A stretch of DNA of 29,139 nt from a virus: positions 1 to 29,139 of the IMG/VR virus record IMGVR_UViG_3300029309_000240; one strand, written 5' to 3'. The first letter of the stretch is position 1; every line of letters starts with the position of its first letter. Made by a program: the position numbers and the translations under genes. Of the stretch, positions 1 through 29,139 are shown one piece after another. Below the pieces are notes generated by a model. The model was not told where the DNA came from. It saw only the letters and a list, made by a program, of their open reading frames with translations, and did not search any database.

Positions 1-606
1 ACTGCTGATAAATTTATAAAAGTAAAAAGTATAACAGGAAGTGGTGCTACTGCTACAGGTCAATTAGAATTTGCTGACGGTGCATCACCTTATTATGTTC
101 AACTTGCAAATGTTGCTATTTCTGATGGAGACTCATATGCAGAAGCTCAAAATGTTTTTAGTTCTACTTATAGAAATTATTTAATACTTTTTGAGGGTGT
201 AAAAGTAGGAACTAACTCAGCAGATTTACAATTAATTTTTATGAAATCAGATAACTCAACTCCAAGTGAACACACTTACGCAGCAAATGGTCATTTCTAC
301 GGTGCCGACAACAACTGGACAGGTTCAAATTCAAGCAATGTTACTATTATGCAAGGACAAGGAAGTGGTGCAGGAAAACAAGTAAGTGGATTCATAAATG
401 TATTTCAACCGAACTCTACTACCGATGGCATACAACGATATACTTGGCATGTTTCAGTTAGACGGCACGACTCAAATAATGGTTATGTTACAGGTGGCGG
501 TAATAATGCTACTAACTCAGCAAGAACAGGATTTAGAGTAAAATGTAATTCAGGTAACTTAGCAGGTGGTAGAGTAGTTGTTTATGGAATAACAAACCCA
601 AGTTAA
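1..606 (+). CDS. Tail-fibre protein, C-terminal part (5' end lies at the right edge of the window)
   Basis: The frame is open from base 1 and stops at 604-606. It gives 201 residues rich in Gly, Ser, Asn and Thr, with alternating beta-prone stretches, as in the receptor-binding ends of phage fibres. There is no start codon here with a ribosome site. The first in-frame ATG at 241 is internal, because the protein upstream of it (reading TADKFIKVKS at its start) is equally fibre-like. The same frame continues from the open gene at 28831-29139, giving about 304 residues in total. The gene directly after it is a tail-fibre assembly chaperone-like protein, which supports the fibre call. Receptor and fold cannot be read from the sequence. 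What I see is an open frame and composition; the fibre role is inferred from context. Confidence 0.75.
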   Translation, partial: TADKFIKVKSITGSGATATGQLEFADGASPYYVQLANVAISDGDSYAEAQNVFSSTYRNYLILFEGVKVGTNSADLQLIFMKSDNSTPSEHTYAANGHFYGADNNWTGSNSSNVTIMQGQGSGAGKQVSGFINVFQPNSTTDGIQRYTWHVSVRRHDSNNGYVTGGGNNATNSARTGFRVKCNSGNLAGGRVVVYGITNPS

Positions 607-610
607 TATT

Positions 611-955
611 ATGACAAAAAAAACAATATTTGATGGATTAACAGGCGAAACGACTAGAGTTGATTTAACAACTGCTGAACAATTAGAATATGATAATGCA
701 ATTAAAGATTTTGAAGATAAATCAGCAGAAAGAAAACTTACAGAAATAAGAAATATTAGAGATAAAAAACTAAATGATACTGATTGGCAAGTTACAAGTG
801 CAAAAGAACAAGGCACAAATCTTTCAACATCATTCAAAAATTGGCGACAAGGATTGCGTGATATCCCAACAACATATACAACTGAAAGTGAGTATGATGA
901 ACTATTGGCAAGAGATGATGATGGAAACCTTACTCATAGTGTTTGGAGTGAATAA
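611..955 (+). CDS. Tail-fibre assembly chaperone-like protein (Phage_tail_APC type)
   Basis: This protein of 114 residues is acidic and charged, with no signal or membrane segment. Residues from about 45 to 90 carry the pattern seen in phage tail assembly chaperone proteins of the PF16778 type: an RNIRD-like helix start, an NDTDW motif, then a Trp-containing WRQGLRDIP segment. Such proteins help fold or attach fibres and are usually coded directly after the fibre gene, as here (4 bases after the stop at 606). Its stop overlaps the ATG of the next gene by one base (TAATG). A second chaperone-like gene follows the next fibre gene at 1524. The family call is from memory of the motif, without a profile search. 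Confidence 0.65.
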   Translation: MTKKTIFDGLTGETTRVDLTTAEQLEYDNAIKDFEDKSAERKLTEIRNIRDKKLNDTDWQVTSAKEQGTNLSTSFKNWRQGLRDIPTTYTTESEYDELLARDDDGNLTHSVWSE

Positions 956-1527
956 TGGCACTAATTAAAACTAGATCAAGAGGACTAAAGCTAGATGATA
1001 CTTTTGCCTTTACAGGCACAGTTTCAGGTGCTGGTGGTGGTAAAGTTGGTCAAGTTGTATCAACTACTGTAACTGCTGTAAATGTATCAACAACTGCAAA
1101 CACATTTAACGATATTTCTGGTTTGTCAGCAGTTATAACTCCAAGTGCAACAAGTTCAAAAATTTTAATTATAGTAAATGCTGGTTTAGGAAATGGCACG
1201 CAAACAGCAAATAATTATGTAAGAATTGCAAGGGCAGTTGGAGGTTCAAACACATATATTGGTAGAGGTGGTTCATTAAATAGTAATGAGACTGGAAGTA
1301 TGTTTTGGAGAGTAGACCAAGGAGGTCAAGACGATTACAATATACATCAAGAAACAGTAAATTTTTTAGATACACCTTCAACTACAAGTGAAATTACGTA
1401 TAAAATGCAATGGGGTACTAATGCTGGTACTTTATATTTAAATAGAGCTGGTGATTTAGCTGGAACTGATGCATATGGTCATATACCTTGTTCCTCTACT
1501 ATTACTGTTATGGAGGTATTAGCATGA
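955..1527 (+). CDS. Second tail-fibre or receptor-binding protein
   Basis: The protein has 190 residues. It opens with MALIKTRSRG and a short linker ending in TFAFTGTVSG, a beginning I associate with fibre proteins of marine phages. It then runs through Gly/Ser/Thr/Asn-rich beta-prone sequence with few charged residues. The ATG at 955 overlaps the previous stop by one base, and its own stop overlaps the next ATG (ATGA at 1524-1527). The position between two chaperone-like genes indicates a distal fibre or tip domain that contacts the host surface. Identity with a specific fold cannot be claimed. An alternative is a fibre-decorating or trimerisation protein. Confidence 0.65.
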   Translation: MALIKTRSRGLKLDDTFAFTGTVSGAGGGKVGQVVSTTVTAVNVSTTANTFNDISGLSAVITPSATSSKILIIVNAGLGNGTQTANNYVRIARAVGGSNTYIGRGGSLNSNETGSMFWRVDQGGQDDYNIHQETVNFLDTPSTTSEITYKMQWGTNAGTLYLNRAGDLAGTDAYGHIPCSSTITVMEVLA

Positions 1528-1823
1528 TAAGTAAAGCACAAGCAATCTTAGCAATAAAATCAGATGCCTTAATTTCTACTGACTCTGACAATAAAGTTAT
1601 TTGGCACGATGGAAACCCAAGCAATATAACTGATAAACAAATTGAAGATAAACAAAAAGAATTACAAACTGACTATGATAATAATAAATATCAAAGAGAT
1701 AGAGCTTTAGCTTATCCGTCAATACAAGATCAATTAGATATGCAATATTGGGATTCGTTGAATGGAACTACAACTTGGAAAGATGCTATTGCAAAAGTCA
1801 AATCAGACAACAAAAAACCTTAA
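1524..1823 (+). CDS. XkdW-like tail assembly protein, second fibre chaperone candidate
   Basis: I start this gene at 1524 rather than at the ATG at 1488. A TGGAGG ribosome site at 1510-1515 has good spacing to 1524, and the ATGA overlap with the previous stop is typical here. The product has 99 residues and is highly charged. Near residues 57-75 it has a YQRDRALAYPSI segment followed by DQLDMQYWD. Many phage tail proteins of the XkdW type carry this 'R..AYP...DQLD' signature, usually next to fibre genes. The exact role of XkdW-type proteins is not settled. An assembly factor is the likely one here because the gene closes the second fibre-plus-helper pair. Confidence 0.6.
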   Translation: MISKAQAILAIKSDALISTDSDNKVIWHDGNPSNITDKQIEDKQKELQTDYDNNKYQRDRALAYPSIQDQLDMQYWDSLNGTTTWKDAIAKVKSDNKKP

Positions 1824-1829
1824 TGTTAA

Positions 1830-2405
1830 ATGTGGAAACCTTTTATTATAGGCACAATACTAGCCACCATAATAATATTTTTTCTTAATAGTATGATGAA
1901 CTCAGCACTAGCTGAGACAAATACAGTATCATCAACAGTCGTAACAAATTCGACTCCTCCAACTGCAAATAGTCCTAGTGTGGTAGTAAATAATTCTGAT
2001 GTTTGTAAAACTGCTGTCGCTGGCGCAGTACAGACTCAAATTTTAGGTATTAGCTCAGGCATGACAGTAAGAGACGAAAATTGCGAACGACTAAAGTTAT
2101 CACGCTCACTTTACGCAATGGGCATGAAGGTGGCGGCAATCTCAACTCTTTGTGCTGATAGTCGAGTTTTTGACGCAATGTGGAATGCAGGCACATACTG
2201 CCCGTATAACGCAAGCATAGGGGAAGATGCTAGAAAAGGTTGGGAATCAAATCTAGATGATATTCCAGAAGGTAGCGTAATATTTCAGAATATTACAGAG
2301 GTTAGAATAGAAGAAAAAGAACAAACCGTAAGGGATTTAAATGATTTTGAAAAATTTGTTATTGTCGGCATGGCTATGTATATTGGTATGCCTATCATTT
2401 TCTAG
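1830..2405 (+). CDS. Exported Cys-containing protein with C-terminal membrane segment, unknown function
   Basis: This protein of 191 residues starts with a short basic N-terminus, a long hydrophobic run (about residues 5-20) and an ALA-type signal peptidase site near residue 28. The mature part has four Cys (59, 85, 108, 124), enough for two disulfides in the periplasm. The final ~18 residues (174-191) are again hydrophobic and look like a membrane anchor. I do not recognise the family, although proteins with the same Cys pattern and a similar 'STLC...WNAGTYCPY' core seem common beside lysis genes in marine phages. The last 65 bases overlap the start of the next gene in another frame. It could act in lysis, in envelope modification or in superinfection exclusion; nothing decides between these. 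Confidence 0.6.
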   Translation: MWKPFIIGTILATIIIFFLNSMMNSALAETNTVSSTVVTNSTPPTANSPSVVVNNSDVCKTAVAGAVQTQILGISSGMTVRDENCERLKLSRSLYAMGMKVAAISTLCADSRVFDAMWNAGTYCPYNASIGEDARKGWESNLDDIPEGSVIFQNITEVRIEEKEQTVRDLNDFEKFVIVGMAMYIGMPIIF

Positions 2406-3939
2406 CAAAGCTGTAGATTGCACGACTGATACAGTAGGATTATGTACTCCTACGATTGAACAAATCATTGAAGAATCAAGCATAGAAACTATTGAATTTC
2501 AAGCAGACGGAATACTCACTACTACCGAAACTACGACAACTACAACAACGACAACAGTTACTAATCAAGACTCTAGCGATTTATTAGATGGCGATAGCGA
2601 TTTTGTTACTTCAAAATATGAGGGCGACATGGATATTGACTGGGGAGGTCAAGGACCCGCATCTATGCCTAGTGGCTCTTCATGTGGTCAATTAGGAACT
2701 GATAAATGCGCCATGATTACAGGTAGTGGAAATGGAACAAGTACAATGGGAGTTTCTGGAATGGGAACGACATTTATACAAACTGTCAATGTTTCTGATC
2801 TTAATATAACTCATGGTGGCAGAACTAATTATACAATCAAAGTAGAAAAACAAGATGCTCAAGATTCTATCTATATGCATATTACAGGAAAAAACGGAAC
2901 GACAAATGTATTTAGTGGTACAGATATTTTAAGTGCTAGTGGCACTAATAGTGGTTATAAATCATATGAAGGTGGATTTGACTTTTCAGGAAGTATTACA
3001 TCTGTCATTATAGAAGTAGGCGGTAGAGATATAAATCTTGCCATAGGACCCATGTTCGACGATGTTTCCGTTCGGATTTTGTATAATGTTATCAGTACCA
3101 TTATTGAACAAACGATAACGAGTGTAGAAATGTTTGTCGCTTATAATATTGATGCACCAGAGGAAGTTATAGATATTGTTGAAGATATTTTTGATTCAAA
3201 TATGCCTATTGAAACTGATGCAGGATTTGATTTTGAACCTATTGAAATTGAAGAAGTAAGTTATGAATCTGTTGAAATAGAAATAGCAGAAATAGAAATT
3301 GAAGAAATTCAAGTTGTAAGTGTTGATCTTTCGGAATCTGAAACTGTTGAAGTTAATGTGGTTGATGTTGAAACAGAAATTGAAATGGAAATAGAAATGG
3401 ACTTAGATGTTGATGTGGAAGAATCAACTGATGTTGAGCCAACGACACAAGAAGAAACAGAATCAACACAAGAAGCACCAACCAATAACGATACTGAAGA
3501 ACAAAACGAAGAAGTGACCGAAGAATCAACGGAAGAAACAAACGAGGAATCCAACGAACCAAAAACAGAAGTAGCTGAAAAAGAAGATACAGAAAAGACA
3601 GAAGAAGCACAGCAAGAAGAAGAAAAAACTGAAGAACCCAAGTTAGCGAAGAAAGAATCATCTAAGGAAAAAGCCGCTAAAAAAATATTGAAAAAGATAG
3701 ACGATAAAAAAAGATATGATTCTACTAGTCAATTAAAAACCCTTGTTGTAATGCAAGTATTAGGCAACAGTAAATCATTTTTTGAGAGTCAACAACAGCT
3801 TATTGATAGAGTAGGATTTTTCACAGATACTACTTTGCCAGATAGCTATATTTCTGATAATAATATCGCTGGTTATCTTCTATTTGGTGGGAGTGATCAA
3901 TTAATGAATGAAATGATAGATAGTCAATGGCAGAAGTAA
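2341..3939 (+). CDS. Large secreted acidic protein, unknown function
   Basis: The product has 532 residues. The ATG at 2341 is preceded by TAAGGGA with good spacing and begins a clear signal peptide (hydrophobic to residue ~20, cleavage after SSKA at 24). The layout is as follows. Residues 60-74 are a Thr run. Residues 100-130 are Gly/Ser-rich with a Cys pair. Residues ~145-270 look like a beta-sandwich. Residues ~270-440 are very acidic and Glu-rich, with repeated IEIE/EVE-type units. Residues 440-460 are basic. Residues 465-532 form a compact C-terminal domain. The repetitive acidic stretch is coded by GAA-rich DNA (about 3240-3640). No enzyme motif is visible. The gene overlaps the previous one by 65 bases and the next by 13, so all three form one transcript. 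The role may be in the envelope or cell surface during exit, but this is open. Confidence 0.6.
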   Translation: MILKNLLLSAWLCILVCLSFSSKAVDCTTDTVGLCTPTIEQIIEESSIETIEFQADGILTTTETTTTTTTTTVTNQDSSDLLDGDSDFVTSKYEGDMDIDWGGQGPASMPSGSSCGQLGTDKCAMITGSGNGTSTMGVSGMGTTFIQTVNVSDLNITHGGRTNYTIKVEKQDAQDSIYMHITGKNGTTNVFSGTDILSASGTNSGYKSYEGGFDFSGSITSVIIEVGGRDINLAIGPMFDDVSVRILYNVISTIIEQTITSVEMFVAYNIDAPEEVIDIVEDIFDSNMPIETDAGFDFEPIEIEEVSYESVEIEIAEIEIEEIQVVSVDLSESETVEVNVVDVETEIEMEIEMDLDVDVEESTDVEPTTQEETESTQEAPTNNDTEEQNEEVTEESTEETNEESNEPKTEVAEKEDTEKTEEAQQEEEKTEEPKLAKKESSKEKAAKKILKKIDDKKRYDSTSQLKTLVVMQVLGNSKSFFESQQQLIDRVGFFTDTTLPDSYISDNNIAGYLLFGGSDQLMNEMIDSQWQK

Positions 3940-4409
3940 ATATTGGTGGCATATCTTTTAAAGGTGGAAGAATGTTCGCTGTTCTTATTGCATTAAGTAG
4001 TGCAGTCGGAATTTTATATGGTGGATTTGAAGCATTCAAAAGATTTCAAGATATGTCTGCAAAAATAGAGAGCTACACTGCCCCAGACCTTAGCAGCTTT
4101 GATAAGAAACTTGAAGTATTAGATACTGAATTTAATATGTTACAATCCGAAATATCAATTATTCTTGAGGAGGTTGCACTAGTTGCGGATGTAGCAAAAG
4201 AACTTAAAAACGACTTAAAAGCAGATGTTCGCAGAATAGAAACAATAGTTGAAGATGTCGAAACTAGAGTCAAAGAAGATAGCAGAGAAAATTCAAGAGA
4301 TTTAAAAGAAGCGATAAATAGTATTAAAGACGATATGACAGAACTAGAGGAAAAGGTTGAAAAGCAAATAAGAAATGCATTAGAGAATCCTTTAAGTCAG
4401 TTGAAATAA
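3927..4409 (+). CDS. Membrane-anchored coiled-coil protein, unknown function
   Basis: This protein of 160 residues has one membrane segment near residues 16-34, after a short N-terminal stretch. A long charged helical region follows (about 60-155) with heptad-like spacing of Leu, Ile and Val, so a coiled coil is likely. It overlaps the previous gene by 13 bases and lies just upstream of the lysis cassette. Its topology, a short N-terminus and a long soluble coiled coil, recalls inner-membrane spanin subunits. However, there is no nearby outer-membrane partner with a convincing lipobox on this strand, so I do not assign that role. It may bridge the inner membrane and the acidic secreted protein coded before it. 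Confidence 0.55.
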   Translation: MAEVNIGGISFKGGRMFAVLIALSSAVGILYGGFEAFKRFQDMSAKIESYTAPDLSSFDKKLEVLDTEFNMLQSEISIILEEVALVADVAKELKNDLKADVRRIETIVEDVETRVKEDSRENSRDLKEAINSIKDDMTELEEKVEKQIRNALENPLSQLK

Positions 4410-4434
4410 AAGCTGATTATGGTATTTATGAACT

Positions 4435-4623
4435 ATGACTAAGATAGCACCAAAAACAACAAAAGAGCATATTGTAAATATTTATAATAAGATTGAGCTA
4501 TTAGAAACAAATCACATTTTCCACTTGCAAAAAGAAGTTCGTAAGTTGAATTATATTTTATGGACTATCGGATTCATGGTAGCTACTCAATTCATATCTT
4601 GGATATTAAGGATGCTAGGCTAA
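4435..4623 (+). CDS. Small membrane protein of the lysis cassette, possible holin or antiholin
   Basis: The product has 62 residues: a charged amphipathic N-terminal helix (1-39) and one hydrophobic segment at about 41-60 ending in a short basic tail. Its stop overlaps the lysozyme ATG by one base (TAATG at 4621-4625). Small single-span proteins directly upstream of an endolysin are often holins, antiholins or regulators. A better holin candidate of the three-helix family is coded at 5152, so this one may be a partner or antiholin. No strong ribosome site precedes the ATG at 4435. Confidence 0.5.
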   Translation: MTKIAPKTTKEHIVNIYNKIELLETNHIFHLQKEVRKLNYILWTIGFMVATQFISWILRMLG

Positions 4624-5069
4624 TGGATTTACATACTCTACAGCAAGACATCATACAAGAGGAGGGTGGAATTATTTTAAAACCTTATCAAGATCATTTA
4701 GGCTATTGGACTATTGGTGCAGGTCATTTGATAAGAGATAACGAAAAACAAGAATTGATGAGTCCGATCACATATCAAAGAGGACTAGAACTATTTTTAA
4801 AAGATTTTAATGTTGCAGTAGATGATGCAGAACAATTTACTGAAGGAATGAATATTGATGATAACGCGCACGAATGCGTTATACATATGGTATTTCAGCT
4901 TGGGTTACCACGCTTGAATAAATTCGTTAAATTTAAAAAATGTTTATCGGAAAATAATATTGAAGGTGCAATTGAAGAAATGAGGGATAGTTTATGGTAC
5001 AATCAAACAACAAACAGGGCAAACCGCATAATAGAAAAAATGCAAAAAAGCGCAAAGTCAAACGCATAA
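4623..5069 (+). CDS. Endolysin, T4-type lysozyme (glycoside hydrolase family 24)
   Basis: I start at 4623, which overlaps the previous stop, rather than at the upstream ATG at 4560, which would read through the preceding gene. The 148-residue length is close to that of phage lysozymes (about 150-165). The active-site region is clear near the N-terminus: catalytic Glu (E13/E14 of an EEGG motif), Asp at 24 (YQDHLGYW) and Thr at 30 inside a TIGAGH segment, matching the Glu-Asp-Thr triad of T4 lysozyme. The enzyme cuts the MurNAc-GlcNAc bond of peptidoglycan. There is no signal peptide or SAR segment, so a holin is needed for release, and one is coded downstream. The last 76 bases overlap another gene. 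Confidence 0.9.
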   Translation: MDLHTLQQDIIQEEGGIILKPYQDHLGYWTIGAGHLIRDNEKQELMSPITYQRGLELFLKDFNVAVDDAEQFTEGMNIDDNAHECVIHMVFQLGLPRLNKFVKFKKCLSENNIEGAIEEMRDSLWYNQTTNRANRIIEKMQKSAKSNA

Positions 5070-5152
5070 CAACTATGGAAGAAAAAAAAGAAATTGAAAA
5101 AAACAGATTATCCTATCTCAAAAGAGCATGGATATTATTAGGGGGTAAATAA
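4994..5152 (+). CDS. Small basic protein nested over the lysozyme 3' end, unknown function
   Basis: This 52-residue frame starts at 4994 behind a GAGG at 4982-4985 with normal spacing. It overlaps the end of the lysozyme gene by 76 bases in another frame and ends in TAATG with the holin at 5152. The first half is very rich in Lys, Arg, Asn and Gln (NRKNAKKRKVKR). The second half is a charged helix with a short hydrophobic end (WILLGGK). An internal ATG at 5075 lacks a ribosome site, so the longer form is preferred. The tight coupling to the holin suggests that a real product is made, perhaps tuning lysis. No family is recognised. Confidence 0.5.
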   Translation: MVQSNNKQGKPHNRKNAKKRKVKRITTMEEKKEIEKNRLSYLKRAWILLGGK

Positions 5153-5568
5153 TGGTATTAGGAAAATTATTATCTGGAGGATTAGTTGATAGTGTTGGAA
5201 AAATAGTTGACGATCTGCATGTAAGTGAAGAAGAAAAACAACAAGCAAAAGCAAAACTTATTGAACTAGAAAATCAAGTTAAATTAAAACAAATGGATAT
5301 AAATTTAGCTGATGCAAAATCTACAGCTGGTGGTATTTCTGGAATGTTGCAAAGAAGTTGGCGACCTTTAATAGGCATGAGTTGCGCTCTAGCCATATTT
5401 TGGGAATTTGTATTGAGTAAATTTATTTTGTTTATTTGTGGATTGTTTCAATATGAAGTGGTAAACATACCAGAGTTAGATATGGGTACATTGATGCCCC
5501 TCGTTATGAGTCTTTTAGGCATGGGTGCATTACGCACTTTTGAAAAAACTAAAGGTATATCTAAGTAA
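5152..5568 (+). CDS. Holin of the three-transmembrane family (GTA_holin_3TM type)
   Basis: This protein of 138 residues has a charged N-terminal helix (EEEKQQAKAKL), then an 'INLADAKS' segment and a WRPLIGM motif that opens the first membrane helix. A second hydrophobic stretch covers about residues 85-98, and a third lies near 113-126 (LMPLVMSLLGMG), ending in RTFEKTKG. This order matches the PF11351 holin family known from phages and the Rhodobacter gene transfer agent, where it opens the inner membrane for endolysin release. A GGGGGT run just upstream can serve as a weak ribosome site, and translation is coupled to the preceding small gene by TAATG. Confidence 0.8.
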   Translation: MVLGKLLSGGLVDSVGKIVDDLHVSEEEKQQAKAKLIELENQVKLKQMDINLADAKSTAGGISGMLQRSWRPLIGMSCALAIFWEFVLSKFILFICGLFQYEVVNIPELDMGTLMPLVMSLLGMGALRTFEKTKGISK

Positions 5569-5582
5569 CGAAAGGAGTACTT

Positions 5583-5711
5583 ATGGCTATAAAAAAAATA
5601 GAACAGAAAGTAACAAAGTGGTGGCATGCATTCACTGAATTGAAATCATGGGTGCAAATAGTAATAGCAGTTGCATTGGTTGTAATTGTTCATAATTATA
5701 TTTTGCATTAG
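5583..5711 (+). CDS. 42-residue single-span membrane protein, possible lysis accessory
   Basis: The ATG at 5583 follows an AAAGGAG ribosome site at 5571-5577. The protein has 42 residues: a basic, Trp-containing N-terminal part (KKIEQKVTKWWHAF) and one hydrophobic helix at about 24-40. It directly follows the holin gene, so an antiholin or holin partner role is reasonable but unproven. The strong ribosome site and the position argue that it is a real gene despite its size. Confidence 0.5.
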   Translation: MAIKKIEQKVTKWWHAFTELKSWVQIVIAVALVVIVHNYILH

Positions 5712-5713
5712 TT

Positions 5714-5818
5714 ATGGCTAAAAAGAAAAAGAAAGTCGTAGGATTGACTAATAAGCAAAAGAAGTTGCCGAAAGCTTTGCAAATGGCAATCTTAAAGAAA
5801 CAGAAGAAGGGAAAATAA
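5714..5818 (+). CDS. 34-residue Lys-rich micro-protein
   Basis: The frame starts two bases after the previous stop and codes 34 residues, about half of them Lys or Arg. It has a Lys run at positions 3-7 and a short conserved-looking core (LTNKQKKLPKALQ). It is the first of a chain of four tiny basic genes that end in overlaps or near overlaps. Similar short Lys-rich reading frames are frequent in marine phage genomes. They may bind nucleic acid or neutralise packaged DNA, but no function is established. The run of neighbouring small frames in consistent translational coupling is the main evidence. Confidence 0.5.
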   Translation: MAKKKKKVVGLTNKQKKLPKALQMAILKKQKKGK

Positions 5819-5819
5819 T

Positions 5820-5921
5820 ATGCCAAGAGGAGTCGGTTATGGGTCAAGTAGAATGACCTCTATGAAGTCAAAACCTATGAAACCTAAAAAACCAAAAAAG
5901 AAAAAGAAGAAAAAGAAATAA
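5820..5921 (+). CDS. 33-residue basic micro-protein with poly-Lys tail
   Basis: The ATG at 5820 comes one base after the previous stop, and the stop overlaps the next ATG (TAATG at 5919-5923). The product has 33 residues: a Gly/Ser/Met-rich first half and a Lys/Pro second half ending in eight consecutive Lys. It is probably disordered and able to bind DNA or RNA. No family is recognised. Confidence 0.45.
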   Translation: MPRGVGYGSSRMTSMKSKPMKPKKPKKKKKKKK

Positions 5922-6103
5922 TGGTTAAAGTAGCGTCAATAAAAAATATTGTAAAAGATTTAACAACTAGACAGAAAAAAACAATGAATCGTCATGCGCG
6001 ACATCATTCATTGAAGCATATGCGGTCTATGGCTAATGCAATGAAAAAAGGCGCTACTTTTAATCAAGCACATACAAGAGCAATGCGATCAGTAGGAAAA
6101 TGA
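5921..6103 (+). CDS. 60-residue basic His/Met-rich protein, unknown function
   Basis: The product has 60 residues with many Arg, Lys, His and Met. It contains a core of the type LTTRQKKTMNRHARHHS followed by HMRSMANAMKKG and a short ending AHTRAM. This regular spacing suggests two basic helices. The pattern of a KxLTxRQ start, a run of HH, and a 'G.(T/S)F..AH..A' end is one I recall from other marine phages, but no role is known. It overlaps its neighbours by one base (start) and four bases (ATGA at 6100-6103). Confidence 0.55.
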   Translation: MVKVASIKNIVKDLTTRQKKTMNRHARHHSLKHMRSMANAMKKGATFNQAHTRAMRSVGK

Positions 6104-6249
6104 CTGGAATCACTACATCTGCATTAATTACTGAGCTAATAGGTAAAAGACCAATAAAAAGAAAAAAACGAGATAGAAGATCATTAAAAGCACCTCAAAA
6201 TCGCAATTTAAGAGCCGTACAGAAGCTTTTAAGAGTTAGGGGTACCTAA
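6100..6249 (+). CDS. 49-residue basic protein, last gene of the rightward cluster
   Basis: The ATG at 6100 overlaps the previous stop as ATGA. The product has 49 residues: an ordinary N-terminal helix (TSALITELIGK), a strongly basic centre (RPIKRKKRDRRS) and a basic C-terminal helix (RNLRAVQKLLRVRG). It is the last plus-strand gene before the convergent minus-strand operon, and a G/C-rich hairpin begins inside its final codons. Function is unknown; nucleic-acid binding is suggested by charge alone. Confidence 0.45.
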   Translation: MTGITTSALITELIGKRPIKRKKRDRRSLKAPQNRNLRAVQKLLRVRGT

Positions 6250-6256
6250 GCACCCC
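6239..6256 (+). terminator. Weak hairpin at the end of the rightward cluster
   Basis: GGGGT at 6239-6243 pairs with ACCCC at 6252-6256 across an 8-base loop. The sequence after it is A/T-rich but not a clean T tract, so this is at best a weak or Rho-assisted terminator. Its position at the end of a convergent gene pair is what makes it plausible. Confidence 0.3.
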
Positions 6257-6316
6257 AAATCTCTTATTTGCACATCTTTGCAGTAAATGATTAAATTTAG
6301 ACCAATTTATGAGAAA

Positions 6317-6387
6317 ACTAATCAACGGGTCTATATATCATCTAATCTAACGATATTACTACTTACCGATTAAGGAAGTTGATTAGT
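6317..6387. repeat. Inverted repeat spanning the convergent intergenic gap
   Basis: ACTAATCAAC at 6317-6326 is the exact reverse complement of GTTGATTAGT at 6378-6387, with 51 bases between. The right arm covers the stop codon of the minus-strand nuclease gene. The gap between the convergent operons (6250-6382) holds no reading frame worth calling. This repeat could be part of a two-sided transcription stop or a protein-binding site; the long spacing makes a simple hairpin less likely. Confidence 0.35.
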
Positions 6388-7192
6388 AACCCCATATCTC
6401 TTTTCTAGCTTTAAGTACAGTTTCTTCTTTCCAAATCCAGTTATCAGGATTAGGAATCAATGAATTTTTAACATCATCAGCAGAATCAACATTTTCAAGA
6501 TATTTACCCATTACTAAAACTATATGCTCGCATACTTTCATTGGCTTATGATAATCATCTAATTCAAGACTAAAGAATTCAGCACCTTTAGTTTTTGTAG
6601 GATTTTTAAGATACCATAACATTTGCCTTGCATTTGTCGCTCTTTGATAGATAGATTGTTGCATTGCGTGACTCATTGAGATTTGACTAGGCATAGTTTT
6701 AGATGTTTTCAAATCTATATAAAAATCTTCTTTTGTATTCTTATCTTCAAAATGAAAGTCAGTAAAACCTTTGAAAGGTATGCCTTTTATAAATACTTCA
6801 ACTTGTTTTTGATAATCAATTAAATCCCATTGAAAAGCATGCTCTTGAAATTTTTGAGCTCCTAGTTCTATCAATGGTGCTAAATTAGTTCTTTCATCAT
6901 CAACTTTAGGGTCAGTAATTCTAGAACAATTAGCATCATATTCAGATATTGCTTTTTCAGTAGCTTCAATAACAGTCATTCCGTTAAGAATCATATTTAA
7001 GCCAGATTCAACAGAACTACCTCTTTCAGCTGCAGCACTACTAGGAAATTGATAATCAAATATCCTACGAAGTGCCCACCTTTCCCTATAAAAAGCAAAC
7101 TCGTTTAAATGACTAAAAGATAAAGGCAATAAGCTTTTAACTATATTGCCTTCTGTATCTTTTTGATCAAATTTTTTAAAATGCTCAATCAT
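6383..7192 (-). CDS. PD-(D/E)XK superfamily exonuclease
   Basis: The protein has 269 residues. The core motifs are visible: an ERGSSVESG stretch near residues 56-64 (motif I Glu at 62), Asp at 145 in GFTDFHF, the paired Asp-x-Lys at 160-162 in YIDLKTSK, and a Gln/Tyr helix at about 178-182 (QQSIYQ). This is the arrangement of the PDDEXK_1 (Cas4/RecB-like) group of phage nucleases, which process DNA ends in recombination or degrade host DNA. It is the last gene of the leftward operon, which also codes a likely ssDNA-binding protein, so a recombination role is reasonable. The start overlaps the upstream stop as ATGA (7189-7192). Confidence 0.8.
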   Translation of the reverse strand: MIEHFKKFDQKDTEGNIVKSLLPLSFSHLNEFAFYRERWALRRIFDYQFPSSAAAERGSSVESGLNMILNGMTVIEATEKAISEYDANCSRITDPKVDDERTNLAPLIELGAQKFQEHAFQWDLIDYQKQVEVFIKGIPFKGFTDFHFEDKNTKEDFYIDLKTSKTMPSQISMSHAMQQSIYQRATNARQMLWYLKNPTKTKGAEFFSLELDDYHKPMKVCEHIVLVMGKYLENVDSADDVKNSLIPNPDNWIWKEETVLKARKEIWGY

Positions 7193-7419
7193 TCTGATAA
7201 CTTTTTATCTATAGCTTTATTCATTCTAGAAACTACATTATCAAACTTTGTTTGCATTTCTTTTAGTTTTGATTGCATTTCTTCAAGATCGCCTAGCTCT
7301 TCGTGAACTTCTGTCCATAGATCAAGATTATGTTCGCCATGTTTTTTTATAAATTCATCTTTAGTTAGATTGCCTGCATCTTCTTGCATATCTAAATACC
7401 AAGCTCCTGTTTTACTCAT
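7189..7419 (-). CDS. 76-residue charged helical protein, unknown function
   Basis: This acidic protein has an aromatic N-terminus (TGAWYLDMQ) and a C-terminal coiled-coil-like helix with Met/Leu heptads (DLEEMQSKLKEMQTKF). It overlaps the genes on both sides by four and one bases, so it belongs to the leftward operon. No known family is recognised. A small partner or inhibitor of the nuclease coded directly after it is possible, but only from position. Confidence 0.5.
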   Translation of the reverse strand: MSKTGAWYLDMQEDAGNLTKDEFIKKHGEHNLDLWTEVHEELGDLEEMQSKLKEMQTKFDNVVSRMNKAIDKKLSE

Positions 7420-7634
7420 TAGTAAGGCTCCTTTTCAATAGTTATTTTTACAGTTACTGTTCCTCTGTATGTCGGATTGTCAGATAAATCATCAAGAAAT
7501 TTGCCAAAATATTTACAAGTTATTCCAGATGAATCATCAATTCTTGCAACTATTTCTTTTTCTTTTTTATAAGTTCGTCTTTTTTCGTCCCAAACTTTGT
7601 CTTTGACTTCAATACTATATTTATCAATATACAT
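7419..7634 (-). CDS. 71-residue hypothetical protein
   Basis: The protein has 71 residues of mixed charge and beta-prone character: alternating hydrophobic strands such as YSIEV, EIVARID and TVTVKITIE. It may be a small beta-barrel or OB-like fold. A GGAGGTC ribosome site precedes the neighbour at 7634 rather than this gene, whose start is coupled through a one-base overlap. No family is recognised. Confidence 0.45.
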   Translation of the reverse strand: MYIDKYSIEVKDKVWDEKRRTYKKEKEIVARIDDSSGITCKYFGKFLDDLSDNPTYRGTVTVKITIEKEPY

Positions 7635-7831
7635 TATTTGACCTCCATTGAATATTCTGCAAATGTTTTGCCTTGCTTGGTTACATTTTCAGTATTGATT
7701 TGATGTCCCTGTTTTCTTAAATCTAGGATTCTGGCACTTAATCTATAAACGCCAAATTTTTTCCATGCTTGTAAGGGATTTAATTTTTTACCTTGTTGTA
7801 GGTAAGATAGTATTTGTGTATTCTGGCTCAT
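7634..7831 (-). CDS. Small helix-turn-helix protein (HTH_39 type)
   Basis: This protein of 65 residues matches the pattern of short phage winged-helix proteins: an opening SQNTQILSYLQQGK, a first helix LNPLQAWKKFG, a recognition-type helix YRLSARILDLRKQGH, then a small wing ending KTFAEYSM. This layout is that of the PF14090 HTH_39 domain, thought to bind DNA. It could regulate the leftward operon or the divergent control region at 10465-10659. A clear AAAGGAG site lies upstream of the start, and its stop overlaps the next ATG. Confidence 0.7.
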   Translation of the reverse strand: MSQNTQILSYLQQGKKLNPLQAWKKFGVYRLSARILDLRKQGHQINTENVTKQGKTFAEYSMEVK

Positions 7832-7843
7832 AATAACTCCTTT

Positions 7844-8200
7844 CTATAAGTTTTTGGCCAATTCCCTTTCGTTAACAACTTTTGTTCGTAAGTCGTTACG
7901 AAAAGCTTTGAAGGTTTCAAATCTAATTTTAGATTGATTCCTTGCCTTTAAGGTTTTTTCGTATCTATCAAAAAAATCCTTAAACTTGTTATCTGAATAA
8001 ATTTTTCCATTTAATTCAGTAATATTTTTGTATCCGCCATTTTTCGTAAAATAAAGCGTTAATTCTGCAATAATCATCTTTTCTTCTTTTTTCATTAGTT
8101 CAATTGCAGTATCATTATCAGCAAATTCTAATCCTAATTTTTCTTCTTGATATGAAAGCTTTGTAGGGTCAAAATCTAAAGTATATACGTCAGTTGCCAT
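7844..8200 (-). CDS. 118-residue conserved-looking early protein, unknown function
   Basis: I start at 8200, where GAGG lies nine bases before the ATG. The longer frame from 8230 and an ATG six bases upstream of 8200 have poorer spacing. The product has 118 residues, charged and helical. It has an FDPTKLSYQEEKLGLEFAD opening, a KKEEKMIIAELTLYF helix and a C-terminal VVNERELAKNL. No catalytic motif or signal is seen. It sits between the HNH nuclease gene, which it overlaps by 11 bases, and the HTH gene. I believe similar proteins accompany ssDNA-binding genes in marine phages, but no function is known. Confidence 0.5.
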   Translation of the reverse strand: MATDVYTLDFDPTKLSYQEEKLGLEFADNDTAIELMKKEEKMIIAELTLYFTKNGGYKNITELNGKIYSDNKFKDFFDRYEKTLKARNQSKIRFETFKAFRNDLRTKVVNERELAKNL

Positions 8201-8489
8201 TTTCATTGTCCTCAAATTCTTTATTGTCAATTTTTTCTTGTAATCTAATTCGCCATTCTTCGTTTATGTCTTTATGCTGATGTGCAATATTATGACAAGA
8301 TCTGCAAACAGGAAAAAGATTATCAATCCTATTGAGTCTATTTTTACTTACTCCGCCCATGCCTTTATTTGTTAGATGATGAATATCGACAGCGGGTTTT
8401 TGATAACAACCCCAACACATGGGGGTATCGTACTCAGAATACCCCCAATAGTTCCTAAAGAGTTTTTTATAATCCTTTAAGGTTTTCAT
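8190..8489 (-). CDS. HNH endonuclease
   Basis: This protein of 99 residues has a complete HNH zinc-supported site: CWGC at 25-28, DIHHL at 35-39 with the catalytic His pair, Asn at 57 (IDNL), then CRSCH at 62-66 and a further His at 70. HNH enzymes nick or cut DNA. In phages they act as homing nucleases, packaging cofactors or host-DNA nucleases. This one lies in the early operon, far from the terminase genes, so a packaging role is less likely. It overlaps the upstream gene by 23 bases. The first third of the gene contains a perfect 9-bp inverted repeat. Confidence 0.85.
   Translation of the reverse strand: MKTLKDYKKLFRNYWGYSEYDTPMCWGCYQKPAVDIHHLTNKGMGGVSKNRLNRIDNLFPVCRSCHNIAHQHKDINEEWRIRLQEKIDNKEFEDNENGN
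8420..8447. repeat. Perfect 9-bp inverted repeat inside the HNH gene
   Basis: TGGGGGTAT at 8420-8428 is repeated in reverse complement as ATACCCCCA at 8439-8447, around a 10-base loop. The G5/C5 core stands out in A+T-rich DNA. It lies about 40-70 bases inside the HNH gene and codes the residues around the first CWGC. It may fold in the mRNA and tune expression, or act as a target site. Confidence 0.55.
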
Positions 8490-8910
8490 TAAATGCGTTT
8501 ACTGCATTCTTTGTAAGATCGTTTATATCTTCAACCGAAAAGTGACCACTTCCCATTGAACGACCAACTACTCCTGTAACGAATATATCTTGTCTAGCTT
8601 GATCTGATTTACTAATTAGATTGCTATTATTCATTATAGGTTGTGCTACTGGTTGTGGCGATTGATCATAATTATCGCCTTGTGTCGTGTGATTATCTGC
8701 TATCTGAACATCTTTAATATTCGTATATTGATTTCCATTTGCAGATGTCTTTGTATTGACAACAGTAAAGTTAATCGCATCACCAGATTTTGGCATTGGA
8801 TTCAATACGGTTCCTCTATAATATAATCGAGTTCCGTCTATCAAATCTATTGCATAGTTTGGTGCTCCGTCTTTAGTATTATCAAAGATTTTTTCTATAA
8901 CATTAGTCAT
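8467..8910 (-). CDS. Putative single-stranded-DNA-binding protein
   Basis: The protein has 147 residues. The first ~75 look like an OB fold: alternating strands, a Tyr/Arg-rich YYRGTV segment, and a loop NPMPKSGDAINF leading to VVNTKTSANGNQYTNIK. A Gln/Asn/Pro-rich linker (about 75-100) and a short helical C-terminal segment follow. Phage ssDNA-binding proteins of this size share that layout. The position upstream of HNH and exonuclease genes fits a recombination or replication role. The C-terminus (FNENLKGL) lacks the acidic-aromatic tip of E. coli SSB. The start has a strong AGGAGG site. Confidence 0.6.
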   Translation of the reverse strand: MTNVIEKIFDNTKDGAPNYAIDLIDGTRLYYRGTVLNPMPKSGDAINFTVVNTKTSANGNQYTNIKDVQIADNHTTQGDNYDQSPQPVAQPIMNNSNLISKSDQARQDIFVTGVVGRSMGSGHFSVEDINDLTKNAVNAFNENLKGL

Positions 8911-8933
8911 AGTTCCTCCTATTATTATTATTT
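8911..8933 (-). promoter_or_regulatory. Repeated AAT leader with AGGAGG ribosome site
   Basis: Reading on the minus strand, a run of AAT triplets leads into AGGAGG, followed by a four-base gap and the ATG at 8910. The same design occurs before the starts at 9981 and 10422. The unstructured A/U-rich leader probably aids ribosome loading. Confidence 0.5.
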
Positions 8934-9374
8934 GTTAAGTACATTATAACCTCGTCCCTCTAAGCAATTATTTATTAAATCTTGCCTAGTTGTTAGTTTA
9001 GGCGAGAGCCATAATACACGCCAACGCAAACCATTATATACTGTTTTCGTCTTATCTAAAACAATGTTCGTGTTATCTTTTACAAGACTTTCACATGTAT
9101 AATAGTCGTCGTGGTATCTGTCCATATTCCCTTGAATATTTGCAGATGATTTGCCCCTGCTATCTACGATTGGTTGACTACTGCAACCAAATACTAAAAT
9201 AGAAATACATAACAAAAGCAAAATTATTGAAATCTTACAACACATTTTGTAATAACTTCTTCTTCTTGGTAAAGTATGAGTATATTCAAAAATAGGTTTT
9301 CTTGTTCTAGGACAATAACCTTTAATTTGTTGACTCATATAACCATACGGAAAAAGTTTAGATTTATTTTTCAT
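8928..9374 (-). CDS. Membrane-anchored protein, possible lipoprotein with an N-terminal extension
   Basis: From the ATG at 9374, which has GAGG at good spacing, the product has 148 residues. Residues 1-43 are basic and soluble, with a GYCPRTRKPIFEYTH segment. Residues 47-63 are strongly hydrophobic and end in VFGC at 61-64, which resembles a lipobox although Phe at -2 is unusual. An internal ATG at 9245 would make a normal 105-residue prolipoprotein starting MCCKIS. The mature part has two Cys and ends in CLEGRGYNVLN, an ending I recall from small bacterial envelope lipoproteins of the glycine-zipper kind, though no zipper is present here. A phage lipoprotein in an early operon suggests superinfection exclusion, by inference. 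Confidence 0.55.
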   Translation of the reverse strand: MKNKSKLFPYGYMSQQIKGYCPRTRKPIFEYTHTLPRRRSYYKMCCKISIILLLLCISILVFGCSSQPIVDSRGKSSANIQGNMDRYHDDYYTCESLVKDNTNIVLDKTKTVYNGLRWRVLWLSPKLTTRQDLINNCLEGRGYNVLNK

Positions 9375-9586
9375 TAAAATTCCTCAACTTTTACAATTCT
9401 ACCATTACCAGATACTGTAATTACTAATTCAATATCTCTAATTTTACCATATTGAAGAGTGCATTGGCCGATATATCGACCAGTGCCTATAGTTTCGCCT
9501 TCTCTTAATAATCTTCTAATTTCTTTATTAGTATTTTCGTTTACCTCTAAAGAAGAATTAGGATTATTATGATTAAAGACTGCCAT
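9374..9586 (-). CDS. 70-residue hypothetical protein
   Basis: This small protein has an Asn-rich N-terminus, one charged helix (NKEIRRLLREGE) and a beta-prone C-terminal half with GTGRYIGQC and ELVITVSG strands. It is joined to its neighbours by one-base overlaps at each end. No family is recognised and no membrane segment is present. Confidence 0.45.
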   Translation of the reverse strand: MAVFNHNNPNSSLEVNENTNKEIRRLLREGETIGTGRYIGQCTLQYGKIRDIELVITVSGNGRIVKVEEF

Positions 9587-9981
9587 TAATATTCGCTAGC
9601 TTTCATAATAGTTAAAACTCTAGTTGTCTTTGATGAATCTGTGGCATCGTCACTATGATATTTTAAATCATTATCATAATAATTTATTTGCCAAAAATAT
9701 CGTTCTGGAGTTTCATATATAGAATCATTAGAACAAAAACTAAATGCTCCGAAATCTCTTTCGCCATGAGGATTATTATCTTCGTGAAAAGTTTTATAAT
9801 CTCTAACTATTTCAAGTATTTCTTTTTGATCTTCTTCCGACATTTTACTAACATCATGGCTTAAGACAATTTTATCTTTGAATCTTAAAGCACCTAAATT
9901 ATGATATTTATCAAATGAAAGTATTTTTGATCTTAACTCATCATTGAGTTTTGCAATTTTTTCGTAATTAATTTGAGTCAT
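9586..9981 (-). CDS. DUF3768 family protein
   Basis: The 131-residue protein matches the DUF3768 pattern I know from plasmids, phages and alphaproteobacteria. It has a VRDYKTFHEDNNPHGERDFG segment in the middle (the family has NDPYGEHDFG), a WQINYYDNDLKYHS strand pair, and the sharply conserved ending TRVLTIMKASEY. The function of the family is unknown; it is often found on mobile elements near anti-restriction and replication genes. Here the ArdC-like gene is two genes upstream, the same kind of neighbourhood. The start has a full AAGGAGGTC ribosome site. Confidence 0.8.
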   Translation of the reverse strand: MTQINYEKIAKLNDELRSKILSFDKYHNLGALRFKDKIVLSHDVSKMSEEDQKEILEIVRDYKTFHEDNNPHGERDFGAFSFCSNDSIYETPERYFWQINYYDNDLKYHSDDATDSSKTTRVLTIMKASEY

Positions 9982-10150
9982 TTTTGACCTCCTTATTATT
10001 ATTAATTATTTTGCTAGACATAACTTGTTTAGCATTATTATCAAAGACAGCACTACTACCATCTAAGAATACGATTTTAAAGTAGTGAGTGACCTTACCA
10101 TTTTCGATAAGGTCAACTCTTTTAGAAGATTTGAAAGGTCTAGGAATCAT
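9968..10150 (-). CDS. 60-residue hypothetical protein
   Basis: This small, basic to neutral protein has a beta-prone centre (VTHYFKIVFLDGSSAVFD) and an Asn/Lys-rich tail. The tail is read through the AAT-repeat leader and ribosome site of the next gene, so its last residues (NNNKEV) are a by-product of that leader. It overlaps the upstream gene by four bases (ATGA). No family is recognised. Confidence 0.4.
   Translation of the reverse strand: MIPRPFKSSKRVDLIENGKVTHYFKIVFLDGSSAVFDNNAKQVMSSKIINNNKEVKNDSN
9982..10009 (-). promoter_or_regulatory. Repeated AAT leader with AAGGAGGTC ribosome site
   Basis: On the minus strand, AATAATAAT is followed by AAGGAGGTC and then the ATG at 9981. This is one of three matching leaders in the operon and fixes the start of the DUF3768 gene. 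Confidence 0.55.
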
Positions 10151-10422
10151 ATTTGAACCTTTTCAATTTTAACTAATTGTGAAATGTGAAAAACGGAAAA
10201 CTTTCTGCCTGATTGTTTTTCTTCAAGTTTACCATTTGGTTTTTCAACTAAATCAATCATTGGTCTGATTAATTTAGCAATAGCTTTAGTACCTTTAGGA
10301 ACTGAATAACCATTAGTGATTGCTTGATTGAAAGTACAAAAGCCACCTGTTCTTCCTGTAGCTTCTAATATTTCAATATTCTTTCCTTGATACTCATTAC
10401 CTGTAAAATAATTATAATACAT
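10147..10422 (-). CDS. ArdC N-terminal-domain-like protein, putative anti-restriction or ssDNA-binding
   Basis: The start at 10422 is chosen because AAGGAGGTCG lies directly upstream. The longer frame from 10464 would translate the AAT repeat as an Asn run. The 91-residue product has the sequence order of the ArdC N-terminal domain (PF08401): Tyr and YQGKN near the start, a 'GGFCTFNQAITNGY.VPKGTKA' core (ArdC proteins read W.TFKQ...LG..V.KGEK), and a terminal FSVFHISQ strand. ArdC proteins bind ssDNA and protect incoming DNA from restriction. The C-terminal metallopeptidase part of full ArdC is missing. As the first gene of the leftward operon it would be made earliest, which suits an anti-restriction role. 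Confidence 0.65.
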   Translation of the reverse strand: MYYNYFTGNEYQGKNIEILEATGRTGGFCTFNQAITNGYSVPKGTKAIAKLIRPMIDLVEKPNGKLEEKQSGRKFSVFHISQLVKIEKVQI

Positions 10423-10462
10423 ATCGACCTCCTTTGGTTTATTATTATTATTATTATTAATC
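10423..10462 (-). promoter_or_regulatory. Repeated AAT leader with AAGGAGGTCG ribosome site
   Basis: On the minus strand, a run of about seven AAT triplets (10441-10460) precedes AAACC and then AAGGAGGTCG, followed by the ATG at 10422. It is the longest of the three such leaders and sits at the front of the leftward operon. Confidence 0.55.
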
Positions 10463-10494
10463 ATTATCTAATACCTAAAGATTTTTCTAGGTTA

Positions 10495-10548
10495 TTCAAC
10501 CGTAAAAGGTAAAAAAATTACATAAAAAAAATGTTGTATTTCAACCGT
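10495..10548. repeat. Two direct copies of TTCAACCGT in the divergent control region
   Basis: TTCAACCGT occurs at 10495-10503 and 10540-10548, 45 bases apart. On the minus strand each reads ACGGTTGAA and carries a TTGAA hexamer resembling a -35 element, but I see no convincing -10 at the right distance. They could be regulator half-sites or tandem weak promoters. Confidence 0.4.
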
Positions 10549-10603
10549 TTATTAGTAAAGATATAAATATTCTTTTTTAGGCATAAATAGCTTTTAGAAT
10601 AAT

Positions 10604-10632
10604 TGTAGTATGACCTCCATAATTATACTACA
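10604..10632. promoter_or_regulatory. 29-bp palindromic operator candidate between divergent operons
   Basis: TGTAGTAT at 10604-10611 is the perfect reverse complement of ATACTACA at 10625-10632, with a 13-base centre. The right arm overlaps -10-like hexamers on both strands. This is the expected placement for a repressor or activator that switches between the leftward early and rightward operons. The HTH protein at 7634 is one candidate ligand. Confidence 0.5.
10622..10629. promoter_or_regulatory. Overlapping -10-like elements on both strands
   Basis: Plus strand TATACT at 10624-10629 would start a rightward transcript near 10636. Minus strand TATAAT (complement of 10622-10627) would start a leftward one. 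No good -35 is seen for either, so an activator or weak promoters must be assumed. The assignments are from consensus only. Confidence 0.35.
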
Positions 10633-10633
10633 T

Positions 10634-10661
10634 ATAGGGGGTGGATATATTCGCCCCCTAT
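10634..10661 (+). promoter_or_regulatory. Stable 5' hairpin that includes part of the first rightward start codon
   Basis: ATAGGGGGTGG at 10634-10644 pairs with TCGCCCCCTAT at 10651-10661 around a six-base ATATAT loop, an 11-bp stem with two G-T pairs. The last two paired bases are the A and T of the ATG at 10660. If transcription starts near 10636, this hairpin is nearly the whole leader, and no separate ribosome site is present. Its core recurs in the hairpin after the capsid gene at 19580. Confidence 0.55.
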
Positions 10662-11028
10662 GACTAAAGAAGCTGATATTCAGATCGCTTGTAATTACCT
10701 ATTAAATCAACTTTCAAAGATTTATTTTTTTCGTCATTATCATATTGCTAATGAGGGAAAGAGATCAATAGCTTACAAAGTAAAGCTAAAAAAAATGGGT
10801 TTTCGCTCTGGTGCACCTGATATATTGATTGAATATCCTCAAGGCAGACTACTATATGTTGAGCTAAAAAACGAAAAAGGCACATTATCTAGTGCTCAAA
10901 AATTATGGCAGATTCAATCGAATTGTTTAAAAACTCCCCATTTTATTGTAAAAGGTAATACTAACCAATGCTTAAAAGAATTAGCCAAAATCATAGATAA
11001 ACATGTCCCGCGTCGTACAAGTAAATAA
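10660..11028 (+). CDS. VRR-NUC domain nuclease
   Basis: This protein of 122 residues has the compact VRR-NUC fold of the PD-(D/E)XK group: NEGKR at 31-35, GFRSGAPD at 47-54 with the catalytic Asp, VELKNEKG at 67-74 with the Glu-x-Lys pair, and LSSAQKLWQ with the conserved Gln at 80. Stand-alone VRR-NUC enzymes in phages are thought to act as Holliday-junction resolvases or structure-specific nucleases. It is the first rightward gene and its start codon lies in the leader hairpin. There is no normal Shine-Dalgarno, so translation may be leaderless-like or controlled. The 26-base overlap with the next gene suggests coupling. Confidence 0.85.
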   Translation: MTKEADIQIACNYLLNQLSKIYFFRHYHIANEGKRSIAYKVKLKKMGFRSGAPDILIEYPQGRLLYVELKNEKGTLSSAQKLWQIQSNCLKTPHFIVKGNTNQCLKELAKIIDKHVPRRTSK

Positions 11029-11251
11029 TCAAAAAATTTTATTACCGGAAGATGAAAACAACCAAGACAAGTTTATAGGTTTATGGTTGAAAGCACAGAG
11101 CAAAGCTATTACTAAAGTCAAAGATGAATTTATTTTCAAAGATTACACGACAAATGAGATTGACGAAAAAATAGATGAATATACTTTAAAAATTTATAGA
11201 CAGTTAAGATATGGAGGTAACAATGTTTATAGACGAGAACTCGAAACCTAA
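11003..11251 (+). CDS. 82-residue hypothetical protein
   Basis: This charged, mainly helical protein has a LPEDENNQDKFIGLWLK opening and a long helix KAITKVKDEF, without known motifs. It overlaps the VRR-NUC gene by 26 bases and the next gene by 29. The ribosome site of the next gene lies inside its last codons. A helper of replication or recombination is possible from position only. Confidence 0.45.
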   Translation: MSRVVQVNNQKILLPEDENNQDKFIGLWLKAQSKAITKVKDEFIFKDYTTNEIDEKIDEYTLKIYRQLRYGGNNVYRRELET

Positions 11252-12071
11252 AGAGAAACTAAAAGCTTGGTATTTATTTACCGAAGATTTTATTGCAGGA
11301 ACGCAACACTTAACAAATCAAGAAATAGGAATTTATATTCGATTGCTATGTTGGAATTGGAACAAGAGATGCAAGGGAATACCTTTTGATGAAAAATTAA
11401 TTTTTAGAATAGGTATGTGTTTTAGTCATGATGAACAGCAAACTTGTCTTAAAGTTTTAAGTGAAAATTTTAGATTAATTAACGAGAAACATTGGCAAAA
11501 TGAAAGACAGCTTCAAGAATTTCTATATATTTCAAAAAGAATAGAAGCATCAAAAGAAAATGGAAAATTAGGAGGGCGACCAAAGAAACCTAGCCAAAAG
11601 CCCCCTACCCCTACCCCTACCTCTACCAGTAAATCCTCTAGTAAGTATAGCAGATTATTTTCTTTATTTTGGGAAAATATTAATAATAAAGTTAGCAAGG
11701 GAACTGCAGAAAAGAATTTTTTAAGAATAGAACAAGAATGGCAAGACAAACCAGAGGAATTAGCAAAATTATATAATTCTTACTATGATTCAATAAAAGA
11801 AAAAGAATATGCAAAACAACCTGCTTTTTGGCTATCTGCAAAGAAATATTTAGATAAATTACCAGAAAAAAAATATGACTTCGGAGTTGTGAATAGAGAT
11901 GAAGAAAGAGTAAAAATGTTTGTTGATGCAATAAAAGATAACAAAGTTACTCAATTTATTAAAGATTATGCCTTACGAAATAAAGATATTATTGATATGG
12001 GAATTCGAAAAGGATTAATAACAAGAGAACAAGCGATTAATGATTTAGAAATGAGGAATGAATATTTATGA
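11223..12071 (+). CDS. DUF1376 protein, phage replication-initiation type
   Basis: I start at 11223 because GGAGG lies just before it; the ATG at 11211 is part of that ribosome site. The product has 282 residues. The N-terminal ~90 match DUF1376 (PF07120): 'WYLFTEDFIAGTQHLTNQEIGIYIRLLCWNW', in the family form W..dDfla.T..Ls..E.G.Y..LL..aW, followed by a winged-helix-like part. A low-complexity Pro/Thr/Ser linker near residues 120-140 (coded by repeats of CCCCTA) leads to a helical C-terminal domain. DUF1376 proteins are often the replication proteins of phages lacking a polymerase and sit next to helicase-loader or resolvase genes. Origin recognition is a reasonable but unproven role. Confidence 0.75.
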   Translation: MFIDENSKPKEKLKAWYLFTEDFIAGTQHLTNQEIGIYIRLLCWNWNKRCKGIPFDEKLIFRIGMCFSHDEQQTCLKVLSENFRLINEKHWQNERQLQEFLYISKRIEASKENGKLGGRPKKPSQKPPTPTPTSTSKSSSKYSRLFSLFWENINNKVSKGTAEKNFLRIEQEWQDKPEELAKLYNSYYDSIKEKEYAKQPAFWLSAKKYLDKLPEKKYDFGVVNRDEERVKMFVDAIKDNKVTQFIKDYALRNKDIIDMGIRKGLITREQAINDLEMRNEYL

Positions 12072-12550
12072 ATATACAAGAAATAGAAATAGATAAAATA
12101 ATACCTTATCACAATAACCCTAGAAAAAATTTAAATGTTGATAAAGTTGCAAGTTCTATTACTGAATTTGGTTTTCAACAGCCAATAGTCGTAGATAAAA
12201 ATTATGTAGTGATTGTTGGTCATACAAGATTACAAGCAGCAAAAAAATTAAATTATCAAAAAGTGCCTGTATTTATTGCTAATTTATCAGAAAATAAAGC
12301 AAAAGCTTATAGAATTGCAGATAATAGACTTAACGAAGATTCTAGCTGGGATTATGATTTTTTAAATATTGAAATGAATATTCTAAATGAAGGTAATTAT
12401 GATTTATCACAACTTGGTTTTAATGATGAAGAATTAAAAAATTTACTTGCAAATCAAGGCGATTTTCTACCTACAGATATTGACGATCAATCAGATATTG
12501 ATGAAGCTTCTGAAAGATGCGAGACTTGTGGACAAACATTACCAAAATAA
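12068..12550 (+). CDS. ParB-like nuclease-domain protein
   Basis: The 160-residue protein starts with the ParB/Srx-type domain (PF02195): a PYHNNPRKN segment at 14-21, IVVDKNYVVIVGHTRLQAAKKL at about 40-61 including the GHTR motif, and ADNRLNE at 84-90. A short helical region and a tail with CETCG (151-155), which looks like half a zinc ribbon, follow. In phages this domain is usually fused to, or coded beside, a DNA-modifying enzyme. Here the next gene is Mom-like, so the two probably cooperate, with this protein perhaps guiding or regulating modification. No partner ParA or centromere-like repeats are seen, so plasmid-style partition is not supported. It overlaps the previous stop as ATGA. 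Confidence 0.8.
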   Translation: MNIQEIEIDKIIPYHNNPRKNLNVDKVASSITEFGFQQPIVVDKNYVVIVGHTRLQAAKKLNYQKVPVFIANLSENKAKAYRIADNRLNEDSSWDYDFLNIEMNILNEGNYDLSQLGFNDEELKNLLANQGDFLPTDIDDQSDIDEASERCETCGQTLPK

Positions 12551-13130
12551 AAGTCTATATATAGATTATTGTAGTCATAAAGTTGCTGTCTATTCTGTTC
12601 TTCGTTGGCATTATTCTAGGCGAATGCCGAAATCAAAATTAGTAAGATTCGGAGTATGGGAGTATGGAAAATTTAAAGGTGCTATAATTTATGGTTTAGG
12701 AGCTAATCCAAAATCTGGCGCTTTTCTTGGCATTTCAAACTTTGAATGTCCTGAATTAGTAAGAGTAGCATTAGATAATCACGATAATGCAGTTTCAAAA
12801 ATTGTTAGCTTTACTTTAAAGAAAATGAAAAAAGATTTTCCTAATATCAAAGCAATCGTTTCGTATGCTGACCCAGAAAAAAATCATAAAGGTGGAATAT
12901 ATCAAGCGATGAACTGGACATATATTGGCAAAACATCATCATCAAAAATTTATATTGAAAATGGAAAAGAAATACATTCAAAGACAATTTCTGACAGAAT
13001 AAGATTCAAAAAATTAGATAAAAATCATAATTTAGAATACAAAGTTGTAAAAGGTAAATACAAATATGTTTACTTGTTTGACAAATCATTTGCTGATAAG
13101 TTAAATAAATTAAAAAAACCTTATCCTTAA
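12501..13130 (+). CDS. Mom-like DNA-modification protein (GNAT-type fold)
   Basis: From the ATG at 12501 the product has 209 residues and overlaps the ParB-like gene by 50 bases. A GTG at 12528 is an alternative start; none has a good ribosome site. Landmarks follow the Mom family of phage Mu: IDYCSHKVA and a WHYSRRMP segment near 36-43, FGVWE and GAIIYGLGA at 50-68, PELVRVALDN at 84-93, VSYADPEKNHKGGIYQA at 120-136 and NWTYIGK. Mom converts adenine in DNA to N6-(carbamoylmethyl)adenine and thereby blocks many restriction enzymes. Whether this protein is active, and which sites it marks, cannot be told. A plain N-acetyltransferase is the main alternative. Confidence 0.75.
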   Translation: MKLLKDARLVDKHYQNKSLYIDYCSHKVAVYSVLRWHYSRRMPKSKLVRFGVWEYGKFKGAIIYGLGANPKSGAFLGISNFECPELVRVALDNHDNAVSKIVSFTLKKMKKDFPNIKAIVSYADPEKNHKGGIYQAMNWTYIGKTSSSKIYIENGKEIHSKTISDRIRFKKLDKNHNLEYKVVKGKYKYVYLFDKSFADKLNKLKKPYP

Positions 13131-13131
13131 T

Positions 13132-13201
13132 GCGGTAGCTAGAGCATAGTGCAATAGTACCATTATTGTAAAGGCGGTGCGACTCCGACCCTACCGCTCC
13201 A
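13132..13201 (+). tRNA. tRNA-Gly-like element without a recognisable D-arm
   Basis: A 7-bp acceptor stem (GCGGTAG at 13132-13138, CTACCGC at 13191-13197) is followed by U73 and an encoded CCA (13198-13201). A perfect 5-bp anticodon stem (CAATA and TATTG, 13152-13168) closes a 7-base loop GTACCAT with U33 and anticodon ACC. A T-arm (13173-13189) has four of five pairs and a TGCGACT loop. Only 13 bases separate the acceptor and anticodon stems, too few for a D-arm, though TAGCT and AGAGCA look like its remnants. The Gly identity features G1-C72, C2-G71, U73 and C35-C36 are all present. At 70 bases it is short. It may be a decayed tRNA, a mimic or an attachment-site relic. Confidence 0.5.
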
Positions 13202-13273
13202 AAATATTATTGCAAATTCATAAAAAATTAAATAAATATTAAATTACCTTAACTCAAAGGGCAAAAGAGGATT
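13202..13273 (+). promoter_or_regulatory. A+T-rich leader of the late (packaging and structure) operon
   Basis: This gap holds TTGCAA at 13210-13215 and A/T-rich sequence about 17 bases later that could act as a poor promoter. A ribosome-site-like AAAGAGG lies just before the ATG at 13274. The late operon has no other upstream gap, so a promoter near here is likely, but the exact elements are uncertain. Confidence 0.3.
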
Positions 13274-13579
13274 ATGGCTAGACCAAAAAAATATAAAATA
13301 GATACTGAACAAGTAAAAAAATTAGCACAATTTGGATGTACAAATAAAGAAATCGGAGAGTTTTTCGGTTGTTCTGCAGATCTTATAGAAAAGAGTTATT
13401 CGGAATTTCTGATAAAAGGAAGAGCAAACGGAAAAATAAGACTTAGACAATTACAATGGTCATCAGCAGAAAAAGGGAATGTGGCTATGTTAATATTTCT
13501 TGGTAAAAATCTTTTAGGACAACAAGATAAATTAGAAGAAAATCAACTAGAAACTCCTTTACCTTGGTCAAATGATTAA
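13274..13579 (+). CDS. Terminase small subunit
   Basis: The 101-residue protein has the small-terminase design: a basic RPKKYKID opening, a helix-turn-helix near residues 13-38 (VKKLAQFGCTNKEIGEFFGCS) typical of DNA-recognising TerS proteins, then a helical oligomerisation part with RLRQLQWSSAEKGNVAMLIFLGKN and a short acidic-Pro tail. It binds the packaging start site and hands DNA to the large subunit, whose ATG is one base from this stop. Gene order and motif both support the call. The tRNA-like element directly upstream could lie close to the packaging site. Confidence 0.85.
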   Translation: MARPKKYKIDTEQVKKLAQFGCTNKEIGEFFGCSADLIEKSYSEFLIKGRANGKIRLRQLQWSSAEKGNVAMLIFLGKNLLGQQDKLEENQLETPLPWSND

Positions 13580-14793
13580 TGCCATTATCAAAACCGCAAA
13601 AGGAAGTAATTTCAAATAAAGCAAGATTCCGAGTACTAATTACAGGAAGGCGTTTCGGAAAAACATTTTTAGCTATCAATGAATTGGCTAAATTTGCAAG
13701 TCAATCAAATAAAAAAGTATGGTATGTAGCTCCTAGTTATCGTCAAGCTAAATCAATATGTTGGAATGATTTAAAAGATAGATTGATAAAGCATAAATGG
13801 GTTAAATCAGTAAATAATAGTGATCTAACTATCATATTAAGAAATAATTCAAGAATATCACTAAGAGGAGCAGATAACGAAAATAGCTTGCGTGGTATTG
13901 GTCTAGATTTTTTAGTGATGGACGAATTCGCAGATATTCATAAGCAAGCGTGGTATGAAGTATTAAGACCGACATTATCAGATACTAAGGGACATGCACT
14001 TTTCTGTGGGAGCCCTCGTGGTTTCGGTAATTGGTCATATGATCTTTATAAATTAGGTGAAACTAATACTGATTGGAAATCTTTCAAATATACTACACTT
14101 GAGGGTGAACAAGTCATGCAAGACGAGATTGATCAAGCAAAAGAAGATTTAGACATGCGAACCTTTCAGCAAGAATATGAAGCGACTTTCGTAAATTATT
14201 CTGGAATGATTTATTATAATTTTGATAGAGAGAAAAACTTAATTGATAAATTTACAAATAGACAATCAACTTTGCATATAGGATTAGATTTTAATGTAGA
14301 CCCTATGTGTGCAGTTGTTTCTGTAATAGAAAATGATATTATTATTGTTATAGATGAAATACAAATCTATAGTAGTAATACAAATGAAATGTGCGACGAG
14401 ATTAAAACAAGATACAAAAATAAAATAGTGGTTTATCCTGACCCAAGTGCAAGACAAAGAAAAACATCTGCTGGAGGTCTTACTGATTTAGCTATTCTTA
14501 AAAATGCAGGCTTTGAAGTAAAGTCAAGAAACACAGCACCTTTAGTAAGAGATAGAATTAATGCAGTGAATTCAAAACTAAAAAATGTAAATGGTAAAAA
14601 TAGTTTGTTCATTCTAAATAGTTGCAAAAATGTAATAAAAAGCATAGAAAGACAAATATACAAAGAAGGAACACATATACCAGATAAAGAAAGTGGCTAT
14701 GATCATATGAACGATGCATTAGGATATATGATAGAATATAATTATCCTCTAAAAAGAAATTTTGTTACTAGTCCTCCTAGAAGGTGGAGTTGA
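13579..14793 (+). CDS. Terminase large subunit (packaging ATPase and nuclease)
   Basis: The length of 404 residues is normal for small siphovirus terminases. Walker A is GRRFGKT at 23-29, and Walker B is LDFLVMDE at 109-116 with catalytic Glu 116. A coupling motif follows at FCGSP (142-146). The C-terminal RNase H-like nuclease has Asp 237 in GLDFNVDP, Asp 288 in VYPDPSA and an Asp/Asn cluster near 375-379 (YDHMNDALG). The protein pumps DNA into the prohead through the portal and cuts it at start and end. The stop overlaps the portal ATG (TGATG at 14791-14795). The packaging type cannot be decided from this alone. Confidence 0.95.
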   Translation: MPLSKPQKEVISNKARFRVLITGRRFGKTFLAINELAKFASQSNKKVWYVAPSYRQAKSICWNDLKDRLIKHKWVKSVNNSDLTIILRNNSRISLRGADNENSLRGIGLDFLVMDEFADIHKQAWYEVLRPTLSDTKGHALFCGSPRGFGNWSYDLYKLGETNTDWKSFKYTTLEGEQVMQDEIDQAKEDLDMRTFQQEYEATFVNYSGMIYYNFDREKNLIDKFTNRQSTLHIGLDFNVDPMCAVVSVIENDIIIVIDEIQIYSSNTNEMCDEIKTRYKNKIVVYPDPSARQRKTSAGGLTDLAILKNAGFEVKSRNTAPLVRDRINAVNSKLKNVNGKNSLFILNSCKNVIKSIERQIYKEGTHIPDKESGYDHMNDALGYMIEYNYPLKRNFVTSPPRRWS

Positions 14794-16223
14794 TGAACAG
14801 AGAATTCTTACAAAAAAAACACCCACTATGGCATGCAAATATTGCTAATTGGGAATTTTATATTCGTAGTTATCTTGGCGGAAATGATTATAAAAATGGA
14901 TATTATTTACACAGATATATTTTAGAAAGTCCAGAAGAATATGATCAAAGAATTAGACATACTCCATTAGACAATCATTGTAAAAATGTAGTTCAAATAT
15001 ATACAAGTTTTTTATGGCGAGTTCCTCCTACTAGAGATTATGGAACACTTGACGGCGACCCACAATTAGAATCTTTTTTAGCTGATGCAGATTTAGACGG
15101 AAGAAGTTTTGATACTGTTATGCGAGAAGTTCAAATGAATGCAAGTATTTATGGAAACTGTTGGGTTATTATGGATAAGCCACAGACCAATGCAAAGACT
15201 AGAGCAGAAGAATTACAACAAGACATTAGACCTTACATGTCAATTTATACTCCAGAAAATATTGTCAACTGGAATTATAGAAGAGCTGCAAGTGGTAGAT
15301 TCTATCTAGATATGTTGCTTGTAGTAGAAGATATAAATGCAGATAGAGCTATTCTAAAATTATTTACAGAAGAATCTATAATGACATATGAAGTTGACGA
15401 TTACGATAAAGAATATGCAGACGGTGATGCAAAACTTCTTGAAGAAGTTGTTAATCCAATAGGAAAGATTCCTGCAGTCAATGTTTATAATTTAAGAGGT
15501 AATAAACGACCAATTGGTATTAGTGATTTAGCAGATGTTGCATTTTTACAACAGTCTATCTACAACGACTATTCAGAAAAAGAACAACTAATTAGATTAG
15601 CTAACCACCCTAGCTTAGTAAAGACTCCTAATGTCGAAGCTAGCGCAGGTGCTGGTTCTATTATAGAAATACCAGAGGACTTACAATCGGATTTGAAACC
15701 TTACATCATTCAACCAAGCGGACAAAACTTAGACGGAATAATGAAATGTATTCAAAATAAAGTTGATGCAATAGATCGTATCACTCACATGGGCTCAGTA
15801 AGAGCAACAGGAACTCAGATAGCAAGTGGCATTGCACTTCAGACAGAATTCCAGCTTTTAAATGCCCGGTTATCTGAAAAAGCAGATTATTTAGAAAATG
15901 CAGAAGATCACATTTGGTCTTTATTTGCTAAATGGCAAGATAGAGATTGGGACGGTTCAGTAGATTATCCAGATACTTTTGACATAAGAGATTGGGCTAA
16001 TGATCTTCAATATTTACAAATGGCTAAAGCTAGTGGCATAAAATCTGAAACATTCAACAAAGAATTAGATAAACAAATCGCTGAAGCTGTTATTGATGAT
16101 AATGAAACTATTAAAACTATCAATGATGAAATAGATTCATCAAGAACAGTTAGAGGACAATTTCAAACAACAGAAGTAGAAGGACAAACAGTCGGTGGCG
16201 AAGAAGAAGAAGAAGAAAGTTAG
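14793..16223 (+). CDS. Portal protein
   Basis: I start at ATG 14793, with AAGG at 14781-14784, instead of GTG 14784. The product has 476 residues, normal for a portal. It resembles the DUF4055-like portal group: an aromatic HPLWHANIANWEF opening, a YLGGNDYKNG segment, NHCKNVVQIY and LWRVPPT, a central helical crown domain (DLADVAFLQQSIYNDYSEKEQLIR) and a late helix HMGSVRATGTQIASGIALQTEF. The very acidic end (GGEEEEEES) is coded by a GAA repeat that in another frame starts the next gene with a Lys run. It forms the dodecameric DNA channel at the head vertex. Confidence 0.85.
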   Translation: MNREFLQKKHPLWHANIANWEFYIRSYLGGNDYKNGYYLHRYILESPEEYDQRIRHTPLDNHCKNVVQIYTSFLWRVPPTRDYGTLDGDPQLESFLADADLDGRSFDTVMREVQMNASIYGNCWVIMDKPQTNAKTRAEELQQDIRPYMSIYTPENIVNWNYRRAASGRFYLDMLLVVEDINADRAILKLFTEESIMTYEVDDYDKEYADGDAKLLEEVVNPIGKIPAVNVYNLRGNKRPIGISDLADVAFLQQSIYNDYSEKEQLIRLANHPSLVKTPNVEASAGAGSIIEIPEDLQSDLKPYIIQPSGQNLDGIMKCIQNKVDAIDRITHMGSVRATGTQIASGIALQTEFQLLNARLSEKADYLENAEDHIWSLFAKWQDRDWDGSVDYPDTFDIRDWANDLQYLQMAKASGIKSETFNKELDKQIAEAVIDDNETIKTINDEIDSSRTVRGQFQTTEVEGQTVGGEEEEEES

Positions 16224-16389
16224 AAAAGTAGCTAGAGATAAAGAAACAAATGTTCCTAAAAAATATTTGTCTGGTCTCAAAGGTTCAAAGAAAGTTAGAA
16301 GAGCAAATCTAATTAAACAAGTTAGTAGTTTATATAGATCAGGTGCTAGAATACCTTTATCATTACTTAGAAGTAGGACAAAATCATAA
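16195..16389 (+). CDS. 64-residue basic protein of the head operon
   Basis: It starts at GTG 16195, with AGAAGGA ten bases upstream, and overlaps the portal gene by 29 bases. The opening Lys run is the portal's poly-Glu repeat read in another frame. After it come a RDKETNVPKKYLSGLKG segment and two basic helices ending in SLYRSGARIPLSLLRSR. Similar proteins follow portal genes in other marine phages as far as I recall, but without a known role. A DNA-binding, head-internal protein is one idea based on charge and position. Confidence 0.55.
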   Translation: MAKKKKKKVRKVARDKETNVPKKYLSGLKGSKKVRRANLIKQVSSLYRSGARIPLSLLRSRTKS

Positions 16390-16658
16390 TGGCTAGTAAA
16401 TTTAGAAAAGCATTATCAGCATCAACTGTAGCAACTCTTAAAAGAAAAGCTAAAAAATCTAAATTATTTAATTTAGCTGATTTAAAAGCTTCTTATCGTA
16501 GAGGACAAGGTGCGTTTTTATCTGGTGGTAGTCGTAGAGGAATACCTATGAATGCATGGGCTATGGCTAGAGTTAATAAATTAATTAGTCGTGGTCGTAG
16601 TGGTACATTTGATACAGATATTATTAGAAGAGCAAGCAAACGAAAAAGAAAAAAATAA
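16389..16658 (+). CDS. Basic head-operon protein, DUF5824-like
   Basis: The 89-residue protein is rich in Lys and Arg throughout and carries a clear central pattern, LKASYRRGQGAFLSGG followed by AWAMARVNKLISRG. This matches my memory of the DUF5824 domain (YRRG.GA.......WAMARV), found in phages and large viruses of algae. Function is unknown. It ends in KRKRKK and overlaps the next ATG by one base. A structural or DNA-associated virion role is suggested only by its place between portal and head genes. Confidence 0.55.
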   Translation: MASKFRKALSASTVATLKRKAKKSKLFNLADLKASYRRGQGAFLSGGSRRGIPMNAWAMARVNKLISRGRSGTFDTDIIRRASKRKRKK

Positions 16659-16789
16659 TGGTAGCAAAACTTTCAACAATTAGAGAAAAAATTAGAAAAG
16701 GTAAAAAATTAGGATTTAGTGAAAGAGCTAGAGCAGTCGCTAGAGGAATATTGCCTTCAAAAGCTAAAAAGAAAAAAAAGAAAAGATAA
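16658..16789 (+). CDS. 43-residue basic micro-protein
   Basis: The frame begins at ATG 16658 (overlapping the previous stop) and ends in TAATG with the gene at 16789. The product has 43 residues, nearly half Lys or Arg: two short amphipathic helices (STIREKIRKGKK, SERARAVARGIL) and a C-terminal KKKKKKR. It belongs to the second battery of basic micro-genes. No family is recognised. Confidence 0.45.
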   Translation: MVAKLSTIREKIRKGKKLGFSERARAVARGILPSKAKKKKKKR

Positions 16790-17067
16790 TGGCTACATAT
16801 CAAGGTAGAAAAGTTTCATTAGGAAAACCATTTCGTACGCCAGGTCAAAGAAAAAAATTTGCAGTTTATGTAAAAGATAAAAAAACTAATAATGTCAAGA
16901 AAGTTAGATTTGGCGACCCAAACATGTCAATTAAAAAAAATATACCAGCAAGGCAAAGATCATTTCTTGCAAGAATGGGAGGAGTTCTAAAACAAGTCAA
17001 AGGACAGAAAACACTTTCGCCAGCATATTGGTCAATAAGAGCATGGAAGAAAAACTTCCCATTATAA
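16789..17067 (+). CDS. Head-operon protein, DUF6321-like
   Basis: The 92-residue protein has a recognisable order: GKPFRTPGQRKKFAVYV, then VKKVRFGDPNMSIKKN, PARQRSFLAR, and a YWSIRAWKK end. Proteins with 'KKV.FGDPNM.IKK' and a terminal YWS..-W are widespread in phages near portal genes and are known to me as DUF6321. Their job is unknown; several related small proteins are predicted to sit in the virion. The usual Cys residues of the family are not seen here, so this copy is a reduced form if the assignment is right. It ends the four-gene chain of basic proteins. Confidence 0.65.
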   Translation: MATYQGRKVSLGKPFRTPGQRKKFAVYVKDKKTNNVKKVRFGDPNMSIKKNIPARQRSFLARMGGVLKQVKGQKTLSPAYWSIRAWKKNFPL

Positions 17068-17070
17068 TTT

Positions 17071-17976
17071 ATGTCAAAAATTTTAGATCAATTAGCTGAT
17101 CAACATGAACAAAGAATAATAGAAACTTTATATCGTTTAGAGGACGATATTATAAAAGAAATCACTAGAGCTACCGGTGGTAGTCTAGATATAGAAACTA
17201 GAATAGCAATACAACTACAACCTAAACTTAGAGCTTCAATAGAAGAAAATTTTCTTAATGAAGCAGATTTAATAATTAATGAAGAATATAATAAAGCAGC
17301 AAAAGATGTTTTAGATAAATTTGGCGAAATGCCTATTCCTGCTAAATTTAAAAATCTAACAGAAGTTGATTTGATAACTATCAATGCATTAAAATATCAA
17401 GCATTTTCGGGATTTGAAGATATTGCTGAAAGATTCTTAAAAGTAATAAATGATGAAGTTTATCAAAGTATTATAGCTGGTCGTCCTTTTGATGATATGG
17501 TCAAGAATATTAGATCACATATCAACGGAGTATATCAAAGATCAGATATGAGTAAGATCAATGAATTAGTTGATTTTATTAATGAAAATAAATTTGATGC
17601 ATCAAAAAAAGCACAAATAGAAGAAGCGATTAGAAAACTACATACAGAATATGCGGCAGACCGAGCAGGCAATAATTTACGAAGATATGCAAGTCAAATA
17701 GCTCACGATTCAGTAATGCAGTTTCATGGGCAGTTTACAGTTAAAAAAGCAAAAGAGAGTGGACTCAATCATTTTACCTACACAGGAACATTGGTTCGTG
17801 ACTCTAGACCTTTCTGTGTAAATATGCTAAACAAAACATTAACCGAAACTGAAATTCGGGATATTTGGAATAATAGACCATGGAAAGGAAAATCGCCCGG
17901 TGACCCATTTATTGTTCGAGGAGGATATAGATGTCGTCATACATGGTTACCAACTAATCCTGAATGGAATATATAA
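17071..17976 (+). CDS. Minor head protein, MuF (SPP1 gp7-like) family
   Basis: The protein has 301 residues. The N-terminal two thirds are helical. The C-terminal third holds the MuF signature: FTYTGTLVRDSRPFC near residues 236-250, NMLNKTLTETEIRDIW, and GDPFIVRGGYRCRHTWLP near 277-294, with Cys and His residues typical of this domain (PF04233). MuF proteins are made beside the portal, enter the head in few copies and may guide DNA exit or bring effectors. No extra toxin or enzyme domain is attached here. The ribosome site is weak. Upstream lie the basic genes; downstream is the scaffold. Confidence 0.85.
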   Translation: MSKILDQLADQHEQRIIETLYRLEDDIIKEITRATGGSLDIETRIAIQLQPKLRASIEENFLNEADLIINEEYNKAAKDVLDKFGEMPIPAKFKNLTEVDLITINALKYQAFSGFEDIAERFLKVINDEVYQSIIAGRPFDDMVKNIRSHINGVYQRSDMSKINELVDFINENKFDASKKAQIEEAIRKLHTEYAADRAGNNLRRYASQIAHDSVMQFHGQFTVKKAKESGLNHFTYTGTLVRDSRPFCVNMLNKTLTETEIRDIWNNRPWKGKSPGDPFIVRGGYRCRHTWLPTNPEWNI

Positions 17977-17989
17977 CAGGGAGTATTAA

Positions 17990-18706
17990 ATGGCTGAAGA
18001 AAATAAAGTAGAACAAACTACGGAAACTGTGGTTGATGAGCAACCGATAGAAGAAACAAAAGAAACTGTGAATAACAATTCTTTTAGTGAAGAAGATGTA
18101 AACAATATAGTCAAACAACGATTGGCTAAAGAGAGAGCTTCAATATATAAAAAGTTAGATGTTGAAGATTTAGATACTGCTATCAATGCAGTCAAATTGA
18201 CTAGAGAAGCAGAAGAAAAACAAAAAATACAAAAAGGCGAGTTTGAACAAATACTCAAAGAGAAATCGGAAGAGTATGGCAAAAAGATTGGAACTTTAGA
18301 AAGTGAACTTAGAGATATAAAAATTAATAAGGCATTGCTTTCTTCAGCTTCAAAAAATCGTGCTATCAATCCAGATCAAGTAGTTGAATTATTGAAGAAT
18401 AATATAAAGCTAAGTGATTCTGGAAGTGTAGAAATACTTGATAAAAATAATATTGCACGATATAACAGCAAAGGGGAGCTTTTGACGACTGACGAGTTCG
18501 TTCAAGAGTTTTTAACACAGAACCCTCACTTTGTTACTGCTACTCCTAGTGGTAGTGGCTCAGTGTCAAATGTGGATAGGACAGAGCTCAATAAACCTTT
18601 AAATTTGAGTGATTTAAATATGAATAATCCGGACGACAGGAAGAAGTATGCTAAATACAGACAGCAAAGAGATTCAAGTCCGACGGTTATTAATAACAAA
18701 ACATAA
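17990..18706 (+). CDS. Capsid scaffolding protein
   Basis: The protein has 238 residues, is highly charged and has almost no aromatic residues. It has an acidic disordered N-terminus (TTETVVDEQPIEETKET), a long coiled-coil helix (about 55-110: AKERASIYKKL, EILKEKSEEYGKKIG-like heptads), and a basic, disordered C-terminal part (DDRKKYAKYRQQRDSS) of the kind that touches the capsid shell. It sits directly upstream of the capsid gene, the standard place for scaffolds. No protease gene is recognised nearby, so the scaffold may leave the head uncut, or the protease is divergent. Confidence 0.8.
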   Translation: MAEENKVEQTTETVVDEQPIEETKETVNNNSFSEEDVNNIVKQRLAKERASIYKKLDVEDLDTAINAVKLTREAEEKQKIQKGEFEQILKEKSEEYGKKIGTLESELRDIKINKALLSSASKNRAINPDQVVELLKNNIKLSDSGSVEILDKNNIARYNSKGELLTTDEFVQEFLTQNPHFVTATPSGSGSVSNVDRTELNKPLNLSDLNMNNPDDRKKYAKYRQQRDSSPTVINNKT

Positions 18707-18727
18707 CCATTAAAGAGGAGTTAAAAA

Positions 18728-19567
18728 ATGGCTAATGAAACAACAAGTAGTACGATATCGGAACTATATACTGAGATCGTCGCAGAAGCATTGTTCGTAG
18801 CTAGCGAGCAATCTATAATGAGAGGTCTTGTCCGAAACTACACTATTGCAGGTGGAGGTAAATCAGTTGAAGTACCGATTTATTCAACAGTAAGTGCTGC
18901 AGCAGTTAGTGAGGCTTCAGACCTATCAAACACGGCAGTCAATCCATCTTCGGTAACTATAACAGCATCCGAAGTGGGAGTGATGACAACACTCACAGAC
19001 CTTGCCAGAAATTCAGCATCTAGAAATGTAGCAGCTGATATAGGTAGATTATTTGGAGAAGGTATTGCAACTAAGATTGATTCTGATCTTGCAGCTTTAT
19101 TTTCTGGATTCTCTACAGAAAAAGGTCCCGGAGCAGGTTCAGAGCTAACCGTTCAAGATTTATTTGAATGTGCAGCTGAACTAAAAACTAACAAAGCACC
19201 TGGTCCATACTACGGTGTATTCCACCCTAAACAAATTTTCAATGTCAAAAAATCTTTGACAAATACATTTGTTGGTAGAGATACAGAACTATCAAACGAA
19301 GCTATGAGAACTGGCTTTGTAGGAACTGTTGCAGGTATTCAATTATTTGAAACTTCAAACATTTCCGTTGACGGTTCCGACGACTCTATCGGAGGAGTAT
19401 TCTCACAAGATGCTTTAGGTTTAGCAATGATGCAAGACTTAAAAATAGAAACACAAAGAGATGCGTCGCTTCGTGCAGACGAAATAGTTGCGACTGCAGT
19501 ATTTGGCGTTGGTGAGCTTCACGATTCATATGGAGTTAAATTAACAGCAGATACTCTTGCTAACTAA
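18728..19567 (+). CDS. Major capsid protein (HK97 fold)
   Basis: The protein has 279 residues. It begins TTSSTISELYTEIVAEALF and has the capsid-like segments VEVPIYSTVSAAAVSEASD, a central helical spine, and a C-terminal part with LKIETQRDASLRADEIVATAVFGVGEL, as in HK97-fold coat proteins of the small siphovirus type. The codon choice is visibly richer in G and C than in its neighbours, and an AAAGAGGAG ribosome site precedes the ATG, both signs of strong expression. A terminator-like hairpin follows. The order of scaffold, coat and then connector genes supports the call. Confidence 0.9.
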   Translation: MANETTSSTISELYTEIVAEALFVASEQSIMRGLVRNYTIAGGGKSVEVPIYSTVSAAAVSEASDLSNTAVNPSSVTITASEVGVMTTLTDLARNSASRNVAADIGRLFGEGIATKIDSDLAALFSGFSTEKGPGAGSELTVQDLFECAAELKTNKAPGPYYGVFHPKQIFNVKKSLTNTFVGRDTELSNEAMRTGFVGTVAGIQLFETSNISVDGSDDSIGGVFSQDALGLAMMQDLKIETQRDASLRADEIVATAVFGVGELHDSYGVKLTADTLAN

Positions 19568-19579
19568 ATAAAACTTATA

Positions 19580-19605
19580 AAGGGGTGGTATATCCGCCCC
19601 TTATT
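19580..19605 (+). terminator. Terminator-like hairpin after the capsid gene
   Basis: AAGGGGTGG at 19580-19588 pairs with CCGCCCCTT at 19594-19602 (one G-T pair) around a TATAT loop, then TTATTT follows. This fits a partial intrinsic terminator that lowers expression after the abundant coat protein. The GGGGTGG...CGCCCC core with an A/T loop is shared with the hairpin at 10634. Confidence 0.7.
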
Positions 19606-19620
19606 TGATATAAAAAAATT

Positions 19621-19815
19621 ATGAGTATAGAAACAGTAAAACTTGTTAATAAAAAAGGCGAAGTAATTGAAAGATACAAACACGATTATGAAAACAATGT
19701 TGAAAGATTCAATATGCGTGGGTGGTCTTTACAAACTGCAAAAAAAGTAAGTGAGCCTGTAAAAGTTGACAAAGTTATAAAAAAAGTTGCTAAGAAAAAA
19801 AAATCTAAAAAATAA
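19621..19815 (+). CDS. 64-residue Lys-tailed protein, unknown function
   Basis: This small protein has a short folded start (VKLVNKKGEVIERYKHDYENN) and RGWSLQTAKK. It then has a Lys-rich end with VIKKVAKKKKSKK. It lies directly after the capsid terminator hairpin and overlaps the connector gene by one base (TAATG). Position suggests a head or head-tail accessory protein, but no family is recognised. It has the same basic style as the micro-genes near 5714 and 16195. Confidence 0.5.
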   Translation: MSIETVKLVNKKGEVIERYKHDYENNVERFNMRGWSLQTAKKVSEPVKVDKVIKKVAKKKKSKK

Positions 19816-20291
19816 TGGCAACATCAGAGTTTAGTGTAGCTGCAAGTGATTTGCAGAAAATACAACCAGACATTTTAGGGTTTGGTATAACTGATTTTGA
19901 TAATCAATTACAGTTAGCAGAAAACGATGTTCTTCGTAGAGTTCGTGAGGAATGGTGGGAACGATATAGACATCAAGTAAGATACAAAGATATTACAAAG
20001 GTTACTACTGTAGAAATGACAAACAGTAAACTTACCAATTCACAATGGACACAATCAGTTGTGTATTTAGCATTATGGAAATACATTTATCCTCAATTAA
20101 CTAAATGGCGAGACCCAGATACAGGAGAGGGTAAAGATACTTTTCAAGTTCAAATAGATTTTTATAGAGATAGATATGAAGAAGAATTCCAAGCAGTTTT
20201 GAGGGACGGTGTTGAATATGACGAAGATGGAGGTGGAACTGTATCCGATAGTGAGAAGGAACCTTTACATATGCTTAGACTTGTTAGATAG
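19815..20291 (+). CDS. Head-tail connector (adaptor) protein
   Basis: This 158-residue, mostly helical protein is rich in Trp and Tyr (EEWWERYRHQVRY, YLALWKYIYPQLTKWRDP). Phage adaptors that dock on the portal usually have this size, helical content and position, directly after the capsid gene and before the stopper and tail-terminator genes. The C-terminus is acidic and Gly-rich. The call is mainly by gene order; I do not recognise a precise family. The next gene starts with GTG in overlap with its stop. Confidence 0.6.
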   Translation: MATSEFSVAASDLQKIQPDILGFGITDFDNQLQLAENDVLRRVREEWWERYRHQVRYKDITKVTTVEMTNSKLTNSQWTQSVVYLALWKYIYPQLTKWRDPDTGEGKDTFQVQIDFYRDRYEEEFQAVLRDGVEYDEDGGGTVSDSEKEPLHMLRLVR

Positions 20292-20761
20292 TGGTCGCAG
20301 AAATCAAAATTGATGTCAATACAATAGAGGTTAAAAAACTTCTAAAAAAAATTTCTAGAAAACAATCAATAGCAATACAAAGATCACTAAACAGAGTTTC
20401 TAATATGGCTATTCAAATGATCACTAAAAGAACACAAAAAGGTAAATTACCAGACGGTGGTCGCATGATTCCATATGCAAAAAAAACAAAAGAAGATAGA
20501 GAAAACAGAGGTCGTCAAACAGGATTTGTAGATTTAACAGATACAGGTAAGATGTTCCGAAGTTTAGATTTTAGAAAAAGAGGTTTTAAAAATACTTTAT
20601 TATTTACTAATAACGAAAGAGCAAAGATTGCAGCTAGACATGATTTTTTCGGAGTAGGTAAAAAGAAAGTGAAAAGACCATTTTTTAGTATAGGAAGAAC
20701 TGAAGAACCAAAGATAGTAAATGAATTTAGTAAATTTTATTTTAAACAATTAGGATTATGA
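20291..20761 (+). CDS. Virion morphogenesis (Mu gpG-like) neck protein
   Basis: The start is GTG at 20291, overlapping the previous TAG. The product has 156 residues, is basic, and shows the pattern of the phage virion morphogenesis family (PF05069, Mu gpG): a helical N-terminus with repeated Arg/Lys, PYAKKTKEDRENRGRQTG, VDLTDTGKMFRSLDF, an IAARHDFFG strand, and RPFFSIG near the end. These proteins join head and tail or plug the connector. The order of adaptor, this gene, then tail terminator supports the role. The four-base overlap (ATGA) with the next gene suggests coupled translation. Confidence 0.7.
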   Translation: MVAEIKIDVNTIEVKKLLKKISRKQSIAIQRSLNRVSNMAIQMITKRTQKGKLPDGGRMIPYAKKTKEDRENRGRQTGFVDLTDTGKMFRSLDFRKRGFKNTLLFTNNERAKIAARHDFFGVGKKKVKRPFFSIGRTEEPKIVNEFSKFYFKQLGL

Positions 20762-21201
20762 GCAAAAGAGAAAATATAGCAAACGATATAATTACAAAAC
20801 TAGATGCAGTAACTAGTCCTATTGAGTTTAAGAAAATCACAAGGGAACCATTTGAAGTTGAAGAATTAAGCGATGCACAATTCCCTGCATTATTTGTTCA
20901 AACAGGCGACGAATCACGAGAAGCTTCTAGTATAGGCGATACAGGCTCAGGTTCTTATAGAGGAACAATAGACTTCTTAGTAGTTGCATTTGGTAAAGGA
21001 ACAGATTCAAATATTGATACTGTTAGAAACCAAATAATTGAAGTAGTTGAAGAAACGCTTGATTCTGATATAACTAGAAATGGAAATGCATTGGATACAC
21101 AAATTATTGAAGCATCGTCAGACGAAGGTACTATCTATCCTTATGGTGGAGTTCGTATAACAGTTCGTGTGATGTATGAATTTACAAGGGGGACTGCATA
21201 A
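20758..21201 (+). CDS. Tail terminator protein
   Basis: The protein has 147 residues with the layout of a tail terminator (lambda gpU-like): an N-terminal helix ANDIITKLDAV, a beta-hairpin region, FPALFVQTGDE, then TIDFLVVAFGKG, a helix IDTVRNQIIEVVEETL and a final strand GGVRITVRVMYEF. These rings close the tail tube and join it to the head. The placement just before the tail tube gene is the usual one. No unique catalytic motif exists for this family, so the call rests on fold pattern and order. Confidence 0.7.
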   Translation: MSKRENIANDIITKLDAVTSPIEFKKITREPFEVEELSDAQFPALFVQTGDESREASSIGDTGSGSYRGTIDFLVVAFGKGTDSNIDTVRNQIIEVVEETLDSDITRNGNALDTQIIEASSDEGTIYPYGGVRITVRVMYEFTRGTA

Positions 21202-21371
21202 TGGCTAAAGATGTAAACATGAAAAAAGGAAATAGTACGATTACTATTTCACAAGATTTTGTAGAACATTATACAAAGATCGGTTATGAAGTTATTGAAA
21301 AAAATAAAAAAATTTCAGTTGCAAAAGAGACTGAGAAGATTATAAAAGATTTAAAGAAAACAAAGGAGTAA
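21201..21371 (+). CDS. 56-residue hypothetical protein in the tail operon
   Basis: The ATG at 21201 overlaps the previous stop (TAATG), and the frame runs 56 residues to 21371, four bases before the tail tube ATG. The GGAG of its last codons is the ribosome site of the tail tube gene. The product is charged with a TISQDFVEHYTKIGYEVIEK middle and a Lys-rich end. The regular coupling suggests it is translated; a small tail factor is possible. Confidence 0.5.
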   Translation: MAKDVNMKKGNSTITISQDFVEHYTKIGYEVIEKNKKISVAKETEKIIKDLKKTKE

Positions 21372-21375
21372 ATAA

Positions 21376-21762
21376 ATGGCAACACATCACGGAAAAGAAG
21401 GAGTTGTTCATGTAGGCGGAACTAATATCGGTAACGCAACAGGATTTACTGTTGATACTACTCACGATATTGTTGAAGACACTGCACTAGGTAGCTCAAT
21501 GAAATCATATTTAGTTGGAAGAGGAACATTCACTGCAACTATAGATATGAATTTTGATGAAACTGATTCTGGTCAGACAGCTTTAACTCAAGGTTCAAGT
21601 CTAAGTTTTGAATTTATGCCAGAGGGTGCAGATTCAGGCGATAGAAAATTTTCTGGAACAGGAATCGTTACAGGAATGTCTGTCGGAGTAACTTTAGATG
21701 GAGTAACTACAAGAACTGTATCACTTCAAGGAACTGGTGGTCTTACTATCGGAACTGTATAA
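21376..21762 (+). CDS. Major tail tube protein
   Basis: The 128-residue protein is almost entirely beta-prone and rich in Gly, Thr and Ser, with segments VVHVGGTNIGNATGFTVDTTH, YLVGRGTFTATIDMNF and SGTGIVTGMSVGVTLDG. This matches small tail tube subunits that pile into the hollow tube of siphoviruses. A strong AAAGGAG site precedes the ATG. The frameshifted chaperone pair and the tape measure follow, the textbook order. Confidence 0.85.
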   Translation: MATHHGKEGVVHVGGTNIGNATGFTVDTTHDIVEDTALGSSMKSYLVGRGTFTATIDMNFDETDSGQTALTQGSSLSFEFMPEGADSGDRKFSGTGIVTGMSVGVTLDGVTTRTVSLQGTGGLTIGTV

Positions 21763-21768
21763 TAGTTT

Positions 21769-22110
21769 ATGGCTGATAAAGTAGATTTTTTTGAAGGTGT
21801 AAAATCACATTTTGAAGAAATAGAAATTAAAGTTATAGAAGTTCCAGAGTGGGGATTAGTAGGCGAAAAAGCCATTCATGCTAAACCTTTTAATATGCTT
21901 GAGAAATCAAAACTATTTAAAGGTGCAAATGACGGCGATCTAAATATATTGATTGATGTCATAATTGAAAAAGCATTAACGAAAGAAGGCGATAAGATGT
22001 TTAATGCTACTCATGTTTTATCTTTTAAGACAAAAGCAGACACAGATGTTATCGCCAGAGTTTCAAATGCTATACTTGGTGCTGATTACCAAGACATTAA
22101 AAAAAACTAA
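21769..22110 (+). CDS. Tail assembly chaperone, short form (lambda G-like)
   Basis: The unshifted product has 113 residues: an acidic-basic N-terminal part (FEEIEIKVIEVPEWG), a beta region AIHAKPFNMLEKSK and a helical end VIARVSNAILGADYQD. It ends Lys-Lys-Asn at a TAA stop. This is the typical size and position of the G protein that coats the tape measure while the tail tube forms. The frame ends exactly at a slippery site, so the longer fusion is also made. Confidence 0.8.
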   Translation: MADKVDFFEGVKSHFEEIEIKVIEVPEWGLVGEKAIHAKPFNMLEKSKLFKGANDGDLNILIDVIIEKALTKEGDKMFNATHVLSFKTKADTDVIARVSNAILGADYQDIKKN

Positions 22111-22274
22111 AAAATCCAGAAGTTCATAATGTTTTAGCTCTCGGAGAGAGATTGCATAAAACTATTCCAGAAATATTGCAAATGAGTGTATTTGAGTTTA
22201 ATATGTGGCTAGCATATTTTGAAGAGCAAAGAGAAGAAATGGAAAAAGAAAACAAAAAACTTAATCGTATCTAA
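21769..22274 (+). CDS. Tail assembly chaperone fusion made by -1 frameshift (lambda GT-like)
   Basis: The 0 frame reads AAA AAA AAC TAA at 22099-22110. A one-base slip back at 22101-22107 (A AAA AAC) moves reading into an open frame from CTA at 22107 to the TAA at 22272-22274, adding 55 residues after Asn 113 (about 168 in total). The extension has the look of a real domain: KNPEVHNVLALGERLH, PEILQMSVFEFNMWLAYFEEQ, then a Lys/Glu-rich helix. It has no start of its own with a ribosome site. Siphovirus tails need both forms in a fixed ratio. Confidence 0.9.
22101..22107 (+). other. Slippery heptamer A AAA AAC for programmed -1 frameshift
   Basis: The heptamer X XXY YYZ form is met exactly in the 0 frame, and the 0-frame stop follows at once (22108-22110). 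A downstream stimulatory hairpin is not obvious by eye. The frame entered codes a conserved-looking extension. Confidence 0.9.
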
Positions 22275-22276
22275 CT

Positions 22277-24187
22277 ATGGCAACTAAAAAAGTAAATATT
22301 GATATTATCGCTAGAGATAAATCAAAACAAGCTCTTAAAGGCGTTCAAGGAAATTTAAATAAAGTAAAAAGTTCTGCAGGAAAATTAAAAGCTGCTCTTG
22401 CTGCAATCGGTGGTGCATTAGTTGTTCGTGAAGTATTAAGAGTAACAGCAGAGTTTGAAGATTTAAGAGACTCATTAAAATCAGTAACAGGCTCAGCAGA
22501 AGCAGGCAAACAAGCATTTGATTTTATTTCTGATTTTGCTACTAGAACTCAATTTAGTGTTCAAGATTTATCAAGATCATTTATTACATTAAAAGCTAGT
22601 GGTATAGAACCAACAGAAAAACTTTTAAGAGTCTTTACAGATACAGCCGCAGTCACGACAGATCAATTAGGAGTACTCGAAGCTATGACTAGAGTATTTT
22701 CTAGAGGTGTGCAAGGTGGTTTAGGTTTAGAAGAACTCAATCAAATAGCTGATCGTGGTATTCCTGTTTTTAGAATACTAGAAGAACAATTAGGGATAAC
22801 AAGATTAGAAATATCAAAGTTCGGACAAACGACAGAGGGCGCGGCCAAAATTTTAAAAGCGTTAGAAAAAGGATTAGGCGAAACATTTGCTGGTGCTACG
22901 GAAGAAAAATTAGATAACTTATCGGTATCATTCTCAAACTTTGGTATAGCATTAGATAATTTAAAAGATGCTTTCGGACAAGAAGTATCACCAGAAGTTA
23001 CTAGATTTACAAATAATCTTGCCGCCACAACATCATTTATAGAACCAGTAATAGCATTACTTGGAAAATTAACATCTTTTTTATTGTCAGGAGTGAATTT
23101 TGCATTTGAAGTAGTTGGTAAATCAGTTGCATTCGTAGTGAAGAAATTTTCAGACTTTTTAAGATTCTTAGGAGTCATTGATGCAGAAACAAAAAAGAAT
23201 ATTGAAGCTATTGATAATATGTCAGATTCAATGAACAATTTAGGAAAAGAGACTGAAAAAGTAATTGAAATTGCTGATCAACCTATTTTTGATTTAACTA
23301 AACAAATGCAAGATTCCGTTAAAGCAAACAAAAAAATGATCGAAGATATTAAAAAAAGACAAAAAACAGAATTAGAACTCATTCAAGATAGAATGGATAA
23401 AGAATTGAAAATGGTTGAAGATCAAAAACATTTATTAGAAACTTTAGCTCATGATCGAATTTTAGCTGGATCAGATGCTGATATGGAAAAAAGAATGTTA
23501 GAAAAACATTTAAAAGAATTAAACAAATTGGAACATAAAATTAAATTAGAAGGCATAAATGAAAGATTAGAATTGCTAAAACAAGCTGCAGATGAAGAAG
23601 CAAAAATTAGAGAAGATAGATTAAATAAAAATATTCAAGCGATTAAAGATAGAAATTTTAATATGTTTGAACTCGATAAATTAAGCAATAAAGAAAGAAT
23701 TGATTTAATGAAAGCTAGTGGTCGTGAACTTTTAGGCGAATTAGCAAAAACAAATAAAACTGCATTTCAAATTAATAAAGCATTAGCGATAGCAGATGCG
23801 GCAGTCAATACTGCAAGAGGAGTTACACGAGCTTTAGCTATGGGGCCTTTTGGAATTCCAATAGCTGGTTTAATAGCTGGTCTTGGTGCAGTTCAGATTG
23901 CAACAATTGCAAGTCAAAAATATCAAGGTCGTAGGCTTGGTGGTCGTATGAATAAAGGACAGCCATTTTTAGTAGGAGAAGCAGGACCTGAATTGATAGT
24001 GCCAGATTCACCTTCAAATGTAGTTCCTAATCATCAACTTACAGGTAGTCAGCCAGTTACTGTGAATTTTAATATTAGTACTGTTGATGCTAGAGGATTT
24101 AATGAATTATTAGTCAATAGTAGAGGGACAATAGTTAATATGATCAATAATGCAGTAAATGAAAAAGGAAAAGTGGCGATTATATGA
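22277..24187 (+). CDS. Tape measure protein
   Basis: This is the second-longest gene, coding 636 residues. It has a Lys-rich helical start (DIIARDKSKQALKGVQGN), a domain at 60-230 typical of tape measures (SVTGSAEAGKQAFDFISDFATRTQF and NQIADRGIPVFRILEEQLG), membrane-like stretches near 255-290, a long charged coiled coil (about 320-460) and a C-terminal hydrophobic part (IADAAVNTARGVTRALAMGP). It ends with a GGRMNKGQPFLVGEAGPELIVP-type segment. The length of tape measures sets tail length. At about 0.15 nm per residue a tail near 95 nm would be expected, which is inference. It follows the chaperone pair and overlaps the next gene as ATGA. Confidence 0.9.
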   Translation: MATKKVNIDIIARDKSKQALKGVQGNLNKVKSSAGKLKAALAAIGGALVVREVLRVTAEFEDLRDSLKSVTGSAEAGKQAFDFISDFATRTQFSVQDLSRSFITLKASGIEPTEKLLRVFTDTAAVTTDQLGVLEAMTRVFSRGVQGGLGLEELNQIADRGIPVFRILEEQLGITRLEISKFGQTTEGAAKILKALEKGLGETFAGATEEKLDNLSVSFSNFGIALDNLKDAFGQEVSPEVTRFTNNLAATTSFIEPVIALLGKLTSFLLSGVNFAFEVVGKSVAFVVKKFSDFLRFLGVIDAETKKNIEAIDNMSDSMNNLGKETEKVIEIADQPIFDLTKQMQDSVKANKKMIEDIKKRQKTELELIQDRMDKELKMVEDQKHLLETLAHDRILAGSDADMEKRMLEKHLKELNKLEHKIKLEGINERLELLKQAADEEAKIREDRLNKNIQAIKDRNFNMFELDKLSNKERIDLMKASGRELLGELAKTNKTAFQINKALAIADAAVNTARGVTRALAMGPFGIPIAGLIAGLGAVQIATIASQKYQGRRLGGRMNKGQPFLVGEAGPELIVPDSPSNVVPNHQLTGSQPVTVNFNISTVDARGFNELLVNSRGTIVNMINNAVNEKGKVAII

Positions 24188-24792
24188 GTGGTGCATTACC
24201 CAATACAGACTTTCGTGCAGTAAATTTTAGAAGTAATCAAAAAACTTTATTTTCAGAAACAGATAGTGGCAAAACATTTAGACGACAAGTACAAGGTCAA
24301 AGATTTAGTTTTACAGTTTCATATCCTCCTATGAAAAGAACAGAGTTTGCTCCGATCATGGCTTTTATTATGAAGCAAAGGGCAAGAAAAGAAAATTTCA
24401 CCATAACCTTGCCAAGTTATTTTAATGCACTTGGTAGTGAAACAGGGACATTGTTAGTGAATGGAGCTCACTCTGTTGCAGATACAACAATCGCAATAGA
24501 CGGATTTGCCAGCGATGGTTCTGGAAGATTAAAAGCAGGCGATCTTATTAAATTTGCACATGATAAAGTTTATATGATTATTGACGATGTTACTTCATCA
24601 AGTAATGCTGCAACAGTCACGATTGAACCACCACTAAGAACTGCATTAACTAATAATAGTTCTGTTGCTTATGATTCAATACAATTTACAGTACATCTAG
24701 CGAGTGATGTTCAAGAATTTAGAACTAATCAAAATGATAACGACGGTAATCTTTTGTTTACATATGAGTTTGATGTTATTGAAAGTTTATAA
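24184..24792 (+). CDS. Distal tail protein-like minor tail protein
   Basis: The 202-residue protein is beta-rich. The start (NFRSNQKTLFSETDSGKTFRRQVQGQRFSFTVSYPPM) and the end (FTYEFDVIES) bracket an inserted small domain (about 90-150, GAHSVADTTIAIDGF, AGDLIKFAHDKVYMI). This is a common design of distal tail or tail-completion proteins in marine siphoviruses, placed straight after the tape measure. It would form the ring at the tail end to which the hub and fibres attach. The start overlaps the tape measure stop and its stop overlaps the next ATG. Confidence 0.65.
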   Translation: MSGALPNTDFRAVNFRSNQKTLFSETDSGKTFRRQVQGQRFSFTVSYPPMKRTEFAPIMAFIMKQRARKENFTITLPSYFNALGSETGTLLVNGAHSVADTTIAIDGFASDGSGRLKAGDLIKFAHDKVYMIIDDVTSSSNAATVTIEPPLRTALTNNSSVAYDSIQFTVHLASDVQEFRTNQNDNDGNLLFTYEFDVIESL

Positions 24793-25358
24793 TGGCAAGA
24801 GGATTATCAAGTTCCGTAAAAACAGAATTAGCGACAGGCTCGATTGACCCTGTATTATTAATTGAAATAGGATTTAGTACTCCGATATATTTAACTAATG
24901 CAAGTTTTGATATAACTTCAAATATATCTGGCACATCAAGAACTTATCTATCTAATGGTCACTTAAGAAGTATTACAGGAGTTAATGAAACAAACAGACC
25001 TACAAAAAATACTTTATCAATTAGTCTATCTGGGGTTGATCAAACTTATATATCAGTTGCTCTGAATGAAAATATTATCAATGATGATGTTTTTGTTTAT
25101 AGAGGATTTTTAGATTCTAGTAATGCTCTTATATCAGACCCTTTTTTATTATTTTATGGAACAATAGATGAATATAAAATTAGTGACAATACTACTACTG
25201 CTAATTTAATTATTAGTGTAACTTCACATTGGGGTAACTTTAGTAAAACATCTGGTCGTACTACAACGGATAATTCACAACAAAGATTTTTTAGTTCTGA
25301 TAAAGGCATGGAGTTTGCAGCTTTAACTGTTCGTGATATAAAATGGGGAAGAGTTTGA
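24792..25358 (+). CDS. Minor tail / tail-hub protein
   Basis: This protein of 188 residues is all beta in appearance: LLIEIGFSTPIYLTNASFDI, TLSISLSGVDQTYISVALN, DDVFVYRGFLD, and an ending DKGMEFAALTVRDIKWGR. Together with its position between distal tail protein and tail tip gene it fits the hub-associated minor tail protein (comparable to lambda gpL or DUF2163-type proteins). The C-terminus lacks the Cys cluster of gpL. The call is by order and fold pattern. Confidence 0.6.
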   Translation: MARGLSSSVKTELATGSIDPVLLIEIGFSTPIYLTNASFDITSNISGTSRTYLSNGHLRSITGVNETNRPTKNTLSISLSGVDQTYISVALNENIINDDVFVYRGFLDSSNALISDPFLLFYGTIDEYKISDNTTTANLIISVTSHWGNFSKTSGRTTTDNSQQRFFSSDKGMEFAALTVRDIKWGRV

Positions 25359-25798
25359 GTAGTTTAAACTTTTATCAAGGAGAAAAAAAAGATGTTACAG
25401 ATTTATATAATTTATTGGTTGATTATAAGGAAACAGATTTAGCAGATTGTGATTTTCCAAAAATAGATACACAAAAATTATTACACTTTATCAATACACT
25501 TTTACAAAAAGGAAAAGTTATTTGTATTAAAAATTTAGACAATGACGAACTTATAGGAACTTGCATGTATAATAAATCTGAATATTGGTTTAGTAAAACA
25601 GAAGCTATTATTATACAAATGATATATATTAAAAAAGAATTTAGAAATTTCAGTCTTACGAAAAAAATTATTGATACTGTAAAAAATGAAACAAACGATA
25701 TGCATATTCTTTTATCAATAACATCTGGTCTAGGTATTGACCCTGTATTCTACAAATTAGGTTTTGAAAATATGGGTTCTAATTGGAGGTTATTATAA
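25343..25798 (+). CDS. GNAT-type N-acetyltransferase-like protein inside the tail operon
   Basis: The 151-residue protein looks like a GNAT fold: an N-terminal helix pair (VTDLYNLLVDYKETDL), strands KVICIKNLDN and LIGTCMYN, an IIQMIYIKKEFRNFSLTKKIIDTVK segment where the acetyl-CoA loop would be (R/K-x-x-x-x-x motif altered to KEFRNFSLTKK), and a final YKLGFENMGSNW strand-helix as in GNATs. ATG 25343 or TTG 25355 may be the start. In related tail operons this slot often codes a cell-wall peptidase, which is missing here. Its target is unknown and it may be a virion protein. Confidence 0.6.
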   Translation: MGKSLSSLNFYQGEKKDVTDLYNLLVDYKETDLADCDFPKIDTQKLLHFINTLLQKGKVICIKNLDNDELIGTCMYNKSEYWFSKTEAIIIQMIYIKKEFRNFSLTKKIIDTVKNETNDMHILLSITSGLGIDPVFYKLGFENMGSNWRLL

Positions 25799-28700
25799 AT
25801 GGGCGGTTGGAATCCTTTTGAAGATATAGTCGATTTTGTTACCGATATTGTTGATGTATTTGTTGATATTATTGAAGATTTCGTTGGTTGGCTTATTCCT
25901 ATGCCAGACATTCCAGATTTTGGCGATCTTCAAGCTGATCAAAATGCAAAGGGAGTTTTAGTAAATAAATTTAGTTCTAATGCTCATATACCTATTGTTT
26001 ACGGAACAAGAAAAGTTGGTGGTAATGTAGTTTTTTTAGAAACATCAGGAACTGATAATGAATTTTTATATATGGCAATCGTATTAAGTGAAGGCGAAAT
26101 AAATGATATTACTTCAATATTTATAAATGATAGTCAAGTTACTTGGTCAGGCGATATAGCTGATAATACACAAATAACAGTAGCAAGTAGTGATGCAAAT
26201 TTTTTTGATTCTACTAATTCAGAAAGTTTAATAACTTGTGAGCCACATTTCGGCACTGATAGTCAAAATGCTTCATCATTATTGAGTACATTATCATCAT
26301 GGACTTCAAATCATAGACTTAGAGGATTAGCATATTTAGCAATAAAGTTTAAATGGAATGCTGATAAGTTTGGTTCTTTGCCTACTGTCAATGCAATAGT
26401 AGAAGGAAAAAAAGTTTATAATCCTAATTTAGATTCAACTGTAACAGGAGGTAGTGGTAGTCATAGAAAAGATGATTCAACTACATGGGCTTATTCTGAT
26501 AATCCTATTTATCAATTATTAGATTATTTACGAGATACACGATTTGGAATGGGTATTCCTAATAGTTACTTTGATTCTAATTTTGCAGATTGGCAAGTAG
26601 CTGGAGATGTTTGCGATACAGATATAATTCCTTTTTCTGGTGCTAGTGCTATTGATCTAATGGATAGTCATACTGTTGTTGATACATCTAAAAAAGCTAT
26701 TGATAATGTAAAAGATTTTGTTCGTGGTTCTAGAGCTTATTTGAATTTCAGTGCAGGTAAATATAAAATCCTAGTTGAGACATCAGGTTCTGCTTCAATC
26801 ACTCTTACAGAAGATAATATTTTAAATGGCATAACAGTTTCAAGTAAAAATAAAAACTCAAGATATAACAGAGTTATAGTAAATTTTATTAATCCAGATA
26901 AAAATTTTCAATCAGATACTGCACAATTTCCGCCTGTTGATGAAACAGGATTAGCGAGTGCTGATCAACATGCTACAATGAAAACAGCAGACGGTGGTTT
27001 ATTGTTAGAAGGTAGATTTGATTTTTCTATGTTGACAAGCCCTTATCAAGCTCAAGAAATGGCAGAAATAATTCTTCGTAGATCAAGGTCAAGTTTAGAT
27101 ATATCAATCAAGGCAGATGCAACAGCTCTTGATTTATCAATAGGTGATATTGTCAATATTACTCATGCTACGCCAGGATTTTCAGCAAAAGCTTTTAGAG
27201 TTCAAGGTCTTACTTTAAATTCTGATCATACAGTAAGTTTGCAATGTTCAGAACATCAAGATTCATTCTATACTTTCGGAACTCAACAAGAAGTAGCTTC
27301 TATACCTAGTACGACTTTACCAAATCCTTTTTCTGTAAGTCCTCCTGCAAGTATTAGTCTTGATGATGAACTAATTGAATATGCAGACGGAATTGTAATA
27401 ACAAGATTATTGATAACAATAGGAGTTTCGCCAGATAGTTTTGTTGATAATTATGAAGTACAAATAAAACAAACAAAAGACCAAAATGGTGCAACTGTTA
27501 CTGATTCATTTAGAGAAATAGCAGTTGGTAAAATATTAGAATATCAACACTTAAATGTTATTGACGGAGCAGAGTATCAAGTAAGAGTTAGAGCTGTAAA
27601 TACTATTGGTAGTAAATCAACATTTATATCAACAACTAGAACTATAGTCGGAGGAGTTGAAGCTCCTAGTAATGTAGAAGATTTCGCAGTAGAAATGCAT
27701 GGACAAAATCATATGAAGCTTACATGGACGCCACCAAGTAAAAATAGTGACTTAGATATTTCTTTTTATGAGATTAGATATCAAAATGTAACAACGGGTG
27801 CAAAATGGCTTAATTCAACGAATTTAGTAAGATGTCCAAGAAGAAAATGTGATAATGCTGTTGTTCCTGCACGCACCGGATCATACTTAATTAAGGCAGT
27901 AGATAAGAACGGTAATACATCTGCTGAAGCTACAATAGTCACAACAAATATATCTGATATTCAAGCGTATACCTTAGTTAGCACATTTACTGAAACCCCA
28001 GATATATTTACAGCTGCTGATAATATGGACGCAAGTTTACCATTAGCAGTGAAAATTGATGCATCAGGCGACACAGTACTAACTCTAGATACTGTTACAA
28101 ATTTTGATGATACAGTTGGAAACTTTGATAGTCCTAGTGGTGATTTTGAATTAGGAGGAACTGATACAACATCAAATCCTAATTTTAATAATACAAATAG
28201 AGACGCAAAAGGGTTTTACAATTTTACTAACAGTTTATCGTTAGCTCAAATCTATGACGGAAATATTGAACCAACAATTACACTTGATGCAGAAAATCCA
28301 TATGATTTATTTGATAGTGGTAGAGGAGCATTATTTTTTGACTCAGCTAAGGCGCCGTTTGACGGTACTGAGCAAATACATGCTTTTCATAGAGTTCAAA
28401 TCGCAACATCAACGACAGCATTAGTAAATTGCACATCATTTGTAGATGTAACTCAATCGGCAACTTTTAAATTTAAGTTTGCAAAATTTAGATTAAAACT
28501 TACTAATGATGATGATCAAACATCAAGTAATGTAAAAACTATGACTATAAAATTAAATATGGAAGAAAGAACATTTGCACAAAATGATTTAATTACTTCA
28601 TCAGGAACAAGGACAATAACTTATACAAATCCTTTCTTTGCAGTTCCTGCGATAGGGATTGCAGCTCAAAATATGGCAACAGGAGATACATTTACAATTT

Positions 28701-28807
28701 CATCAAAAACTGTTAATGGTTTTACTATTGCATTTGTAAATTCAAGTGGCTCGGCAGTTGATCGCACATTTGATTATATTGCCAAAGGTTATGGGTTGCA
28801 AAGTTAA
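25799..28807 (+). CDS. Tail tip / central fibre protein (lambda J-like)
   Basis: With 1002 residues this is the largest protein. It has an acidic, hydrophobic N-terminus (IVDFVTDIVDVFVDII) and then NKFSSNAHIPIVYGTRKVGG, the typical start of the gpJ-type hub. Parts follow with DYLRDTRFGMGIP (about residue 240), a YNRVIVNFINPDKNFQ region and further hub domains. Residues ~510-720 look like fibronectin type III-like repeats (YEVQIKQTKDQ, YQVRVRAVNTIGS, FYEIRYQNVTTG). The C-terminus is beta-rich and may bind the receptor. It forms the tail tip. A small gap separates it from the last fibre gene. Confidence 0.85.
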   Translation: MGGWNPFEDIVDFVTDIVDVFVDIIEDFVGWLIPMPDIPDFGDLQADQNAKGVLVNKFSSNAHIPIVYGTRKVGGNVVFLETSGTDNEFLYMAIVLSEGEINDITSIFINDSQVTWSGDIADNTQITVASSDANFFDSTNSESLITCEPHFGTDSQNASSLLSTLSSWTSNHRLRGLAYLAIKFKWNADKFGSLPTVNAIVEGKKVYNPNLDSTVTGGSGSHRKDDSTTWAYSDNPIYQLLDYLRDTRFGMGIPNSYFDSNFADWQVAGDVCDTDIIPFSGASAIDLMDSHTVVDTSKKAIDNVKDFVRGSRAYLNFSAGKYKILVETSGSASITLTEDNILNGITVSSKNKNSRYNRVIVNFINPDKNFQSDTAQFPPVDETGLASADQHATMKTADGGLLLEGRFDFSMLTSPYQAQEMAEIILRRSRSSLDISIKADATALDLSIGDIVNITHATPGFSAKAFRVQGLTLNSDHTVSLQCSEHQDSFYTFGTQQEVASIPSTTLPNPFSVSPPASISLDDELIEYADGIVITRLLITIGVSPDSFVDNYEVQIKQTKDQNGATVTDSFREIAVGKILEYQHLNVIDGAEYQVRVRAVNTIGSKSTFISTTRTIVGGVEAPSNVEDFAVEMHGQNHMKLTWTPPSKNSDLDISFYEIRYQNVTTGAKWLNSTNLVRCPRRKCDNAVVPARTGSYLIKAVDKNGNTSAEATIVTTNISDIQAYTLVSTFTETPDIFTAADNMDASLPLAVKIDASGDTVLTLDTVTNFDDTVGNFDSPSGDFELGGTDTTSNPNFNNTNRDAKGFYNFTNSLSLAQIYDGNIEPTITLDAENPYDLFDSGRGALFFDSAKAPFDGTEQIHAFHRVQIATSTTALVNCTSFVDVTQSATFKFKFAKFRLKLTNDDDQTSSNVKTMTIKLNMEERTFAQNDLITSSGTRTITYTNPFFAVPAIGIAAQNMATGDTFTISSKTVNGFTIAFVNSSGSAVDRTFDYIAKGYGLQS

Positions 28808-28830
28808 ACAGAAAAGGATATAGATTAGAT

Positions 28831-29139
28831 ATGGCACAAGTAAGCGATGTAAGTTTGGCAAACCAAGGATTTTCTGCATTTAGAACAGAATTAAATAATA
28901 TTTTAACAGCTTTAAATTCTCAACATAGTGGAACTTCAGCACCGGGTTCAGCTACAGCAGGCACACTTTGGGTAGATACAGCAACAAGTGGAGTTTTAAA
29001 ATTAAAAATGAATGACGGTACAGATAATGTTGAAATTTTACAATTAAACATTTCAAGTAATGCTTTGACTAGCACAATGTCGGTTACAGGAACTATTTCT
29101 GAAACAGACCCACAAGCGGCAGCTCTAGCAATCGCTTTA
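28831..29139 (+). CDS. Tail-fibre protein, N-terminal part (continues at base 1 if circular)
   Basis: The ATG at 28831 starts a frame that is open through the last base, exactly 103 codons. The product carries the common fibre N-terminal pattern: ALNSQHSGTSAPGSATAG, then GTLWVDTATSGVLKLKM, a tail-attachment segment frequent in phage fibres. The last codon falls at the final base, and the frame that is open at base 1 continues it without a stop, giving a 304-residue fibre. The AAAAGGA upstream can serve as a ribosome site. Confidence 0.8.
   Translation, partial: MAQVSDVSLANQGFSAFRTELNNILTALNSQHSGTSAPGSATAGTLWVDTATSGVLKLKMNDGTDNVEILQLNISSNALTSTMSVTGTISETDPQAAALAIAL

Follow-up and report, generated by a model that had tools for sequence, protein, structure and literature searches.

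What role does a tRNA-Gly-like RNA play in a phage genome, and to which of its neighbors does it belong? The question is raised by positions 13132-13201 of IMG/VR virus record IMGVR_UViG_3300029309_000240, which was analyzed over a stretch of 29,139 nucleotides, herein referred to as the window. An earlier reading of this DNA, made from the sequence only, had described here a tRNA-Gly-like RNA without a D-arm, with an encoded CCA, just before the terminase genes.

The RNA element and its genomic neighborhood

The coordinates 13132-13201 (plus strand) were exact on re-reading of the letters, and, judging from the comparisons of related sequences presented below, the tRNA-Gly-like RNA is real and well beyond chance. 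The element reads GCGGTAG CTAGAGCATAG TG CAATA GTACCAT TATTG TAAA GGCGG TGCGACT CCGACC CTACCGC T CCA. Its acceptor stem consists of seven perfect pairs between GCGGTAG (13132-13138), in which G1, C2, and G3 belong to the glycine identity pairs, and CTACCGC (13191-13197); the assignment of this stem is based on the letters, covariation, and identity conservation. The 3' strand of the stem, together with the discriminator U73 (13198) and the encoded CCA (13199-13201), occupies positions 13191-13201. The anticodon arm CAATA-GTACCAT-TATTG (13152-13168) has a perfect 5-bp stem, CAATA/TATTG, and the loop GUACCAU with U33 and the anticodon ACC (13159-13161), C35 and C36 being located at 13160-13161. 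All these features had been reported by the sequence-only reading and were confirmed in the letters.

The T-arm GGCGG-TGCGACT-CCGACC (13173-13190) had been called nearly complete. It is present and is better than this description, forming five perfect pairs (GGCGG / CCG-A-CC) once the bulged A at 13188 is allowed. Its loop, UGCGACU, contains G55 in place of U55. The region of the D-arm is indeed only 13 bases long, as had been noted, but CTA and TAG can pair there as a 3-bp arm against the acceptor stem, forming the miniature D-arm CTA-GAGCA-TAG (13139-13149). Pairs of this kind were found at the same offset in relatives (CTA/TAG, CTT/AAG, CTC/GAG, and CCT/AGG), and the description of the window RNA as wholly D-armless was therefore dropped.

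The element was missed by the standard tools: ARAGORN found no genes in the window, and Rfam at the gathering score found no matches there. The full cloverleaf on which tRNA finders rely (RF00005) is lacking in the window RNA and present in some relatives; those with a full D-arm are called as tRNA-Gly by ARAGORN or as RF00005 by Rfam. A relaxed-threshold Rfam search yielded the plant-virus tRNA-like structure RF00233, which was rejected (17.3 bits against a gathering score of 40). Single-sequence folding of the window element was mildly better than that of shuffled sequences (z = -1.95). This result is unimpressive, and the case for the RNA thus rests on comparison and covariation.

The element starts one base past the stop codon of a mom-like ORF (12447-13130, plus strand; PF25680 / phrog_1384), the putative enzymatic partner of the RNA. 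The listed start of this ORF is TTG at 12447, and the true start may be located further in. The encoded protein, herein the window Mom, matched phrog_1384 with an E-value of 1e-50 and PF25680 with 151 bits (curated cut-off, 27.1). Its fold model (pLDDT 93) has Mom of phage Mu (PDB 8bv8) as the best structural match in Foldseek. Ser117 of the window Mom aligns with Ser124 of the Mu/D108 Mom, and the crystal entry for the Ser124 Ala mutant of Mu Mom is titled as inactive. The profile score above the cut-off, the predicted GNAT fold, and the catalytic Ser assign this protein, as judged from sequence and model, to the Mom family.

Directly upstream of mom lies a ParB-like gene (phrog_620, PF02195; 12068-12550, plus strand). 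Of 10 diverse loci, 9 have a gene of this family on the upstream side of mom, this gene being a recurrent third member of the module. Downstream of the element are genes for the terminase small subunit (13274-13579, plus strand), a neighbor outside the proposed function, and for the terminase large subunit (TerL), portal, and capsid. TerL of the window phage has 55-56% identity to those of the pelagiphages HTVC112P, HTVC202P, and HTVC026P, and this kinship suggests SAR11 as the likely host.

Some other genes of the window were also annotated. A gene in the leftward cluster of small genes (10147-10464, minus strand) weakly matched the anti-restriction family phrog_7245 (E 8e-7). The gene at 6383-7192 (minus strand) matched phrog_10230 and, weakly, phrog_1706, labelled as CRISPR/Cas system associated (E 5e-5); a Pfam search with this gene gave no match. 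A holin of the gene-transfer-agent type (PF11351) was found at 5152-5568.

Linkage of the RNA to mom

Moms related to that of the window were gathered from viral contigs, bacterial genomes, and sequenced phages. All counts given here refer to distinct sequences, not to independent events, and several loci are near copies. By a strict criterion, requiring the acceptor stem and T-arm and including the identity bases in the search condition, the element adjoins 80 of the 131 Mom loci of the first set. Away from these loci, the criterion gave 4 matches in 1.34 Mb, which corresponds to an expectation of 0.0009 per locus. By a relaxed reading, the element was found at 92 of the same 131 loci. In total, it is present at 193 of the 317 loci gathered, a set to which some loci were added through the T-arm pattern of the element itself.

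The linkage was also observed in the reverse direction, by scanning viral contigs for the T-arm pattern. Complete elements made up 71 of the 80 matches listed; among these, 68 of 71 have a Mom ORF in the locus, and in 54 of these 68 the RNA is encoded on the mom strand, at the 3' end of the gene. Two of the three complete elements with no Mom found are located at contig ends; the third one, L165, is not. In L165, a 12.7-kb contig, the element lies at about 8190-8264 (minus strand) with no Mom found nearby, and the ORF just upstream of it looks lysozyme-like.

The position of the RNA relative to mom varies between lineages. In another lineage, comprising 18 loci in all (L172, L178, L183, L190, L206, and L213 among them), the RNA immediately precedes mom. 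The linkage thus outlives a change of gene order. In a distant branch of Moms, including those of Pseudanabaena phage Pan3, Verrucomicrobiota, and several contigs, the RNA is located inside the 3' end of mom; in the loci L128, L129, L139, L260, L261, and L265 of this branch, one stretch is both mom coding sequence and RNA. Pan3 is not the only cultured carrier of the element. In Sonny and Sicarius2, two phages of Arthrobacter, for example, the RNA shares sequence with the 3' end of mom, and in Salinibacter phage B2_17 it is annotated as tRNA-Gly. The tRNA-Gly of Microbacterium phage Appa is of a more ordinary kind and is encoded on the opposite strand, about 33 bases away.

On the Mom tree, presence of the RNA requires 6 changes, against 23.7 with shuffled labels. 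No adjacent element was found at the Moms of the Mu/D108 (D108 tested), Listeria, Proteus, ICP1, and Enterococcus phiSHEF2 types, nor at those of Yersinia, Paenibacillus, and several Actinobacteria prophages. A scan of 429 kb with a covariance model of the element gave 40 matches, all of them copies known from these loci. A whole-genome check with the same model took in 9 bacterial genomes and 4 phage records; in the 9 bacterial genomes, of about 58 Mb, only two matches were found, both at Mom.

The location just before the terminase genes, reported by the sequence-only reading, is true for the window but incidental, the relevant gene being mom on the upstream side. In a control made with close TerL relatives whose upstream sequence was long enough, the element was found in none of the 55 without Mom, in both of the 2 with a Mom like that of the window, and in none of the 3 with a more distant Mom. 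For HTVC112P, HTVC202P, HTVC026P, and phage DSL-LC06, there is neither a Mom annotation nor an element near TerL. The genes downstream of the element also differ between loci, including several families of terminase small subunits and other, unrelated genes. Membership of the element in the terminase region was rejected on the basis of the TerL control; by these genomic comparisons, the RNA tracks Mom, not the terminase.

Selection on fold and glycine identity

Matches to the covariance model were aligned; each of the 480 cells of this alignment was paired (100%), and 103 cells were changed on both sides, against 23 in shuffled alignments and at most 12 in slid controls. The model was built without the anticodon stem, since this stem was misplaced by MAFFT. 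In the acceptor stem, each of the four Watson-Crick types occurs at pairs 4-7, drift being compensated. Compensatory changes in relatives had been named by the sequence-only reading as the check on its proposal of a tRNA-Gly mimic under selection. The stems are kept through many such changes, and the proposal is upheld.

The bacterial glycine identity set consists of U73, G1-C72, C2-G71, G3-C70, C35, and C36, base 34 not being counted (PMC9976931). The window RNA has all of these. Their retention, which had been seen in this one sequence, extends across the family: a scan with no condition on bases 1, 2, and 71-73 returned 134 distinct matches, with G1-C72 in 134, C2-G71 in 133, G3-C70 in 129, and U73 in 132. 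The bases C35C36 were found in 87 of 90 anticodon arms picked by pairing alone. A clear CC anticodon loop is lacking in a few elements, among them L221 and the two elements L012 and L045, which have GCC without a regular stem. L221, which is closely related to the window element, no longer has the ACC loop (AATAC-TTC-GTATT) and retains the acceptor stem and T-arm. The oddity of the ACC anticodon, also pointed out earlier, finds support in the literature, tRNA-Gly-ACC being reported as missing from all organisms (PMC8007984). As far as can be judged from sequence conservation, glycine identity is under selection in this RNA family.

Features required for decoding follow another pattern. Position 33 is U in 46 of 87 anticodon arms (53%) and another base in 41; at position 34, A or U predominates. 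The D-arm is tiny or absent in many elements. An uninterrupted T-stem combined with U33 is lacking in the window RNA, which has U33 and the bulged A in the T-stem. A bulged A between pairs 50-64 and 51-63 was found in 45 of the 58 elements fetched through Mom, and G55 is common in the T-loops of the family; the frequencies of both features are inflated in the set of all loci, which was partly fetched by a pattern containing both. The region of the T-stem around the bulge site is where EF-Tu contacts tRNA. In particular, the 51-63 pair is given as an EF-Tu contact in a reference cited in PMC4052509. By these counts, decoding features are relaxed while glycine identity is kept.

Proposed role of the RNA and comparison with known systems

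The base formed by Mom is purine-6-yl glycinamide, on adenine (Swinton, 1983, as cited in PMC3874153), and the donor has been stated as an acyl-CoA such as glycyl-CoA, which is presumed (PMC7824862, a review on jumbo phages). In the open literature, no paper demonstrating the glycine donor of Mom and none linking Mom to tRNA was found; preprints and most subscription journals lie outside this scope, and priority is thus not proven. Other enzymes with the GNAT fold do take glycine from Gly-tRNA, namely DhpK and Orf11 (PMC12945691) and FemXAB (PMC4052509), and the toxin TacT, which acetylates Gly-tRNA, reads U73 and G71 (PMC9976931).

The RNA is probably a dedicated, non-translational glycine carrier that is charged by the host glycyl-tRNA synthetase (GlyRS) and serves Mom as the glycine donor for DNA modification. 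The sequence-only reading had considered a generic tRNA mimic or a substrate of processing enzymes; it had missed the adjoining Mom gene, which points to a glycine carrier instead. Transcription together with mom would be followed by tRNA-like trimming of the RNA and by its charging with glycine, the host GlyRS reading the retained recognition bases. Several EF-Tu-binding and decoding features are absent, so the charged RNA would be kept from protein synthesis. Mom, as a GNAT-fold transferase, would then transfer the glycyl group to adenine of the phage DNA, on the N6 side, and the resulting glycinamide-adenine would protect this DNA from restriction enzymes. With a glycyl ester as the donor, the first product would be N6-glycyl-adenine, and the amino group of glycine would have to attack C6 in a rearrangement leading to the reported glycinamide isomer. 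Direct glycyl transfer yields an isomer of the reported base, and the extra step thus required counts against the carrier model. The many Moms without the RNA (Mu-type, Listeria, ICP1-type, Yersinia, Paenibacillus, and Actinobacteria prophage) also stand against it, as do the few elements lacking a clear CC anticodon loop and the three complete elements with no Mom found. Moms without the RNA, for example those of Mu and of the Yersinia and Paenibacillus prophages, would draw on host Gly-tRNA-Gly. We lean slightly towards the broader view that Moms in general, that of Mu included, take glycine from glycyl-tRNA, the phages of one large branch bringing their own carrier RNA and the others drawing on host Gly-tRNA.

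The tight linkage to mom on either side would also fit an RNA cofactor or regulator of Mom, such as a brake on activity or expression or a tRNA-shaped scaffold, for which glycine is not needed; mom of Mu is known to be under RNA-level control through Com (PMC6483171). Such a role is unlikely, however, having no need for G1-C72, C2-G71, U73, and C35C36 to stay fixed while other stem positions drift. The same retention of glycine identity, without the decoding features, makes it quite unlikely that the element is an ordinary translation tRNA-Gly, decaying or oddly shaped, that decodes GGN codons of the phage. A complete D-arm, U33, and a UCC or CCC anticodon do occur in some members, for which ARAGORN reports a tRNA-Gly or Rfam a tRNA, but 41 of 87 arms have a base other than U at position 33, the T-stem is usually bulged, the D-arm is tiny or absent in many elements, and the RNA goes with Mom and is absent from TerL relatives without it.

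Resistant tRNA copies are a known strategy of phages against host anticodon nucleases. The RNA might likewise replace or protect a host Gly-tRNA pool cut by such nucleases, or drained or inactivated by Mom, and GNAT toxins such as TacT do act on Gly-tRNA (PMC9976931). A substitute working in translation should nevertheless retain U33 and an intact T-stem, which many elements do not, and the tie is to Mom rather than to varied defence genes; pool replacement is accordingly highly unlikely. The relic of an attachment site was another suggestion of the sequence-only reading. Such a site, whether functional or a relic, would stem from a tRNA-Gly gene of the host, and tRNA genes are indeed often used as targets by integrases. 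This origin is extremely improbable: decay is not seen, both halves of the fold being kept by compensatory changes, and the copies adjoin mom, not an integrase, with none found among the annotated subset of window ORFs.

We know of no DNA modification that depends on aminoacyl-tRNA, and the carrier model, if true, would to our knowledge provide the first one. The Mom base has been known since 1983 with its donor only presumed in the open literature covered here, and an RNA tied to mom offers a concrete, testable answer. The elements also define a family of phage RNAs mostly missed by tRNA finders. They are, moreover, natural variants of tRNA-Gly that have been released from decoding while being held for glycine identity, and as a series they could serve as a probe of what GlyRS and EF-Tu need.

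Among known systems, a close likeness is to the non-proteinogenic tRNA-Gly of Staphylococcus aureus, which is charged by GlyRS for FemXAB and kept from translation by weak EF-Tu binding and altered D- and T-loops (PMC4052509; PMC8007984). Charging by GlyRS, weak EF-Tu binding, and use by a GNAT-fold transferase are likewise proposed for the phage RNA; its sequence features are consistent with the first two, and it is genetically linked to a GNAT enzyme, Mom, whose dependence on the RNA is putative. The staphylococcal RNAs have chromosomal genes and a near-normal cloverleaf and serve cell-wall bridges; unlike them, the RNA described here is phage-encoded, lies beside the enzyme gene, often has a 3-bp D-arm and a bulge in the T-stem, and has DNA as the presumed acceptor. 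FemX, DhpK, Orf11, VlmA, and PacB (PMC12945691) share the GNAT fold and take the amino acid from aminoacyl-tRNA, which is Gly-tRNA for DhpK and Orf11. By a stricter reading, the system in the window could be classed with the FemX kind. The five enzymes named have double GNAT domains and act on small molecules or peptides, whereas Mom has a single GNAT domain and acts on DNA, and FemX was absent from the best 50 Foldseek matches of the window Mom model.

Mom of phage Mu (PDB 8bv8) shares with the window Mom the family and the position of the catalytic Ser; mom of the Mu type (D108 tested) differs from that of the window in having no adjacent tRNA-like element. The plant-virus structures of RF00233 are tRNA mimics like the window RNA, but they form the 3' ends of RNA genomes and have a pseudoknotted acceptor, whereas the window RNA is the product of a small RNA gene in a phage with a DNA genome. 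Canonical bacterial tRNA-Gly (RF00005) shares with the family the acceptor stem, U73, CCA, and C35C36, the family differing in the reduced D-arm, bulged T-stem, G55, and variable position 33. It is the probable ancestor of these RNAs.
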